58,288 bases of DNA, taken from contig CANDGI010000018.1 in NCBI GenBank assembly GCA_947384285.1, positions 1-58,288 of the forward strand. Reading direction: 5' to 3'. Within the stretch, counting starts at the first letter, position 1, and each line of letters starts with the position of its first letter. The DNA is from an uncultured Lachnospiraceae bacterium. Lineage in GTDB: Bacteria; Bacillota; Clostridia; Lachnospirales; Lachnospiraceae. The notes beneath the pieces are model-generated. The model saw only the letters and a program-made list of their open reading frames with translations, was not told the origin of the DNA and did no database searches. This document shows positions 1-58,288 of this stretch, in pieces. A program made the position numbers and the translations under genes.

Positions 1-695
1 TTGAGTTTAAGACCTCTATCAGTGTGAGGACTTTATATAGATATATAGACAATGGTATTTTCTTAAAATTAACCAATAAGGACCTGCCGATAAAAGGGAA
101 GAGGAAAAAGCATAATAAGAAAGTAAAGGTGCAGAAAAGAGCATCCGCCGGGGAGAGCATAGAGAACCGCCCGGAGGAAGTAAAGGACCGGGAAACCTTT
201 GGACATTGGGAAATGGACACGGTAAAGGGAAAGCAGGGCATTACAAAGTCATGTATGCTTGTATTAACAGAACGTAAAACCAGGGATGAAATCATCATTA
301 AGATGCCAGACCAAAAGGCGGCAAGCGTAGTGGAAGCCCTGGACCGGTTGGAAAGGAAATGGGGCGATATGTTCCCTAAAGTCTTTAGAAGTATCACCGT
401 GGACAATGGGGTGGAGTTTGCGGACTATGAGGGGTTAGAACGGTCTGTTTTGCATGATGGGGAAAAGCGGACCTTTCTTTTCTATTGTCACCCATATAGC
501 AGTTGGGAGAGGGGCACAAACGAGAATAGTAACCGCCTTATCCGCCGCCATATACCAAAAGGGGAGGACTTCGAGGAAAAGCAGGATAAGGACATAGAGT
601 ATATAGAAACCTGGATAAACAACTATCCCAGGGGGATTTTGGGGTTTAAGACTTCCGCCCAACTCTTTGAAGAGGAAATCAAGAAACTGGCCTAA
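1..695 (+). CDS. IS30-family transposase, 5' end outside the window
   Basis: DDE transposase of the IS30 family; it would catalyse cut and copy of its own element. The frame is open to the left edge of the window, so the GTG at 24 is not the real start. The visible part holds the catalytic core: Asp in EMDTVKG, Asp in TVDNGVEF and Glu in ERGTNENSNRLIRRHIPKG, the last being the typical IS30 signature. The N-terminal helix-turn-helix region is mostly missing. The stop is followed by TTGTTGCATAACTATTGACA (about 710-729), which resembles the terminal inverted repeat of IS30 elements, so this is probably the right end of an insertion sequence. No frameshift is seen in the visible part. Confidence 0.93.
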   Translation, partial: EFKTSISVRTLYRYIDNGIFLKLTNKDLPIKGKRKKHNKKVKVQKRASAGESIENRPEEVKDRETFGHWEMDTVKGKQGITKSCMLVLTERKTRDEIIIKMPDQKAASVVEALDRLERKWGDMFPKVFRSITVDNGVEFADYEGLERSVLHDGEKRTFLFYCHPYSSWERGTNENSNRLIRRHIPKGEDFEEKQDKDIEYIETWINNYPRGILGFKTSAQLFEEEIKKLA

Positions 696-705
696 ATTTT
701 TTCAA

Positions 706-733
706 AAAGTTGTTGCATAACTATTGACAAAAT
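706..733 (+). repeat. probable right terminal inverted repeat of the IS30 element
   Basis: The stretch with GTTGCATAACTATTGACA lies just after the transposase stop and has the GTTGCA...TTGACA layout common in IS30-family ends. The left end is outside the window, so the inverted match cannot be tested here. Confidence 0.4.
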
Positions 734-808
734 GCATCCATATTTGAAAATCATTGTTTTTCTTGACTTTTTTGTGCTTCTATGGTAGTCTTTGAAAATA
801 AAATATTG

Positions 809-1036
809 TCATGCTTGGCCTGCCGTCTGGCGGGCCGCATGGCCATCCTTACTATGGAAGTCGGAGGCTTGCATAGTAAACCCCCATCATGCACAGCCAG
901 CCGTCTGGCGGGCCGCATGGCCATCCTTACTATGGAAGTCGGAGACTTTCATAGTAAACCCCTATCATGCACAGCCAGCCGTCTGGCGGGCCGCATGGCC
1001 ATCCTTACTATGGAAGTCGGAGGCTTGCATGGTAAA
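809..1036. repeat. three tandem copies of a 78-bp palindromic repeat
   Basis: The core GCCGTCTGGCGGGC starts at 822, 900 and 978, an exact 78-bp period. Each unit holds GGCC-GCAT-GGCC and then a long hairpin; in unit 2 (927-957) TTACTATGGAAGTC pairs with GACTTTCATAGTAA around a GGA loop, with a single G-T wobble. Units 1 and 3 differ in the right arm (GGCTTGCAT). The period is a multiple of three, so frames stay open across it and make spurious ORFs. Diverged single copies occur at 4147, 23391 and 50722. This looks like a REP/MITE-type dispersed element, not a gene or CRISPR array. Confidence 0.85.
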
Positions 1037-1186
1037 ATATTGAAACACGAAGAAAAAGAGAGTACGCATAAAGGAATGGCAAAGAGAGTTCCGGCAGGTG
1101 AGAAGGAATACAGGAGAGTATGCGGAAGATGGCTTTGGAGTGGCATTGCTGAACTGTAATCTGAAGTTTGACTGAAAAATGTTTTC

Positions 1187-1345
1187 TTAATTTTCGGAGA
1201 GGAAGATAAGTGATGACAGGTCCGCCTGTTACAGCGGAAAGTATGAGGATACTTACAGAGGCCTGCGTTGTGAAAGGCAGGTAAAGAGAAGTGGTACCGT
1301 GGAATATTCCGCCTTCTATAATTTATTTTGTAGAAGGCGGTTTTT
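1187..1345 (+). promoter_or_regulatory. T-box leader of metG
   Basis: The leader ends in the T-box motif AGTGGTACCGTGG (about 1290-1302), followed directly by an intrinsic terminator. An AGAGGCCTGCG...GGCAGG segment (1257-1281) matches the stem III region that precedes the T-box in this class. Uncharged initiator/elongator tRNA-Met would pair with the specifier and the T-box bulge and stop terminator formation, so metG is read when Met-tRNA is short. The specifier is probably the ATG in AGTATGAGG near 1242, but ATG at 1213 is an alternative; the fold of stem I was not computed. The 5' boundary is approximate. Confidence 0.85.
1309..1345 (+). terminator. T-box regulated terminator before metG
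   Basis: CCGCCTTCTA (1309-1318) pairs perfectly with TAGAAGGCGG (1331-1340) and is followed by TTTTT. It is the terminator arm of the T-box leader. Confidence 0.9.
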
Positions 1346-1375
1346 GATGTGATAAAAATAAAGGAGGCAGATATT

Positions 1376-3352
1376 ATGTGTACAAAATGCGGCAAAGGAA
1401 AATATTATATGACAACAGCCATTGCCTATACGTCCGGGAAACCCCATATTGGAAATACCTATGAGATTGTATTGGCGGACAGCATTGCCAGGTTCAAACG
1501 CCAGGAGGGATATGACGTTTATTTCCAGACCGGAACCGACGAGCATGGGCAGAAAATCCAGATTAAGGCGGAGGAGGCCGGGGTTACGCCCAAGGAATAT
1601 GTGGACAATATTGCAGGAAAAGTAAAAGATATCTGGGATTTGATGAATTCTTCCTATGACAGCTTTGTGCGGACCACAGACAAGGATCATGAAGCCCAGG
1701 TGGCGAAAATCTTTAAAAAGCTTTATGACCAGGGGGATATATACAAAAGTGCATATGAAGGGTTATATTGCACGCCCTGTGAATCCTTCTGGACGGAGTC
1801 ACAGCTTGTAGATGGAAAATGCCCGGACTGCGGCGGAGAGGTTCAGCCGGCCAAGGAGGAGGCATATTTCTTTAAAATGAGCAAGTATGCAGACCGTTTG
1901 ATTGATCATATCAATGCCCATCCAGAATTTATCCAGCCTGTCTCCCGGAAAAATGAGATGATGAACAACTTTCTCTTGCCGGGGCTTCAGGACTTGTGCG
2001 TATCCAGGACATCCTTCAGCTGGGGGATCCCGGTGGATTTTGACCCGAAGCATGTGATTTATGTGTGGCTGGATGCTTTGAGCAACTACATCACCAAAAT
2101 CGGATATGATGCAGAGGGAAATTCCAGTGATCTTTTCAAGAAAAACTGGCCGGCGGAACTGCATTTGATTGGGAAAGATATTATCCGGTTCCACACAATT
2201 TACTGGCCGATTTTCCTGATGGCTCTGGACTTGCCCCTGCCCAAGCAGATATTCGGGCATCCCTGGCTGCTTCAGGGGGACGGCAAGATGAGCAAATCAA
2301 AGGGAAATGTGCTTTATGCCGATGAGATGACAGAGGTATTTGGCGTAGACGCTGTCCGTTATTTCCTGCTTCATGAAATGCCTTTTGAAAATGACGGCGT
2401 CATTTCCTGGGAGCTTGTGACAGAGCGGCGTAATTCCGATTTGGCAAACACCCTGGGAAATCTGGTGAACCGCACCATTTCCATGAGCAATAAGTATTTT
2501 GACGGGATAGTCACCAATGAAAACGTATCAGAAGAAGTGGATGAAGATTTGAAACGGGTGGTAACAGGAGCCGTAAAAACCGTAACTGCTAAAATGGATG
2601 ATTTGCGCGTGGCAGATGCCTTGACGGAAATCATGAACCTGTTTAAACGGTGCAATAAATATATTGATGAGACAACCCCTTGGATTCTGGCAAAAGAGGA
2701 AGCATCCAAACCCCGCCTTGCCACTGTCCTCTATAACCTGGTAGAAAGCATTGCCATCGGCGCAAGCCTTCTTAAGAGCTTTATGCCGGAAACCTCTGAG
2801 AAAATTTTATCTCAGTTAAATTCCTTTGAGGTTCCCTTTGATGAGCTTGGCAGCTTCGGCCACTATGGAAGTGGAACGAAGGTAACCTCCCAGCCGGAGA
2901 TTCTCTTTGAGCGGATGAAATTGGAGGACGTATTTGCAAAAGTGGAAGAACTGCATCCAGAATCAGAGGAGCAGCAACAGGAGCAGCAGGAACCGGAGGA
3001 GCCAGGCATTGACATAGAGCCAAAGGATGAAATCGAATACGATGATTTTATGAAAATGCAGTTCCAGGTAGGGGAAATCATAGCCTGTGAGGCAGTTGCC
3101 AAATCCAAAAAGCTTCTCTGCTCCCAGGTGCGCATTGGAAGCCAGGTCAAACAGATTGTATCAGGAATCCGGAAATATTATTCCCCGGAGGAAATGGTAG
3201 GGAAGAAGGTCATGGTACTGGTGAACTTAAAGCCCGCCAAATTAGCGGGAGTTCTGTCGGAAGGAATGCTTCTGTGCGCAGAAGATGAAAACGGGCAGCT
3301 GGCACTGGTTGTACCGGAGAAGAACATGCCTTCTGGCGCAGAAATCTGTTAA
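1376..3352 (+). CDS. metG: methionyl-tRNA synthetase
   Basis: Charges tRNA-Met with methionine in the cytosol. Start chosen at ATG 1376 because AAAGGAGG lies 8 bases upstream; the frame extends to 1349 without an RBS. The 658-aa product has the class I HIGH-type motif (YTSGKPHIGNTY, residues 18-28), two CxxC knuckles (CTPC and CPDC) in the connective region, KMSKS at 304-308, an anticodon-binding helical domain, an acidic Q/E-rich linker (about 525-550) and a C-terminal tRNA-binding OB-fold (from about 560, FQVGEI...SGIRKYY...NLKPAKLAGVLSEGM) as in the long dimeric MetRS form. Read after the T-box leader and followed 17 bases later by tatD, so the two are probably co-transcribed. Confidence 0.97.
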   Translation: MCTKCGKGKYYMTTAIAYTSGKPHIGNTYEIVLADSIARFKRQEGYDVYFQTGTDEHGQKIQIKAEEAGVTPKEYVDNIAGKVKDIWDLMNSSYDSFVRTTDKDHEAQVAKIFKKLYDQGDIYKSAYEGLYCTPCESFWTESQLVDGKCPDCGGEVQPAKEEAYFFKMSKYADRLIDHINAHPEFIQPVSRKNEMMNNFLLPGLQDLCVSRTSFSWGIPVDFDPKHVIYVWLDALSNYITKIGYDAEGNSSDLFKKNWPAELHLIGKDIIRFHTIYWPIFLMALDLPLPKQIFGHPWLLQGDGKMSKSKGNVLYADEMTEVFGVDAVRYFLLHEMPFENDGVISWELVTERRNSDLANTLGNLVNRTISMSNKYFDGIVTNENVSEEVDEDLKRVVTGAVKTVTAKMDDLRVADALTEIMNLFKRCNKYIDETTPWILAKEEASKPRLATVLYNLVESIAIGASLLKSFMPETSEKILSQLNSFEVPFDELGSFGHYGSGTKVTSQPEILFERMKLEDVFAKVEELHPESEEQQQEQQEPEEPGIDIEPKDEIEYDDFMKMQFQVGEIIACEAVAKSKKLLCSQVRIGSQVKQIVSGIRKYYSPEEMVGKKVMVLVNLKPAKLAGVLSEGMLLCAEDENGQLALVVPEKNMPSGAEIC

Positions 3353-3369
3353 ATCTGGAGGGCTTGGTA

Positions 3370-4158
3370 ATGATATTTGAAAGTCATGCCCATTATGATG
3401 ACAAAAGATTCGACGCTGACCGGGAGGAGCTTCTGTCATCCATGCCAGAACATGGAATCGGGACAATTATAAATGTAGGATCTGATTTAGAAGGGGTAAA
3501 AAAGACCCTTGCTTTGACGGAACAATATGGATTTATTTATGGGGCGGCAGGCATCCATCCCAGCGATATTTCTGATTTGAATGAGGAAGTATATGAATGG
3601 CTGAAGGAAAAGTGCAGGCTGCCCAAGGTTGCGGCGATTGGAGAAATCGGCCTGGATTATTACTGGGATAAGGAAGAAGAGGTAAGACGCAGCCAGCGGT
3701 ACTGGTTCTGCCGCCAGATGGAGCTGGCAAGGGAAATGGGGCTTCCGGTGATTATCCATTCCAGGGATGCCGCGGAGGATACGCTGAAATTGATGAAGGG
3801 AATCCACTGCGAGCAGATACCAGGGGTGATACACTGCTTTTCCTACTCGCCGGAATTGGCAGAAGAGTATATCAAAATGGGTTACTATATTGGAATCGGC
3901 GGAGTGGTAACTTTTAATAATGCCAAAAAATTAAAAGAGACAGCGGCGAAGATTCCCTTAGCGCGCATTTTGCTGGAAACAGATTGTCCCTATCTGTCGC
4001 CGGAACCAGAGCGGGGAAAGCGGAATTCTTCTCGGAACCTGGTATATGTGGCACAGGAAATTGCCCGCCTAAGGGGAATTTCCTATCAGGAGGTGGTAGA
4101 TGCCACCAGGGAGAATGCCCAAAGATTGTTTGCAAAAGTAAACTTCCATCATGCTTAA
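3370..4158 (+). CDS. tatD: TatD-family metal-dependent deoxyribonuclease
   Basis: TIM-barrel metallohydrolase with DNase activity in characterised relatives. ATG 3370 is preferred over TTG 3364 because GGAGGG sits 7 bases upstream. Metal ligands are visible along the 262 aa: HAHYDD near the start, GEIGLDYYWD, the His of IIHSRDA, the His of GVIHCFS and the Asp of LLETDCPYLSP. metG-tatD is a common order in Firmicutes and the spacing supports one transcript. The last codons (NFHHA) and the TAA stop lie in a diverged copy of the dispersed palindromic repeat, so the element has replaced or met the 3' end of the gene. Confidence 0.95.
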   Translation: MIFESHAHYDDKRFDADREELLSSMPEHGIGTIINVGSDLEGVKKTLALTEQYGFIYGAAGIHPSDISDLNEEVYEWLKEKCRLPKVAAIGEIGLDYYWDKEEEVRRSQRYWFCRQMELAREMGLPVIIHSRDAAEDTLKLMKGIHCEQIPGVIHCFSYSPELAEEYIKMGYYIGIGGVVTFNNAKKLKETAAKIPLARILLETDCPYLSPEPERGKRNSSRNLVYVAQEIARLRGISYQEVVDATRENAQRLFAKVNFHHA

Positions 4159-4185
4159 CCTGCCGTTCGGCGGGCCGTATGGTAA
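4147..4185 (+). repeat. short copy of the dispersed palindromic repeat, overlapping the tatD stop
   Basis: CATCATGCTTAACCTGCCG followed by TTCGGCGGGCCGTATGG aligns with the left half of the 78-bp unit at 811-841. The right hairpin half is absent. The TAA of tatD (4156-4158) is inside the copy. Confidence 0.75.
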
Positions 4186-4201
4186 ATATAGGGACAATAT
4201 C

Positions 4202-4248
4202 TGGCCTGTAAACTGTGCATCTGCTGTACAGCTGCAGGCCATTTTTTT
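4202..4248 (+). terminator. terminator of metG-tatD
   Basis: TGGCCTG (4202-4208) pairs with CAGGCCA (4235-4241), followed by seven T. The inner part can also pair (CTGCTGTACAGC...). Confidence 0.75.
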
Positions 4249-4258
4249 GAAATAGTCC

Positions 4259-4287
4259 TTGACATATCTGTACATATACTGTATATA
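4259..4287 (+). promoter_or_regulatory. promoter of the ytr-like ABC operon
   Basis: TTGACA at 4259-4264 and TATATA at 4282-4287, separated by 17 bases. The -10 is inside the operator palindrome. Confidence 0.8.
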
Positions 4288-4313
4288 TTAATATATACGG
4301 TATATGTACAGAT
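4266..4313. promoter_or_regulatory. 48-bp operator palindrome, likely target of the GntR regulator
   Basis: Two 24-base arms centred between 4289 and 4290 match at 23 of 24 positions (the exception is T4280/G4299). The core is GTATATATTAATATATAC, and outer arms read CTGTACATATAC/GTATATGTACAG. It starts right after the -35 box and covers the -10, as expected for repression. The YtrA-type regulator at 6007 in the same operon is the probable ligand. A T-run follows (4315-4321), so a hairpin role is also possible. Confidence 0.75.
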
Positions 4314-4346
4314 GTTTTTTTATTTTCATGCGGAATGGAGGAAGCT

Positions 4347-5189
4347 ATGGAACCGATTTTACAGATAGAGGGCGCTGGGGCAGTGCGGGGAACAACATTT
4401 TGGCTGCGGAATGTGAATTTGACAGTAGAGCCAGGAACGTTCATGGGCGTGATTGGAAGGAATGGAGCCGGTAAGACAACGCTGTTTCATATGATTTGCG
4501 GCTTATCCCGTATCAGTGAGGGGAATGTGCGGCTGGCTGGAGCCAGCATGAGGCACGAACCAGAACGGTGTAAGCGGCAGATGGGGATTATCTTTGATGA
4601 TGACTATTTTCGGCTGGATTTATCAGTGAAACATGCTGGAATTATCTATGGAGCTTATTACGAAAGGTACTCCCAGGCTGATTTTTTAAATTATTGCAGG
4701 AAGTTTGAAGTGGATGCCAGGCAGAATTTAAGAAAATTGTCAAAGGGCGATTATATGAAGTTCCAGCTTGCCTTTGCCCTTGCCCACCGTCCCAAACTGA
4801 TTTTGATGGATGAGCCGGAAGCGGGGCTTGACCCGGTGTTCCGCCGGGAGTGGATGAACATGTTGTATGATGTACTGGATGATACCTGCGGTATCTTGTT
4901 TGCCACTCATTTGACCGAGGAGCTAGAGCAGTATGCGGATGCGGTTACTATGCTGTCTAAGGGAAGGCAGGTATTTTCCCTTACCATGCTGGAGGTGGAG
5001 GAACAGTATAAGATTGTCCGGGGAAGCAAGGTGCAGATGGATTATCTTTCCAAGCGGCTCCTTGGCAGAAGGAAGATGGAGCATTACGAAGAAGGGCTGT
5101 TTCGGGAGGACGGGAAGGAATTGTGGGTGGAGGCCAGTGTGTCCCGGCCTGGGCTTGCAGATTTGATGTACTATTTGGATAGCAAATAG
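4347..5189 (+). CDS. ABC transporter ATP-binding protein, YtrB type
   Basis: ATPase subunit that would power an ABC-2 type exporter. ATG 4347 is chosen because GGAGG (4337-4341) precedes it; ATG 4335 overlaps that RBS. The 280-aa product has Walker A GRNGAGKTT (about residue 37), a signature LSKGDYMKFQLAFAL in which the usual LSGGQ is LSKGD, Walker B LILMDEPEAGLD and a switch His in FATHL. A C-terminal extension of about 70 aa has no clear domain. It is the first gene of an operon with a membrane protein, a GntR regulator, a second ATPase and a second membrane protein, like ytrABCDEF and related bacitracin- or envelope-stress exporters. Substrate unknown. Confidence 0.88.
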   Translation: MEPILQIEGAGAVRGTTFWLRNVNLTVEPGTFMGVIGRNGAGKTTLFHMICGLSRISEGNVRLAGASMRHEPERCKRQMGIIFDDDYFRLDLSVKHAGIIYGAYYERYSQADFLNYCRKFEVDARQNLRKLSKGDYMKFQLAFALAHRPKLILMDEPEAGLDPVFRREWMNMLYDVLDDTCGILFATHLTEELEQYADAVTMLSKGRQVFSLTMLEVEEQYKIVRGSKVQMDYLSKRLLGRRKMEHYEEGLFREDGKELWVEASVSRPGLADLMYYLDSK

Positions 5190-5264
5190 TGATAGGCTGC
5201 ATGCACAGCGGATGAAATACAATGAATAGCATGGATGGACAGTTGAGTATGATGGAGGTTTAAT

Positions 5265-5975
5265 ATGGAGGAAAGAAAAGGAAACAGCGCTGATAAAACA
5301 AAAGGAAATTTCACACTGGGAAAGTTTCTGCATACAGGCAGGGAGCTTGTAGTGGAAATACGCGCTTCCCTGCACACCAGCAGGGGAAAGTGGGGGCTTG
5401 CCTTGTTTCTTTTTGGAGTGTTTATAGGCATTCATAAAGCACTGGCTGGGGCAGGGCTGGAGGAAAAGCAGAACAATCTGTTTCTTGCCACTGTGTATAG
5501 TACCATAGGCCTGGCTGTTTTGTCGAATTTACAGGATTTTAAACTGTTATATCTGCTGCCCATCACCCGGAAGGAATTTGCAGCAAGGCAGATGCAGAAA
5601 GCAGCATGGCTGTGTATCATTATTTTTAGCGTTATCACTTCACAGTTTGCATGCATGAGCCTTGGCATGGAAAGCTTCTGGCAGAATGTTTTTTGGAAAA
5701 GCATACCAGTCAGCATTTCTATGGGTGCATATCCCCTTGCTTCGGTAAAGCCAGTTAGGAACAGCGAGATGCAGGGAACAAAGATGTACCATTTGTCTTT
5801 TTGGATGGTGTCTTTAGATTTTGGAATGGCATTTTTGAACCTTATGTTTGTGGTGGATTCCTGGAATATGTATGCCTGGATTCTTCCAGTGATGAATTAC
5901 GCCACATGCATTTGGGCAGCGGTGTATTTTTACCGGAAAATTGCTTTGGCAGATGTATATTATGATGAGCTGTGA
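5265..5975 (+). CDS. membrane subunit of ABC exporter
   Basis: Integral membrane protein of 236 aa with a charged N-terminal tail of about 45 residues and about five hydrophobic segments (WGLALFLFGVFIG, FLATVYSTIGLAVL, WLCIIIFSVITSQF, FWMVSLDFGMAFLNLMF, ILPVMNYATCIWAAVYF). GGAGG precedes ATG 5265. It lies between the first ATPase and the GntR regulator, so it is most likely the permease partner of that ATPase. No family-specific motif was recognised. Confidence 0.7.
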   Translation: MEERKGNSADKTKGNFTLGKFLHTGRELVVEIRASLHTSRGKWGLALFLFGVFIGIHKALAGAGLEEKQNNLFLATVYSTIGLAVLSNLQDFKLLYLLPITRKEFAARQMQKAAWLCIIIFSVITSQFACMSLGMESFWQNVFWKSIPVSISMGAYPLASVKPVRNSEMQGTKMYHLSFWMVSLDFGMAFLNLMFVVDSWNMYAWILPVMNYATCIWAAVYFYRKIALADVYYDEL

Positions 5976-6006
5976 TGGACTGTCTATATCAGAAAGGAAT
6001 TGCTAT

Positions 6007-6381
6007 ATGAAAATATTAATTTCCAATACAAGCAATCTTGCCATTTATGAACAGATTATCCGGCAGATCAAGGATGCAGTGATTGCAAAAGAAATACAGG
6101 CAGGAGAAATGCTGCCCTCCATCCGCTCCCTGGCAAAGGATTTGCAGATTAGCGTGATTACCACCAAAAGGGCTTACGAAGAGCTGGAAAAAGAAGGGTT
6201 AATCTATTCGGTGGCAGGCAAAGGATTTTATGTTTCGAAGCAGAATACCAATATGCTGAAAGAAAAGAAAATACGGATACTGGAGGAGGAGCTGGGCAGA
6301 TTGGTTCTGGAGTGGAAAAAGGCCGGGCTGTCCAAAGAGGATATGGCAGACTATATTGAGGTACTGTTTGAAGAGTTATAG
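6007..6381 (+). CDS. GntR-family regulator, YtrA subfamily
   Basis: Short DNA-binding repressor of 124 aa. The start at ATG 6007 (AAAGGA upstream) gives the usual YtrA start MKILISNTSNLAIYEQI; the frame extends to 5941 only by overlapping the previous gene. The winged helix is clear: IYEQIIRQIKDAVIAKEI, GEMLPSIRSLAKDL, SVITTKRAYEELEKEGLI, GKGFYV. The C-terminal effector part is only about 45 residues, typical of YtrA rather than FadR or HutC groups. It probably represses its own operon through the palindrome at 4266-4313. Confidence 0.9.
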   Translation: MKILISNTSNLAIYEQIIRQIKDAVIAKEIQAGEMLPSIRSLAKDLQISVITTKRAYEELEKEGLIYSVAGKGFYVSKQNTNMLKEKKIRILEEELGRLVLEWKKAGLSKEDMADYIEVLFEEL

Positions 6382-6406
6382 GGCCGGTAATTGTTTTAAT
6401 GACGTT

Positions 6407-6462
6407 TGCTGCAGTAAATAGGCGCCGGAAATTCAATTGCCATTGCTGCAGTAAATAGGAGC
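6407..6462. repeat. two tandem copies of a 37-bp sequence
   Basis: TGCTGCAGTAAATAGG starts at 6407 and again at 6444, each followed by (C/A)GCCGGA and, further on, GAATTCAATTG or AATTCAATTG. They fill the gap between the GntR gene and the second ATPase. Function unknown. Confidence 0.7.
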
Positions 6463-6525
6463 CGGAGGAAAAGGTGGAATTCAATTGTCCTGGTGCAGGT
6501 ACATGGGTGCAGAACGGAGGTAAAG

Positions 6526-7497
6526 ATGAAAAAGACAGCGGAAGGCTATCCGGCATGTGAGTTATCCCGCAAAGGGCTGAAAGTGGAAACGCTTTCTAAA
6601 AAATACAGGCGGTTTCAATTAAAAGATATTTCTTTCGAAATACCGCCGGGAAGTATTTTAGGGCTGCTGGGAAGAAACGGGGCAGGAAAGACCACTGCCA
6701 TTAAACTATTGACTGGACATACCAAAAAAAGCGGCGGAACCATATGGGTCAATGGAAGCGATATGGAAAAAGGCCTTGTGCCTGCCCAGTCTCAAATAGG
6801 GTTTGTATTAGATGAACCCATGTTTTTAGAGACGAAAAGCCTGTGGGAAAATGGAAATATTTTTGGAAGGTTTTACCCTGGGTTTAGCCAGGAGAGGTGG
6901 AAGGAATGGCTTTCCATCTGTAACCTGCCGAAGTCTGATTGGCTTGGCATGCTGTCCAAGGGCCAGCGGGTGAAGTTTCAGTTTGCTTTTGCCATGGCCC
7001 ACCGTCCAAGAATTCTTCTGCTGGATGAACCCACCGGAAACCTGGATCCTGTGTTTCGGAAAGAATTCCTGGATATTTTGCAGGAGGTGGTGGAGAAAGA
7101 ACAAATCAGTGTGCTCTTTTCCTCCCATCTTACCTCAGATTTGGAGAAAGTAGCAGACCAGATTGCGTTGTTGGAGCAGGGGGCGCTTCTTTATACCGGT
7201 TCCATGGAGGAGCTTTTATCACGCTACTGCCTGATTAAGGGAGACCCAAAGGAAGGCAGAAAGCTGAAAACAGAAAAGCCTTCGGGAATGATAGGGATTC
7301 AGGTAAACAACGTGGGGTTTGAGGCAATGATAGACAGGGAGAAGCTTTTGCAAAATCAAAAAGACGGAACCCAGGGCAGCTTTGGGGCTGGATTGGATGG
7401 CTTGGGCCTATCAGAAGATGAAATCCTGCGGGAGGAAATTGATTTGTCAAAGTGGATGTATTATATGACCAAAGGAGGTGGATGTTGTGAATCATAA
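6526..7497 (+). CDS. second ABC transporter ATP-binding protein of the operon
   Basis: ATPase of 323 aa. ATG 6526 has ACGGAGG 8 bases upstream; an in-frame ATG at 6493 has none. Walker A is LGRNGAGKTT, the signature LSKGQRVKFQFAFAM, Walker B ILLLDEPTGNLDP, and the switch His is in FSSHLTSDL. It resembles the first ATPase (4347) in the LSKG signature and the MAHRP/LAHRP stretch, pointing to gene duplication within the operon. The C-terminal 90 residues are not assignable. It overlaps the start of the next membrane gene by 11 bp, so translation is coupled. Confidence 0.88.
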   Translation: MKKTAEGYPACELSRKGLKVETLSKKYRRFQLKDISFEIPPGSILGLLGRNGAGKTTAIKLLTGHTKKSGGTIWVNGSDMEKGLVPAQSQIGFVLDEPMFLETKSLWENGNIFGRFYPGFSQERWKEWLSICNLPKSDWLGMLSKGQRVKFQFAFAMAHRPRILLLDEPTGNLDPVFRKEFLDILQEVVEKEQISVLFSSHLTSDLEKVADQIALLEQGALLYTGSMEELLSRYCLIKGDPKEGRKLKTEKPSGMIGIQVNNVGFEAMIDREKLLQNQKDGTQGSFGAGLDGLGLSEDEILREEIDLSKWMYYMTKGGGCCES

Positions 7498-8035
7498 GGA
7501 ATTTAAAAATCTGATGCAGATGCAAATGGACTGTATCGTGAATGGAACGGGGCATATTCTACTGTATTTTGGATTCAGCATATATTTTATCCTTGCCCTT
7601 AGCGGAGATTATGATGTTCCCGTATATATGGCCAATTTGTCAGCGGCAATTGCCATGGCATTTGTATTTTATGCTATGGTGCGCTTTACCCGCCGGGAGG
7701 GAGAACACTGGCGTTCGATGTATGAAAAGATTAAGTACTTCCCCATAAACAGGAAAAAGTATTTGTTGTCCCAGATGGTTCCCGCTGCAAAGGTAATCGG
7801 GCTGCAGCTTCTCATCCAATGGGCAGTATTCGGGTGCAGGATATTAATGCACCGTGGGATTCCATTAGAGTCTATGGGATTGGTTTCTGTCCATACGGCA
7901 GCCGGCGGAGGCTGTTTTTGCGTAGGCTTCATAGGGCTTATGGTAATAGGGGAAAGAGCGTTGTATCTGTTTCCCCTATTGTTTGGAGCAGGATTGGGGT
8001 TGGCAAATCTTGTGGGTAACCTTATAATAAGATAA
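7487..8035 (+). CDS. membrane subunit of the second ABC exporter
   Basis: Membrane protein of 182 aa with about five hydrophobic segments and a basic loop between segments 2 and 3. GTG 7487 is chosen because AAAGGAGG ends 8 bases upstream at 7478; the GTG at 7478 overlaps that RBS. The gene overlaps the ATPase stop, so it is the likely permease partner. It is the last gene of the GntR-controlled operon; ksgA follows after 116 bp. Confidence 0.68.
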   Translation: MNHKEFKNLMQMQMDCIVNGTGHILLYFGFSIYFILALSGDYDVPVYMANLSAAIAMAFVFYAMVRFTRREGEHWRSMYEKIKYFPINRKKYLLSQMVPAAKVIGLQLLIQWAVFGCRILMHRGIPLESMGLVSVHTAAGGGCFCVGFIGLMVIGERALYLFPLLFGAGLGLANLVGNLIIR

Positions 8036-8151
8036 TGGCAGGCCGTGCAGGACGGGCTGTAGTGAAAATCTTTCACAGCATAGAGGACTGCAGGGCTTGT
8101 CAAAGAGCAGACCGGACAAAAGGATCGTTTATGGAAAGAAGGAAGGTATAC

Positions 8152-9105
8152 ATGTCTGATTTAGGAAAACCGCAGAACACCATAGCGGTATTGCAAAAAT
8201 ATAACTTTAATTTTCAAAAAAAATTCGGACAGAATTTCCTGATTGATACCAGGGTTCTGGACAGGATTATTAATGCGGCGGAAATTACCAAGGAGGATTT
8301 TGTATTGGAAATCGGCCCGGGAATTGGAACAATGACCCAATATCTCTGTGAAAGAGCCAAAGAAGTGGCTGCGGTGGAGATTGACAGGAACTTGATTCCG
8401 ATTCTAAGTGATACGTTAAGTGAATATCAAAATGTAGAAGTATGGAATGAGGACATCCTGAAAGTAGATTTAAACCGCCTGGCGCTGGAAAAGAACCAAG
8501 GCAGACCCATTAAAGTGGTGGCAAATCTCCCCTATTACATCACAACCCCTATTATTATGAGACTATTTGAAAGCCATGTCCCGGTAGAGAGCATTACGGT
8601 TATGGTGCAGAAGGAAGTAGCGGAACGAATGCAGGCAAAGCCTGGAACGAAGGACTATGGAGCACTATCCCTGGCAGTCCAGTATTATGCCAAACCAGAG
8701 GTGGTTGCTTATGTGCCCCCCAATTGCTTCATTCCCCGTCCAAAAGTAGGAAGTGCAGTGATATGCTTAACCCGGCATGAGGAAAAAATAGTGCAGGCGG
8801 AGGATGAAGATTTCATGTTCCGCATCATCCGCGCCTCCTTCAACCAAAGACGCAAAACACTGGTAAACGCCCTAAACAATGCGCCCAGCCTCCCGCTAGA
8901 AAAAGAACAGATTGTAACTACCCTGGAAGAGATGGGGTTACATCCCAATATCCGAGGAGAAGCCCTAACCTTAGAACAGTTTGCACAACTAAGCAACCAA
9001 TTGAATTCAAAAGCAGACAATCCAGCAGCGGACAACCTATCTTTCGATACCCAGGAAAGACCGGATGGCTCTTTGCCTAAGCAGACCATTCATGGGCGTC
9101 CTTAG
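8152..9105 (+). CDS. rsmA: 16S rRNA dimethyladenosine transferase KsgA/RsmA
   Basis: Dimethylates two adjacent adenosines in the 3' hairpin of 16S rRNA late in 30S assembly. ATG 8152 follows AAGGAAGG; the longer frame to 8035 lacks an RBS. Residues: KKFGQNFL, SAM motif LEIGPGIGTMTQYL, ENDxx-type acidic motif VEIDRNLI, catalytic NLPYYITTPI, and the C-terminal FNQRRKTL. The family usually ends shortly after the TLEQFAxLSN motif; here about 30 more residues follow, encoded by a sequence (9027-9094) that is also present in non-coding form at 20778-20832. This tail is therefore probably repeat-derived and not part of the conserved enzyme. Confidence 0.95.
   Translation: MSDLGKPQNTIAVLQKYNFNFQKKFGQNFLIDTRVLDRIINAAEITKEDFVLEIGPGIGTMTQYLCERAKEVAAVEIDRNLIPILSDTLSEYQNVEVWNEDILKVDLNRLALEKNQGRPIKVVANLPYYITTPIIMRLFESHVPVESITVMVQKEVAERMQAKPGTKDYGALSLAVQYYAKPEVVAYVPPNCFIPRPKVGSAVICLTRHEEKIVQAEDEDFMFRIIRASFNQRRKTLVNALNNAPSLPLEKEQIVTTLEEMGLHPNIRGEALTLEQFAQLSNQLNSKADNPAADNLSFDTQERPDGSLPKQTIHGRP
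9027..9094 (+). repeat. repeat forming the 3' end of rsmA, shared with 20778-20832
   Basis: AGCGGACAA...TTTCGATAC.CAG.AAAG and, further on, TTCATG occur in the same order at 9027-9094 and 20778-20832. In the first site it is translated as the KsgA tail, in the second it is intergenic. Confidence 0.55.
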
Positions 9106-9155
9106 TGAAGGCAGAATCCATATACAAAAAATTCGTTGCAATTTTAAGAGACTGT

Positions 9156-9950
9156 TCAAGAACCCCTTGTGAATTCAATAACATCCTGTTGGAATCTCTT
9201 TAAAATATTCTGATTCTGCAATTTAGGATTAATCCTGGCTTCAATGGCAATATTTTCAAAAAATGTGCACCAAAGTTTTTGATATTCCAATTCCTCCGGG
9301 GAAAACCGGCCTAACATCTCCTGGTTCAGATCCTGTGTATCTGTAAGAAAAAATCCTTTTCCCTTTGGATGTAATGCAGCCTGGTTATGGGATGCGTCAT
9401 AAATCATAAAATTTTCCTCTGGGAGACGGTCAGAGAAATGTTCTCCAAGGAAGGGAAGCACCTGGTTTTTCGGATGAATCCTTGCAAACAGCAGGCCGTT
9501 TTCCAGTTCCTGGAACCGGAGAAACCCCAGCAGGTGGTGCGCTTCGTTTCCAGCCTTTCTGGAAAGATGGAAGACCCGGTTTACATAAGGCTCTCCCAGA
9601 TAATTCAGGACTTTGCTGCCATCTTTTAAAGCCAGGGCCAGGACAATGGTGTGGTAAATGGCATCGGCCTTGTCCATGGCTTTTTTCCTGCCATGGTTTT
9701 CCTCCAGGGCACAGGCTGCCTGGCAGATTTCCGTATAGGTTTCTTCCCCAAGGCGCGCCCTAAGTGTGCGGGCTACTTTTTCACTTTTTTCATAGTCTGT
9801 TTCCACGGTAATATATTCGCTGAATAAGGTGTAATTATCCGGCGGACAGGTGGTAAGGGAGATATTTGCATGCCCGTATCTGCTGGCCCAGGCATCGTAT
9901 ATGCCGGTGAAAATACTGTCGATGTTATCTTCGCAGAGAAATATATACAT
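9156..9950 (-). CDS. DUF4130-type putative DNA metabolism protein (partner of radical SAM protein)
   Basis: 264-aa protein that I recognise as the TIGR03915 type (probable DNA metabolism protein, DUF4130), almost always next to a radical SAM protein. ATG 9950 gives the family start MYIFLCEDNIDSIFTGIYDAW; the frame extends to 9998 but into the inverted repeat. Family features visible: YTEICQAAC, DAIYHTIVLAL, HLSRKAGNEAHHLLGFLRF, HPKNQVLPFLGEHFSDR, YQKLWCTFFENIAIEARINPKLQ. Family members are often fused to or beside uracil-DNA glycosylase-like domains; no glycosylase domain is present here. Biochemical function is unproven. It lies 114 bp downstream of the radical SAM gene. Confidence 0.85.
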   Translation of the reverse strand: MYIFLCEDNIDSIFTGIYDAWASRYGHANISLTTCPPDNYTLFSEYITVETDYEKSEKVARTLRARLGEETYTEICQAACALEENHGRKKAMDKADAIYHTIVLALALKDGSKVLNYLGEPYVNRVFHLSRKAGNEAHHLLGFLRFQELENGLLFARIHPKNQVLPFLGEHFSDRLPEENFMIYDASHNQAALHPKGKGFFLTDTQDLNQEMLGRFSPEELEYQKLWCTFFENIAIEARINPKLQNQNILKRFQQDVIEFTRGS

Positions 9951-9995
9951 AAGGGGGTCCTTTCCTTGTCTTACTTTGTATGGCAGCGGATGTTT

Positions 9996-10056
9996 CAAAT
10001 ATTGAGGTACGGACGGAAAGGGAGGACGGCCCTTTCCGTCCGTACCTCAATATTTG
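9996..10056. repeat. 27-bp perfect inverted repeat with 7-base loop
   Basis: 9996-10022 and 10030-10056 are perfect reverse complements (arms contain ATTGAGGTACGGACGGAAAG), separated by AGGACGG. No T-run follows on either side. It sits between the two genes of the putative repair pair. Confidence 0.92.
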
Positions 10057-10064
10057 GCGGGTTC

Positions 10065-11417
10065 TTAGATGGAGGATACTCGCTGGCCTGGAGGGAGAAT
10101 CTGGGTGTCGGTTAATTGGAAATCAGAGCGCATCTCTTTGTCGAAAAAGCTGAGCTGTTGATATCCTCCTTCCCGGATATCCCGGGGAATCTGGGTTTTG
10201 TCCCGCATAAGGTTTTCACAGATGTAGTTTTCTTCCAGTTTGGTATTGTACATCATTTTGCCGGAACAGGTGATGAAATATAGGGCGCGTTTTAAGACTA
10301 CGCCGATTTTTTTTAAGTCCTCAAAGGTGAGCCGGTTTCTTTTGCGTGCTTTTACAATCCGTTCTGCAGATTTGTAGCCAATGCCAGGCACCCGCAGCAA
10401 TGTCTGATAGGATGCCTGGTTGATTTCTACAGGAAAGAATTCCAGATGGCGCAATGCCCAATCACATTTTGGATCTAAAAAAATATTAAAGTCCGGGCGG
10501 TCTTCCGACAGAAGTTCTGAAACATGGAAGTGATAATAGCGCAGCAGCCAGTCCGCCTGATAAAGCCGGTGTTCCCGCAAAAGAGGAGGGCCGCCGGGGA
10601 GGGCGGGCAGGTTGGAGTTGCCGTTTACATTCACAAATGCAGAGTAAAACACGCGCTTTAGCTGGAATTTTTGATAAAGGTTTTCAGCAACGCTCATAAT
10701 TTGGAAATCATTTTCCGGGGTGGCTCCGATAATCATCTGGGTAGACTGCCCGGCAGGGACAAACCGGGGTGTTTCCCGGTAGACCATCAATTCCTGCTTA
10801 TTATCTGTGATGCGGTTCTGAATCTGGCGCATGGGCCTTAGAATGGTAGACCGGGACTTGCAGGGGGCAAGCTGCCGCAGGCTGTCTGCAGTAGGAAGTT
10901 CCAGGTTAATGCTCATGCGGTCTGCCAGGAATCCGGTCTTTTCCAACAGCACCGGGTCAGCGCCAGGGATTGATTTCACATGGATATAGCCGTTAAAATG
11001 GTGAACCTGCCGAAGCTTCCAAAGGGTTTGATAGATAAGATCCATGGTATAGCTGGGGCTTATCATAATGCCGGAGCTTAGGAATAACCCTTCGATATAA
11101 TTGCGCCGGTAAAATTCCATGGTAAGGGTGCAGATTTCATCCGGGGTAAATGCGGCCCGCTTTACCTGGGAGGCACAATTGTTCAGGCAATAGGCGCAGT
11201 TAAAGATGCATTCGTTGGTCAATAATATTTTCAAAAGCGAAATACATCTTCCATCAGCCGAAAAGCTATGGCAGACGCCAGGGGCAATAGAATTCCCCAT
11301 ACCCCTGCCAGTTCCCTTCCGGTCAACACCGCTGGAGGTGCAGGCCACGTCATACTTTGCAGCATCAGATAAAATTGTCAGTTTTTCCAGTAAATCCATG
11401 TTCTTCTGCAGATTCAT
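10065..11417 (-). CDS. radical SAM protein, putative DNA modification/repair
   Basis: 450-aa radical SAM enzyme of the type annotated TIGR03916 (rSAM linked to UDG). The cluster-binding motif is CIFNCAYC (Cx3Cx2C), followed by a further NNCAS Cys. The C-terminal part has a helix-hairpin-helix DNA-binding motif, LLRVPGIGYKSAERIVKARK. Start ATG 11417 with AGAGGGAT upstream. It would use a 4Fe-4S cluster and SAM to make a radical; its substrate is assumed to be DNA because of the HhH motif and the partner gene. A LexA-like box overlies the promoter, which fits an SOS-induced repair role. Confidence 0.88.
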   Translation of the reverse strand: MNLQKNMDLLEKLTILSDAAKYDVACTSSGVDRKGTGRGMGNSIAPGVCHSFSADGRCISLLKILLTNECIFNCAYCLNNCASQVKRAAFTPDEICTLTMEFYRRNYIEGLFLSSGIMISPSYTMDLIYQTLWKLRQVHHFNGYIHVKSIPGADPVLLEKTGFLADRMSINLELPTADSLRQLAPCKSRSTILRPMRQIQNRITDNKQELMVYRETPRFVPAGQSTQMIIGATPENDFQIMSVAENLYQKFQLKRVFYSAFVNVNGNSNLPALPGGPPLLREHRLYQADWLLRYYHFHVSELLSEDRPDFNIFLDPKCDWALRHLEFFPVEINQASYQTLLRVPGIGYKSAERIVKARKRNRLTFEDLKKIGVVLKRALYFITCSGKMMYNTKLEENYICENLMRDKTQIPRDIREGGYQQLSFFDKEMRSDFQLTDTQILPPGQRVSSI

Positions 11418-11458
11418 AACAGTTATCCCTCTCCTTGCAAATATACCTGAAACAAACG

Positions 11459-11472
11459 CGAACTAACGTTCT
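11459..11472. promoter_or_regulatory. LexA (DinR) box upstream of the radical SAM gene
   Basis: CGAACTAACGTTCT holds the core GAAC-N4-GTTC of the Gram-positive SOS box. It lies about 6 bases downstream of the predicted -10 on the minus strand, over the expected start of transcription. Confidence 0.7.
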
Positions 11473-11478
11473 AAAAAC

Positions 11479-11507
11479 AGAATAACACAATAAAAGTGAA
11501 AATGCAA
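11479..11507 (-). promoter_or_regulatory. promoter of the radical SAM / DUF4130 operon
   Basis: On the minus strand TTGCAT (11507-11502), 17-base spacer, TATTCT (11484-11479), directly followed by the LexA-like box. Confidence 0.6.
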
Positions 11508-11555
11508 GAGAAAAAAGAACATTTGTTTGAAAAATCATTCTCACAAAAACCTTAC

Positions 11556-11792
11556 TTATTCCCAGCTAAGATATGCTTGACAAATATCCCCAGAAACAGT
11601 TTTCCGGATAGACTCATACGCGCTCTGGGCAGCCTTTGCCATGATTGCCTGGTCTTCCTGGGAAAGATCCTGAAAAAAGCCGTCGTTTACAATCAGGGAA
11701 ATAAGATGCGGCAGATGATTGGCTTCCACCACGTAATCCTGCTGCGTGTAGAGCTTGTTTGAGTCAATGGCTTCGCAGGGATTTCCCCCTTC
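11556..11792 (-). pseudogene. remnant of a TRAP substrate-binding protein (DctP), C-terminal part
   Basis: Directly after the dctM stop the minus strand reads 78 codons without a stop and without an early start codon. The translation contains EAIDSNKLYTQQDYVVEANH, then HLISLIVNDGFFQDLSQEDQ and AIMAKAAQSAYESIRK, which matches the C-terminal third of DctP proteins. The first two thirds, including signal peptide, are missing. A complete DctP gene is not found in the window. This is a 5' truncation, probably by a deletion that joined dctM to the end of dctP. The surviving part is intact, so the event may be recent. Confidence 0.8.
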
Positions 11793-13082
11793 CTATATCA
11801 ATGCCAGAGAAAGCGCCGGAATAAATGTGATGAGAAGCAGCGCAGCTAAAAAGTATCCAATCATAGGCAGCGCCTTCTGGGCAATCTCTGTGACAGGGAT
11901 GTCGGTCAGCGAGCTTGCTACAAACAGGTTGACTCCGATTGGAGGAGTGACGAACCCGATGGCAAGGTTCACCACCATAATGGTTCCGAACTGAACCGGA
12001 TCCATTCCCAGGTTTTCCACAATGGGGAGAAGAATCGGCGTTAAAATCAGGATAGCCGGCGTGGTGTCCATAATCATGCCCACAATCAGAAGGAAGGCAT
12101 TGATAATCAAAAGAATCATCACTGGATTATGGAAATTTGCACTGATAAATCCACTGACAGTCTGGGGAACCTGCATCAGCGTCAGGACTCTTGAAAAAGC
12201 GATGGAGGTGGCCAGAATAAACAGGATTGGCGTAAAGGTCTTGATTGCTTCTACAAAAATATTCCAGATATCTTTTACTTTTATGCTTTTATAAACAACC
12301 ATGCTGATGAACAGCGCGTAAAATACAGAGATGACCGCAGCTTCTGTAGGCGACGCCACACCGCTGTAGATGCATCCCAGGATGATAACCGGGCTTAGAA
12401 TGGAGAAAAAGCTTTCCCGCAATACCTGGAATAGTCCTTTGTCGTGCAACTTCTTGACCTCTGCACGGATTTTTTCTTTGTCTTCCCCGTTCTTTTTACA
12501 GTAAAGAATGGTGTAGACCATCAAAAGGCCGCCAATTATAAGGCCGGGGATGATTCCGGCAAGGAACAGGCTGCTGACCGAGGCGCCGCTTGCCATGCCG
12601 TACATGATGAAGGGAATGCTGGGCGGAATGATAACGCCAAGCCCTCCGGCTACAGCAACCACGGAGGTGGTAAAGGTAAGGTCATATCCAAGGCTTGCCA
12701 GGATTGGTATGGTCATGCTGCCCACAGCGGCAACCGTGGCCGGTGCAGAACCAGAAATTGCCCCATAAAACAGGCAGGTTACAATGACTGCACAGGGCAT
12801 GCCCGCCGTCCGGTTTCCTAAAAAGAAGGCGAATACGTCAAATAGTTTTCTGGAAATTCCGCCCTTTGCCATGATAATGCCCGACAGAACAAACATGGGA
12901 ACCGCAAGCAGCGGAAAAGAGTCCAGGCCGCCAAACATGGCGCGGGTCAGATATTTTGCTCCCACCGTAAAAGATGGGTCAAAAACGGAGGGGAGAACCG
13001 CGGTAATTCCAAGGGTAATCGATACGGGAATGGCAATGATAAGCCCGATTACAAAGATGATAAACAGTAAAGCAGCTGGCAT
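11793..13082 (-). CDS. dctM: TRAP transporter large permease DctM
   Basis: Large membrane subunit (429 aa, about 12 hydrophobic segments) of a sodium-driven TRAP importer. Typical DctM stretches: SFPLLAVPMFVLSGIIMAKGG, GAISGSAPATVAAVGSMTIP, GVIIPPSIPFIMYG, TPAILILTPILLPI and NLAIGFVTPPIGVNLF. AAAGGAGG in the end of dctQ serves ATG 13082, which directly follows the dctQ stop. With DctQ it should form the membrane complex, but the partner DctP in this locus is only a remnant. Confidence 0.95.
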   Translation of the reverse strand: MPAALLFIIFVIGLIIAIPVSITLGITAVLPSVFDPSFTVGAKYLTRAMFGGLDSFPLLAVPMFVLSGIIMAKGGISRKLFDVFAFFLGNRTAGMPCAVIVTCLFYGAISGSAPATVAAVGSMTIPILASLGYDLTFTTSVVAVAGGLGVIIPPSIPFIMYGMASGASVSSLFLAGIIPGLIIGGLLMVYTILYCKKNGEDKEKIRAEVKKLHDKGLFQVLRESFFSILSPVIILGCIYSGVASPTEAAVISVFYALFISMVVYKSIKVKDIWNIFVEAIKTFTPILFILATSIAFSRVLTLMQVPQTVSGFISANFHNPVMILLIINAFLLIVGMIMDTTPAILILTPILLPIVENLGMDPVQFGTIMVVNLAIGFVTPPIGVNLFVASSLTDIPVTEIAQKALPMIGYFLAALLLITFIPALSLALI

Positions 13083-13706
13083 TTAGTCGTCCTCCTTTCC
13101 TGAAGGTTTCCTGTGGTGGAAAGAAACGCCGGAGGCGTCAGCGGCAGAGCCTGGGTGAATGTCTGCGTTTGCTTCAATAAATGATTCTGGCGTATTTCTT
13201 TCCGGGTGTGCCGGATCGAATACATTATCCCCTCTGGCAATGCGGAATTCAATAATCCAGCGCTGGAGAATCCGAAATGCAGTCAAAATAAAAGATACGA
13301 GAGGCGCAGCCTGGATATAGTACATGGGAATTGCGCAGGCAGGGGAAACTTGTCCGCTTTCAACAGCGGATATCATATAGGAAAATGCAAAAGGAATCAT
13401 ATATAGAAAGAATATAAGCTCAAACGTGTGGTTGACTATCTTAAAAATCGCTTTTCCACGCCGGGGAAACATAGCGACAAACTGTTCAATTTTAATAGAG
13501 AGACATTTTTTACTGCAATAGCTTACACTGATAAAACCGCTCCATATAAACAGGTAGCGGGTTAATTCTTCAGACCAGGACAAAGACATGGCGAGAGCAT
13601 ACCGGCAGAAAACCTGTATGCCCATGATGCCTGTCATCCCCATCAGAAGGACTACCAGAACAAACTCTTCCAGATACTCGTCCATCCAATGAATGAATTT
13701 TTTCAT
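13083..13706 (-). CDS. dctQ: TRAP transporter small permease DctQ
   Basis: Small membrane subunit (207 aa) with four hydrophobic segments in the first 150 residues and the DctQ motif QVFCRYALAMSLSWSEELTRYLFIW; YCSKKCLSIKIEQF follows where the family has a G-H motif. The C-terminal 60 residues are hydrophilic and longer than usual. Its stop codon abuts the dctM start, so they are translationally linked. Confidence 0.9.
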   Translation of the reverse strand: MKKFIHWMDEYLEEFVLVVLLMGMTGIMGIQVFCRYALAMSLSWSEELTRYLFIWSGFISVSYCSKKCLSIKIEQFVAMFPRRGKAIFKIVNHTFELIFFLYMIPFAFSYMISAVESGQVSPACAIPMYYIQAAPLVSFILTAFRILQRWIIEFRIARGDNVFDPAHPERNTPESFIEANADIHPGSAADASGVSFHHRKPSGKEDD

Positions 13707-13733
13707 ATCAATTACTCTCCATCTTTTTTGTTT

Positions 13734-14204
13734 TTACAACTGGCCTTCGTCTATCATCAGGCGGAACATATGCATAGCAGCCTTGTAACTGTTTTTCCCA
13801 AAGCCTGCTACCTGGCCGATACACTCAGGCGCGGTAACTGAGGTATGGCGGAAGGTGTCTCTGCCATGAATGTTGGACATATGTATTTCAATGGCTGGAA
13901 CCAGGGTATGTACGGATTCCAGAGCGTCCATAAGCGCATAACTGTAGTGGGTAAAAGCGCCGGGATTGATGGCAAGAGGAATCTTAACGCCTGTCTTTTC
14001 TGCTTCGTAGTAAAGGGACTGGAGATAATCGATGATTGCCCCTTCCCCGTTGTTCTGGTAAGCTGTCACCTCAAAATCCAGAGAAGCGCCATACTCCGTT
14101 AATTCTTGAATCAGTCCGTCATAAGTCTGGGAACCGTACTGGGTCTTGTTGCGGATTCCGTAGAAATTGTTGTTTGGTCCATTGATGATTACTAATTTTC
14201 TCAT
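13734..14204 (-). CDS. type II 3-dehydroquinate dehydratase-like enzyme
   Basis: 156-aa protein of the AroQ (type II dehydroquinase) family. Conserved features: INGPNNNFYGIR...YG (the family has GPNLNxLGxREPxxYG), NNGEGAIIDYLQ (usual SNHEGELID), INPGAFTHYSYALMDAL with the active-site His, IEIHMSNIHGRDTFRHTS with Glu, His and both Arg. Some positions differ from biosynthetic AroQ (EP after the Arg is NK, and NHEG is NGEG). It lies inside a catabolic operon with a TRAP importer and a CoA-transferase, not in an aro cluster, so it may act on a dehydroquinate-like dietary acid. That role is inference. Confidence 0.85.
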   Translation of the reverse strand: MRKLVIINGPNNNFYGIRNKTQYGSQTYDGLIQELTEYGASLDFEVTAYQNNGEGAIIDYLQSLYYEAEKTGVKIPLAINPGAFTHYSYALMDALESVHTLVPAIEIHMSNIHGRDTFRHTSVTAPECIGQVAGFGKNSYKAAMHMFRLMIDEGQL

Positions 14205-14236
14205 AAATATCTGCTCCTTTTCTCCTCTATTTTTCT

Positions 14237-14279
14237 GGTAATAGCAAAACGTCTATAAAGCCAGCGTTTCGCTATTACC
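14237..14279. repeat. 15-bp inverted repeat between the VOC and AroQ-like genes
   Basis: GGTAATAGCAAAACG (14237-14251) pairs with CGTTTCGCTATTACC (14265-14279) with one mismatch, 13-base loop. No T-run follows on the minus strand, so it is more likely an RNA processing or stabilising hairpin than a terminator. Confidence 0.6.
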
Positions 14280-14312
14280 TATATATTTCCACTAAATTCC
14301 AGGATTATGCAT

Positions 14313-14684
14313 CTAAATCCAGGGCTTTGCCTGAATCATATTGTGGATTTCCTCGGGGTTTCCCTGGACGATTTCAATACACATGCCATCTGGCAGGCGA
14401 ATCCAGTTTTTTCCGGCTTCCATTTCGGTTACATTCCACTGATAGGCTTTGGCAATGGTTCCTTCATAATCCTCCGGCATAATGCCAAGATGGTCGCTGC
14501 GTCCTTCCGGGCCTTCAAAATCCAAATCCTCATTTAATTGAATTCCAGCTAGAAGCCAGACCTTCCTGTGGGGTGCGCTTCCCATCTGGGAGCGGACCGG
14601 CATGCCGAATACCTCCTCAAAAAAGCGGATATGCCAGTCCAAATCCTTTACGCGCAGTGCCATGTGTTCTAAAATAGCTCCCAT
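14313..14684 (-). CDS. VOC (glyoxalase/dioxygenase superfamily) protein
   Basis: 123-aa single-unit vicinal oxygen chelate protein: LEHMALRVKDLDWHIRFFEEVFGM at the start, a central HLGIMPEDYEG and a C-terminal IRLPDGMCIEIVQG. His in EHMALRV, His in DHLGI and Glu in CIEIVQ are candidate metal ligands in the usual positions. GGGAGA precedes ATG 14684. Members isomerise, hydrate or cleave small acids; as part of this operon it probably handles one intermediate of the same pathway. Exact reaction unknown. Confidence 0.8.
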   Translation of the reverse strand: MGAILEHMALRVKDLDWHIRFFEEVFGMPVRSQMGSAPHRKVWLLAGIQLNEDLDFEGPEGRSDHLGIMPEDYEGTIAKAYQWNVTEMEAGKNWIRLPDGMCIEIVQGNPEEIHNMIQAKPWI

Positions 14685-14703
14685 TTGCTTTTCTCCCTTC
14701 TTA

Positions 14704-15657
14704 TCAGTCTTTCAAAGACGGTTCATAGGAAAGAATATACTTCTCAATGCCTTTTACGCAGGCAGTCAGGGTTTGGTTTACCGGGGTGGGGATGCCGAAT
14801 TTCCTGCCCCATTCCACCACAGAGCCATTGATAAAGTCAACCTCTGTGGGCCGCTTTAACTCCAGGCTTTGCAGGATAGAGGTTTTGAATGTGGCAGGCA
14901 GGCCCTCGCTGGCTGCATACCATGGATATTCCGGGTCTTCTGATTTCAGCTTTACGCCTGCTGCTTTTGCAACGGCGATGCCTTCTTTAATGGCTTCTAC
15001 AGCTGTCTCCTTGATGGTCTCTTCTTCATAAAGCGGCCCGTAGGGAAGCCTGGTAATGCCGCACAGCGCTCCTGCGGCTACGTTGATAAGAAGCTTATCC
15101 CAGATAAGGCCCTGGATGTTATCGCTGACCTGGCACAGCAGCCCTGCTTTATTAAATTCGTCGCAGACTGCCTGAATCCGGTCCGTGATCTCCCCAGTCA
15201 TCTCCCCGATGTAGGTATGCTTGCCCCGGATGCCGGAGCTGACAAATCCCGGTTCCAGAAGGCGTCCGCCTACATAGGTCTTTCCGCTGATGACATTTTT
15301 GTTTCCCACAACAGAAGCAATGGTTTCCTCGTTGCCCAGGCCGTTCTGCAGGGACATTACCATGGTATCCGGTCCGATGACGCTGGTTTCTTTCAATTCT
15401 GCCACCGCGTCTTTGGTTGCAAATGATTTTACCAGCACAATGACAAGGTCTGCCTGCCCGATGCCTTCTGCGCTTGTCCTTCCATCAACCTTTACATACC
15501 AGTCTGTCTCCTCGTCCGTCATATGAAGCCCGTTCTTGTTGATGGCGTCGATGTGTTCCTTCCACATATCCACAAAATAAACTTCTGATCCGCCCTGGGC
15601 AAGGGTTCCGCCGATGGTGCTTCCCAGTGATCCCGTGCCAAGCATTACGATTTTCAT
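14704..15657 (-). CDS. ketopantoate reductase (ApbA/PanE) family dehydrogenase
   Basis: 317-aa NAD(P)-dependent 2-hydroxyacid type dehydrogenase. The Rossmann motif GTGSLGSTIGGTLAQGG is at residues 7-23; VLVKSFATKDAV carries the family Lys region, LQNGLGNEE is the nucleotide-site motif and WDKLLINVAAGALCG holds the catalytic-domain Lys. Family members reduce 2-ketopantoate or similar 2-keto acids. Located 3 bp after the MaoC gene and 19 bp before the VOC gene, so it is likely a catabolic paralogue, not PanE for CoA synthesis. Confidence 0.87.
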   Translation of the reverse strand: MKIVMLGTGSLGSTIGGTLAQGGSEVYFVDMWKEHIDAINKNGLHMTDEETDWYVKVDGRTSAEGIGQADLVIVLVKSFATKDAVAELKETSVIGPDTMVMSLQNGLGNEETIASVVGNKNVISGKTYVGGRLLEPGFVSSGIRGKHTYIGEMTGEITDRIQAVCDEFNKAGLLCQVSDNIQGLIWDKLLINVAAGALCGITRLPYGPLYEEETIKETAVEAIKEGIAVAKAAGVKLKSEDPEYPWYAASEGLPATFKTSILQSLELKRPTEVDFINGSVVEWGRKFGIPTPVNQTLTACVKGIEKYILSYEPSLKD

Positions 15658-15660
15658 AGA

Positions 15661-16116
15661 TTAGTCCTCCTCCAATGGGAAAAATTTTAAAATATGAACG
15701 GCTGCCAGAACAATTTCACCTTTTTGGTTGAATACTTCCAGCTTGGAAAAGGTCTTGTTGGTTTCCTCTTCAATCCGGTCTACCGTATATTTGCAGGTCA
15801 ATGTATCCCCGAAAAATACCGGACGGATAAAGCGAAGCCTGTCATAGCCGTAAGAAGCGCTGGGAACGGGGCTGTTTACCTGCTCCTGGATTTTTGTGGA
15901 AGCAGTACAGCCGATGGCAAAGGTAAGGATTCCATGGACAATACGCGTTCCATACATGGTGTGCTTCATAAATTCTTCGTTGAAATGCATCTGGCTGTAG
16001 TCTGCGGTGATGCCGCCGAACAGATATACGTCTGTTTCCGTTACAGTCTTGGTAAATGAGGCTGTATCGCCTACTTTTAATGGAATATCTACTTTCTTAA
16101 TCTCTTTTGCTGCCAT
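15661..16116 (-). CDS. MaoC-like (hot-dog fold) enoyl-CoA hydratase/dehydratase
   Basis: 151-aa hot-dog protein. The sequence has the hydratase layout: GDTASFTKTVTETDVYLFGGITAD then MHFNEEF, with the Asp and His in the place of the D-x4-H catalytic pair, followed by IVHGILTFAIG. It would add water to, or remove it from, an acyl-CoA. Start ATG 16116 lies 20 bp inside the CoA-transferase gene, showing translational coupling. The pairing with a CoA-transferase indicates that the substrate acid is processed as a CoA thioester. Confidence 0.85.
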   Translation of the reverse strand: MAAKEIKKVDIPLKVGDTASFTKTVTETDVYLFGGITADYSQMHFNEEFMKHTMYGTRIVHGILTFAIGCTASTKIQEQVNSPVPSASYGYDRLRFIRPVFFGDTLTCKYTVDRIEEETNKTFSKLEVFNQKGEIVLAAVHILKFFPLEED

Positions 16117-17692
16117 TGTACCAATCTCCTTTCATGCCCATAGGCTCTTCTCTGAAAATTCTTTCATCCATCTGCTTTAAATTTTCTGAAATCTCCGGCT
16201 TAAATCCCATCTGATCCAGAATATCTTTTTGAAGATCCACACCGGGAGCAATCTCTGTTAGAACCACCTTTCCGTTGATTAAGCGAAAGACTGCCCGTTC
16301 TGTGATAAAGATTACCTCCTGGCCTTGCTTTTCTGCCTGCTTTCCGCTGAAGGTGATGTTGTCCACCTCTGGCAGCAGCTTTTCAAAGCGTCCCTCTTTC
16401 TCAATACAGATTTTTCCATCTCCCACAAGGGTTTTTAATCCGCCGGCGCGCAGGGTGCCGCAGAGAACCACTTTCCTGGAGCCAGCGCAGATATTGACAA
16501 AGCCGCCGGTTCCCATAATCTTGCCGTTGAATTTGTGTACATTCACATTTCCCTTTGCGTCCAGCTCTGCAAAGCTTAGGAAAGCTGCATCCAGGCCGCC
16601 GCCATCATAGAAGTCGAACTGGGCTGGCATATCCATAACCGCCCTTGCGTTTACCGTCGCGCCGAAGAACACTCCCTGGGCAGTAGCGCCGCCTACAGGG
16701 CCGGTTTCCACCGTTAAGGTAAAGGCATCGCCGATGCCCTCTTCCCTGGCAGCTAAGCCGATGCCATCGGCAACTCCTACCCCCACATTGCCAACAGCGC
16801 CTGGGCGAAGCTCCATCAGCGCCCGCCTAGCGATAACCTTCCGCTGGTCAAGAGGCAGTATGTTCACGTCAGAGTCGTCTGCAATGTAATCGCCAGAGAA
16901 AAAACGGTCTGAGCCATTGTAGAGCTGCTCCTGATCTGGTACAAGAACCACAGCGTCAACCAAAAAGCCAGGTATCTTCACCTGCCTTGGATGAAGGGTT
17001 CCTGCCTTCACCATGCGTTTGGCCTGGAGGATTACCAGTCCTCCGTTGTTGTGGACTGCCTGGGCGGTCTGCAATACGTCAATGAATGTAATCTCGTCCT
17101 CCATGGAGGCATAGCCTTCGGTGTCTGCTGTGGTAGCCCGTATCAGGCATACATTCAGGGGCACAACCGGGAAAAACAGCCATTCTTTTCCATCTATTTC
17201 CATCAGCTGTATCAAATCTTCCGTGGTAACGTCGTTTAATTTTCCTCCGTCAATCCTGGGGTCGATAAAGGTTCCAAGCCCCACATGGCTTAGTATGCCC
17301 GGATGGCCGGCGGCTGCGCTTCTGGTTAGCTGCGCCATTACTCCCTGGGGAAAGTTGTAGGCCTCTATCTTGTTCTGCTCCGCCATCTCAGCAAGCCTGG
17401 GCGACTGTCCCCAATGTCCTCCGATGACCCGTTTTACCAATCCTTCCTGAGCCAGCGGGGACATTCCCCGGTCTGCCCGGTCCCCAAGCCCGGTGGCATG
17501 CCACAGGGTCAGGTTCCTGGGGGAGCCGGAAGACAGGTAGCGGTCTCTTAACGCTTCAATCAGCACATAGGGGTCTACAATTCCTCCTCCTGCTCCGCAG
17601 ATTGCCACAGTATCCTGGTCGTCAATCAGCGCTGCGGCTTCGGCGGCTGTCAGCACAGGCACACGGTTTCCTTTGCGTTCTGGTTTTCTCAC
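16097..17692 (-). CDS. fused acyl-CoA:acetate/3-ketoacid CoA-transferase
   Basis: 531-aa family I CoA-transferase with alpha and beta halves fused, like YdiF. AICGAGGGIVDP near residue 30 and the long alpha half are followed by a beta half with the catalytic Glu in LTVETGPVGGATAQG (about residue 330) and GTGGFVNICAGSRKVV. Start ATG 17692 with a GGAGGAA RBS. First gene of the minus-strand operon and divergent from the AraC regulator at 17935. It probably activates the imported acid with CoA from acetyl-CoA or another acyl-CoA. Confidence 0.92.
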   Translation of the reverse strand: MRKPERKGNRVPVLTAAEAAALIDDQDTVAICGAGGGIVDPYVLIEALRDRYLSSGSPRNLTLWHATGLGDRADRGMSPLAQEGLVKRVIGGHWGQSPRLAEMAEQNKIEAYNFPQGVMAQLTRSAAAGHPGILSHVGLGTFIDPRIDGGKLNDVTTEDLIQLMEIDGKEWLFFPVVPLNVCLIRATTADTEGYASMEDEITFIDVLQTAQAVHNNGGLVILQAKRMVKAGTLHPRQVKIPGFLVDAVVLVPDQEQLYNGSDRFFSGDYIADDSDVNILPLDQRKVIARRALMELRPGAVGNVGVGVADGIGLAAREEGIGDAFTLTVETGPVGGATAQGVFFGATVNARAVMDMPAQFDFYDGGGLDAAFLSFAELDAKGNVNVHKFNGKIMGTGGFVNICAGSRKVVLCGTLRAGGLKTLVGDGKICIEKEGRFEKLLPEVDNITFSGKQAEKQGQEVIFITERAVFRLINGKVVLTEIAPGVDLQKDILDQMGFKPEISENLKQMDERIFREEPMGMKGDWYNGSKRD

Positions 17693-17817
17693 AGTACATT
17701 CCTCCTTTCTGTTTCACAGTGATGATATCCAGAATTTTTACTTCTTGTTTCAAAAAGAATTTTAAATCAAAAGCCCGTTTTTTTCTGCTGGATATCTTGT
17801 TTTGTCATGCTGGAATC

Positions 17818-17846
17818 TTGCTTTTATTTTTGGGGTAAGGTATAAT
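17818..17846 (+). promoter_or_regulatory. promoter of the AraC regulator
   Basis: TTGCTT (17818-17823), 17-base spacer, TATAAT (17841-17846). The -35 is weak. It lies in the 242-bp divergent gap with the CoA-transferase gene, where the AraC protein itself probably binds. Confidence 0.5.
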
Positions 17847-17934
17847 TTTTTATAGAGTTATGGAGGGATACACTAAGTATCTTGCTTTTTGGAGTTAGAA
17901 TTTTGTGTTTTTAAAATCCGGGGAGGATGAGATT

Positions 17935-18801
17935 ATGTATTTGTACAAATTTCCACAGCAGCCAAAGGAAAAAGGAACGCTTTTTGAAGAGGGTTATATG
18001 CCTGTGATTGCCAAGCTTTCCCACAGCTTCCAGAACCCCCGCTGGTCCTTTCAATACCACATCCACAAAGACCAGACGGAGCTGGCATATTTTTCTGAGG
18101 GCGAGGCAGATTACAGCGTGAACCTGGAGGTGTTTCATGTAAAAAAAGGAGATATTCTGATTATTGACCCGGGAAACATCCATTCCATCCGGTCGAATCC
18201 TGAGGCTCCCATCAGCTGCTGGACCTGCGGGATACAAGGATTTCGTTTTTTGGGCAGGGAACAGCCCATGCGCTTTCTTCCAATGAGCCGCAGCCCTCAT
18301 TATCATGCGGGGATTCATGAGCCGGCTATCCAAGGGATTTTTCAGGAGATGGAGCATTTGTATATGCACAAAACCGAGGATTCCCAGATACTGTGCAACA
18401 GCCTGGCTGTTTCCCTGGCACATTTGTATCACTATATTTATCAGAACGCGCCAGTCAACGAAGGGCCGCAGCCAGTTTCTTTTGTCCATGATATTCTCCT
18501 GTATATCAACGAGCATTATAACGAGACCATACAGTTAAAGGATTTGGAGCGTATCTTCCACATGAGCGCAGACCATATCAGCCATGAATTTAAAAAAATT
18601 TATGGAATTTCGCCCATTAACTATGCCATAGACCGGCGGATCTGCGAAGCAAAATGGATGCTCATCAATACAAAGGATTCCCTGGTCTCCATCACAAGGA
18701 AGGTTGGCTATGACAACACCACGCATTTTTCAGATTTGTTTTTGAAACGGGTGGGGTATATGCCACTGGAATTCCGAGAGCTTTTCGGCGTTGTAAGATA
18801 A
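17935..18801 (+). CDS. AraC-family transcriptional regulator
   Basis: 288-aa regulator. ATG 17935 is preferred (GGGGAGG 8 bases upstream); an in-frame GTG lies at 17905. N-terminal cupin (about 20-110: HIHKDQTELAYFSEGEADYSV, KKGDILIIDPGNIHSI) and a C-terminal double helix-turn-helix (about 190-285: LKDLERIFHMSADHISHEFKK, VSITRKVGYDNTTHFSDLFLKR, GYMPLEFREL). Divergent from the CoA-transferase/TRAP operon, so probably its activator, sensing the imported acid or a CoA-derived intermediate. Confidence 0.9.
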   Translation: MYLYKFPQQPKEKGTLFEEGYMPVIAKLSHSFQNPRWSFQYHIHKDQTELAYFSEGEADYSVNLEVFHVKKGDILIIDPGNIHSIRSNPEAPISCWTCGIQGFRFLGREQPMRFLPMSRSPHYHAGIHEPAIQGIFQEMEHLYMHKTEDSQILCNSLAVSLAHLYHYIYQNAPVNEGPQPVSFVHDILLYINEHYNETIQLKDLERIFHMSADHISHEFKKIYGISPINYAIDRRICEAKWMLINTKDSLVSITRKVGYDNTTHFSDLFLKRVGYMPLEFRELFGVVR

Positions 18802-18818
18802 TAAGGAGACATTATCAT

Positions 18819-18865
18819 ATTCCCCCGTTTCCTGGCATATAGTCATGGAAAGGGGGAATTTTTTT
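18819..18865 (+). terminator. terminator of the AraC gene, overlapping the spoIID ribosome-binding site
   Basis: ATTCCCCCGTTTCC pairs with GGAAAGGGGGAAT (one bulge), then a T-run. The right arm contains the AAAGGGGG RBS of spoIID and the T-run overlaps its TTG start. Confidence 0.75.
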
Positions 18866-19793
18866 GAAAGAGAAAATAAAAACATTTCTTGCCATCTGCA
18901 TATTGGTTCTCACCGTTCCCTATGTGGTCACTTTTTTATTTCAGGGAAATGAGACAAGCACAAGCAGCAAAGCGATGAAAAACATTCTGGAACAGGATTC
19001 TGGCGGAAAACAGAAGGCAGGGGAAACCGATTTGGATATGGAAGAATATCTGGTGGGAATGCTGGCAAAAGAGATACCGCTGGATTATGAGCTGGAGGCA
19101 GTCAAGGTGCAGGCGGTCATAGACAGGACTTTCCTGGCGGCCGCGCTGGCCGATGGAGAAGGGGAGCTTCCGGCTTCTATGTCCCGGGAGGAAATGCTGA
19201 AGCTCTGGGGGCAGGATGGGTTTGAACATAATTACCAGATGCTGGAAGCGGCGGCAGAGGCCACAGAAGGGGAGGTTATGTACCATGATGGGAAGCCTAT
19301 CCATGCGGCGTTCCATGCCGTCAGCGCTGGAAAAACCAGAAATGCAAGGGAGGCGCTGCAACGGGAGGATGAGCCCTATCTGGCTCAGGCAGACAGCGCA
19401 ATGGACATTTCCTCCCCGGATTTTTTGAAAGTAATTTTTATGGAGAAGGAAGAATTTTACAGTAAGCTTAAGGAAGCCTGCCCGGAATTGGAGGCGGCGC
19501 CAGAAAATATCCTGGAATCCATTGTGGTGGAAACAAGGGATTCCAGCGGTTATGCGACCCAGGTGAAAATCGGGGACAAAGCAGTGGCTGGCGAGGAATT
19601 CCGGGGCTGTCTGGGCTTGAATTCCGCTTGCTTTTCCCTGAAAGAAGTGGAAAATAAAGTGCGCATTGTCACCAAGGGCCTTGGGCATGGCCTTGGGTTG
19701 AGCCAATACGGAGCCAATGAATTGGCAAAGGAAGGAAAAAATTACAAGGAAATCCTGCAGCATTACTATAAGGATATTTCTATTGAAAAATAA
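18864..19793 (+). CDS. spoIID: stage II sporulation protein D, peptidoglycan lytic transglycosylase
   Basis: 309-aa membrane-anchored lytic transglycosylase that thins septal peptidoglycan during forespore engulfment. TTG 18864 is the start; AAAGGGGG lies 8 bases before it. One N-terminal membrane segment (FLAICILVLTVPYVVTFLF) is followed by the SpoIID domain: MEEYLVGMLAKEIPLDYELEAVKVQAV with the catalytic Glu region, then HAAFHAVSAGKT and the C-terminal GLGHGLGLSQYGANELAKEGK. Followed 83 bp later by spoIIQ, the same order as in other clostridia. No sigma-E promoter was identified with confidence. Confidence 0.94.
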   Translation: MKEKIKTFLAICILVLTVPYVVTFLFQGNETSTSSKAMKNILEQDSGGKQKAGETDLDMEEYLVGMLAKEIPLDYELEAVKVQAVIDRTFLAAALADGEGELPASMSREEMLKLWGQDGFEHNYQMLEAAAEATEGEVMYHDGKPIHAAFHAVSAGKTRNAREALQREDEPYLAQADSAMDISSPDFLKVIFMEKEEFYSKLKEACPELEAAPENILESIVVETRDSSGYATQVKIGDKAVAGEEFRGCLGLNSACFSLKEVENKVRIVTKGLGHGLGLSQYGANELAKEGKNYKEILQHYYKDISIEK

Positions 19794-19876
19794 AAATGTC
19801 GCAAAAATCCTGTATAATACCTGTTTTCCTGGCAAAACTAAAAAGGAAAAAACAAACAGAAATGGAAGGTGACAGG

Positions 19877-20677
19877 ATGAGAAATAAAAAATTTGCGGCA
19901 TTTTTTAATCGGAAATCCTACATTGCAGCTGCGGTGATTATGGTAGTGGCAGCTTTCGGCATGATGGGACTTTATTATGCGAAACAGGAAAGGGAACAGG
20001 AGGAGCAGCTGGCAAAGGAACGCCAGGAGCAGGTACAGCAGGCCAGGGAAGAGGATGCAGCCCGTGAAAAGGCCGCGAAGGAAAGAGCAGAAGCCCGGGC
20101 AGCGGCAGAGGTAAAAGAAAAGATTATGGAGCAGAAAAAAGAGCAAGAGGAAACGGAAGAAGTTTCCGGCATCATTACGCCTCAGCAGGAAGATAATTTT
20201 ATGGATGAGCCGGAGGTGGTAGCAGAGACAAGCGCAGCTGCTTCCTGGGAGCCGGAGATTCATTTCGATGCAGCAGCCGATTTAAGCTGGCCCATACAAG
20301 GAAATGTTATTTTAAACTATAATATGGACCAGACCGTATATTTTGCTACCTTAGACCAGTACAAATACAATCCGGCAGTGATTATCCAGGCAGCCGTAAA
20401 TACTCCGGTGAACGCGGTAGCTTCCGGCCAGGTAACTTCTATTGAGACAAATGAGGAGACAGGGCTTACAATGACCGTGGACATGGGCGACGGCTACAGC
20501 GCCAGATACGGGCAGTTAAAAGAAATTCCGAAAGATCAGGGAGATTATGTGGAGAGCGGCGAAACCATCGGATATATCAACGAACCTGCCAAATATTATT
20601 CAGTGGAAGGCTCCAACCTTTATTTCCAGCTGTTAAAGGATGGGCAGCCGGTGAATCCTATGGAATATTTAGAGTAG
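19877..20677 (+). CDS. spoIIQ: SpoIIQ-like M23-fold protein, probably non-catalytic
   Basis: 266-aa single-pass protein made in the forespore; in relatives it pairs with SpoIIIAH to form the engulfment channel. ATG 19877 follows GAAGGTGACAGG. TM segment AAAVIMVVAAFGMMGLYY (about 15-32), then a long charged Glu/Arg/Gln-rich coiled-coil stretch (about 35-90) and an M23/LytM fold (about 135-265: PIQGNVILNYNMDQTVYF, NAVASGQVTSIETNEETG, MGDGYSARYGQL, GETIGYINEPAKYYSVEGSNLYFQL). The zinc ligands HxxxD and HxH are missing (NLYFQL in place of HLHFEV), so the domain is probably structural only. Confidence 0.88.
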   Translation: MRNKKFAAFFNRKSYIAAAVIMVVAAFGMMGLYYAKQEREQEEQLAKERQEQVQQAREEDAAREKAAKERAEARAAAEVKEKIMEQKKEQEETEEVSGIITPQQEDNFMDEPEVVAETSAAASWEPEIHFDAAADLSWPIQGNVILNYNMDQTVYFATLDQYKYNPAVIIQAAVNTPVNAVASGQVTSIETNEETGLTMTVDMGDGYSARYGQLKEIPKDQGDYVESGETIGYINEPAKYYSVEGSNLYFQLLKDGQPVNPMEYLE

Positions 20678-20683
20678 AAATGA

Positions 20684-20724
20684 AATCCTGGAAATGCAGA
20701 AATAGACATTTCCGGGATTTTTTT
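20684..20724 (+). terminator. terminator after spoIIQ
   Basis: AATCCTGGAAATG (20684-20696) pairs with CATTTCCGGGATT (20707-20719), then TTTTT. Confidence 0.85.
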
Positions 20725-21033
20725 GTAAAATACTATTTTTGTGATAAAATAAAGATGCATTTACCTTCTAATATTAAAGCGGACAATCAATATTTCGATA
20801 CACAGCAAAGGGGCAGCCTGCAATAGTTCATGTTGTGCAGACAGGCACCAGCTTTCATATTTTTCATAATATAGAGTATAAACCAGCAGCCGAAAATTCG
20901 CAGCACAGTTGTTTCTACTTGTTTATGGAAAATGGTTTGGAATGCATATCTGTGGGAAGAGTACTGGTTTTATGTGCTGCTTTTGCATACAGGAGACTGC
21001 TTGCAGTCTCTATACATAATAGGAGCTGGAAGA
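20725..21033. other. non-coding gap with a rsmA-tail-like repeat
   Basis: No ORF with an RBS is seen. 20778-20832 repeats the 3' end of rsmA (9027-9094). The rest shows no promoter that I would call. Confidence 0.5.
20778..20832 (+). repeat. intergenic copy of the rsmA 3'-end sequence
   Basis: AGCGGACAATCAATATTTCG, then ATACACAGCAAAG and TTCATG, in the same order as at 9027-9094. A short internal segment is shorter here than in rsmA. Confidence 0.55.
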
Positions 21034-21312
21034 ATGGAAGAAAAACAAAATACCACCTATATCCTCCAATGCAGTGATGGTACGCTGTATACGGGCTGGA
21101 CCAACAATTTGGAGAAACGCCTGAGGGAGCATAACGGGGGGCAGGGGGCGAAATATACCAGAGGGCGCAGGCCTGTGAAATTGGTGTATGCTGAGGAGCA
21201 TGAAACGAAACGGGAAGCCATGCAGCGGGAGTCCCAGATTAAAAGGCTGACCAGAAAAGAGAAACAAGCGTTGATTGAGGGGTATCAGAATGGTTCTGTG
21301 AAAGTTCCCTGA
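21034..21312 (+). CDS. GIY-YIG nuclease-superfamily protein, YhbQ/UPF0213 type
   Basis: 92-aa single GIY-YIG domain. ATG 21034 with GGAGCTGGA upstream; a longer frame to 20932 has no RBS. Motif: TYILQCSDGTLYTGWTNN (GIY/YIG as YIL/YTG), LEKRLREHNGGQGAKYT with the catalytic Arg and His, and KREAMQRESQIKRLTRKEK with the metal-binding Glu. Matches the small stand-alone UPF0213 group, with proposed DNase activity. Unrelated to neighbours. Confidence 0.92.
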   Translation: MEEKQNTTYILQCSDGTLYTGWTNNLEKRLREHNGGQGAKYTRGRRPVKLVYAEEHETKREAMQRESQIKRLTRKEKQALIEGYQNGSVKVP

Positions 21313-21350
21313 TTGTCATTTTTTCCAAAATATGTTAACGTATAGATAAG

Positions 21351-21360
21351 TTTACGTAAA
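21351..21360. promoter_or_regulatory. operator TTTACGTAAA before the LacI-type gene
   Basis: Perfect 10-bp palindrome TTTACGTAAA 16 bases before the LacI-type start. The same word occurs twice, and once with one change, before the ABC operon at 23490-23666. Confidence 0.75.
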
Positions 21361-21375
21361 AGAGAGCGGGGAATT

Positions 21376-23373
21376 ATGGGAAAGAACAGAATAACGATAA
21401 AAGAAATTGCAGACCTGTCCGGGGTATCAATCGCTACGGTTTCGCATGTGATTAACCGAACCCGTTATGTGAGCCCGGAGCTGGAGGAGCGGGTGGCAAG
21501 GGTTATCGCAGAAACGGGGTATTGTGAAAAGATTGCGGAAAAGAAGCGGAAACTGAAGGCGGGGAGGGCGTCTGTGATTGTGGGCGTTTTTCCAAATATT
21601 GCAAGCGCAGTGTACCGGGATATGGTAGCCTCCCTGAAAAAAAGAATCAGTGTACAAGGATATCAATTTCTGATTTCGATTACAAACGACGATCTTTTGG
21701 AGGAGCAGCAATTGCTGGACAACCTGACTGGAAATAAAATGGTAGCGGGGCTTCTCCATGTGCCGGTAAGCGATTCGGCGGCAAATTACAAGAAGCTGAT
21801 TGCTTCTGATGTGCCTTTTGTGTGCATGGAACGGAATATTTTCGGAGAGGGAATTGATTCTGTAGAATTCCAGGACAGGAAAGCGCTGTTTAAGGGAACC
21901 GATTATCTGATGGAGTGCGGACATAAAAACCTGCTTTTTCTGCGGGAAAGTATTGAGAGCACCACAAGGGAGGAGCGGACAAAAGGATTTTTGGAGGCTC
22001 TGGAGGGAAGGCATATGCATGCCGGCGATGCCAACATTGTAGATGTGGATCTTGGGCTTGAAGATGACAGAATCCAGATGATCATCCAAAGAGCCATCCG
22101 AAGGATTCTGCCTACAGCAGTGATTACAGGCGGAAACCGGCTGACCACCCATTTGATGAAGGCGTTGAAAAATACAGGCATAAGATGCCCAGAGGAAATT
22201 TCTGTGATAGGTTTTGGGGATGAGACATGGATGGAGCTTATGGATCCGCCCCTGACCACCTTAGAGCGGGATGTGGAGGGCTTAAGCAGCCTGGCTGCAG
22301 ACCTTCTTTTTGAAAAGATACATACTGGGAAAGCAATTACAAAATGCCTGTATGCAGATATCGGGCTGAACATCCGCAAGTCCACAAGGATGCTGGGCAG
22401 CGACCCATACGGAGTGGAAGAAAAAGCAGTTTCCCCGGCAGATATTATCCTTACCCAGGAGGAGAAAAGGCAGCTTCGGAAGGGAAAATACCGTGTGGCT
22501 ATTTCCTTTCATTATACAGGGACGGCATGGGCGGAGCTGCATGAAAAAGGAATCCGGGACGAGCTGGAAAAATACGGAATTGATGTGATTGCTGTTATGG
22601 ACGCACGCTTTGATTCCAGGCTGCAGAATATGCAATTAGAAGGAATCTTGATTCAGAAGCCGGACGCAGTGATTGCAATACCGACGGATGACAAAAGAAC
22701 CGCAAAAAGGTTCCAGGAGCTTTCAGAGGTTTCCAGGCTGGTTTTTATCAGCAGCCTGCCGGAAAATATCGGCAAAAACAATTATGTGGCATGCGTTTCT
22801 GTGAATGAGGAGGAGAACGGTGCCAACACAGGCAGGATGATGGGGGAATATTTTCGGGGAAAGGACAATGTGAAGGTGGGATTTATTAACCATGGGGCAT
22901 TTTTTTTTGGCACCAGGGCCAGGGATCTGGCAGCTGAAAAAATATTGGACAATTATCCCAATATAGAAATTGTTGCAAGCCAGGGGTTCGGGCAGATTGG
23001 AAATGCTTACCATGTATGCAGGCGTATGATAAAGGCATACCCACAAATCCAGGCGCTTTATGTGAGCTGGGATCAGCCTGCCTTGTGCGCAATCAAAGCG
23101 CTGAAAGAGATGGGACGGGAGGACATTGCAGTGTTTACCACGGATTTGGATCAGGAGATTGCCCGATGCATGGAGGAAGGAATTGTAAAGGGCTTGAGCA
23201 CCCAGCGGCCCTATGAGCAGGGGCAGGCTGCCGCTTTGGTTGTGGCCAAATCCCTGGTCAATGACTTTGTTCCCAAATATGTTGGAGTCCAGCCTTATGT
23301 TGTGGAACAAAAACAGCTCCGCCGCGCCTGGAGGGATATCTTTCATGACCCAATTCCAGAGGACTTAACGTAG
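21376..23373 (+). CDS. LacI-family regulator with two tandem sugar-binding domains
   Basis: 665-aa regulator, about twice the usual LacI length. Residues 1-60: LacI helix-turn-helix (ITIKEIADLSGVSIATVSHVINRT, hinge near 50). Residues about 65-345: first periplasmic-binding-protein-like effector domain ending in SVIGFGDETWMELMDPPLTTL. Residues about 370-645: a second PBP-like domain of the RbsB/autoinducer-binding type (VAISFHYTGTAWAELHEKGI, PDAVIAIPTDD, DIAVFTTDLDQEI, QRPYEQGQAAALVV). No stop or frameshift divides the two. It precedes an RbsBAC-type importer; matching operators sit before both its own gene and the importer, indicating autoregulation. Two domains could sense two sugars or act as an intramolecular pair. 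Confidence 0.9.
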   Translation: MGKNRITIKEIADLSGVSIATVSHVINRTRYVSPELEERVARVIAETGYCEKIAEKKRKLKAGRASVIVGVFPNIASAVYRDMVASLKKRISVQGYQFLISITNDDLLEEQQLLDNLTGNKMVAGLLHVPVSDSAANYKKLIASDVPFVCMERNIFGEGIDSVEFQDRKALFKGTDYLMECGHKNLLFLRESIESTTREERTKGFLEALEGRHMHAGDANIVDVDLGLEDDRIQMIIQRAIRRILPTAVITGGNRLTTHLMKALKNTGIRCPEEISVIGFGDETWMELMDPPLTTLERDVEGLSSLAADLLFEKIHTGKAITKCLYADIGLNIRKSTRMLGSDPYGVEEKAVSPADIILTQEEKRQLRKGKYRVAISFHYTGTAWAELHEKGIRDELEKYGIDVIAVMDARFDSRLQNMQLEGILIQKPDAVIAIPTDDKRTAKRFQELSEVSRLVFISSLPENIGKNNYVACVSVNEEENGANTGRMMGEYFRGKDNVKVGFINHGAFFFGTRARDLAAEKILDNYPNIEIVASQGFGQIGNAYHVCRRMIKAYPQIQALYVSWDQPALCAIKALKEMGREDIAVFTTDLDQEIARCMEEGIVKGLSTQRPYEQGQAAALVVAKSLVNDFVPKYVGVQPYVVEQKQLRRAWRDIFHDPIPEDLT

Positions 23374-23390
23374 AAATTATTCATAGTAAG

Positions 23391-23433
23391 CTTTCATCGT
23401 GCACAGCCATTCACGCTATGGAAGCCGGAGACT
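23391..23433. repeat. shortened copy of the dispersed palindromic repeat
   Basis: TCATAGTAAGCTTTCATCGT and GCACAGCCA align with the 3' and 5' parts of neighbouring 78-bp units; then CTATGGAAGCCGGAGACT matches the hairpin. The GCCGTCTGGCGGGCC core is missing. Confidence 0.65.
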
Positions 23434-23489
23434 GCTGGAAGGAGATGAATTCTCATTTTCTTCCAGTTTTTTTGCTGCAAAAACATAAT

Positions 23490-23666
23490 TTTACGTAAAA
23501 TATGGGAAAACAATAGCTGATTTGTAAATTAGAAAGAAAGTGTATTGTAGGAAACGCTGAAAAAAGAAAAGAAACAGGAAAGAACATTGACATTTTGGAG
23601 TGAGGAATATAGAATTTACGTAAACAAAGGACAAGAAATTGCCAGATAGTTATAAATTTACGCAAA
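23490..23666. promoter_or_regulatory. three operators for the LacI-type regulator
   Basis: TTTACGTAAA at 23490-23499 and 23615-23624, and TTTACGCAAA at 23657-23666. The middle site begins on the last base of the -10 box, the others lie 125 bp upstream and 42 bp downstream, a layout suited to looping repression. Confidence 0.78.
23587..23615 (+). promoter_or_regulatory. promoter of the RbsBAC-like operon
   Basis: TTGACA (23587-23592), 17-base spacer, TAGAAT (23610-23615). Confidence 0.85.
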
Positions 23667-23729
23667 AACCGGTTTTCTATTCTGGTGGAAATGGATCTTT
23701 GTTTCATAAAACAATGGAGGTAAATGTAT

Positions 23730-24785
23730 ATGAAGAAGCTATTAGCGTTAAGCCTTTGCCTTTGCATGGCAATATCCATGATGGCAGGCTGCGGTTCAAA
23801 CAACAACGGCAATACAAATGCTTCGGCCAAAACCGATGAGGGCACAGATGAAAAGAAAGGGGCAGATGAATCACAAGCAGGAGCAGGTGAGGAAGAGGAA
23901 CCAGCAGGCTCCTCGGATTTATCCTTTGCATTCTGTACAAACACGTTGAATAATACGTTCCAGAGTTCTATGGACGCCACTTTTGATAAGCTCTGCAAGG
24001 AGAACGGGATTTCTTATACCTGTCTGGATCCGGATTATGATTTGAATACCCAGTTAAGCCAGCTGTCGGATGTGGCAAACAGCGGCTATAGCGCAGTGTT
24101 TATCATTCCGGTGGATTCCGCTGGCATCTCTTCCGGCCTGGCGGAAATCAAAGAAGCAGGCATCCCTATCTACAATGTGGATACGGCAGTTATCGAGGAT
24201 GATATTGAAAGCTTTGTCACACAGTTTGTAGGAACCAATGCCTATATGGCAGGACAGCTGGTAGGGGAGCGGATGGCAGAAGATTATCCGGAGGGCGCCG
24301 ACATCGCCATTTTAGATTTTCCTTCCAATGAGAGCTGCGTAGATCGTGTAAACGGATTCCTGGAGGGGCTGGGAGAGCAGAAAGACAAATTTAATATTGT
24401 TGCACAGCAGGATGGCGAGGCTGCCTTGGACGCATCTCTTCCTCTGGCAGAGGACATCATCATTTCCAACCCGGATCTGCAGGCGTTTTTCTGCATCAAT
24501 GACCCTTCCGCTCTGGGCGCTGCGGCGGCAGTAAAAGCGGCAAATAAGACAGGCCAGATTGGCGTTTACAGCATCGACGCCTCCCCGGATGGCAAACAGG
24601 CGCTGCTGGATGGAGAATTTACCGCAGTGGCAGCTCAGGTGCCCATTCAGATTGCAGAATATGCTTATGAGGAAGCGGTAAAATACCTGGACGGCGAAAC
24701 GGATCCAGGTGAAAAGAAGGTATATTTGGATTCCCACCTTGTATTGGAGGATGAAGCCAAGGAAACCGTAAATGACTGGCAGTAA
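23730..24785 (+). CDS. sugar ABC transporter substrate-binding lipoprotein, RbsB type
   Basis: 351-aa lipoprotein: signal peptide KKLLALSLCLCMAISMMAGC with the lipobox Cys, a Glu/Asp/Gly-rich linker, then a type I periplasmic-binding fold (FAFCTNTLNNTFQSSM, YSAVFIIPVDSAG, FFCINDPSALGAAAAVKAA, GVYSIDASPDGKQALLDGEF). ATG 23730 preferred over 23724 because GGAGG ends 9 bases before it. It would capture a pentose, hexose or short fructoside outside the membrane and deliver it to the RbsA/RbsC-like pair behind it. Confidence 0.93.
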   Translation: MKKLLALSLCLCMAISMMAGCGSNNNGNTNASAKTDEGTDEKKGADESQAGAGEEEEPAGSSDLSFAFCTNTLNNTFQSSMDATFDKLCKENGISYTCLDPDYDLNTQLSQLSDVANSGYSAVFIIPVDSAGISSGLAEIKEAGIPIYNVDTAVIEDDIESFVTQFVGTNAYMAGQLVGERMAEDYPEGADIAILDFPSNESCVDRVNGFLEGLGEQKDKFNIVAQQDGEAALDASLPLAEDIIISNPDLQAFFCINDPSALGAAAAVKAANKTGQIGVYSIDASPDGKQALLDGEFTAVAAQVPIQIAEYAYEEAVKYLDGETDPGEKKVYLDSHLVLEDEAKETVNDWQ

Positions 24786-24800
24786 AATCAGGAGGCTAAT

Positions 24801-26297
24801 ATGGGACAGAATGTTCTGGAAATGACAGGGATAAAAAAGAGTTTTTCTGGAATATACGCACTGAATGGAATAGATTTTTCCTTGGAACTGGGCGAGGTTC
24901 ATGCGCTCCTGGGAGAAAATGGGGCTGGAAAGTCTACGCTGATTAAAGTGCTGGGCGGCATCCATCAGCCGGATTGCGGGACAATCAAAATCAACGGAAA
25001 AGAAGTGAAAATCCATAATGTGCCGGAGGCAAGGGAAAATGGCATCGGGATTATTCATCAGGAAATTGTGTTGGTTCCCTGCTTGACGGTAGCGCAGAAT
25101 CTTTTTCTCGGACGAGAGATTGTCCGCCATGGCGTAGTGGATTTGGAAGAGACCAACCGGCGGGCAGCGGAAATGATTGCTTCCTTGGGGGTGAAGATCG
25201 ACAGCGGTGAAATCGTAGAGAATCTAACCATTGCCCAGCAGCAAATGGTGGAAATTGTAAAGGCTGTCTCCTTTAACGGGAAAATTATTGTTATGGATGA
25301 GCCCACCTCCTCCTTGTCTAATGAGGAGGTGGAGCAGCTCTTTGAGATTATTGCTCGGCTGAAGTCGAAAAAGGTAAGCATTATCTATATTTCCCACCGT
25401 ATGGAAGAACTGTTCCGCATTTCGGACCGGGTGACCATTATCCGGGACGGCGCATATGTGGGGACACGGAAAACTTTAGAAACCAATCCCGGAGAATTGG
25501 TGGCCATGATGGTAGGACGTGACCTGGAGAGCTTTTACGCAAGGGATTTTAAGGATTTAACCAATGCCAAGGTGGTTCTGGAGGTGAAAAACCTTACCAG
25601 CCAGGGGAGCTTTCAGGATGTCAGCTTTCAGGTGCACAAAGGGGAGATTCTAGGATTTGCCGGACTTGTGGGAGCAGGGCGCAGTGAAATTATGGAGAGC
25701 ATTTTCGGCGCAAGACCCCATCAGGCGGGGGAGATATTTCTGCATGGGGAAAAGCAGGCCTTTAAGAATCCCATGCAGGCAATCCGGGCCGGTGTTGCAT
25801 TAGTGCCGGAGGATCGGAAAAAACAAGGGCTGGTTCTGGAAAATAGCGTAGCCTTTAACCTGACCCTTGCTTCTTTGCGGTTTTACATGAATGGCGCTGC
25901 CATCAGCGAGAAGAAGAAAAAAAGAGTAATTGATGAATATTTTGCAAAGCTTCGCATCAAAGCAGCATCTGCGCAGATTGAAGCGGGAAGCCTTTCGGGC
26001 GGCAACCAGCAGAAGGTGGTGCTGGGAAAGTGGCTTGCCGCCAAGCCGGATGTACTGATTCTGGATGAGCCTACCCGGGGCGTGGACGTCAATGCGAAAT
26101 TTGAAATCTATGGAGCCATCAATGCTCTGGCAAAGGAGGGGATTGCGATTATTATGGTTTCCAGCGAGCTTCCGGAAATCATCAACATGTGTGACAATGT
26201 ATGCATTATGCGGGCAGGAAAATTGGTGGGAAAGTTGGCGAAAGAGGAATTAAGCCAGGAGGAAATCATGAAATATGCAGCAGGAGGAATTGAGTGA
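24801..26297 (+). CDS. sugar ABC transporter ATPase with two ABC domains, RbsA type
   Basis: 498 aa with tandem ABC domains. First half: Walker A GENGAGKSTL, signature-region LTIAQQQMVEIVKA, Walker B IIVMDEPTSSLS. Second half: degenerate Walker A GLVGAGRSEI, signature LSGGNQQKVVLGKWL, Walker B VLILDEPTRGVD. This is the standard carbohydrate-uptake class 2 layout. AGGAGG precedes ATG 24801. It drives import through the permease at 26299. Confidence 0.95.
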   Translation: MGQNVLEMTGIKKSFSGIYALNGIDFSLELGEVHALLGENGAGKSTLIKVLGGIHQPDCGTIKINGKEVKIHNVPEARENGIGIIHQEIVLVPCLTVAQNLFLGREIVRHGVVDLEETNRRAAEMIASLGVKIDSGEIVENLTIAQQQMVEIVKAVSFNGKIIVMDEPTSSLSNEEVEQLFEIIARLKSKKVSIIYISHRMEELFRISDRVTIIRDGAYVGTRKTLETNPGELVAMMVGRDLESFYARDFKDLTNAKVVLEVKNLTSQGSFQDVSFQVHKGEILGFAGLVGAGRSEIMESIFGARPHQAGEIFLHGEKQAFKNPMQAIRAGVALVPEDRKKQGLVLENSVAFNLTLASLRFYMNGAAISEKKKKRVIDEYFAKLRIKAASAQIEAGSLSGGNQQKVVLGKWLAAKPDVLILDEPTRGVDVNAKFEIYGAINALAKEGIAIIMVSSELPEIINMCDNVCIMRAGKLVGKLAKEELSQEEIMKYAAGGIE

Positions 26298-26298
26298 T

Positions 26299-27300
26299 AT
26301 GGATCAGAAGAACAAAAAAACGTCCTTGGCAGACAATGCTGTCTTGGGCATATTCCGAAATAACGTAGGTATTATTGGCGTTCTTATCATTATGTGTGCA
26401 ATTGTATCTTTTGCCACGGATAAATTTCTGACGCCCAACAATATCATATCGGTTTTAAGGCAGATTTCCATCAACGCCTACATAGCCCTTGGCATGACGT
26501 TGATTATTATCCTAGGGCATATTGATTTGTCTGTGGGGGCAATCGTAGCCATGAGCGGTACGCTTACCGTGGGGCTGACAGTGAACCAGGGGCTTCCCAT
26601 CGGCGCAGCCATCCTTGCAGGGATTGTGCTGGGCACGCTGGCCGGGTTTGTCAGCGGCTGTGTGGTATCCAGGTTCCGGGTTCCGGCTTTTATTATCACC
26701 ATGGCTATGATGAACGTCTGCAGCGGCGTGGCTTATGTGTATTCCGGCGGACAGTCCACCAGGATAAATGATGATTTTTTTGTGGCTATCGGCACCGGAT
26801 ATCTGTTTAATGTAATTCCTCTGCCGGTTGTGTATATGGTTATTTTGATTGCTTTGTGCAGCTTTGTACTGGGAAAGACAAGGTTCGGCACCTATGTATA
26901 TGCCATCGGAGGCAACCGGGAGGCAGCCAGGCTTTCCGGGGTGCCCATCAAAAAAGTGGAAATTATTGTGTTTACCTTGTCCGGCTTTTTATCTGCATTT
27001 GCAGGACTGGTGCTTTGTTCCAGAATGTATTCCGGCCAGCCCTCTGTGGGAAGCGGCTATGAGCTGGATGCTATCGCAGCCTGTGTGCTTGGAGGAACCT
27101 CCATGTCTGGCGGCAAGGGGCGCATCAGCGGCACGGTGTTCGGCGCTATGGTCATTGGAGTGATTTCTAATGGGCTGAACCTGATTGGGGTAAGCTCTTA
27201 CTGGCAATTGATTGTAAAGGGATTGATTATTGCCTGCGCGGTATTGCTGGATGCCCAGAAGGATAAGCTGGCAATCTTAAAAAAGAAACAAGCAGCATAG
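26299..27300 (+). CDS. sugar ABC transporter permease, RbsC type
   Basis: 333-aa permease with about ten hydrophobic segments and family stretches LGMTLIIILGHIDLSVGAIVAMSG, VPAFIITMAMMNVCSGVAY, TYVYAIGGNREAARLSGVPIKK and GYELDAIAACVLGGTSMSGGKG. ATG 26299 begins one base after the ATPase stop; AGGAGG lies inside the end of that gene. Forms the membrane pore of the importer. Confidence 0.94.
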   Translation: MDQKNKKTSLADNAVLGIFRNNVGIIGVLIIMCAIVSFATDKFLTPNNIISVLRQISINAYIALGMTLIIILGHIDLSVGAIVAMSGTLTVGLTVNQGLPIGAAILAGIVLGTLAGFVSGCVVSRFRVPAFIITMAMMNVCSGVAYVYSGGQSTRINDDFFVAIGTGYLFNVIPLPVVYMVILIALCSFVLGKTRFGTYVYAIGGNREAARLSGVPIKKVEIIVFTLSGFLSAFAGLVLCSRMYSGQPSVGSGYELDAIAACVLGGTSMSGGKGRISGTVFGAMVIGVISNGLNLIGVSSYWQLIVKGLIIACAVLLDAQKDKLAILKKKQAA

Positions 27301-27338
27301 GATGCTGGGAATTTTGAAATGAAGGAGGGAACCTGAAC

Positions 27339-28814
27339 ATGGATATTTTTCGTAAAATGTCTTTTGCAGATTCAACAGGAGATGCGATTCCCTTTTACCA
27401 TGAGGGGAAGTACCATATTTTTTCATTGACCTCGCCGCCGGGAACAACGGTGTATCCGGCACGTCTTCGGACCACCTGGAGCCATAGCGTATCGGAGGAT
27501 TTGGTTCACTGGCAGGAACTTCCAACTGCGCTTTACCCAGGGGAAGGGGACGAGCCGGATGCCTCGGGGGTGTGGACTGGTTCTGTCGTATACGGCGAGG
27601 GGAAATACCACGCATTTTATACGGGCTATTGTTTGACAGCCAGATTTCAGCAGACCATCTGCCATGCCATCAGCGAAGATGGCATTGTCTGGGAAAAAGA
27701 CCCTGCCAATCCGGTGGTTACTCCCCTTGTGGAGCTTTACGAGGAGGGGGATTGGCGGGATCCCTATGTATTTTATAACGAAGAGGATGGGTGTTACTGG
27801 ATGCTGCTTTCAGCCAGGAAGCTGGATATGCCGGTGACCCGCCGGGGCTGTGTGGTGCTTTACCGCTCCAAGGATCTGGCGGATTGGGACTATTACGGTC
27901 CTTTGTATGCACCAGGGCATACAAACTGCCCGGAATGCCCGGAAATGTATAAGATTGAGGATACCTGGTATCTGTCCTACTCCCGGTTTTCAGAGTTTGT
28001 CAATACGATTTACCGGGTGTCGAAATCTCCCTTTGGACCTTGGAGGAAAACAAAAAAAGACGGCATTGGAGGACGGAGGTTTTACGCGGCAAAATCCATG
28101 GAGGATGCGAAGGGGCGCAGGTTTTATTTTGCCTGGGCGCATGATCGGGCAGAGAAAAGCGACCGAGGGGAATGGTACTGGGGAGGAGCGTTCTGTGTGC
28201 CCCATGAGGTTGTGGCTGCGCCGGAAGGAGGGCTGGATGTAAAAATGCCCCAGGAGTATGTGGCGGCCTATCAGGATGCAGTAAACTGGAGCTATGTGCC
28301 GGCGCTGGGAAATGCAAAGCGCTATGGAGAAAAGATGTTTGAGCTAGATTCTGTAGGTTCCTGCATCTATGGTTTTTTTCAGCACCCGGAAGAGCATTTT
28401 CTGTTCAAATGTAAAATCATGCCCAGGGAAACCTACGATCATTTCGGAATTTTGCTAAAATCCGACGAGGAGGCCAGCGGCTGCCTCCTTCTGGAATTTG
28501 ACATGGCAATGCAGCGAGCGTCTCTTTTGAATCTTCCCATGGGTGTGGATCCTTTCTGGGAACAGTCCTGCCAGGCGGTGCCGCCTGCTACGGATCCGGG
28601 GCCGGATGGCGTTCGGGTAGCGGAAAAGACATTCTGCATTGAGGATGGAAAGGAAATCGACATTAAAATCCTTGTGGATCATGATTTGGTGGAGGTGTTT
28701 GCAGGAGAGCAGGCTGCTTTTACCTACCGGGTTTATGCAAAACCGGAATATGAGGTGGGGATTCTGGCTCAGGATGCAAGGGTAGAGTTTTATGATATTG
28801 AAATAATGAAGTAG
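27339..28814 (+). CDS. GH32-like glycoside hydrolase (beta-fructosidase superfamily)
   Basis: 491-aa cytosolic protein (no signal peptide) with a five-bladed propeller and a C-terminal beta-sandwich typical of clan GH-J. Visible: GDAIPFYHEGKYHIFSL near the start, TWSHSVSEDLVHW, GVWTGSVVYGEGKYHAFYTG, WRDPYVFYNEE (the RDP stabiliser motif) and ECPEMYKI (acid/base Glu in the EC motif). The usual WMNDPNG nucleophile motif is replaced by FADSTGDAIPFYHEG; the Asp of GD is the candidate nucleophile. Downstream of the RbsBAC-like importer and co-transcribed, so the imported sugar is probably a fructoside or a related furanoside. A GAAGGAGG RBS precedes ATG 27339. Confidence 0.8.
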   Translation: MDIFRKMSFADSTGDAIPFYHEGKYHIFSLTSPPGTTVYPARLRTTWSHSVSEDLVHWQELPTALYPGEGDEPDASGVWTGSVVYGEGKYHAFYTGYCLTARFQQTICHAISEDGIVWEKDPANPVVTPLVELYEEGDWRDPYVFYNEEDGCYWMLLSARKLDMPVTRRGCVVLYRSKDLADWDYYGPLYAPGHTNCPECPEMYKIEDTWYLSYSRFSEFVNTIYRVSKSPFGPWRKTKKDGIGGRRFYAAKSMEDAKGRRFYFAWAHDRAEKSDRGEWYWGGAFCVPHEVVAAPEGGLDVKMPQEYVAAYQDAVNWSYVPALGNAKRYGEKMFELDSVGSCIYGFFQHPEEHFLFKCKIMPRETYDHFGILLKSDEEASGCLLLEFDMAMQRASLLNLPMGVDPFWEQSCQAVPPATDPGPDGVRVAEKTFCIEDGKEIDIKILVDHDLVEVFAGEQAAFTYRVYAKPEYEVGILAQDARVEFYDIEIMK

Positions 28815-28900
28815 CAGGAAGTATGCTGTCACATCTGCGATCGTGCAAGAGAAAGGGACTGCTGCAAAATATGAGGCGGCAGGAAGAATGCTGCCGCATC
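28806..28900 (+). repeat. tandem duplication spanning the stop codon of the GH32-like gene
   Basis: ATGAAGTAGCAGGAAGTATG (28806-28825) is repeated as ATGAGGCGGCAGGAAGAATG (28871-28890), both followed by CTG.C.CATC. Period 65 bp. The first copy contains the TAG stop of the gene. Confidence 0.6.
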
Positions 28901-28920
28901 GGTGGCAGAGCAGTCCCTTT
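28852..28920 (+). terminator. hairpin terminator after the GH32-like gene
   Basis: AAAGGGACTGCT (28852-28863) pairs perfectly with AGCAGTCCCTTT (28909-28920), followed by one more T; an inner hairpin GCGGCAG/CTGCCGC lies in the loop. The T-run is short. Confidence 0.55.
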
Positions 28921-29003
28921 TGAATAGCCCAGGGTATTATCCCCAAAGCCTGGCTGTGTAATAAAACACTGAATAACTCACAGAGCTGCTGTGGGGAAAT
29001 TTA

Positions 29004-29669
29004 TCAAAACAGCGGCATATTAGCCACAAAACAGTACATCATAACAAAGTGGCATAAGCTGCCGCCCATAACAAACAAATGGAAAATTTCGTGTGAGCCG
29101 AAATTTTTATGTCTTGAATTAAAAATCGGCAGTTTCAAGGCATAGATAATGCCGCCGATTGTATAAATAATCCCTCCGGCCAAAAGCCATCCGAAGGCCT
29201 GCGGGGACAGGGAATTGATAATCTGGGTGAAGGCAAGGACGCATACCCAGCCCATGGCGATATATAATATAGAAGAAAACCATTTGGGGCAGGTAATCCA
29301 AAATGCCTTTACAAGGATTCCAGCCAGGGCGATTCCCCATACAAGAGCCAGAAGGCCGTATCCCACAGAGCCGCCCAGGACAATCAGGCATACCGGGGTA
29401 TATGTGCCGGCAATCAGTACGAAAATCATCATATGATCCAATTTGCGCAGAATGCGGTTGGATTTTTCCGATAAATCCAGCGCGTGGTAGGTGGCGCTGG
29501 CTCCATAAAGCAGAATCATGCTCAGCATAAAAATGCCGAGGGAGATTACATGAACCTTATCCGGGTTGGTGGAAGCGCGGATCAGCAAAGGTGTCGCGGC
29601 AAAGAGAGCCATCAGCATTCCGATAAAGTGTGTGATGGAACTTCCAGGGTCTTTCAGCTTAAATTTCAT
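29004..29669 (-). CDS. TrhA/hemolysin III family membrane protein
   Basis: 221-aa membrane protein with seven hydrophobic segments and family motifs: SSITHFIGMLMAL, SMILLYGASATYHAL, KLDHMMIFVLIAGTYTPVCL, GGIIYTIGGIIYALKLP and the C-terminal SHEIFHLFVMGGSLCHFV. His of ITHF, YHAL, LDHM and HEIFH are the conserved putative metal ligands. GGAGGAG precedes ATG 29669. Relatives are related to adiponectin/progestin receptors and influence membrane lipid balance. No operon partner. Confidence 0.92.
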   Translation of the reverse strand: MKFKLKDPGSSITHFIGMLMALFAATPLLIRASTNPDKVHVISLGIFMLSMILLYGASATYHALDLSEKSNRILRKLDHMMIFVLIAGTYTPVCLIVLGGSVGYGLLALVWGIALAGILVKAFWITCPKWFSSILYIAMGWVCVLAFTQIINSLSPQAFGWLLAGGIIYTIGGIIYALKLPIFNSRHKNFGSHEIFHLFVMGGSLCHFVMMYCFVANMPLF

Positions 29670-30013
29670 AATAGCATCTCCTCCTTAAAAAAATTATCAT
29701 GATGGCCGGTGAAACAGAATGGCGAGTGTACGATAACAATTTCATTTTCGTGCAATATCAAATAGATATCTATAGTATATGTAAGAGTAATAAAAATATG
29801 AATATGTAGTAATTAAAACTATATTATGTATAAACAAATACTATACTATATATTTCTAAATGTCAATAGAAATAAAAAAGTTTCTATGGATTTGCGGTGG
29901 ACTCCTCCCGCCCTTCTGGGAAATCCAAAGGAAATGTGGAGTGGAAAGAGGTGAGGGAAACCTTTCCGCCGCAGAGAAGAAATTAATGATGGGGAATAGT
30001 TTTCGAAAATAGT
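29670..30013. other. non-coding gap, AT-rich
   Basis: Divergent gap between the TrhA gene and the helicase gene. 29745-29875 is strongly AT-rich. No ORF, repeat or RNA is recognised apart from the promoter at 30014. Confidence 0.5.
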
Positions 30014-30042
30014 TTGACAACAGCGGTTTTCTTTGCTATGAT
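30014..30042 (+). promoter_or_regulatory. promoter of the DEAD-box helicase gene
   Basis: TTGACA (30014-30019), 17-base spacer, TATGAT (30037-30042). Confidence 0.85.
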
Positions 30043-30092
30043 TAGCAACAGATTTTGTAATAGTGTAAGATTAGCAAATGAAAGGAAATAGA

Positions 30093-31685
30093 ATGGAAGC
30101 ATTAAGATTTGATGAATTAGATTTATATCCCCAGATATTGCGGGCGATACAGGAAATGGGTTTTGAGGAGACTACTCCGATTCAGAGCAGGGCAATCCCA
30201 GTGGTAATGGAAGGGGCAGACGTAATCGGGCAGGCACAGACTGGAACTGGAAAAACAGCGGCATTTGGAATCCCTTTGTTAATGAAGGTGGATCCCCATA
30301 ATAAGAAGACCCAGGCAATTGTGCTGTGTCCCACCAGAGAGCTGGCAATCCAGGTGGCAGAAGAGGTGCGCAGCCTTGCCAAATATATGCATGGGGTAAA
30401 GGTTCTGCCGGTATACGGCGGGCAGGATATCGTGAAGCAGATACGTTCCTTAAAAGGCGGCGCCCAGATTATTATCGGAACCCCTGGACGTATTATGGAT
30501 CATTTAAGGAGAAAGACCATCAAGTGCGAAGAGGTAAATACCATCGTATTGGATGAAGCGGATGAGATGCTCAACATGGGATTCCGTGAGGATATTGAGA
30601 CGGTATTGGAATACATTCCTGAGGAACGGCAGACCGTACTGTTTTCTGCAACCATGCCAAAGCCTATTCTGGAAATCACCAAAAAATACCAGAAGGATGC
30701 TGTTACCATCAAGGTGGTAAAAAAGGAACTGACGGTTCCAAACATTGAGCAGTATTATTATGATGTAAAGCGCAAGGATAAGGTGGAGGTTTTAAGCCGT
30801 CTGCTGGATGTGTACGACCCCAAGCTTTCTTTGGTATTCTGCAACACCAAGCGCATGGTGGATGAGCTGACCAATGCGCTCCAGGGCAGAGGATACTTTG
30901 CCGAGGGGCTTCACGGCGATATGAAACAGAGCCAGCGGGACCGGGTTATGAACCATTTCCGTAATGGAAATACAGAGATTTTGGTAGCTACTGACGTGGC
31001 AGCCAGAGGAATTGACGTGGACGATGTGGAAGCGGTCTTTAATTTTGACCTTCCCCAGGATGATGAATATTATGTGCACCGTATCGGCAGGACAGGCCGG
31101 GCGGGCAGGACAGGCCGTTCCTTTACCTTTGTAAAGGGAAAAGAGGTCTACAAATTAAAGGATATCCAGCGGTACTGCAAGACCAAGATTCTGGCGCAGA
31201 AGGTGCCCAGTATGGAGGACGTGGTTCAGGTAAGGCTGGAGAAAATCATGGATCATATTGGGACGATCATTGAGGAAGAGGATCTGTCTTCCATGGTAAA
31301 TATGGTGGAATCCCAGGTGAACGAATCCGATTACACCGCTATGGATATTGCGGCGGCATTCTTGAAGATGGCATTGCTGGGAGAAGAGGAGAACGCCCAA
31401 AACAGCATGGAGAATTTTGAATTCGGGGATACAGGAGCAGAAGAAGGCATGGTCCGCCTGTTTATCAACATCGGAAAGAAGCAGCATGTGAAGCCGGGTG
31501 ATATTTTGGGAGCCATAACCGGGGAATCCGGGATGCCAGGAAAGCTGGTAGGAGCCATTGACATGTATGATAAATACACTTTCGTGGAAGTGCCCCGGGA
31601 ATACGGCAAGGAAGTGCTGAAAGCCATGAGCAATTCCAAGATTAAAGGCAAGAGCATCAATATAGAGCCTGCGAACCAGAAATAA
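30093..31685 (+). CDS. DEAD-box RNA helicase with C-terminal DbpA-type RNA-binding domain
   Basis: 530-aa ATP-dependent RNA helicase. ATG 30093 has AAAGGA 7 bases upstream. Motifs in order: Q motif (TTPIQSRAIP), I AQTGTGKT (about residue 48), Ia PTRELAIQ, GTPGR, II DEAD (154-157), III SAT, and in the second RecA domain FCNTKR, ATDVAARGIDV and HRIGRTGRAGRTG. The last 75 residues (VRLFINIGKKQHVKPGDILG, GAIDMYDKYTFVEVP) form the DbpA RNA-binding domain, which targets 23S rRNA in relatives, so a role in ribosome assembly or cold adaptation (CshA/DeaD-like) is likely. Confidence 0.95.
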   Translation: MEALRFDELDLYPQILRAIQEMGFEETTPIQSRAIPVVMEGADVIGQAQTGTGKTAAFGIPLLMKVDPHNKKTQAIVLCPTRELAIQVAEEVRSLAKYMHGVKVLPVYGGQDIVKQIRSLKGGAQIIIGTPGRIMDHLRRKTIKCEEVNTIVLDEADEMLNMGFREDIETVLEYIPEERQTVLFSATMPKPILEITKKYQKDAVTIKVVKKELTVPNIEQYYYDVKRKDKVEVLSRLLDVYDPKLSLVFCNTKRMVDELTNALQGRGYFAEGLHGDMKQSQRDRVMNHFRNGNTEILVATDVAARGIDVDDVEAVFNFDLPQDDEYYVHRIGRTGRAGRTGRSFTFVKGKEVYKLKDIQRYCKTKILAQKVPSMEDVVQVRLEKIMDHIGTIIEEEDLSSMVNMVESQVNESDYTAMDIAAAFLKMALLGEEENAQNSMENFEFGDTGAEEGMVRLFINIGKKQHVKPGDILGAITGESGMPGKLVGAIDMYDKYTFVEVPREYGKEVLKAMSNSKIKGKSINIEPANQK

Positions 31686-31771
31686 ATATTTCTATAGAGA
31701 TGAATTCCAAGATTAAGGCAAGAACATCAATATAGGGCCTGTGAACCAGAAATAAATTTTCTATAGGGATG
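31632..31771 (+). repeat. tandem duplication of the 3' end of the helicase gene
   Basis: 31632-31702 and 31703-31771 match almost throughout: AATTCCAAGATTAA..GGCAAGA.CATC, AATATAG.GCCTG.GAACCAG, AAATAAAT and CTATAG.GATG. Period 71 bp. The first copy includes the last 17 codons and the stop; the second is non-coding. A third copy starts with GAATTC and stops. Confidence 0.9.
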
Positions 31772-31780
31772 AATTCAATT

Positions 31781-31813
31781 ATTATTCCGCCGGTGGAATG
31801 CCGGCGGAATAAT
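31781..31813. terminator. 13-bp perfect hairpin after the helicase gene
   Basis: ATTATTCCGCCGG (31781-31793) and CCGGCGGAATAAT (31801-31813) pair fully with a 7-base loop. There is no T-run, so it may be a 3'-end stabiliser rather than an intrinsic terminator. Confidence 0.55.
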
Positions 31814-31872
31814 GCATAGTTGGCCTGTTTTCATAATTCAAATGTATGTACTGCTTTCTTGTTTTCCGCAGC

Positions 31873-31909
31873 AAAAATAAGGGTGCATGAACTTTCATCC
31901 ACACACCCT
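31873..31909 (-). terminator. terminator of the rubrerythrin gene
   Basis: On the minus strand AGGGTG...CACCCT with an inner ATGAA/TTCAT stem, followed by TTATTTTT. Confidence 0.65.
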
Positions 31910-31947
31910 GAAATTGCCGTAAATCCTTATTTTATGCTGTTTCCAGC

Positions 31948-32490
31948 TTAGCCGAAGTATCTCTTAAGAAGTCCTGCAAATGCCTTGCCGTGCCTTGCCT
32001 CATCCCTTGCCATCTCGTGAACGGTATCATGGATAGCGTCAAGGTTTGCAGCTTTAGCTCTCTTAGCCAGGTCAGTCTTACCAGCAGTAGCGCCGTTCTC
32101 AGCCTCAATTCTCATCTCCAGGTTCTTCTTGGTGCTGTCTGTCACAACTTCGCCAAGCAATTCAGCAAACTTAGCAGCATGCTCTGCTTCTTCGTAAGCA
32201 GCTTTCTCCCAGTACAAGCCGATTTCTGGATATCCTTCTCTGTGGGCAACTCTTGCCATAGCCAGATACATGCCGACTTCTGTACATTCTCCGTTGAAGT
32301 TTGCTCTTAAATCTTCGATGATGTCTTCAGATACACCCTGAGCCACCCCTACTACATGCTCGGAGGCCCAGCTCATTTCTCCAGTCTGCTCTGTAAATTT
32401 GGAAGCGGGAGCGTTACACTGTGGACATTTCTCCGGCGCTGCATCTCCTTCAAAAACATAACCGCATACATTACATACAAATTTTTTCAT
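31948..32490 (-). CDS. reverse rubrerythrin
   Basis: 180-aa non-heme iron peroxidase for hydrogen peroxide and oxygen defence in anaerobes. The rubredoxin domain is at the N-terminus (Cys6, Cys9, Cys22, Cys25: [10 protein letters not shown]...CPQCNAP), followed by the diiron four-helix domain (ENFNGE-type [55 protein letters not shown]). This domain order defines the reverse type known from clostridia. GGAAGAAAA precedes ATG 32490. Its promoter carries a dyad over the -10 and the next gene upstream encodes a Fur-family regulator, so metal- or peroxide-dependent control is likely. Confidence 0.95.
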
Positions 32491-32560
32491 AATTGTTTTC
32501 TTCCTTTCTATGTATTAGAATATTTTGTTTGATAAGAAAAATAGTAATTGTTACTGAAAT

Positions 32561-32577
32561 TAAGATAGCATATCTTA
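32561..32577. promoter_or_regulatory. dyad TAAGATA-N3-TATCTTA over the rubrerythrin -10
   Basis: Perfect 7-base arms with GCA between. The left arm holds the -10 on the minus strand. A second dyad, AGTAA-TTG-TTACT, lies at 32543-32555. Confidence 0.5.
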
Positions 32578-32590
32578 GCTGTGATGTCAA
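32562..32590 (-). promoter_or_regulatory. promoter of the rubrerythrin gene
   Basis: Minus strand: TTGACA (32590-32585), 17-base spacer, TATCTT (32567-32562). It overlaps the last codons of the Fur-family gene. Confidence 0.7.
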
Positions 32591-32985
32591 GGGATATTTT
32601 TATTATTTTCCTGCTCCATGCATTTTTGGCATGTGCCGAGGAAATATGCAATATGCCCTTCGATTCTTCCCTCGAATTCATTTCCGGCAAGAATATTGAT
32701 ATGGTCAATATTTTCCATTTTTAAATCCATAACGCTGCCGCACTTTTTGCAGAGCACATGGTAATGGGGATTTGTATTCCAATCAAAGCGGTCCGGCCCC
32801 ATGCCTGTGGAAATTTTTTGTATCTCTCCAACATCTGTCAACAAGGAAAGGTTGCGGTATACGGTTCCCAGACTGATGTTTGGATATTCTTTTTTCACAC
32901 TGGTGTAAACTGTTTCAGCAGTTGGATGGTCCTTACGCCCTGCAAGGAATTCCCTGATGCATTCCCGCTGGCGGCTGTACTTCAT
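32587..32985 (-). CDS. Fur/PerR family metalloregulator
   Basis: 132-aa winged-helix metalloregulator. Start ATG 32985 (GGAGGAAAGG upstream; TTG 32988 is possible). N-terminal DNA-binding part: SRQRECIREFLAGRKDHPTAETVYTSV, NISLGTVYRNLSLL. Regulatory and zinc sites: RFDWNTNPHYHVLCKKCG with HYH and CxxC, and a second CxxC (CQKC) near the C-terminus. The HYH-CxxCG pattern occurs in both PerR and Fur, so the metal cannot be told from the sequence. The 5' leader holds a 16/19 match to the Fur box (33006-33024), so it probably represses itself; the adjacent rubrerythrin suggests a peroxide role. Confidence 0.93.
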   Translation of the reverse strand: MKYSRQRECIREFLAGRKDHPTAETVYTSVKKEYPNISLGTVYRNLSLLTDVGEIQKISTGMGPDRFDWNTNPHYHVLCKKCGSVMDLKMENIDHINILAGNEFEGRIEGHIAYFLGTCQKCMEQENNKNIP

Positions 32986-33005
32986 CAATGTCCTTTCCTC
33001 CTGTA

Positions 33006-33024
33006 AATAATGATAATTATTATT
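33006..33024. promoter_or_regulatory. Fur box before the Fur-family gene
   Basis: AATAATGATAATTATTATT matches the 19-bp Fur consensus GATAATGATAATCATTATC at 16 of 19 positions. It lies between the predicted start of transcription and the RBS. Confidence 0.75.
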
Positions 33025-33036
33025 GATTACTATCTA

Positions 33037-33065
33037 AATATAATCCCCCGGCGCTGAAATGTCAA
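33037..33065 (-). promoter_or_regulatory. promoter of the Fur-family gene
   Basis: Minus strand: TTGACA (33065-33060), 17-base spacer, TATATT (33042-33037). The -35 lies in the loop of the hairpin at 33044-33076. Confidence 0.8.
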
Positions 33066-33076
33066 GAGCCGGGGGA
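33044..33076 (-). terminator. GC-rich hairpin after the PsiE-like gene
   Basis: TCCCCCGGC (33044-33052) pairs perfectly with GCCGGGGGA (33068-33076). On the minus strand it follows the PsiE-like gene and is followed by TTATATTTA, a weak T-run. It encloses the -35 of the Fur gene promoter. Confidence 0.6.
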
Positions 33077-33100
33077 ATGTTTCATGAAATTTCCATATAT

Positions 33101-33565
33101 TTATTTTTGGCTGCTTGTCTCCGATTCATCCTCGGCAGCCTCTTCTGGGCTGGAGTCACCGGAAAAGATGCCGTAATTTTCTTTTCGGACAGGCAGGCTG
33201 ACATATTTCTTGATGGCAAAAAGTATTCCGATGCTTATGATGGTAAGAAGATTTTCAATTACGGTGGTGTGGTCCAATATCATATGACGCGCCACAAGGA
33301 AAATCAAAACCTCTAATACGGTGTCTGCGCTGGGCTGGCAAAGCATTTTCAAGAACTCAATCCCAATCAGGATATTAAACACATGCCCTACAAAGGACAG
33401 AAAAGCCCAGTCGGCATATCTGTCATTCCAGTAATTAAGAAAAGAATTGCCAAGGGTGCAGCAAGCCGCCAGTATGGCGGTTAAAACAATAAGAGCCATG
33501 AGCAGCTCCAGAAAATTGCAGGATTCAAAAAGAATATGCCTGGCTTTGTGTAAAATTTTTTTCAA
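33101..33565 (-). CDS. PsiE-like small membrane protein
   Basis: 154-aa membrane protein with four hydrophobic segments (LLMALIVLTAILAACC, AFLSFVGHVFNILIGIEFL, TVLEVLIFLVARHMIL, LLTIISIGILFAIK) and an acidic, Ser-rich C-terminal tail. The layout EFLKMLCQPS...LEVLIFLVARHMIL resembles the PsiE (phosphate-starvation-inducible) family, in which a conserved histidine-rich R-H/D-H pattern lies before the last helix; here ARHMILDHT. TTG 33565 is the start, with AGGAGA 7 bases before. Role unknown. Confidence 0.65.
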   Translation of the reverse strand: MKKILHKARHILFESCNFLELLMALIVLTAILAACCTLGNSFLNYWNDRYADWAFLSFVGHVFNILIGIEFLKMLCQPSADTVLEVLIFLVARHMILDHTTVIENLLTIISIGILFAIKKYVSLPVRKENYGIFSGDSSPEEAAEDESETSSQK

Positions 33566-33612
33566 AAGGATTCTCCTATCTTTGCGGATAATAGATGCTG
33601 GTTTTGGGTATT

Positions 33613-33879
33613 AAAAACCGAGCGCCTTGCTTTGAATCCTGACCATGGGCGTTACTTTTACAGTTAGCTCGGCCCAGGCGCCCTTACGGCACATGAAAGG
33701 TTCTGCTTAGTGCTGCTTTGTTCCCAACCTGACACGGTTCACAGAGTTCCATTGCGTAAGACCCAAACGTCATCACCACTTATAAAAGGCAGCCCCACAG
33801 GCAAAAACCCGGGGCAAAGCATCACTCCAACTATAGCGGGTTGTTGGTACAGGGCACCGCTAACGCCCCAGCTGCTCGG
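33613..33879 (-). ncRNA. ffs: signal recognition particle RNA, long (Alu-domain) type
   Basis: On the minus strand the conserved domain IV apex reads TGTCAGGTTGGGAACAAAGC, then AGCACTAAG (about 33737-33709), the site bound by Ffh. The ends pair: GGGCGTTA (33868-33861) with TAACGCCC (33654-33647). The length of about 265 nt and the extra 5' stems fit the long Bacillus/Clostridium SRP RNA. Transcript ends at the T-run 33617-33613 after a CCGAGC/GCTCGG stem; promoter at 33887-33915. Exact ends are approximate. Confidence 0.85.
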
Positions 33880-33886
33880 AGTCTTA

Positions 33887-33915
33887 AGTATATCCTGTTT
33901 TTGCAAAAAAGTCAA
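33887..33915 (-). promoter_or_regulatory. promoter of the SRP RNA
   Basis: Minus strand: TTGACT (33915-33910), 17-base spacer, TATACT (33892-33887). Confidence 0.8.
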
Positions 33916-34030
33916 CCATTCTGTGATTAATCTGTGGAAATCTAAAAAACAGAGCAAAAGAAGGATTTCTTTTCCCGGGCAAAGCAGTTATAATAAGACC
34001 TATGAAAAGAAAGAAAGGACGGTTTTTCAC

Positions 34031-34894
34031 ATGGAGGTAAGGACAGCTGCGTCGCCAAAGGACGTAAAGCATTACACAACACAGCGGCTGAGGGAAGAAT
34101 TTCTGATTCCCCAGTTATTTATTGCGGATGAAATCAAATTGGTATACAGCCATATTGACCGCATTATTACAGGCGGGGCAATGCCCGTGGAGGGCGCTCT
34201 GAAATTAACAGCGGGAGAAGAGCTTCGGGCGGAGTATTTTCTGGAAAGGCGCGAGCTTGGCGTAATCAATATCGGCGGAGCCGGGACGATTTGTGTAGAT
34301 GGCAGGGAATATGCTGTGAGCCATAAGGAAGGAATGTATATAGGAAAAGGTTCAAAAGAAATCTCTTTCGCCAGTGCAGATGCAAATGCTCCGGCAAAGT
34401 TTTACCTAAACAGCGCGCCAGCGCATATGGCGTATCCAACTGTGCTGATTAAGCCGGAGGGCACGCCGGGAGAGGGTGTGGTTCTTGTTAAGGATGAGAA
34501 CAAAGTGGAACTGGGAAGCCTGGAAGAATCTAACCACCGCACAATCTGTAAATATATTCTTCCCGGCCAGGTGGAAAGCTGCCAGCTTGAGATGGGTATG
34601 ACAAGCTTAGAGCCGGGCAGCGTATGGAATACCATGCCATCCCATACCCATGACAGGCGCATGGAGGTTTATCTATACTTTGAACTGCCGGAGGATGCTT
34701 TTGTGATGCATTATATGGGGGAACCTGCGGAAACAAGGCATATCGTTGTGCGGAATGAACAGGCAGTCATTTCTCCAAGCTGGTCCATCCATTCTGGCAG
34801 CGGTTCCAGAAACTATACGTTTATCTGGGGGATGGTAGGAGAAAATCAGGATTTTGATGATATGGATGGAATTGCTATGCAGGATTTGATGTAA
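34031..34894 (+). CDS. kduI: 5-dehydro-4-deoxy-D-glucuronate isomerase
   Basis: 287-aa cupin-fold isomerase that converts 4-deoxy-5-keto-hexuronate (DKI), released from unsaturated uronides, into 3-deoxy-D-glycero-2,5-hexodiulosonate. ATG 34031 gives the family start [20 protein letters not shown]; the frame extends to 33710 through the SRP RNA locus, which is not coding. Family features: [24 protein letters not shown], the metal site [16 protein letters not shown] with two His and Glu, and a further His in [19 protein letters not shown]. The first gene of a glycan locus with GH88 and a KduD-type dehydrogenase, which supply and use its substrate and product. A TATAAT at 33989-33994 may be its -10. 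Confidence 0.95.
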
Positions 34895-34931
34895 AAAAGA
34901 ACGGTTTGACAGCATAGGAAGGAGGAGAAAA

Positions 34932-35573
34932 ATGAAAATTGCTTTGATTAATGAAAACAGCCAGGCGGCAAAGAATCCGGTTATTTTAGATGCGCTCAAG
35001 AAGGTAGTGGATCCTATGGGGCATCAGGTGTTCAACTATGGGATGTATACGGCAGAGGATGCGTGCCAGCTTACCTATGTGCAGGCGGGCATACTTGCAG
35101 CGGTGCTTTTAAATTCCGGGGCAGCAGATTATGTGATTACAGGCTGCGGAACAGGCGAAGGGGCAATGCTGGCCTGCAATTCTTTCCCAGGAGTGATCTG
35201 CGGACATGTGGAGGATCCGTTGGACGCTTATACCTTTGCACAGATTAATGATGGAAATGCCATTGCGCTGCCTTTTGCAAAAGGCTATGGATGGGGCGGC
35301 GACTTAAACCTTGCGTATATCTTTGAAAAATTATATGCAGAAGAGAGCGGACAGGGATATCCAAGGGAGCGGGCAGTTCCAGAGCAGAGGAACAAGCGGA
35401 TTCTGGATGAGGTGAGGAAGGCTGCCTACCGGGAATTCACAGACATTTTGAAAGATTTGGATCAAGAATTGGTAAAAGGTGCTTTAAGCGGGGAGCATTT
35501 TAAAGAATTGTTCTTTGCCAACTGCAAATGCGATAAGATTGCAGCGGCAGTAAAAGAGATAATAGGGGAATAA
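34932..35573 (+). CDS. RpiB/LacAB-family sugar isomerase
   Basis: 213-aa protein with an RpiB fold in residues 1-150 (MKIALINENSQAAKN, ADYVITGCGTGEGAMLACNSFPGVICGHVED, FAQINDGNAIALP); the GCGTGEG and N-G-A motifs correspond to the catalytic loop GTGIGxxIAANK in RpiB, here with differing residues. The C-terminal 60 residues are longer than RpiB. Next to kduI in this locus, so it may act on a keto-deoxy sugar acid or another uronate-derived sugar phosphate; the reaction is not determined by sequence. AAGGAGG precedes ATG 34932. Confidence 0.82.
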   Translation: MKIALINENSQAAKNPVILDALKKVVDPMGHQVFNYGMYTAEDACQLTYVQAGILAAVLLNSGAADYVITGCGTGEGAMLACNSFPGVICGHVEDPLDAYTFAQINDGNAIALPFAKGYGWGGDLNLAYIFEKLYAEESGQGYPRERAVPEQRNKRILDEVRKAAYREFTDILKDLDQELVKGALSGEHFKELFFANCKCDKIAAAVKEIIGE

Positions 35574-35576
35574 CCG

Positions 35577-37628
35577 GTGGGGAAAAGATTTGTTTTGGAT
35601 GCGCCGGATTTTCAGAACAGCCCATATACGGGCATGGGAAGAAAACATTGGATAGATGCGGCAAAATACCTCTTAACAGGGGTGTTTTGCCATGTTAAGG
35701 ATTTGGACGCGCCGGTGCTTGTGCCCAGGTATGAGGAGAACATCACCTATCCCAATGAGAACACGCCGGAGTGGAAGAAAAAGGCGGAGATTTTTGAAGG
35801 GCTTGCCAGGAGCTTTTTTATTGCCGCTCCTCTTCTTGTCAATGAGCCGGACGTAGTCATTTCCGGCATTCCATTAAAAGAATATTATAAAAAACAGGCG
35901 CTTTCGGCCTGTACCCCCGGGGAAGCCAATTATGTGCTGGGATATGAACAGCTGTGCCGGATGGAGGGCAGACGGGAACCGCTGAACCTTTACCAGCAGA
36001 CCGTGGAGACCTGCGCCCTTGTGATTTGCCTGTGGGTTTGCAAAAGCGTGATATGGGATGCTTATGAAAAAACGGAAAAAGAGACAATCCTTGACTTTAT
36101 AAAGGGCTACGCAGACAAAGGGACGGTGCCCCATAACTGGCGGCTGTTTAACATGCTGGATCTTGCTTTTCTGTGGATGAACGGACGAAAAATTGATGAA
36201 GGCATTATGCGGCACCATGCGGCGGCGGTTTTGAATTATTACAGCGGCGACGGCTGGTATCGGGATGGGAATGCCTTTGACTACTATTCCATATGGGCAT
36301 TTCAGCTGTATGCCCCTCTCTGGTGCACATGGTACGGATATGAGAAGGAACCGTATCTTGCGGCAAAGTTTGAGGAGAATTCCAATAGGTTTATGGAAAA
36401 TTATCCGATGCTGTTTGATCAAGATGGCTGGGTAACCATGTGGGGCAGGAGCGGTATTTATAGAAATGCAGCAGCCTGTGGGTTTGATGGAAATTATTTT
36501 CTGAAAAACCATACCGCCCGGCCGGGGCTTGCAAGGAGAATCTGTTCCGGGGCGTTGCTGCAGTTTTTGGAGCGTGACGACATATTGTATGAGGGCGTGC
36601 CGAATCTTGGATTTTACCGGCCCTTCCTGCCTATGGTTCAGCCATATAGCTGTGCGGAGAGTCCCCTGTGGATGGGAAAAGCGTTTCTCTGCCTGCGTTT
36701 GCCCGAAAGCCACCCTTTCTGGACAGCCGCAGAGGAGAATGGCATTTGGGAAGCCATGGAGCCAGGCATAACGAGAGAGACCCTCCTGCCCGGCCCGGGA
36801 CTGTGTCTTTCTAGTCATCAGCGAAATGGCGCAGCAGAGCTTCGCAGCGGAAAAGTGGTTCGCTCCATCGGGGATGTGGAAGGCATGTGCTGTTATGGAA
36901 AGCTTGCCTATCATAGCAGATATCCATGGGAGGCCTTTACAAATACAGGGTATGAGGCTCAGATGTACCTGCTTTGGGACAAAGAAAAGGGAATTTCACG
37001 TATGCCCAATGCTTTGCTGTGGCATGGGCAGAGGAATGGGGTTCTGTACCGGCGGTATTTTTTTGGCTATCAAAGCAATACGGAAATGCACTGGATGGAC
37101 GCCATAGATTTGGCGGATTATGCAGTTCCCGAAGGGCTTTTGAGAATAGACCGGATCAGGCTGTGCCGGGGAAACGTGAAAGTAACCCTTGGCTCCTACG
37201 GATTTCCGGATGCTGGAGATGTGAAAGTGCGCAGCCTGGCAGAGGACGGCGCAAGAGCCATTGTCCTTAAAGGAAGAGATTCCCAGGGAAGAGAGAAGCA
37301 GATGGCGATGACTGTGTACGGCATGTGGGAGGAGATGTATTTGGCGCGAAGCACAGATACCAATGCAGACACAAAAGAAAGCATTGTGATAGGCGCTTCC
37401 TTCCATAGGAAAGAAATGTATGGGTATGAGCCGGCTGTATTGGTAAGCCAGGTCATTACAAGGGAGTCTTTTTTTGATTTTACAGAAGAGGAGATCTTTC
37501 CCATTCAGGATATTGGTTATGCGGATCAAGAAGGATGCGGAGCCTATGGGCCTGTGCAGGTTCAGATGAAAGATGGGAGGAAAATCACAATAGATTACGG
37601 CCAGATGGAAGGGAATCTTCAAATATAG
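35577..37628 (+). CDS. DUF2264 family protein
   Basis: 683-aa cytosolic protein without signal peptide. The N-terminal 380 residues look like the DUF2264 (alpha/alpha)6-type domain: FEGLARSFFIAAPLL, RLFNMLDLAFLWM, GDGWYRDGNAFDYYSIWAFQLY, WGRSGIYRNAAACGFDGNYFL; the rest is beta-rich. GTG 35577 begins 3 bp after the RpiB-like stop; AGGGGAA upstream. DUF2264 proteins commonly sit in polysaccharide-lyase or uronate loci, and their catalysed reaction is not established to my knowledge. The DYYSIW and GRS motifs might be catalytic, by analogy with other (alpha/alpha)6 enzymes; this is inference. Confidence 0.8.
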   Translation: MGKRFVLDAPDFQNSPYTGMGRKHWIDAAKYLLTGVFCHVKDLDAPVLVPRYEENITYPNENTPEWKKKAEIFEGLARSFFIAAPLLVNEPDVVISGIPLKEYYKKQALSACTPGEANYVLGYEQLCRMEGRREPLNLYQQTVETCALVICLWVCKSVIWDAYEKTEKETILDFIKGYADKGTVPHNWRLFNMLDLAFLWMNGRKIDEGIMRHHAAAVLNYYSGDGWYRDGNAFDYYSIWAFQLYAPLWCTWYGYEKEPYLAAKFEENSNRFMENYPMLFDQDGWVTMWGRSGIYRNAAACGFDGNYFLKNHTARPGLARRICSGALLQFLERDDILYEGVPNLGFYRPFLPMVQPYSCAESPLWMGKAFLCLRLPESHPFWTAAEENGIWEAMEPGITRETLLPGPGLCLSSHQRNGAAELRSGKVVRSIGDVEGMCCYGKLAYHSRYPWEAFTNTGYEAQMYLLWDKEKGISRMPNALLWHGQRNGVLYRRYFFGYQSNTEMHWMDAIDLADYAVPEGLLRIDRIRLCRGNVKVTLGSYGFPDAGDVKVRSLAEDGARAIVLKGRDSQGREKQMAMTVYGMWEEMYLARSTDTNADTKESIVIGASFHRKEMYGYEPAVLVSQVITRESFFDFTEEEIFPIQDIGYADQEGCGAYGPVQVQMKDGRKITIDYGQMEGNLQI

Positions 37629-37836
37629 AAGGTTCCGCTTTTATAGGCGGATTCCCCAATAAGATAGTTCCGAGGAAAGAAAAAAGTGGTGCAAAAGTAA
37701 CAATGAAACAAAAAAAACAGCAAAGCCATTGTACAAAATGATTATAAATTTTCCTGTTTTTATAAATATTTATATCCAATTAACAATAAATCTAAAAAAA
37801 AAAACAATAAATGTATAGAAAATTGTTGGGACGGCA

Positions 37837-37845
37837 TGTTATACT
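37837..37845 (+). promoter_or_regulatory. extended -10 element before the oligosaccharide importer
   Basis: TGTTATACT (TG-N-TATACT) 32 bases before the GTG start. No good -35 is seen. Confidence 0.4.
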
Positions 37846-37876
37846 AAGCTTACAAAAAATAAAGGAGGAAGAAAGT

Positions 37877-39265
37877 GTGAAAAAGAAAATTGTCAGTTTA
37901 CTGTTGGTTGCCATGATGGCTGCAGGGCTTGTAGCTTGTGGTGGGAACAATGGTAATGGAAACAAGGCCAACGAAACCAGCGGAAATGAAACCAGCGAAG
38001 CCGGCGGAGAGGAAGAAGCCGACAAAGAAGAAGCAGGCGGAGAAGAGACAGAGACTGAGGAAGCAGGCGGAGAAGAAGCAGCAGGCGGCAATTATGAAGG
38101 TGTTGAACTTACATATTGGTCAATGTGGGCAAACACAGAGCCTCAGGGAAAGGTAATCCAGGCAGCAGTAGATAAGTTCCAGGAAGAAACTGGCGCTAAG
38201 GTTACCATTGAATGGAAAAACCGTGACGTCAAGGACATCCTGAACTCAGCATTAGAGTCCAAAGAGAACATCGACCTGTTCGAGGACGATTATAAGAGAA
38301 TTGCTCAGAACTATGCACCATATGTGGCAGACCTTTCCGAGATGGCAGAGGCCGCTGGATATGCAGACAAGAGCTATGCTGTATTCCAGACTCAGCAGAA
38401 AGCATGGGCACAGAAAAAGACAGGATCCGAGAAGTTTACTTCTCTTGCAGAACAGCCTCAGGTTGGCGGAATCTTTTACCGGAAAGACCTGTTTGAAAAA
38501 GCTGGTGTAGAAGTTCCAACTACATGGACCGAATTTATGGAAGTATGTAAGACTTTGAAAGAGAATGGCATTCAGCCATTGGCTCTTGACAGCGCTTATG
38601 CATCCTTCGCATTTGGTTATCATCTTTCCCGTTATGTACCGGAAGAAACCATCAGCGAAATGTCAAAAGAAGGCGGCTGGAGCAGCAATGCAGACGTTGC
38701 AGCAGCAGCAGACAGCATGATTGAGTTCGTAAACGCTGGATACCTTGCAGATGGTGCACCGGATGAATACCCGAATTCTCAGAACAAGATTGGTATGAGT
38801 GATGAAGTTGCAATGGTAATTTGTGCAAATTACGTTACCACAGAAGTAAACAATACCACAAAGGTAGAGCTTGACTGGGGACTTTTCAACTATCCAGGTG
38901 TAGAAGGTAAAGATGATCTTGCAGCAAGCGCATATGCAGGAGCAAACTCTATTGCAATCACAGATTACTGTGAGAATAAGCAGGCAGCGTTTGACTTGGC
39001 TATGATGATTGTTACTGGTGAGAACGACCAGCAGATGGCAAATGATGCAGGACAGATTCCGGCAGATCCGGCAAACACAGCTCCGGCATCCCAGAATGGT
39101 ACGGTTGAAGTTTTAAAAGCAACTACTTCTCCACTTGCTTGGAACATGGGAATTGGAGAGAATGCTGACTTGTATCCAAAACTCGATGAGTGCGTAATTC
39201 AGTTATTTGAAGGGAAATTTGCTACTGGTGCAGACTTTGCAAAGGCTCTGGATGGATTATACTAA
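37877..39265 (+). CDS. oligosaccharide ABC transporter substrate-binding lipoprotein
   Basis: 462-aa lipoprotein of the MalE-like (family 1 SBP) group. GTG 37877 follows AAAGGAGGA; signal peptide KKKIVSLLLVAMMAAGLVAC with the lipobox LVAC. An acidic, low-complexity linker of about 45 residues (Glu/Gly/Asn/Thr repeats) precedes the binding domain (LTYWSMWANTEPQGKVIQAA, DIDLFEDDYKRIAQNY, GGIFYRKDLFEKAGVEVPTT, PLALDSAYASFAFGY, KQAAFDLAMMIVTGEND). Followed by an attenuator hairpin and two permeases. It captures the oligosaccharide that the cytosolic GH112 and GH88 enzymes then split; the ATPase is not in this locus and is presumably a shared MsmK-type subunit. Confidence 0.93.
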   Translation: MKKKIVSLLLVAMMAAGLVACGGNNGNGNKANETSGNETSEAGGEEEADKEEAGGEETETEEAGGEEAAGGNYEGVELTYWSMWANTEPQGKVIQAAVDKFQEETGAKVTIEWKNRDVKDILNSALESKENIDLFEDDYKRIAQNYAPYVADLSEMAEAAGYADKSYAVFQTQQKAWAQKKTGSEKFTSLAEQPQVGGIFYRKDLFEKAGVEVPTTWTEFMEVCKTLKENGIQPLALDSAYASFAFGYHLSRYVPEETISEMSKEGGWSSNADVAAAADSMIEFVNAGYLADGAPDEYPNSQNKIGMSDEVAMVICANYVTTEVNNTTKVELDWGLFNYPGVEGKDDLAASAYAGANSIAITDYCENKQAAFDLAMMIVTGENDQQMANDAGQIPADPANTAPASQNGTVEVLKATTSPLAWNMGIGENADLYPKLDECVIQLFEGKFATGADFAKALDGLY

Positions 39266-39286
39266 GCAAGTAGTATATGGTTAAAG

Positions 39287-39318
39287 AGTGGCGTCTGTAA
39301 TAGACGCCACTATATTTT
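39287..39318 (+). terminator. attenuator hairpin between binding protein and permease genes
   Basis: AGTGGCGTCT (39287-39296) pairs perfectly with AGACGCCACT (39302-39311), followed by ATATTTTT. It should lower permease expression relative to the binding protein. Confidence 0.85.
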
Positions 39319-39341
39319 TGCCAAGGAGGTGGGATGAGAAT

Positions 39342-40241
39342 ATGAAATCAAAGAAGAATCGGTTATTTATTATAGCGTTTACGCTTCCCTGCGCCTTGAG
39401 TTTATTTATCATGTACCTGTATCCAATCGTGCGTACAGTGATTATGAGCTTCTTCGGTGTGGAAAGTGTAACAGCCCGTATGTCGGAGTGGTCTTTTAAT
39501 GGAATAGCAAATTACCAGAAAATATTTTCAAGCCCTACGTTTCATCAGGCAATAAGAAATATGGCTTTGATTTGGATCGTAGGGGGGATTCTGGTGTTGT
39601 CGTTTGCGCTGTTATTTGCAGTGATCCTTACCAGCGGCATCCGGTTTAAGAAATTTTTCCGGGCCGCAATTTATCTTCCAAATGTTATCAGCGCAGTTGC
39701 ATTGGCAACCATGTGGATTCAGTATATTTACAATCAGGAATACGGTCTGCTGAATAAATTTCTGGAAGCCTTGGGGCTGGAAGGAAAGAATTGGATGGGA
39801 ACGGATATGAAGTTCTGGGCAATGCTCGTTGCATTCGTATTTGGAGCTGTTGGATATTATATGCTGATTTTCATAAACGGAATTGAACGGATTTCGGGGG
39901 ATATTTTTGAGGCGGCAACCATTGACGGAGCAAATAAGATACAGCAGTTTTTCAGTATCACTATGCCACTGCTGCGAAGCATCTTTAAGACAAACATTAC
40001 ATTTTGGAGTATTAACTGTATTTCCTTCTTCCTCTGGTCCAAAATGTTTGCTCCGGTCAACACAGAAGCATCTACGGTGGTGCCTGTAGTCTACCTGTAT
40101 GACACTGTGTTTGGAACTACCGGAAATGTAACAAGAGATGCTGGAGCCGGCGCGGCAATCGGTGTTGTCTTGTCACTCTTTATAGCAGTTGTTTACTTTA
40201 TTATGAACAAAGTAATCAAAGATGATGATTTGGAATTCTAA
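39342..40241 (+). CDS. oligosaccharide ABC transporter permease, UgpA/MalF type
   Basis: 299-aa permease with six hydrophobic segments. ATG 39342 lies 12 bases after AGGAGG; an in-frame start at 39288 is inside the attenuator hairpin. Family features: PCALSLFIMYLYPI near the start, FRAAIYLPNVISAVALATMW and the ATPase-contact EAA loop (GDIFEAATIDGANKIQQFFSI). Forms a heterodimer with the permease at 40262. Confidence 0.93.
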   Translation: MKSKKNRLFIIAFTLPCALSLFIMYLYPIVRTVIMSFFGVESVTARMSEWSFNGIANYQKIFSSPTFHQAIRNMALIWIVGGILVLSFALLFAVILTSGIRFKKFFRAAIYLPNVISAVALATMWIQYIYNQEYGLLNKFLEALGLEGKNWMGTDMKFWAMLVAFVFGAVGYYMLIFINGIERISGDIFEAATIDGANKIQQFFSITMPLLRSIFKTNITFWSINCISFFLWSKMFAPVNTEASTVVPVVYLYDTVFGTTGNVTRDAGAGAAIGVVLSLFIAVVYFIMNKVIKDDDLEF

Positions 40242-40261
40242 GGGCGGAATGGAGTGATAAA

Positions 40262-41134
40262 ATGAGGAAAAAAGAAAAAGTAGTATATAGGGAAAAAATA
40301 AACTGGAAAAAAGAAGCTGCGCTTCTTCCGGGATATGCAATCGTACTGATCTGGATCATGTTTACTGCTGCATTCCTGTTTTGGATTATCGCAGCCAGCC
40401 TTTCTACATCCAGAGAGATTTTTTCTGGAAATGTGTTTAAGTTTGCGACAGGCATACATTTTGAAAACTATGTAAATGCATGGGCAGCCAGCAATGTTTC
40501 GGTTTTCTTTGGCAACTCTCTGATGTATGCCGTGGTAACCTGTGTATGCGTGATTTTGATATCAGCGCCAGCGGCCTACGTATTGTCAAGGTATACATTT
40601 CTTGGAAGAAAGCCCATGAAATTTAGCTTGATTTTGGCAATGAGTATCCCAGAGGTTATGATCATTATGCCGATCTATTCCTTATCAGCCCAGTATCATA
40701 TTAAGGGCAGGATTCTTCTGATGATACTTTATATCTTCCTGCGTGTGCCTTTTACTACCACATACCTGCTGAACTTCTTTGCAAGCTTATCAAAAAGCTA
40801 TGAGGAAGCAGCGACCATTGACGGATGTACACCAGCGAAGACTTTCTGGCAGATTATGCTGCCATTGGTGCAGCCAGCGCTGATTACAGTTACAATCTTT
40901 AATTTCTTAAGCGTATGGAACGAGTTCTTTATGGCTCTTATTTTTGCATCGTCATCCGACATGACGCCGGTTGGTGTAGGACTTTTGCAGATTGTCAACG
41001 GTATGAAGTATACCGGAGATTACGGCGGACTGTTTGCAGCAGTTATTATCGTATTCCTGCCGACCTTCCTGCTTTATATTTTCTTGTCAGAGAAGATTAT
41101 TTCAGGAGTTACCGGCGGCGGTGTCAAAGGGTAA
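40262..41134 (+). CDS. oligosaccharide ABC transporter permease, UgpE/MalG type
   Basis: 290-aa permease with six hydrophobic segments and the EAA loop SLSKSYEEAATIDGCTPAKTFWQIMLPL, followed by PALITVTIFNFLSVWNEFFMALIF. GGAG precedes ATG 40262. Partner of the permease just upstream. No ATPase gene is found next to it, as in many Firmicute class 1 carbohydrate importers. Confidence 0.93.
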   Translation: MRKKEKVVYREKINWKKEAALLPGYAIVLIWIMFTAAFLFWIIAASLSTSREIFSGNVFKFATGIHFENYVNAWAASNVSVFFGNSLMYAVVTCVCVILISAPAAYVLSRYTFLGRKPMKFSLILAMSIPEVMIIMPIYSLSAQYHIKGRILLMILYIFLRVPFTTTYLLNFFASLSKSYEEAATIDGCTPAKTFWQIMLPLVQPALITVTIFNFLSVWNEFFMALIFASSSDMTPVGVGLLQIVNGMKYTGDYGGLFAAVIIVFLPTFLLYIFLSEKIISGVTGGGVKG

Positions 41135-41159
41135 GGAAACAGCATGTGGTTTTTTACCG

Positions 41160-41186
41160 GGCTGGCACGGCGGCGCTGTGCCAGCC
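41160..41186 (+). other. hairpin between permease and GH112 genes
   Basis: GGCTGGCAC (41160-41168) pairs perfectly with GTGCCAGCC (41178-41186), 9-base loop, no T-run. Possible processing site within the transcript. Confidence 0.55.
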
Positions 41187-41214
41187 TGTATATCAGTAAG
41201 GGAGGAGAATAGAA

Positions 41215-43377
41215 TTGAAAGAACATTCTGCAGGAAGGGTCACAATACCTACAGATGTGGATGTAGTGCCTGAAACACTTGAACTTGTAAAACGCTGGGG
41301 TGCGGATGCAATCCGCGACTGCGACGGGACAGATTATCCAGAGGAATTGAAGCATGTGGAGGCGAAAGTATATTCCACCTATTATACAACACGGAAAGAC
41401 AACGAATGGGCGAAAGCGAACCCAGATGAAATACAGCAAATGTACATTATGACTCCCTTCTATACCGCAGTAGGGGATGAATTGTCCATCCATCTTATGA
41501 ATCACCTGTACCCGGATATGCTGAAGGTAAATGACAGGGATGATATCACAAGATGGTGGGAAGTCATTGACCGTACCACAGGGGAAATTGTGCAGGCGTC
41601 CCAGTGGGATTACGATGGAAAAACAGGGGATGTGACCATCCATGGCGCAAAAGAGTTCCACGATTATACGGTAAGCTTCCTTGCCTACATTATGTGGGAT
41701 CCTGTGCATATGTACAATGCAGTCACCAACGGCTGGACGGATTTTGAGAAACAAATAACCTTTGATGTGCGCCAGCCTAAGACAAAAGAATATTCGATGG
41801 AACGGTTAAGGAACTATATCAAAGATAATCCCCATATCGATGTCATCCGGTATACCACATTTTTCCACCAGTTTACATTGATTTTTGATGAGCTGGCAAG
41901 GGAGCGGTATGTGGACTGGTATGGATATTCTGCATCCGTCAGCCCCTATATTTTGGAACAGTTTGAAAAAGAAGCTGGATACAAATTCCGGCCGGAATTC
42001 ATTATAGACCAGGGCTACATGAACAACCCCTACCGTATCCCCAGCAAGGAATTCCGGGATTTTCAGGATTTCCAGCGTAGGGAAGTGGCAAAGCTTGCCA
42101 AGGAGATGGTGGACATTACCCATGAATGCGGCAAGGAGGCCATGATGTTCTTAGGGGATCACTGGATTGGCATGGAGCCGTTCTTAGATGAGTTTAAATC
42201 CATCGGACTGGACGCGGTGGTAGGGAGCGTGGGAAATGGAAGCACCCTTCGCCTGATTAGCGATATTGAGGGGGTAAATTATACGGAAGGAAGGCTTCTG
42301 CCCTATTTCTTCCCGGATGTGTTCTGCCAGGGAGGAGACCCGGTGAAAGAGGCAAAGGTGAACTGGGTAACCGCAAGGCGCGCCATCTTAAGAAAACCCA
42401 TCGACCGTATCGGGTACGGCGGTTATTTGAAGCTGGCCATGGAGTTTCCAGAGTTTATTGATTATGTGGAGAGTGTGTGCGAGGAATTCCGGGTGCTTTA
42501 TGAAAATATAAAGGGAACGACGCCCTACTGTATCAAAAAAGTGGCCGTATTGAACTGCTGGGGCAGAATGAGGGCATGGGGGAACCATATGGTGCACCAC
42601 GCAATCTACCATAAGCAGAACTACTCCTATGCTGGGGTGATTGAAGCCTTAAGCGGCGCGCCCTTTGACGTGCAGTTCCTAAGCTTTGAGGATATCAGGA
42701 ATAACCCGGCTGTCCTTGATGATATTGATGTGATACTTAATGCAGGGGGTGCGGATACGGCATTTTCAGGCGGCGAAAACTGGATTGACGAAACAATCGT
42801 CACTGCGGTGAAACGCTTTATTTATCACGGCGGCGGCTTTATCGGCATTGGAGAGCCCTCAGCCCATCAGCATGAGGGGCATTTCTTCCAGCTTGCCACC
42901 ACCCTGGGTGTGGAAAAAGAGGTAGGCTTTACGCTGAATATGGATAAATACAACTGGGAAGAGCACAGCCATTTTATCACAGAGGACTGTACAAAGGAAA
43001 TTGATTTCGGGGAAGGCCAGAAGAATATCTATGCCTTAGAAGGGGCGGAGGTTTTGGTGCACCACGAAAAAGAAGTCCAGATGGCGGTCAATGAATTTGG
43101 GAAAGGACGCTGCGTGTATATCAGCGGACTCCCATACAGCTTTGAAAACAGCCGTATTTTGTACCGGGCTATCCTCTGGTCTTCCCATGAGGAGGAAAAC
43201 CTGCACAAATGGTTCAGCACGAACTTTAATGTGGAGGTTCATGCCTATGTAAAGAATGGCAGATACTGTGTGGTCAACAATACTTACGAGCCCCAGAAGA
43301 CTACAATATACAAAGGTGACGGAACAAGTTTTGACCTGGAGCTTGCGGCAAATGAGATTATCTGGTATGGGATATAG
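41215..43377 (+). CDS. GH112 beta-galactoside phosphorylase
   Basis: 720-aa cytosolic phosphorylase of family GH112, which splits beta-galactosides such as galacto-N-biose, lacto-N-biose or galactosyl-rhamnose with phosphate to give galactose 1-phosphate. TTG 41215 is the start, with GGAGG 8 bases before. Family features: GRVTIPTDVDVVPETLELVKRWGADAIRDCDGT at the N-terminus, a TIM-barrel with MMFLGDHWIGMEP (Asp315, at the place of the catalytic Asp of the Bifidobacterium enzyme), and a C-terminal glutaminase-like and beta domain (GGGFIGIGEPSAHQHEG). The acceptor specificity cannot be read from the sequence by eye. The neighbours point to a uronate-bearing oligosaccharide. Confidence 0.92.
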   Translation: MKEHSAGRVTIPTDVDVVPETLELVKRWGADAIRDCDGTDYPEELKHVEAKVYSTYYTTRKDNEWAKANPDEIQQMYIMTPFYTAVGDELSIHLMNHLYPDMLKVNDRDDITRWWEVIDRTTGEIVQASQWDYDGKTGDVTIHGAKEFHDYTVSFLAYIMWDPVHMYNAVTNGWTDFEKQITFDVRQPKTKEYSMERLRNYIKDNPHIDVIRYTTFFHQFTLIFDELARERYVDWYGYSASVSPYILEQFEKEAGYKFRPEFIIDQGYMNNPYRIPSKEFRDFQDFQRREVAKLAKEMVDITHECGKEAMMFLGDHWIGMEPFLDEFKSIGLDAVVGSVGNGSTLRLISDIEGVNYTEGRLLPYFFPDVFCQGGDPVKEAKVNWVTARRAILRKPIDRIGYGGYLKLAMEFPEFIDYVESVCEEFRVLYENIKGTTPYCIKKVAVLNCWGRMRAWGNHMVHHAIYHKQNYSYAGVIEALSGAPFDVQFLSFEDIRNNPAVLDDIDVILNAGGADTAFSGGENWIDETIVTAVKRFIYHGGGFIGIGEPSAHQHEGHFFQLATTLGVEKEVGFTLNMDKYNWEEHSHFITEDCTKEIDFGEGQKNIYALEGAEVLVHHEKEVQMAVNEFGKGRCVYISGLPYSFENSRILYRAILWSSHEEENLHKWFSTNFNVEVHAYVKNGRYCVVNNTYEPQKTTIYKGDGTSFDLELAANEIIWYGI

Positions 43378-43437
43378 GCTGGAAAAAGCATAGGATTACA
43401 GCTTAGAGCAGAGATTTTATATTTTTATGCATGGAGA

Positions 43438-43486
43438 CTGCCGGACTGCTTATCACTGAGGAAACAGTTCAGGAGCAATCCGGCAG
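43438..43486. terminator. hairpin between convergent GH112 and AraC genes
   Basis: CTGCCGGACTGC (43438-43449) pairs with GCAATCCGGCAG (43475-43486) with one wobble. No clear T-run; could serve both strands. Confidence 0.45.
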
Positions 43487-43518
43487 CCGCGTCTGCCTAA
43501 AAGATAATAAGTGCAATG

Positions 43519-44367
43519 TTAAGGTTGTGCGGCGCTGCGTTTTCCGCTTTCCTGGCGGTACTTAATGGGTGTCATGCCATGCTTTTTGTGAAAAGCCTGG
43601 GTGAAATAGGACTGTGAGGAAAATCCCGTTGCAGATGCAATGTCCGAAATGGAAAAATCGGTCTTCTCCAGAAGGCGGCAGGCTGCTTCCAGGCGAAGCT
43701 CATTCAGGTACTGGATGGGAGATAAACCGGTGTATTTTGCAAAGGAATGGCTGATGTAGTATTTATTCATGTGCGTTAAGTCTGTCAAAGTATCCAAGGT
43801 AATGTGCTTTGCATAATTGGCATCCAGGTATTCTTTGATTTTGGCACATTCCTTTGTCATTTTCGTAGCAGTAACAGGCACCGGACAGACTTTTTCGCTG
43901 CGCATAATTTTTAGCGTTAGAATCTCAAGGAGATTCTGGCAGATTGTGTCTGAACCGTAATCATGACTGCGGACTTCATAGTGCATCTGTTCAAAAAGTA
44001 TCTTAATAAAATGATTGGAACGGAAGTTGCAGAAGATTTGCGTAAAATACTGCTTATCTTTCAATTGAAAGGCAATACCGTCAATTGCCAGTACATAGTA
44101 TTTCAAGGGCTTTTCAGGAAGGGACTGCTCGGTATGCTCAGTGTACGGGGGGATAATGATTAGATCGCCTCTTTGGACAGAGGAAAATGTTTCATCACGG
44201 AAAACAAATTTTCCTTCCCCTTCTATGATATAAAAAAGTTCCGTAAATTGATGGCTATGGAGCACGCTTGCCCAGTCTGCGTCGTCGTTGGACAAGGAAA
44301 TGGACAGCAGTTTGACGTTTAAAGCCTGGCTGTCTGCATTCGTAATTGAATAGTGGCGATGTCCCAT
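43519..44367 (-). CDS. AraC-family regulator of the glycan locus
   Basis: 282-aa regulator. ATG 44367 has AGGAGG 7 bases upstream; the longer frame to 44478 lacks an RBS. N-terminal cupin (about 30-90: HSHQFTELFYIIEGEGKFVF, VQRGDLIIIPPYTEH) and C-terminal double helix-turn-helix (about 175-275: ITLDTLTDLTHMNKYYISHSF, FSISDIASATGFSSQSYFTQAF). It is placed between the GH112 and GH88 genes on the opposite strand and is divergent from GH88, so it probably activates the GH88 operon and maybe the importer. Confidence 0.9.
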   Translation of the reverse strand: MGHRHYSITNADSQALNVKLLSISLSNDDADWASVLHSHQFTELFYIIEGEGKFVFRDETFSSVQRGDLIIIPPYTEHTEQSLPEKPLKYYVLAIDGIAFQLKDKQYFTQIFCNFRSNHFIKILFEQMHYEVRSHDYGSDTICQNLLEILTLKIMRSEKVCPVPVTATKMTKECAKIKEYLDANYAKHITLDTLTDLTHMNKYYISHSFAKYTGLSPIQYLNELRLEAACRLLEKTDFSISDIASATGFSSQSYFTQAFHKKHGMTPIKYRQESGKRSAAQP

Positions 44368-44537
44368 GTGGATACCTCCTAGCGTTTTTATTCGTGGTTT
44401 TGTCCTGACAAAAAACCTTCCGGATAAAAGTATACAATTTATAGGAATACTCTGTATATTATTATTACAATAATACATGTATCAAAAAAAAGCAAGTGAA
44501 ACAGGCGCTTATTATGATAATAAAGGAGGAGTGTGCC

Positions 44538-45662
44538 ATGGAACCCTTACTAAATAAGGAGGAACAGGCCTTTATAAAGGAAGAGCTGGAACGCTGCTTG
44601 AAAGTTCTTGACAGGAACATGGAGCGTTACGGCACAGAATTCCCATCCGCATGTGCAGAAGATGGAAGGTATAAAGTTACCCCGAACCATGACTGGACCA
44701 ATGGATTTTGGACGGGGATGCTTTGGATTGCCTATGAGTACAGCGGACAGGAGAGATATAGGGATCTTGCTTTAAAAAATATTGAAAGCTTCCAGCAGCG
44801 GTTAAAAGAACATTTTGTCTTGGACCACCATGATATTGGATTCCTATACAGCCTGTCGGCAGTGGCGGGATACCGTGTTCTGAAACATGAAGCGTTAAAG
44901 CCAGTCATAGTGTGGGCGGCAGATGTGCTTGCTGCAAGGTTTCAGGAAAAAGGAGGGTTTATTCAGGCGTGGGGGAAAATGGGGGCAGCCGATGAATACC
45001 GGCTGATTATTGATTCCCTTTTGAATCTGCCGCTTCTATATGAAGCATATCGTTTGACCGGGAAGGAGCATTATCAAAGGATTGCAGATTCCCACTATAG
45101 TAAAGTAATCCATAATATTGTCCGGGAGGATTTTTCTACATACCATACCTTTTATTTTTCCCCAGAGACCGGGGAGCCAGACCATGGGGCGACCCATCAG
45201 GGATATTCCGACAGCTCTTGCTGGGCAAGGGGCCAGGCATGGGCAATCCTTGGAATGCCCCTCCACGCACGGACATCCGGCAATGCTTTTACCCAAAAAG
45301 AAGAGAACCTGCATGAAAATATCGTGAAATATTTTGAAAGCCGCCTTCCGTCAGACGGAATGCCTTATTGGGATTTGGTGTTTGAGGAGGGTTCGGACAT
45401 GCCAAGGGATAGTTCGGCTCTTGCTATCGCAGCATGCGGCATGATGGAAGCGGGGCGCACAGACAGGGCAAAAGAGATGGTGCGTGTATTGGAACAGATG
45501 GCATCGTCCAAGAAGGAACCGGAATCAGAGGGGCTTTTGCTCCACAGCGTGTATACCTATGGATTTGGAGAAGGGGTGGATGAGCCAAGCCTCTGGGGAG
45601 ATTATTTCTATATGGAAGCGCTTTACCGCCTATGGAATCCAGAGTGGGGGACATATTGGTAA
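44538..45662 (+). CDS. GH88 unsaturated uronyl hydrolase
   Basis: 374-aa (alpha/alpha)6-barrel hydrolase that removes the 4,5-unsaturated uronate from the non-reducing end of lyase products; the uronate then rearranges to the KduI substrate. ATG 44538 follows AAAGGAGG. Catalytic Asp regions: NHDWTNGFWTGMLW (first Asp) and HHDIGFLYSL (second Asp); SSCWARGQAWAILG is the other family signature. No signal peptide, so it acts on imported oligosaccharides. It starts an operon with a carbohydrate-binding protein and a KduD-type dehydrogenase. Confidence 0.93.
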   Translation: MEPLLNKEEQAFIKEELERCLKVLDRNMERYGTEFPSACAEDGRYKVTPNHDWTNGFWTGMLWIAYEYSGQERYRDLALKNIESFQQRLKEHFVLDHHDIGFLYSLSAVAGYRVLKHEALKPVIVWAADVLAARFQEKGGFIQAWGKMGAADEYRLIIDSLLNLPLLYEAYRLTGKEHYQRIADSHYSKVIHNIVREDFSTYHTFYFSPETGEPDHGATHQGYSDSSCWARGQAWAILGMPLHARTSGNAFTQKEENLHENIVKYFESRLPSDGMPYWDLVFEEGSDMPRDSSALAIAACGMMEAGRTDRAKEMVRVLEQMASSKKEPESEGLLLHSVYTYGFGEGVDEPSLWGDYFYMEALYRLWNPEWGTYW

Positions 45663-45680
45663 AAGAAAGGAAAGGGTGTT

Positions 45681-46469
45681 ATGGGACAGATTGAGATCAA
45701 GGTTGTAAATGCAAAGGGCGAAACCCTTGGGGCTGTATCCGGCCAGCAGGAAGCAGCGCTGGTATACCAGGCGGCTTATGGAAAAGGGGATAAAATTGTG
45801 GTGGAAACAGAGGAAAAAAATACATTTTTCTGGGTGCAGCTGGATGAAACCCTTGGGAAATCCATGGTGTATCTGACAGGGAGGATTGCTTATGGGATTC
45901 CCTTTGGAGAAGGCAAGCTGAATCTTTCTCCAAAGGCATTTGAAGGAGAATGCCATCTCATTACAGTCAGGAAGGCCAGGGAATTTGAGTATAACTGTTA
46001 CCGCAATTTGTCTGAAAATGTCAATGACCAGCATGGCGTGGAAAACTGTTTTCCCCACGCATCTGCAAATGTGGAAACCAGAGGGGAATCCGTATTTGCT
46101 GCCATGAATGCCATTGACGGAGTGATTGCCCCGGAAAGCCACGGGAACTGGCCCTACCAGTCCTGGGGCATTAACCGCCGGGAGGATGCCTGCTGGCGGC
46201 TGGATTTCGGAAGAACGGTGGCGGCAGACAGGATTGTAGTCCATCTGCGCGCAGATTTTCCCCATGATAATTGGTGGGAGCAGGGAACCCTTACATTTTC
46301 GGACGGCAGCGTTATAACCCTGAACTGGGAAAAGGGTGGGCATGCCCAGGAGGTATGTTTTGAAAAAAAGGAAATAGAATGGCTGGAATTGTCTGAGCTG
46401 AAAAAGGCAGATGATCCATCGCCCTTCCCGGCATTATCCCAATTGACTGTATATGGGACGGAAAAATAG
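45681..46469 (+). CDS. carbohydrate-binding (galactose-binding-like fold) protein
   Basis: 262-aa protein without signal peptide or catalytic motif. The C-terminal half (from about residue 125) reads like an F5/8-type or CBM32-type beta-sandwich: NAIDGVIAPESHGNWPYQSWGINRREDACWRLDFGRTVAADRIVVHLR ending in LELSELKKADD and LTVYGTEK. The N-terminal 100 residues are beta-rich and unassigned. Being cytosolic and between GH88 and KduD, it may hold an oligosaccharide for the enzymes, or be an undescribed enzyme. Function not determined. Confidence 0.6.
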   Translation: MGQIEIKVVNAKGETLGAVSGQQEAALVYQAAYGKGDKIVVETEEKNTFFWVQLDETLGKSMVYLTGRIAYGIPFGEGKLNLSPKAFEGECHLITVRKAREFEYNCYRNLSENVNDQHGVENCFPHASANVETRGESVFAAMNAIDGVIAPESHGNWPYQSWGINRREDACWRLDFGRTVAADRIVVHLRADFPHDNWWEQGTLTFSDGSVITLNWEKGGHAQEVCFEKKEIEWLELSELKKADDPSPFPALSQLTVYGTEK

Positions 46470-46530
46470 CAGATACAGCATAGGGCATACATGAAGGGAA
46501 AAGGAAAAATAGATTCAGGAGGAAAAGAGA

Positions 46531-47331
46531 ATGGGTATCATAGAAAAGTTTTCACTGGAAGGTAAGGTTGCGCTTATCACAGGGGGCGCTTACGGCATTG
46601 GATTTGCCATGGCAGAAGCAATGGCGCAGGCAGGAGCGAAAATTGCATTTAACTGCCGCGGCCAGGAGCATATGGAAAAGGCTCTTGCCGATTATAAGGA
46701 AAAAGGCATTGACGCAAAGGGCTATCTCTGCGACGTGACAGACGAGAAGCAGGTTGCAGGCATGGTAGCTGCCATCAAGGAGGAGCTTGGGGTGATTGAT
46801 ATTCTTGTAAATAATGCAGGGATTATTAAAAGGATTCCCATGACAGAAATGAGCGCAGAGGAATTCCGCCAAGTGGTTGACATTGACTTGAATGCGCCAT
46901 TTATTATGGCGAAAGCAGTAATTCCAGATATGATTGCGAAGGGGCATGGAAAGATTATCAATATCTGCTCTATGATGAGTGAGCTGGGCCGGGAGACAGT
47001 GTCCGCTTATGCGGCGGCAAAAGGCGGGCTTAAGATGCTTACAAAGAACATTGCCTCGGAATACGGTGAATATAACATTCAGTGCAACGGCATTGGACCG
47101 GGGTATATTGCAACGCCTCAGACAGCCCCCCTTCGGGAGAGGCAGGAAGATGGGAGCCGGCATCCCTTTGACCAGTTTATTATTGCAAAAACCCCAATGG
47201 CAAGGTGGGGGAATCCCGAAGATCTTCAAGGGCCGGCAGTGTTTTTGGCGTCGGACGCATCCGATTTTGTAAATGGGCATATATTGTATGTGGATGGAGG
47301 TATCCTTGCGTATATTGGGAAACAGCCATAG
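46531..47331 (+). CDS. kduD: SDR-family dehydrogenase, KduD / gluconate 5-dehydrogenase type
   Basis: 266-aa NAD(P)H-dependent short-chain dehydrogenase. Rossmann motif TGGAYGIGFAMAEAMA, NNAG at about 92, and the catalytic Ser in NICSMMSELG and Tyr-Lys in YAAAKGG. In this locus it probably reduces 2,5-diketo-3-deoxygluconate, the KduI product, to 2-keto-3-deoxygluconate (KduD role); the gluconate 5-dehydrogenase reaction is an alternative for this subfamily. AGGAGG precedes ATG 46531. The later enzymes KdgK and KdgA are not in the window. Confidence 0.85.
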   Translation: MGIIEKFSLEGKVALITGGAYGIGFAMAEAMAQAGAKIAFNCRGQEHMEKALADYKEKGIDAKGYLCDVTDEKQVAGMVAAIKEELGVIDILVNNAGIIKRIPMTEMSAEEFRQVVDIDLNAPFIMAKAVIPDMIAKGHGKIINICSMMSELGRETVSAYAAAKGGLKMLTKNIASEYGEYNIQCNGIGPGYIATPQTAPLRERQEDGSRHPFDQFIIAKTPMARWGNPEDLQGPAVFLASDASDFVNGHILYVDGGILAYIGKQP

Positions 47332-47405
47332 CATGGAATCAGAATAGAAGGCGGGGATGCAGCCAGGGGGCTGCGCCCCGCCTGATGGATTGGAAAAAAC
47401 CTGTA

Positions 47406-47897
47406 TTAGGAGCCTGTTTTGGCAGATTGCTTTTCCAGACGCTTGCTTTCCCGCAGCTTTCGGAAAAAACTGCTGAGCATTTCGGAGCATTCTTCTTCCA
47501 ATACACCTTTCACCACCTCTGCCTGGTGGTTGAAAGCGGGTATCTGCAGCAGGTTTAAGACGGAACCGGCGCATCCTGCTTTTGGGTTCATGCTGCCAAT
47601 GACCACCTTGTCCATTCTTGACTGCACAATGGCACCTGCACACATCTGGCATGGTTCCAAGGTTACATACATGGTGCATCCTTCCAGGCGCCAGTCCCCC
47701 ATTTTTTTACTGGCTTTTTTTATGGCGGAAAGCTCTGCATGGGCGAGGGTGTTTTTGTCAATATTTCTCCGGTTGTAGCCCCGGGCAATGATTTTATCTT
47801 CAAAAACAATGACACAGCCAATGGGAACCTCCTGGATTTTTTCTGCTTTTTTTGCTTCCCGGATGGCGGCCTTCATAAATTTTTCTTCCTGATTCAT
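47406..47897 (-). CDS. tadA: tRNA adenosine(34) deaminase
   Basis: 163-aa zinc deaminase that turns A34 of tRNA-Arg(ACG) into inosine. ATG 47897 follows AGGAG; GTG 47903 is a weaker alternative. Zinc site: LAHAELSAI (His and catalytic Glu) and LEPCQMCAGAI (two Cys). Typical TadA end with FFRKLRESKR. Stands alone, convergent with the kduD operon. Confidence 0.94.
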   Translation of the reverse strand: MNQEEKFMKAAIREAKKAEKIQEVPIGCVIVFEDKIIARGYNRRNIDKNTLAHAELSAIKKASKKMGDWRLEGCTMYVTLEPCQMCAGAIVQSRMDKVVIGSMNPKAGCAGSVLNLLQIPAFNHQAEVVKGVLEEECSEMLSSFFRKLRESKRLEKQSAKTGS

Positions 47898-47973
47898 AGG
47901 CACTCCTGCTTTTTTGTGATATTATGATGGTGTTTGATAACAGTATTATATAAAAAAATGGGAGAATATACAA

Positions 47974-48567
47974 ATGGAAATGGCATATCAGACCAAGCGC
48001 CTGGAGTTAAAAATACTTGACGATACCAAAGCGGGACAGGTTCTTGAATTTTATCTGGATAACCAGGAAATTTTTGAAGAGTACGAGACAGACCGGCCGC
48101 CCCAGTTCTATACCGAGGATTTTCAGAGGCTTCTCCTGGAAGGGGAATACAACCTTATAGTCAAAGGGATGTTTCTCCGGTTCTGGGTGTATGAAAAGAG
48201 CCAGCCGGACCAGATTATCGGTACAGTTTCTTTTCATAATATCAAACGGGAATTTTATCAGCGCTGTGAGCTTGGGTATAAGTTTGACCAAAGATACTGG
48301 GGCAGGGGATATGCCAGGGAAAGTATTTCAAAGTGTATCCAGGTGGCTTTTGAAGAACTAAGGCTCCATCGGATGGAAGCATATGTCCTTCCAAAGAATA
48401 CTGAGTCCCGCAGGCTGTTAAAAAGCCTTGGGTTTGAACTGGAAGGAATCAAGAAGCAGAGCGTGAAACTTCATGGCGTGTGGCAGGATCATGAGTTGTA
48501 CGCTCTGCTGGCAGAGGAGGAGGCTAATTTAGATAACGATACCAGTAGCCGAATTCTCCGGTGTTGA
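47974..48567 (+). CDS. GNAT N-acetyltransferase, RimJ/RimL type
   Basis: 197-aa acetyl-CoA-dependent transferase. Features: TKRLELKIL at the start, IGTVSFHNI, CELGYKFDQRYWGRGYARESISKCI (acetyl-CoA loop R-G-Y/A) and the C-terminal NTESRRLLKSLGFELEG. Substrate unknown; relatives modify ribosomal proteins or small molecules. Its last 44 bp overlap the end of the convergent gene at 48524. Confidence 0.9.
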   Translation: MEMAYQTKRLELKILDDTKAGQVLEFYLDNQEIFEEYETDRPPQFYTEDFQRLLLEGEYNLIVKGMFLRFWVYEKSQPDQIIGTVSFHNIKREFYQRCELGYKFDQRYWGRGYARESISKCIQVAFEELRLHRMEAYVLPKNTESRRLLKSLGFELEGIKKQSVKLHGVWQDHELYALLAEEEANLDNDTSSRILRC

Positions 48568-49750
48568 CAGGAACAGATTTCTCATTGCGGAATTCCGGGA
48601 ATCCAAAAAGAGCTGCCATCACACGTTCAGGATTCTGGTATACGCCAGGAATACCGATAAACCAGCGCTTTTTTTCGGATTTTTCTACAGCGCCCAGAAT
48701 CAGGTAGCGGTAATTGAAAAAACCGTGGAGAAGAAAACTGTTATTGCCAAGATACCAATAGGGTTTCGGAAGAAGCCGGATATCCTTTAATTCCAACCGG
48801 ACGCAGATGGTGCTTTCATCCCCTGCAAAGGGCGTCATGACCGGATAGTTTTCCAGGATAAATTTCCATTTCTGTTCCCAGTTTTCCGGCAGGGCTTCCT
48901 GGCTCTGTGCTGCCTGGGTGGGAAGCGGCCTGGTTTCACTGCTGGAGGGCATCTGTTTTGGAACAGCCTCCGCAGCCTCCAAGTCAGCAGAGGAAGCAGG
49001 AACAGGTATGGCTGAAATCAAATGGGCGGGGCCGGATGCCGGGCTCTGGGAATGAGCCTGAGGCTTGGGCTTCTTCACAGGAGGAATCACCTGCAAAGGA
49101 GAGCCGTTGGAGGGCTTCCTTGTGGAAGGATTTCCCACAGAAGATTTCCCCATGGAAGGATTTCCCACAGAAGCCTTCCCCGTAGAAGGATTTCCGGCAG
49201 AAGATTTCCCCGTGGAAGGATTTCCAACAGAAGCCTTCCCCGTGGAAGGATTTCCGGCAGAAGATTTTCCCGTGGAAGGATTTCCGGCAGAGGTCTTCCC
49301 AGCAGGAGGATTTTCATTGGAGGCTGTTCCGGCGGAAGGTTCTTCGGTGGAAGACTGTTTCTCTGGGGTTACAAAGTTTTCCCGTACAAATTCATTGTCA
49401 TCCCACTGGCTTACGAACATGATTTCCTCGGAAAGAGGGATGAAGATGCCTTTCACATCCTGGAAAGAATAGCGGCTGCCTGCCAGGGGTTCTCCTTTCA
49501 GAATGGTTTTGAAATCGCCGTTTCCCCGGTAAAGGCTCATTGTTCCCACTAAAATGCCAGGATGCTTGATGCCGTTTTGGGCATAAAAATACACTGGGGC
49601 AGAAGGGGTGTTGTGCCCAGTGTTTTTCAGGTGTATTTCAATGAGGCATTGCCCGTCTCTTTTTTCTATTTTGGCAAAGCCGGTATTGTGGCGTTTTGTT
49701 CCATGTTCATATAAATAAAGATATGTAATCATGCGATGGAATTCAGACAT
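48524..49750 (-). CDS. Lachnospiraceae DUF6128-like protein with 10-residue repeats
   Basis: 408-aa protein, no signal peptide and no membrane segment. N-terminal domain (1-140: YLYLYEHGTKRHNTGFAKIE, VYFYAQNGIKHPGILVGTM, EEIMFVSQWDD) and C-terminal domain (about 285-408: WKFILENYPVMTPF, RLELKDIRLLPKPYWYLGNN, FLLHGFFNYRYLILG) resemble a Lachnospiraceae family I recall as DUF6128. Between them lie six copies of a 10-residue unit (SAGNPSTGKS or SVGNPSTGKA) and a Pro/Ser/Ala/Gln-rich linker. The layout suggests an extended stalk joining two folded domains. Function unknown. Confidence 0.7.
   Translation of the reverse strand: MSEFHRMITYLYLYEHGTKRHNTGFAKIEKRDGQCLIEIHLKNTGHNTPSAPVYFYAQNGIKHPGILVGTMSLYRGNGDFKTILKGEPLAGSRYSFQDVKGIFIPLSEEIMFVSQWDDNEFVRENFVTPEKQSSTEEPSAGTASNENPPAGKTSAGNPSTGKSSAGNPSTGKASVGNPSTGKSSAGNPSTGKASVGNPSMGKSSVGNPSTRKPSNGSPLQVIPPVKKPKPQAHSQSPASGPAHLISAIPVPASSADLEAAEAVPKQMPSSSETRPLPTQAAQSQEALPENWEQKWKFILENYPVMTPFAGDESTICVRLELKDIRLLPKPYWYLGNNSFLLHGFFNYRYLILGAVEKSEKKRWFIGIPGVYQNPERVMAALFGFPEFRNEKSVPVNTGEFGYWYRYLN
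49111..49290 (-). repeat. six 30-bp tandem repeats inside the DUF6128-like gene
   Basis: Six in-frame units of 30 bp, each coding S-(A/V)-GNPSTGK-(S/A/P). Near identical at DNA level (GGAAGGATTTCC repeats), so copy number may vary. Confidence 0.9.
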
Positions 49751-49895
49751 TTTTGCACTCCCACAAGACTTTCTACATCTTATTCAGGCATTGGGAGCAT
49801 TATGCATATTTTTTGAAAAAAGGGTGCGGCCCTATGAAACAGAGCCACGGCATTAAACTTCAATCTCTGCACCGTCTGCCCCGTAAGGGCGGCTT

Positions 49896-50522
49896 TTAGT
49901 TCCTTCCAGAGATTGCAAGAGCCAGGTCAGAGCCAAAGGATGCCATATTGGCAGGAACCCAGGTATTGTTCTGGATGACGCATTCCACAGTGATGTCTGT
50001 TGTCTCCTGGGAGGGCTCCACATTCTGATAGGCGGCAATTAGATTCTGCGTATAGGTATCCATAAGGAATGCTTTCTGGTCTTCCACCGTGGGGAAGCTG
50101 TTCTGCCGTGCGGTTTCCCTGGCCTGGTAAAAGGCGTCGCTATCCAGGTCGTGCTCATCAAAGTAAGTGGTATGGACTACCACGGTTGCTTTTCCGCTGG
50201 ACTCAGAAACCACTTCTGCAGAGGCACTCATTTTAGAGAGAGCGGCTTTTCTCGCTTCGAATAGCTCATTCAACACATCTTCACTGATTTCCTGGCCGCT
50301 GGCGGAAAAATTTGCACGGATTGTTTCTTTCAGGGATTCATCATATGTCTGCCGGGCATTGTTGATATCCTCCTCCGACATTCCTAAGGAGATGATGCCT
50401 TCTGTATTGCCCAGGATGTATAATTCGTAGATTGCCTGTATGGAATCAGCGGCGCTTTTTTTCGGGCCGTTACAGCCGGTAAGAAGGAGCGTGCATAGTA
50501 AAATGGGAAAAATTTTCTTCAT
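49896..50522 (-). CDS. lipoprotein of unknown function
   Basis: 208-aa predicted lipoprotein: signal MKKIFPILLCTLLLTGC with lipobox LTGC, then a mature part of about 190 residues rich in Glu, Ser and Ala. The pattern of ADSIQAIYELYILGNTEGI, VVVHTTYFDEHDL and VECVIQNNTWVPA recalls small extracytoplasmic DUF5105/NTF2-like lipoproteins of clostridia, but I cannot fix the family. AAAGGG precedes ATG 50522. Confidence 0.75.
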   Translation of the reverse strand: MKKIFPILLCTLLLTGCNGPKKSAADSIQAIYELYILGNTEGIISLGMSEEDINNARQTYDESLKETIRANFSASGQEISEDVLNELFEARKAALSKMSASAEVVSESSGKATVVVHTTYFDEHDLDSDAFYQARETARQNSFPTVEDQKAFLMDTYTQNLIAAYQNVEPSQETTDITVECVIQNNTWVPANMASFGSDLALAISGRN

Positions 50523-50721
50523 CTGGAACCCTTTCTTTCCTGTATCCGATAAATATATTTGATAAATATTATAAAGGCAAATGCAGGAAAAGGCAAGAGA
50601 AAGAACATGCTATGCTCTTGTCATGAAATGAAAGATTGGATTGTTACTTAGAAATAAAAGATTGAAATGCGGTTTAAAAGAGGAAAATTGCGGATTTTCT
50701 AAAGAACAGAGGGAGATTGTA

Positions 50722-50808
50722 TAATAAACCCTCATCATGCTCAGCCAGCCGTCTGGCGGGACGCATGGCCATTCCTGCTATGGAAGTCGAAGACTTTCAT
50801 AGTAAAAG
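50722..50808 (+). repeat. full single copy of the dispersed palindromic repeat
   Basis: CCTCATCATGCTCAGCCAGC, GTCTGGCGGGACGCATGGCC and CTATGGAAGTC-GAA-GACTTTCATAG match a complete 78-bp unit. The hairpin arms stay complementary although the loop changed from GGA to GAA. It lies 38 bp before the XRE-TPR gene, between the lipoprotein gene (minus) and it. Confidence 0.85.
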
Positions 50809-50845
50809 ATAACGGGGAGAACGAAAAGACAGGGAGTGAGAAACA

Positions 50846-51766
50846 ATGGCGGTATATGAAATTGGAAATTATATTCATGACATGAGAGTGGAACGTGGAT
50901 ATTCCCAGGAAGAACTGTGTTTTGGCATCTGTTCAGTAGGAAATTTGTCTAAGATTGAGAATGGGACGCGCATGCCCAACCGGAAAACGGTGGAGGCGCT
51001 GACCCAGAGGCTTGGCTGCCGGGAGGTGTTTTTGCAATATTCCAGCAAAGAGGAAATGCAGCAGGTGAAAATCTGCAGCCAGATTGTGCAGAAAATCTCA
51101 AATTATGAATATGAGGGGTTAGAGGAATTGATAGACAGGTTTGAGCGCACCATTACAAAGGGGGATATTTTAAATTCCCAGTATTGCCGGTTCACCAGGA
51201 TTATCTTAAAACAGCAGGAACATGAGGATTGGGAACGGGACATAAAGGAGCTGGAGGATGCCTTGCGGATGACAAAGCCGGATGGGATAGAGATGAGAGC
51301 CATCTCAAAAGGGCTTTTGACGTACAATGAAATCGTAATCCTGATTAATATTGCAAGGGGTTACCGGAAGCTGGGCAGACAGGAGGAGGGAATTGAGATA
51401 CTGTATGGACTCAAGCAGTACATGGATACCCGTATGATAGACCAGACAGAAAAAGCACAGAAATATCCAATGATTTTATTCAACCTATCCAACATGCTGA
51501 TGGATAAAAGGCAGTACGCGGACGTTGTAGAACTATGTGACCAGGGAATTACCATAAGTAAAGAAAATAACCGTTTCTGCCTGTTCCCTAAATTTCTTAT
51601 CAATAAAGGCCTGGCTCTGATGGAGCTTAATGAAAGAGAACAGGCAAAGGAGTCTTTACTGCGAGGCTATTGTGCTTTTTATGCATTGGGCGATGAAAGA
51701 CAATGTAAACGGTTAAGAGTATACTTGAAAGAAACCTGGCTGGATTCCATCAATAATACTCTATGA
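50846..51766 (+). CDS. XRE-family regulator with TPR-like C-terminal domain
   Basis: 306-aa regulator. N-terminal HTH (residues 8-50: DMRVERGYSQEELCFGICSVGNLSKIENG), then helical repeats from about residue 70 to the end (IARGYRKLGRQEEGIEILYGL, LSNMLMDKRQYADVVELCDQ, NKGLALMELNEREQAKESLL), the architecture of Rgg/PlcR-type peptide-sensing regulators and of other Firmicute transcription factors. A GGGAG RBS precedes ATG 50846. No convincing peptide gene lies beside it, so peptide sensing is only a possibility. Confidence 0.85.
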   Translation: MAVYEIGNYIHDMRVERGYSQEELCFGICSVGNLSKIENGTRMPNRKTVEALTQRLGCREVFLQYSSKEEMQQVKICSQIVQKISNYEYEGLEELIDRFERTITKGDILNSQYCRFTRIILKQQEHEDWERDIKELEDALRMTKPDGIEMRAISKGLLTYNEIVILINIARGYRKLGRQEEGIEILYGLKQYMDTRMIDQTEKAQKYPMILFNLSNMLMDKRQYADVVELCDQGITISKENNRFCLFPKFLINKGLALMELNEREQAKESLLRGYCAFYALGDERQCKRLRVYLKETWLDSINNTL

Positions 51767-52236
51767 GATCATCGAAGTATGCCATGATAGGCCAAAGCCC
51801 CCTTTTTGAATGAAAAGAAATAAGGATTTGTAGTATCTTTTGTAAGTGGAATATAATTCCATGCAGGAAGGAGGATGAAAAACCTTCCTGTAATAATAAG
51901 AAGTATAGCACTATAGTAGAAAAAAATCTATAAACTTTGAGGAAAAATTTGACATTTTCTGTTTGGATGGCAAAATTTATTGAAAAAAATGAGATTTTCC
52001 TCAAAGTCCATGGTCATCTCAAATGGGGAAAGGTATAATGCATACCAGGAGTACTGATAAGGGGTAACAGATTCTAGACAAAATAGTTCAGGAAAAATCC
52101 TTGTAATTGGCGGATGATTGCTAACAGCCTGCATGATTCTGTGTAGATTACAGGGATTTTTCTGTTACAGTAATTAATGGATATTTGGAGAGAAGAACTC
52201 CCCTGGTTCCATGTAGATCGGGGCAGCTAATAGGCG
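51767..52236. other. non-coding gap with candidate small transcripts
   Basis: Two -10-like TATAAT words occur. The first (51850-51855) has TTGTAG 18 bases upstream and a CAGGAAGG/CCTTCCTG hairpin (51864-51890) after it. The second is described as a candidate small RNA. No protein gene is supported. Confidence 0.45.
52034..52165 (+). ncRNA. candidate small RNA with own promoter and long terminal stem
   Basis: TATAAT at 52034-52039 with TGGTCA (52011-52016) 17 bases before it. Downstream, AAAAATCCTTGTAAT (52093-52107) pairs with ATTACAGGGATTTTT (52147-52161) with one wobble, and the stem ends in a T-run. This gives a transcript of about 115 nt with no ORF. Not matched to a known family. Confidence 0.4.
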
Positions 52237-52389
52237 TTAAGCCTGTATTTTGGAAAGCAGGGCTTCCTGCGCCATGTCCATTGCTTCTGGAATGGTGGAA
52301 CCGTAGGTATTGCAGCCTTTCAAGTCGGGAAATCCCGCCCAGTAAGATTCATCTTCTTTGTGGAAGATGGCAGGATATACAAATAACAT
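52237..52389 (-). CDS. orphan short HicB-like antitoxin domain protein
   Basis: 50-aa ORF with a perfect AGGAGG upstream of ATG 52389. MLFVYPAIFHKEDESYWAGF, PDLKGCNTYGSTIPEAMDMA and QEALLSKIQ match the start of the HicB antitoxin family (partial RNase H fold). HicB proteins usually continue for 20-80 residues more; here a TAA follows. No hicA toxin gene (dsRBD-like fold) is found within 300 bp on either side. It is either a very short HicB or a truncated remnant whose partner is lost. Confidence 0.75.
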   Translation of the reverse strand: MLFVYPAIFHKEDESYWAGFPDLKGCNTYGSTIPEAMDMAQEALLSKIQA

Positions 52390-52464
52390 AACAAAACCTC
52401 CTTAATAAAAACAAGATAAGACGTGCAGCACGTACAGCCAAGGAGGAATTTGCCACATAAAATA

Positions 52465-52488
52465 AAAAAGCGCTGAAATCTCAGCGCC
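52465..52488 (-). terminator. terminator of the tRNA-Ser gene
   Basis: GCGCTGA/TCAGCGC perfect 7-bp stem, 4-base loop; on the minus strand a T-run (TTTTTTATTTTA) follows, just after the tRNA. Confidence 0.85.
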
Positions 52489-52496
52489 TTTTGGAC

Positions 52497-52585
52497 GGAG
52501 GAGGGGGGATTTGAACCCCCGCGCCGGGATTACCGGCCTACTGGTGTTCGAAGCCAGACCCTTCAGCCGCTTGGGTACTCCTCCA
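52497..52585 (-). tRNA. tRNA-Ser(CGA)
   Basis: Minus strand, 89 nt: acceptor GGAGGAG/CTCCTCC, D-arm with AAGCGGCTGAA, anticodon loop TTCGAAC with anticodon CGA, long variable arm (GCCGG...CCCGGC) as in class II tRNAs, T-arm GGGGGTTCAAATCCCCC, discriminator G. The base of the anticodon stem is a C-A mismatch (CTGGC/ACCAG). CCA is not encoded. Confidence 0.9.
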
Positions 52586-52676
52586 AAATAATGGTATGTT
52601 CCAGGCTGCTGTTCACATATAAGCCGTGGATAATAATTATTATATCAAATATTTTCAAAATTGCAAATGAAAAATC

Positions 52677-52705
52677 TTGTGGCAGCCATAATTTTGAGAT
52701 ATAAT
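52677..52705 (+). promoter_or_regulatory. promoter of pfkA
   Basis: TTGTGG (52677-52682), 17-base spacer, TATAAT (52700-52705). Confidence 0.6.
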
Positions 52706-52729
52706 ATTTTCGGTAGGATAATTTGTACT

Positions 52730-52763
52730 AGCGCCCGGCTCACAAAAGCCGGAACTGGGCGCT
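52730..52763 (+). other. hairpin in the pfkA leader
   Basis: AGCGCCC...GGGCGCT with an inner CGGCT/AGCCGG stem; there is a small AACT bulge. No T-run. Possible stabiliser of the pfkA mRNA 5' end. Confidence 0.55.
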
Positions 52764-52801
52764 GGACAACCGGACTATAATTGTAAAGGATGTGGAAAAG
52801 A

Positions 52802-53875
52802 ATGAAGAGAATTGGAATGTTGACAAGCGGAGGCGACTGCCAGGCGTTGAATGCGGCAATGCGCGGAGTAGTAAAAGGGTTAAGCAAGAACGTACAGGAT
52901 TTGGAAGTATATGGTTTTTATGAAGGCTACAAGGGGCTGATATATGGGAATTACCGTCTGCTCACCGGCTCTGATTTTTCGGGAATCCTTACCAAGGGCG
53001 GGACAATCCTTGGAACCTCCAGGCAGCCGTTTAAGATGATGCGTGTGCCGGATGAAAAGGGCCTTGACAAGGTAGAGGCGATGAAACAGACGTATTATAA
53101 GCTGCGGCTGGACTGCCTGGTAATCCTTGGCGGAAACGGGACGCAGAAGACAGCGAACCTTCTGAGAGAGGAAGGGCTTAACATTATCCATCTTCCCAAA
53201 ACAATTGACAACGACATTTACGGCACAGATGTAACCTTTGGGTTCCAGAGCGCCATTGATATTGCAACAGACGCTATCGACTGCATCCATACCACGGCAG
53301 CTTCCCATAACAGGGTATTTATTGTAGAGGTTATGGGGCATAAGGTAGGATGGCTGACCCTGTATGCAGGGATTGCGGGAGGCGCTGACATTATCCTGCT
53401 TCCAGAGATACCCTATGATATTGATAAGGTGGTGTCTGCCATTGCAGGAAGAAATAAGGCGGGAAAAGGCTTTACAATTCTGGCGGTTGCCGAGGGAGCC
53501 ATTTCCAAAGAGGATGCAAAGCTTTCCAAAAAGGATTTGAAGGAAAAACTGAAAAAGCGCAAATATCCTTCCGTTTCCTATGAAGTAGCAGCACGGATTG
53601 AGGAGAAGATAGGCAGCGAGGTGCGTGTGACTGTTCCAGGCCATACCCAGAGAGGGGGAAGCCCCTGCCCATATGACAGGGTGCTTTGTACCAGATTAGG
53701 CGCTGCTGCGGCAAACCTGATTTTGAAAGAGGATTATGGCTATATGGTAGGTATGGTCAATGGAAATACAAAGAAGGTTCCTCTTGGAGAAGTAGCTGGG
53801 AAGTTGAAGATGGTAGAGCCTAACTCCAAGATTATCAAGGAAGCAAAATTAATCGGCATCAGCTTTGGTGATTAA
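52802..53875 (+). CDS. pfkA: 6-phosphofructokinase
   Basis: 357-aa phosphofructokinase for glycolysis. Features: LTSGGDCQALNAAMRG, GGTILGTSR, GGNGTQ (110-115), LPKTIDNDI (131-139, catalytic Asp136), MGHKVGWL and the C-terminal PGHTQRGGSP. The diagnostic pair is Gly at the GG-N-G-T site, as in ATP enzymes, and Lys133 where ATP enzymes of the E. coli type have Gly and PPi enzymes have Lys; this Gly/Lys mix is the group III type, in which ATP use is known. So ATP use is likely but PPi cannot be excluded. ATG 52802 is preferred over 52790, which overlaps its RBS AAGGA. It is followed 2 bp later by dnaX. Confidence 0.93.
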   Translation: MKRIGMLTSGGDCQALNAAMRGVVKGLSKNVQDLEVYGFYEGYKGLIYGNYRLLTGSDFSGILTKGGTILGTSRQPFKMMRVPDEKGLDKVEAMKQTYYKLRLDCLVILGGNGTQKTANLLREEGLNIIHLPKTIDNDIYGTDVTFGFQSAIDIATDAIDCIHTTAASHNRVFIVEVMGHKVGWLTLYAGIAGGADIILLPEIPYDIDKVVSAIAGRNKAGKGFTILAVAEGAISKEDAKLSKKDLKEKLKKRKYPSVSYEVAARIEEKIGSEVRVTVPGHTQRGGSPCPYDRVLCTRLGAAAANLILKEDYGYMVGMVNGNTKKVPLGEVAGKLKMVEPNSKIIKEAKLIGISFGD

Positions 53876-53877
53876 AT

Positions 53878-55467
53878 ATGTCGTATACTGCGCTGTACCG
53901 GAAGTTCCGGCCCCAGGAGTTTGAGGAGGTCCGGGGGCAGGAACATATCGTAACAACCTTAAAGAACCAGATTAAGGCAGGGAGAATCGGGCATGCTTAT
54001 CTGTTTTGCGGAACCAGGGGAACCGGGAAGACATCCATTGCAAAAATATTTGCAAAGGCGGTCAACTGCGAACATCCTGTGGAGGGCAGTCCCTGCGGAC
54101 AGTGCAGGTCCTGCAGGAACATTGCCGCAGGCAGTTCTTTGAATGTCATAGAGATTGACGCCGCTTCCAATAACGGTGTGGACAACATCCGTGAAATCCG
54201 TGAGGAGGTGGCCTATTCCCCTGCCGAAGGCAGATATAAAGTATATATTATTGATGAAGTTCATATGCTTTCCATAGGGGCGTTCAATGCATTGCTAAAG
54301 ACATTGGAGGAACCCCCTTCTTATGTTATTTTTATCCTGGCTACCACGGAGGCTCATAAGATACCAATTACCATACTTTCCAGATGCCAGCGGTATGATT
54401 TCAGGAGAATCACCATTGATACCATTGCAGGGCGGTTAGAAGAACTGATGAAGAAAGAGCAGGTGGAGACAGAGCCTAAGGCGATCCGGTACATTGCCAA
54501 GGCGGCGGACGGTTCCATGCGGGATGCCTTAAGCCTGCTGGATCAATGCATTGCTTTTTATCTGGGAGAAAAGCTCACCTACGACCATGTGCTGGATGTG
54601 CTGGGCGCAGTGGATACGGAGGTGTTTTCCCGGATGCTCCGAAAAATCATGGCACAGGATGTGCTGGGCGCGGCTGCCCTGCTGGAGGAGCTGATTGTAC
54701 ACGGACGGGAGCCAGGCCAGTTTGTGCTGGATTTCACCTGGTATCTGAGAAATTTGCTTTTATTGCAAAGTTCTGATAATATGGAAGACATGCTGGACAT
54801 TTCCACGGAAAACCTGGCGCTGCTGAAGGAAGAAGCCCAGATGATAGAAGGAGAACGGCTGATCCGCTACATCCGTATTTTTTCAGAGCTATCCAGCCAG
54901 CTTCGGTATGCGGTCCAGAAACGGGTGCTTATTGAGATTGCATTGATTAAGCTGTGCAGGCCGGAAATGGAGCGGGATTACAGTTCTCTGGCTCAGCGGA
55001 TTTCCCAGTTGGAGCAAAGGCTGGAGCAGGGAACCTTTGTACAGGGGAAAGCGCAAGAGGATGCAGGCTTCCAGCAGCCTATGCCGGGAACTATGGAGGG
55101 GGCAGTGCCGGAAGTCAGGAAGCAGAAGCTTCCAAAGGCAATTCCAGAGGATGTCCGGCAGGTTGTGAAAGACTGGCGGCCTATCATTGAAGGGTTATCG
55201 GGAGGCCTTAAGAATTATCTGAAGCCAGCTCATCTAAGCCTTTCAGACCAGGGGCAGCTTCTGATTGTACTGGAGGATGAGGTGGCTCTTGCTTTTGTGG
55301 ATACAGAAGCCCATATCCAGGAATTAAAGGAAATGATAGCCCTGAAAACCGGCAGGGATGTGGAGATCAAGGTGCAGCTCAACGAGACGAAGCAGCCCTT
55401 TGAAGAAACTTATGCAGACCTTGGGAAAATAATAAATATGGAAATAACCATTGAAGACGAAGAATAA
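53878..55467 (+). CDS. dnaX: DNA polymerase III subunit gamma/tau
   Basis: 529-aa clamp-loader ATPase. AAA+ module: ALYRKFRPQEFEEV, Walker A GTRGTGKTS, zinc cluster CEHPVEGSPCGQCRSC (three Cys here plus His), Walker B IIDEVHML, sensor 1 LATTEAHKIP, SRCQRYDFRRI, and collar domain to about residue 350. The C-terminal tau-like part (about 350-529) is Gln/Glu-rich and ends in a beta-rich domain. No A-rich slippery heptamer was noticed, so a frameshift form is not predicted. First of dnaX-ebfC-recR. Confidence 0.95.
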   Translation: MSYTALYRKFRPQEFEEVRGQEHIVTTLKNQIKAGRIGHAYLFCGTRGTGKTSIAKIFAKAVNCEHPVEGSPCGQCRSCRNIAAGSSLNVIEIDAASNNGVDNIREIREEVAYSPAEGRYKVYIIDEVHMLSIGAFNALLKTLEEPPSYVIFILATTEAHKIPITILSRCQRYDFRRITIDTIAGRLEELMKKEQVETEPKAIRYIAKAADGSMRDALSLLDQCIAFYLGEKLTYDHVLDVLGAVDTEVFSRMLRKIMAQDVLGAAALLEELIVHGREPGQFVLDFTWYLRNLLLLQSSDNMEDMLDISTENLALLKEEAQMIEGERLIRYIRIFSELSSQLRYAVQKRVLIEIALIKLCRPEMERDYSSLAQRISQLEQRLEQGTFVQGKAQEDAGFQQPMPGTMEGAVPEVRKQKLPKAIPEDVRQVVKDWRPIIEGLSGGLKNYLKPAHLSLSDQGQLLIVLEDEVALAFVDTEAHIQELKEMIALKTGRDVEIKVQLNETKQPFEETYADLGKIINMEITIEDEE

Positions 55468-55546
55468 TATTCAGGAGGAGTAGTGTGGAAAATAAAGTTT
55501 TCATTGCTATTTGTGCCTGAGCAAGCGAAAGGAATGAGTGATTAAT

Positions 55547-55900
55547 ATGGCTAAGCGCGGAGGATTCCCAGGTGGAATGGGTATGCCCGGGAACATGAAC
55601 AATCTTATGAAACAGGCTCAGAAAATGCAGAAACAGATGGAGGAAGCCACAAAGGAGCTGGAGGAGAAGGAAATTACAGCCACAGCAGGCGGCGGAGCCG
55701 TTGAGGTGACAATGACCGGGAAGAAGGAGATTACAAAGGTAAAGCTTGCAGAGGAAGTCGTTGACCCGGATGATATTGAGATGCTGGAGGATTTGATTAT
55801 GGCGGCTGCAAATGAAGCAATCCGCCAGATTGAGGAGGCTTCCCAGCAGTCCATGTCCAGGATTACGGGAGGGCTTGGCGGAATCAATGGATTATTATAG
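55547..55900 (+). CDS. ebfC: YbaB/EbfC nucleoid-associated protein
   Basis: 117-aa DNA-binding protein of the YbaB/EbfC family, always near dnaX and recR. Start ATG 55547 gives the family MAKRGGFPGGMG start; GTG 55538 has the better RBS distance (AAAGGA, 4 bases) and would add three residues. Features: NMNNLMKQAQKMQKQMEEATKEL, TAGGGAVEVTMTGKKEITKVKLAEEVVDPDDIEMLEDLI. Dimeric fold binds DNA without strict sequence. The stop lies 14 bp inside recR. Confidence 0.93.
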   Translation: MAKRGGFPGGMGMPGNMNNLMKQAQKMQKQMEEATKELEEKEITATAGGGAVEVTMTGKKEITKVKLAEEVVDPDDIEMLEDLIMAAANEAIRQIEEASQQSMSRITGGLGGINGLL

Positions 55901-56483
55901 CAGACAGATAAGCAGACTGATTGAAGAATTGGCTTCTCTGCCTGGAATTGGGAGCAAGTCGGCGCAGCGGCTTGCTTTTCATATTTTGAATATGCCCGTG
56001 GAGCAGGTGGAGGGGCTTTCCTCTGCAATTATGGAAGCCAGGAGAAAGGTAAGGTACTGCAGAAAATGTTATACCCTCACCGACGATGAGCTGTGCCCAA
56101 TCTGCAGGAATGCAAAGCGTGACCACAAAACTATTATGGTGGTGGAAAATACCAGGGATCTGGCGGCTTATGAAAAGACAAATAAATACGAGGGCGTATA
56201 CCATGTGCTTCATGGGGCAATTTCCCCCATGCTTGGAATCGGCCCCAATGACATAAAGCTGAAAGAATTGATGCAAAGGCTCCAGGAGGAGGTGGACGAG
56301 GTGATTATCGCTACCAATTCCAGCCTGGAAGGAGAGACCACAGCCATGTATATCAGCAAGCTGATTAAGCCTACGGGCATCAAGGTATCCAGGATTGCCA
56401 GCGGAGTGCCCGTAGGCGGCGATCTGGAATACATTGACGAGATGACGCTTTACCGTGCCCTGGAGGGAAGGACTGAGCTGTAG
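55887..56483 (+). CDS. recR: recombination mediator RecR
   Basis: 198-aa recombination mediator that works with RecO/RecF at gaps. ATG 55887 gives MDYYSRQISRLIEELASLPG; the frame to 55812 overlaps ebfC. Helix-hairpin-helix LPGIGSKSAQRLAFHI, zinc finger CRKCYTLTDDELCPIC (4 Cys), Toprim MVVENTRDLAAYE, and GVPVGGDLEYIDEMTLYRAL at the end. Its final 27 bp, including the TAG, are repeated 70 bp downstream. Confidence 0.96.
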   Translation: MDYYSRQISRLIEELASLPGIGSKSAQRLAFHILNMPVEQVEGLSSAIMEARRKVRYCRKCYTLTDDELCPICRNAKRDHKTIMVVENTRDLAAYEKTNKYEGVYHVLHGAISPMLGIGPNDIKLKELMQRLQEEVDEVIIATNSSLEGETTAMYISKLIKPTGIKVSRIASGVPVGGDLEYIDEMTLYRALEGRTEL

Positions 56484-56553
56484 CCTTCAGTTCAGATATT
56501 ATATGATGTACCTTTGGCTGTGCCCTGCCCTGGAAGGAAGGGCTGGGTTGTAG
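56442..56553 (+). repeat. duplication of the recR 3' end
   Basis: GCCCTGGAGGGAAGGACTGA, then GCTGTAG (56457-56483) recurs as GCCCTGGAAGGAAGGGCTGG, then GTTGTAG (56527-56553). Upstream GATGACGCTTTACCGTGCCC resembles GATGTACCTTTGGCTGTGCC. Period 70 bp; both copies keep the TAG. Confidence 0.65.
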
Positions 56554-56643
56554 AATCTGGTCGAAATCTTTTTTTACAGCATGACAGGGATTTCCAAAAA
56601 CTGCAAACAAAATGTGCTACCATCTGTAAAAAGAGGTGAAGGC

Positions 56644-58288
56644 ATGATAGAAATTGTTTGCAAAGACAGGTTACAGGAAGAGGAAGGAAAAGTATGTCTG
56701 CCCAAAAATATTCGCCAGATTGGAAGCCCCAGAGGAAGACATAAAATTTACATAGAAGATTATGTGTACACTTATTTAAAAAGCATGGCTCAGAAAAAGG
56801 AATCCTGTGCAGCGGTATTTCTGGGAAAAGGCCAGGTGATAAAGGATATCCGGTATACATTCGTCAGCGGAGCCATAGAATGCGGCTCTGGGGTGTTCCA
56901 GTGGGACAGCATATGCCTGGACGATAGTTTTTGGCGGTTTATTGAGGAGGAAAAGAAACAATATTTTCCCGATAAAGAAATCATAGGATGGTTTCTGGGA
57001 AAAACGGGACAAGCAATGGAATTGACTTCCGTTGTGGAGGCTGCCCACCGGAAATATTTTTCAGGCAGGGATAAGGTTTTAATGCTGATGGATATCCTGG
57101 AGGAAGAGGAAGTGTTCTTTATCTATGACCAGGGCTATCTGCAGAAACGGGAAGGCTACTACATTTATTATGAAAAAAATCTTCCGATGCAGGAGTACAT
57201 GATTCAGAAGCGGGGGGAAAGCTCCAGCGAGGAGAGGCCGCAGACAGAAGAAAGCAAAAAGCAGGAAACCTCCCTCCAGAAGGAGGACTGGCAGGAAGCA
57301 CCTGGCCGGATGGAACTGGTTTCGCAGTCCCAGGAACCGGGGCAGGATAATCCAGAGGATAGAAAGCAGCAGGAGGCTGGCAGCGGAGCCGGGAATCATT
57401 CAGAGGAAAGACCAGGCAGCGAAGCTGGGAAGCATTCAGAAGCAAAACCAGGCAGCGAGGCCGGGAAACATTCAGAAGCAAAGCCAGGCGGCAAGGCCGG
57501 GAAACATTCAAAAGCAAGGCCGGACGGCGGGACAGGAAAAAATTCGGAAGCAAAACCGGGCGGCAAGGCCGGGAAACATTCAAAAGCAAGGCCGGGCGGC
57601 GGGACTGGAAGAAATTCAGAAGCAGGCCAGGGAAGTGAGACAAGGGCGGATCAGGAACGGCAGGCAGAGTTCCGGGAGCTGCATAAAGAATTGGAACGGG
57701 AAATCGTGGCAGGAAACCAGGAAAAGATATTTGCAAAAAGTAATCTGGAGGAGCCGAAAACCCAGGCGGAAGAAGCCCTGGAATCCTACCGCCATATGAT
57801 ACTGGAGCGGCAGGGACGGCAGATAGAGCGGCAGAACCGCAGATTCCTCTATACGGCTTCTTCGTTTTTCCTGGTGGCTGTGTGTGTCCTTGGAATTACG
57901 ACCATCAATAATTATCGGAAAATGCAGGAAGTAGAAGATGTGCTGCATGTAATGAACCATAAGGAATCCCAGGAGAACCCCTCCCAGGAGGAAGGGCCGG
58001 TGGTGGAAAGCGTAATGTCCCAGGTAGATCCCCTGGAGAAGGATGGGGAAATCCCTTCCTCCGCAGAAGCGGCACAGGGAACGGACAAGCCGGATGAAAG
58101 CAGCGGAGAAATGAGCCAGACAGCAGAAGTCCCTGGAGAGACTGTTCAGGGAACGGGCCAGCTCGCAGAAAATGCCGGAGGGACAAGCCAGCCAGCCGGA
58201 GCATCCAGCGAGGGAACAGGCCAGCCCGCAGAGAATGCCGGAGGGACAAGCCAGCCAGCCGGAGCATCCAGCGAGGGAACAGGCCAGC
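56644..58288 (+). CDS. membrane protein with MPN-like N-terminal domain and extracellular repeats, 3' end outside the window
   Basis: Long open frame to the right edge (548 codons visible) that starts at ATG 56644 with AAGAGGTGAA upstream. Residues 1-195 look like an MPN/JAB1 fold: HKIYIEDYVYTYLKSMA, CAAVFLGKGQVIKDIRYTF, KEIIGWFLGKTGQAMELT, DKVLMLMDILEEEEVFFIYD. The JAMM zinc motif (G-W-Y-x-S-H-P) is degenerate (GWFLGKTG), so it is probably not a protease. Residues 246-329 are seven 12-residue repeats (GSEAGKHSEAKP type). A TM segment follows (about 401-420, LYTASSFFLVAVCVLGITTI), then an acidic outer part with 21-residue repeats. I do not recognise a named family. Confidence 0.75.
   Translation, partial: MIEIVCKDRLQEEEGKVCLPKNIRQIGSPRGRHKIYIEDYVYTYLKSMAQKKESCAAVFLGKGQVIKDIRYTFVSGAIECGSGVFQWDSICLDDSFWRFIEEEKKQYFPDKEIIGWFLGKTGQAMELTSVVEAAHRKYFSGRDKVLMLMDILEEEEVFFIYDQGYLQKREGYYIYYEKNLPMQEYMIQKRGESSSEERPQTEESKKQETSLQKEDWQEAPGRMELVSQSQEPGQDNPEDRKQQEAGSGAGNHSEERPGSEAGKHSEAKPGSEAGKHSEAKPGGKAGKHSKARPDGGTGKNSEAKPGGKAGKHSKARPGGGTGRNSEAGQGSETRADQERQAEFRELHKELEREIVAGNQEKIFAKSNLEEPKTQAEEALESYRHMILERQGRQIERQNRRFLYTASSFFLVAVCVLGITTINNYRKMQEVEDVLHVMNHKESQENPSQEEGPVVESVMSQVDPLEKDGEIPSSAEAAQGTDKPDESSGEMSQTAEVPGETVQGTGQLAENAGGTSQPAGASSEGTGQPAENAGGTSQPAGASSEGTGQ
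57379..57630 (+). repeat. seven 36-bp tandem repeats coding a 12-residue unit
   Basis: Seven in-frame 36-bp units coding G-S/G-E/K-A-G-K-H-S-E/K-A-K/R-P variants; exact boundaries 57379-57630. Confidence 0.88.
58156..58288 (+). repeat. 63-bp tandem repeats coding a 21-residue unit, continuing past the window
   Basis: The unit GQPAENAGGTSQPAGASSEG starts at 58156, 58219 and 58282, period 63 bp, with almost no base differences. Confidence 0.92.

Follow-up and report, generated by a model that had tools for sequence, protein, structure and literature searches.

Predicted LexA operators and a clamp-type tail in a radical SAM/DUF4130 gene pair of a Lachnospiraceae bacterium and its relatives

The radical SAM and DUF4130 genes found in a 58,288 bp stretch of DNA from an uncultured Lachnospiraceae bacterium (the whole stretch being called the window in the following) very probably constitute an SOS operon under LexA control. 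The operators at the promoter, their conservation before orthologous genes, the pairing of the two genes, and the tail of the radical SAM protein can all be read from the sequences, and the positions within the window are given in Table 1. An initial annotation of the same DNA had proposed SOS control of the pair and had regarded it as direct support for a role in DNA repair. The first proposal is strengthened by the boxes before orthologs, compared to a low background in the same loci, and by the own LexA motifs of alphaproteobacteria and Caballeronia at the corresponding genes. Concerning the second, a repair role gains in likelihood from SOS control without being proven by it.

Table 1. Features of the radical SAM/DUF4130 operon and its promoter (positions within the window).
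Feature	Position	Strand	Remarks
Box 2, LexA-type	11517-11528	-	AAACAAATGTTC; 9 nt upstream of -35
-35 hexamer TTGCAT	11502-11507	-	weak, 3/6 of consensus
-10 hexamer TATTCT	11479-11484	-	weak, 4/6 of consensus; preceded by TGT
LexA box 1	11459-11472	-	CGAACTAACGTTCT; minus-strand reading AGAACGTTAGTTCG; 6 nt after -10
Probable ribosome-binding site	11428-11436	-	AAGGAGAGG; read from the sequence
Radical SAM protein, 450 aa	10065-11417	-	TIGR03916 rSAM_link_UDG, 677.5 bits (cut-off 343.5)
CX3CX2C Fe-S motif, C70 C74 C77	11187-11210	-	invariant in two ortholog alignments
Helix-hairpin-helix, residues 330-369	10311-10430	-	PF12836, 35.1 bits (cut-off 27)
QLSFF, residues 421-425, clamp-binding-motif-like	10143-10157	-	QLSLF in most relatives; from alignments
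DUF4130/TIGR03915 protein	9156-9998	-	TIGR03915, 213.3 bits (cut-off 112.25); PF13566, 158.1 bits (cut-off 27)

The radical SAM protein scores above the cut-off of TIGR03916 and possesses the CX3CX2C motif, and its partner exceeds the cut-offs of both TIGR03915 and the DUF4130 profile. The family name of TIGR03916 itself labels the role in DNA modification or repair as putative; COG4277 is presumably the same radical SAM family. The helix-hairpin-helix, which the initial annotation had ascribed to the radical SAM protein, is recovered by PF12836 above its cut-off. As judged from relatives, the DUF4130 gene likely starts at 9950 (MYIFLCED). The next gene beyond it, ksgA/rsmA, runs in the opposite orientation, such that the operon consists of the radical SAM and DUF4130 genes only. 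The closest named relatives of the locus are Lachnospiraceae. No SPL family appears among the NCBIfam matches of the radical SAM protein up to an E-value of 0.001 or among the Pfam matches up to 0.1, a comparison made with sequence profiles only. A MoaA-like function was rejected, as the weak MoaA matches cover only a segment of around 45 residues around the Fe-S motif. Solved structures, searched by sequence, gave 19 matches to the radical SAM protein up to an E-value of 1, the best of which correspond to the helix-hairpin-helix or the Fe-S segments (ComEA-related, E 0.0004), and a single match to DUF4130, namely a ribosomal protein (E 0.09). The interval from the radical SAM promoter to the TRAP permease genes contains, at 11559-11792 on the minus strand, a C-terminal fragment of the TRAP substrate-binding protein DctP (36.1 bits, covering 184-242 of the 286 profile positions), which is devoid of the N-terminal part.

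On the minus strand, box 2 is followed by the -35 hexamer, a spacer of 17 nt, the -10 hexamer, 6 nt, box 1, and, after a further 41 nt, the ATG at 11417, with a distance of 57 nt between the two boxes. Box 1, which the initial annotation had recognized, fits the Gram-positive SOS box core GAAC-N4-GTTC and is the sole match to it in the window, whereas box 2 had been missed. The earlier description of a box over the promoter holds insofar as box 1 closely follows TTGCAT-N17-TATTCT, but the hexamers themselves are not covered: box 1 sits just downstream of -10, across the expected transcription start. With one box on either side of TTGCAT-N17-TATTCT, the LexA-type operators are placed such that they could block the promoter. 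The TGT ahead of TATTCT is read by us as an extended -10. A promoter scan of the window found five other promoters (4.7 expected) and did not include TTGCAT-N17-TATTCT. The bare motif GAAC-N4-GTTC is ordinary, and the position of box 1 is what counts: 0.61 matches are expected in the window from shuffles, 44 of 100 shuffles contain at least one, and genome-wide GAACN4GTTY is found at 71 forward and 71 reverse sites, i.e., fewer than the 96 and 109 of the reversed-pattern control, such that the bare motif count was rejected as evidence.

In three close relatives (L123, L124, and L125), -35, -10, and box 1 hold the same relative positions. The counterpart of -35 is TTGCAT in L123 and L124 and TTGTAA in L125, and the sequences aligned to TATTCT are TATGAT, TATGAT, and TAGTAT. 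The half-sites of box 1 (AGAAC and GTTC) are invariant, while the middle four bases vary across the window and these relatives (GTTA, GCAC, ACCT, and ATTT). Box 2 is matched in L123, differs at a single base in L125, and has no match in L124.

The same type of box also occurs at known SOS genes of the source genome, the assembly of which (3.23 Mb, 83 percent complete) contains lexA (237 bits). Its recA is preceded by the box CGAACATTAGTTCG, situated, in our reading, around 5 bases after a plausible -10 and thus in the same layout as box 1; the lexA promoter carries CGAACATTTGTTTA, CGAACGTGTTTTCC, and CGAACAAATTTTCG, each with one mismatch to the core, and uvrB is truncated by a contig end. In a survey of part of the genome (contigs to C30), 15 other perfect GAAC-N4-GTTC sites are among the matches listed. 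Thirteen of these lie within open frames of at least 80 residues, one of them also 63 nt before a frame of 500 residues, and two are found neither within nor shortly before such a frame.

The initial annotation had named the lack of a box in orthologous loci as evidence against SOS control, and orthologs were accordingly searched, between -250 and +20 relative to the start, for GAACN4GTTY or RAACN4GTTC in three samples, which share species to some degree and the counts of which are uncorrected for kinship. Within the order, 61 of 146 genomes possess the gene above the cut-off, and 60 loci were read, G091 being left out as broken by contig ends. In genomes with LexA above the cut-off, 38 of 51 orthologs are preceded by a box and 13 are without one by this definition; 200 dinucleotide shuffles yield a mean of 0.73 and a maximum of 4, and the reversed motif 0. 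In genomes without LexA above the cut-off, the box is found in three of nine. Two of these three boxed loci are those of G128 and G134, in which lexA may be absent from the assemblies only, because relatives of the same family have LexA. Family f16 includes five genomes without LexA above the cut-off (two of them with weak matches only) and a box-like site in one of the four loci read. Taken together with G007 and G015, its loci show a box in 1/6 (Fisher p 0.01 vs 38/51), this group of six LexA-less genomes having been formed after the data were seen, out of the full group with 3/9.

The second sample comprises named loci, by title mostly Lachnospiraceae and Oscillospiraceae, and also Paenibacillus, Desulfosporosinus, and Pseudobacteroides. 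Among the best 80 of at least 588 related loci, the box is present in 61, including L177, L181, and L190, and absent by the same definition from 19, the reversed motif giving 0. A script assigned the start codons and, for these three loci and L042, gave frames of only 2-8 residues, such that box positions in these four are unreliable. As background in the same 80 loci, only 3 of 284 other frames of at least 150 residues are preceded by a box. At least two boxes are found in 28 loci, the two nearest to the gene being separated by 24-35 nt (12 loci) or by 49-64 nt (16 loci). The window, with its promoter between the boxes, belongs to the latter class, and the two classes may reflect the place of each box relative to the promoter.

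In the phylum sample, 55 of 249 genomes have the gene above the cut-off; 55 loci were read, the window's own being left out and G186, just below the cut-off, being added. A box is found in 38 of them (reversed motif 0), and 17 have none by the set definition. lexA is above its cut-off in 55/55, compared to 224 of 249 overall, and the chance of encountering no LexA-less genome among 55 is 0.0013, uncorrected for kinship. In G190 and G300, only the C-terminal part of LexA was matched, and neither has a box. Furthermore, the radical SAM protein has six second-copy relatives (L086-L091; 36-41 percent identical), five of them in family f4 and one in f16, whose genes lack an adjacent DUF4130 gene. 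Since four of these six paralogs are also boxed (reversed control 1/6), the box is not confined to the pair.

To cover other lineages, 20 loci were read from 158 plasmid-collection records with the radical SAM protein. All 14 alphaproteobacterial loci contain GAAC-N7-GAAC (in one case as GTTC-N7-GTTC) 17-43 nt upstream of the start, and all three Caballeronia loci contain CTGT-N8-ACAG at -20 to -29, with the own-lineage motif in none of the 369 background tiles of these 17 loci. We take the former to be the LexA motif of alphaproteobacteria and the latter that of Caballeronia's group. That the operon carries the LexA motif proper to each lineage argues more strongly for selected LexA control than the conservation of a single motif would. 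The loci of Acetoanaerobium, Phocaeicola, and Gemmatirosa were kept outside this count: Acetoanaerobium possesses AAACATATGTTC at -95, and none of the motifs tried was found in Phocaeicola and Gemmatirosa, the start of the latter being unsure. The alternatives for box 1, a fortuitous match within an A+T-rich promoter or a binding site for some other regulator, might be suggested by the missing genome-wide enrichment of the bare motif and by the weak promoter, but are very improbable given that the box is conserved in three samples, that the motif is swapped in other lineages, and that the half-sites stay while the spacer varies; the ortholog and background counts led us to reject a chance match. 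A phage origin was considered and set aside: the ten records labelled as phage that contain the radical SAM gene are eight unannotated faecal contigs, which are perhaps bacterial, and two records labelled Acinetobacter phage (around 240 kb).

LexA control of related genes has been reported before. For CAC3343-CAC3344 of Clostridium acetobutylicum, it was predicted independently in 2013 on the basis of footprinting and expression (PMC3828012), and the box described here thus supports a known prediction. It does so in another species, and the available text of that paper is without DUF4130, the second-box layout, other phyla, and the tail. A UDG-COG4277 operon is a predicted LexA target in Bacteroidetes, with Verrucomicrobia and Alphaproteobacteria cited (PMC8565304, 2021, as far as its available text goes). 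Like the pair in the window, it is a putative base-excision-repair operon of two genes under predicted LexA control, whereas the partner is UDG there and DUF4130 without UDG here. DUF4130 has been predicted to be an enzyme related to mutagenesis, with links to UDGs and to SplB-like radical SAM proteins (PMC3765255, 2013). Domain and link correspond to those described here, again in an SOS context; the evidence there comes from gene neighbourhoods, with no operator analysis in the accessible part of that publication. Furthermore, the radical SAM gene vnz_31145 of Streptomyces venezuelae is a LexA target according to ChIP-seq and responds to mitomycin C by induction; in the portion of the paper available it is described as similar to thymine cross-link repair enzymes (PMC9380542). 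The main text of a Caulobacter paper (PMC12700426) mentions no glycosylase, radical SAM, UDG, or uracil, and 'radical' was not found in a C. difficile paper (PMC4689574). As SOS control of the family had already been predicted, the window constitutes a well-supported new member. As far as the literature was searched, the additions over prior work are the breadth and the motif-swap test, the layout with two operators, and the clamp-type tail.

Concerning this tail, the helix-hairpin-helix is followed in the alignments by a variable linker and then by a conserved QLSLF-like segment. The pattern Q[LIMV][SDTAN][LMFIW][FLIWYD] within the last 60 residues is found in 73 of 77 named proteins (drawn from the best 80 of at least 588 related loci), 43/55 of the phylum, 38/58 of the order, and 8/9 proteobacterial proteins, as compared with 1.64, 0.81, 0.88, and 0.07, respectively, in shuffled tails, and with 0, 1, 0, and 0 for the reversed pattern; L042, L092, L177, L181, and L190 are left out of these counts. 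The strict form QL[S/D]LF occurs in 39/77, 13/55, 16/58, and 3/9, respectively. Many of the listed proteins in which the pattern is missed keep QLxL (QLTL, QLELW, QLCLF), as do many of the 20 such proteins of the order. In all 17 proteobacterial proteins, QLxL[FLI] is situated at the extreme C-terminus, in one of them with a single residue after it. Clamp-binding pentapeptides have the consensus QL[S/D]LF, and PolC of Bacillus subtilis ends in QLSLF (PMC12309361, in its accessible part). With QLSFF, the window thus possesses a peptide of this type in a flexible or terminal segment, and docking of the radical SAM enzyme to the replication clamp is likely. Binding of the tail to DUF4130 or another partner instead of the clamp would accord with its absence from all six paralogs without adjacent DUF4130 and with the rapid divergence that the motif shows in some families, as in the variants listed above; it is rather unlikely, however, considering the agreement with the clamp-binder consensus and with the last five residues of PolC, and the position of the tail behind a variable linker or at the very end of the proteobacterial proteins. 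No report of a QLSLF-type tail in a radical SAM family was found in the literature search, nor was radical SAM among the listed matches on the sliding clamp or its binding motif, such that the conserved tail appears to be new as far as searched.

The radical SAM gene is followed by a DUF4130 gene in the same orientation in 57/60 loci of the order, 78 of the best 80 of at least 588 named loci, and 46/55 loci in the phylum sample, where misses can reflect divergence. In proteobacteria, DUF4130 forms the N-terminal half of a partner protein annotated as UdgX: DUF4130 and a UDG domain were found in six of six partners tested and TIGR03914 in two of two, with the motif GEQPG in 7/7, exact KRRIH in 2/7, and HPS[SA] in 0/7. 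UdgX is described as a cross-linking uracil-DNA glycosylase that binds covalently to abasic sites (PMC10359453; also PMC10776899, each in the text available); its family domain is fused behind DUF4130 in proteobacteria and absent from the window operon. The accessible text of PMC10359453 does not mention operon, SOS, DUF, or radical, and no literature joining UdgX and radical SAM was found. The structure model of DUF4130 (9159-9950, minus strand) is of high confidence and resembles, weakly and by predicted fold, DHH-superfamily structures such as RecJ and Cdc45. In hhalign, DUF4130 against RecJ of the order reached a probability of 0.7 percent, and no DHH motif was found among the conserved DUF4130 positions, whereas RecJ has invariant D141, H142, and H143. 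The idea that DUF4130 is an active DHH nuclease was rejected, the fold being suggestive but the sequence standing against it; neither the catalytic motif nor the profile similarity of DHH phosphoesterases (RecJ, NrnA) is present.

From the operators we infer that LexA, bound upstream of -35 and right after -10, would keep the operon off, and that RecA on single-stranded DNA would trigger self-cleavage of LexA, by which the operon would be expressed. The radical SAM enzyme may then grip DNA via its helix-hairpin-helix and, as we infer from the motif, be docked on the replication clamp by its QLSLF-type tail. The lesion and the chemistry are a guess: the 5'-deoxyadenosyl radical might act on a damaged base, and DUF4130 might work with the radical SAM enzyme on the same lesion. 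To our knowledge, few radical SAM enzymes repair DNA, an example being spore photoproduct lyase. We regard base repair as the somewhat probable function of the pair.

It is quite possible that LexA control is real and the pair nevertheless serves a purpose other than base repair, e.g., tolerance, work on RNA or the nucleotide pool, or the resolution of UdgX-like protein-DNA adducts. SOS regulons include non-repair genes too, and such a purpose would be consistent with the proteobacterial fusion of DUF4130 to a domain of the type that binds abasic sites covalently, as well as with its weakly RecJ/Cdc45-like fold. The helix-hairpin-helix, the clamp-type tail, and the fusion to a UDG-family domain, on the other hand, all point to DNA. 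Going further, the pair might, as a tentative proposal, represent an SOS-induced, clamp-docked radical SAM repair module with at least three types of LexA operator, in which DUF4130, having a RecJ/Cdc45-like fold without DHH catalysis, would hold single-stranded or nicked DNA during the radical chemistry.

With a predicted SOS switch at the promoter, the own switches of its relatives, and a tail resembling a clamp plug, the function of this putative enzyme becomes testable: the result tells experimenters when to seek a phenotype and what to reconstitute the enzyme with.
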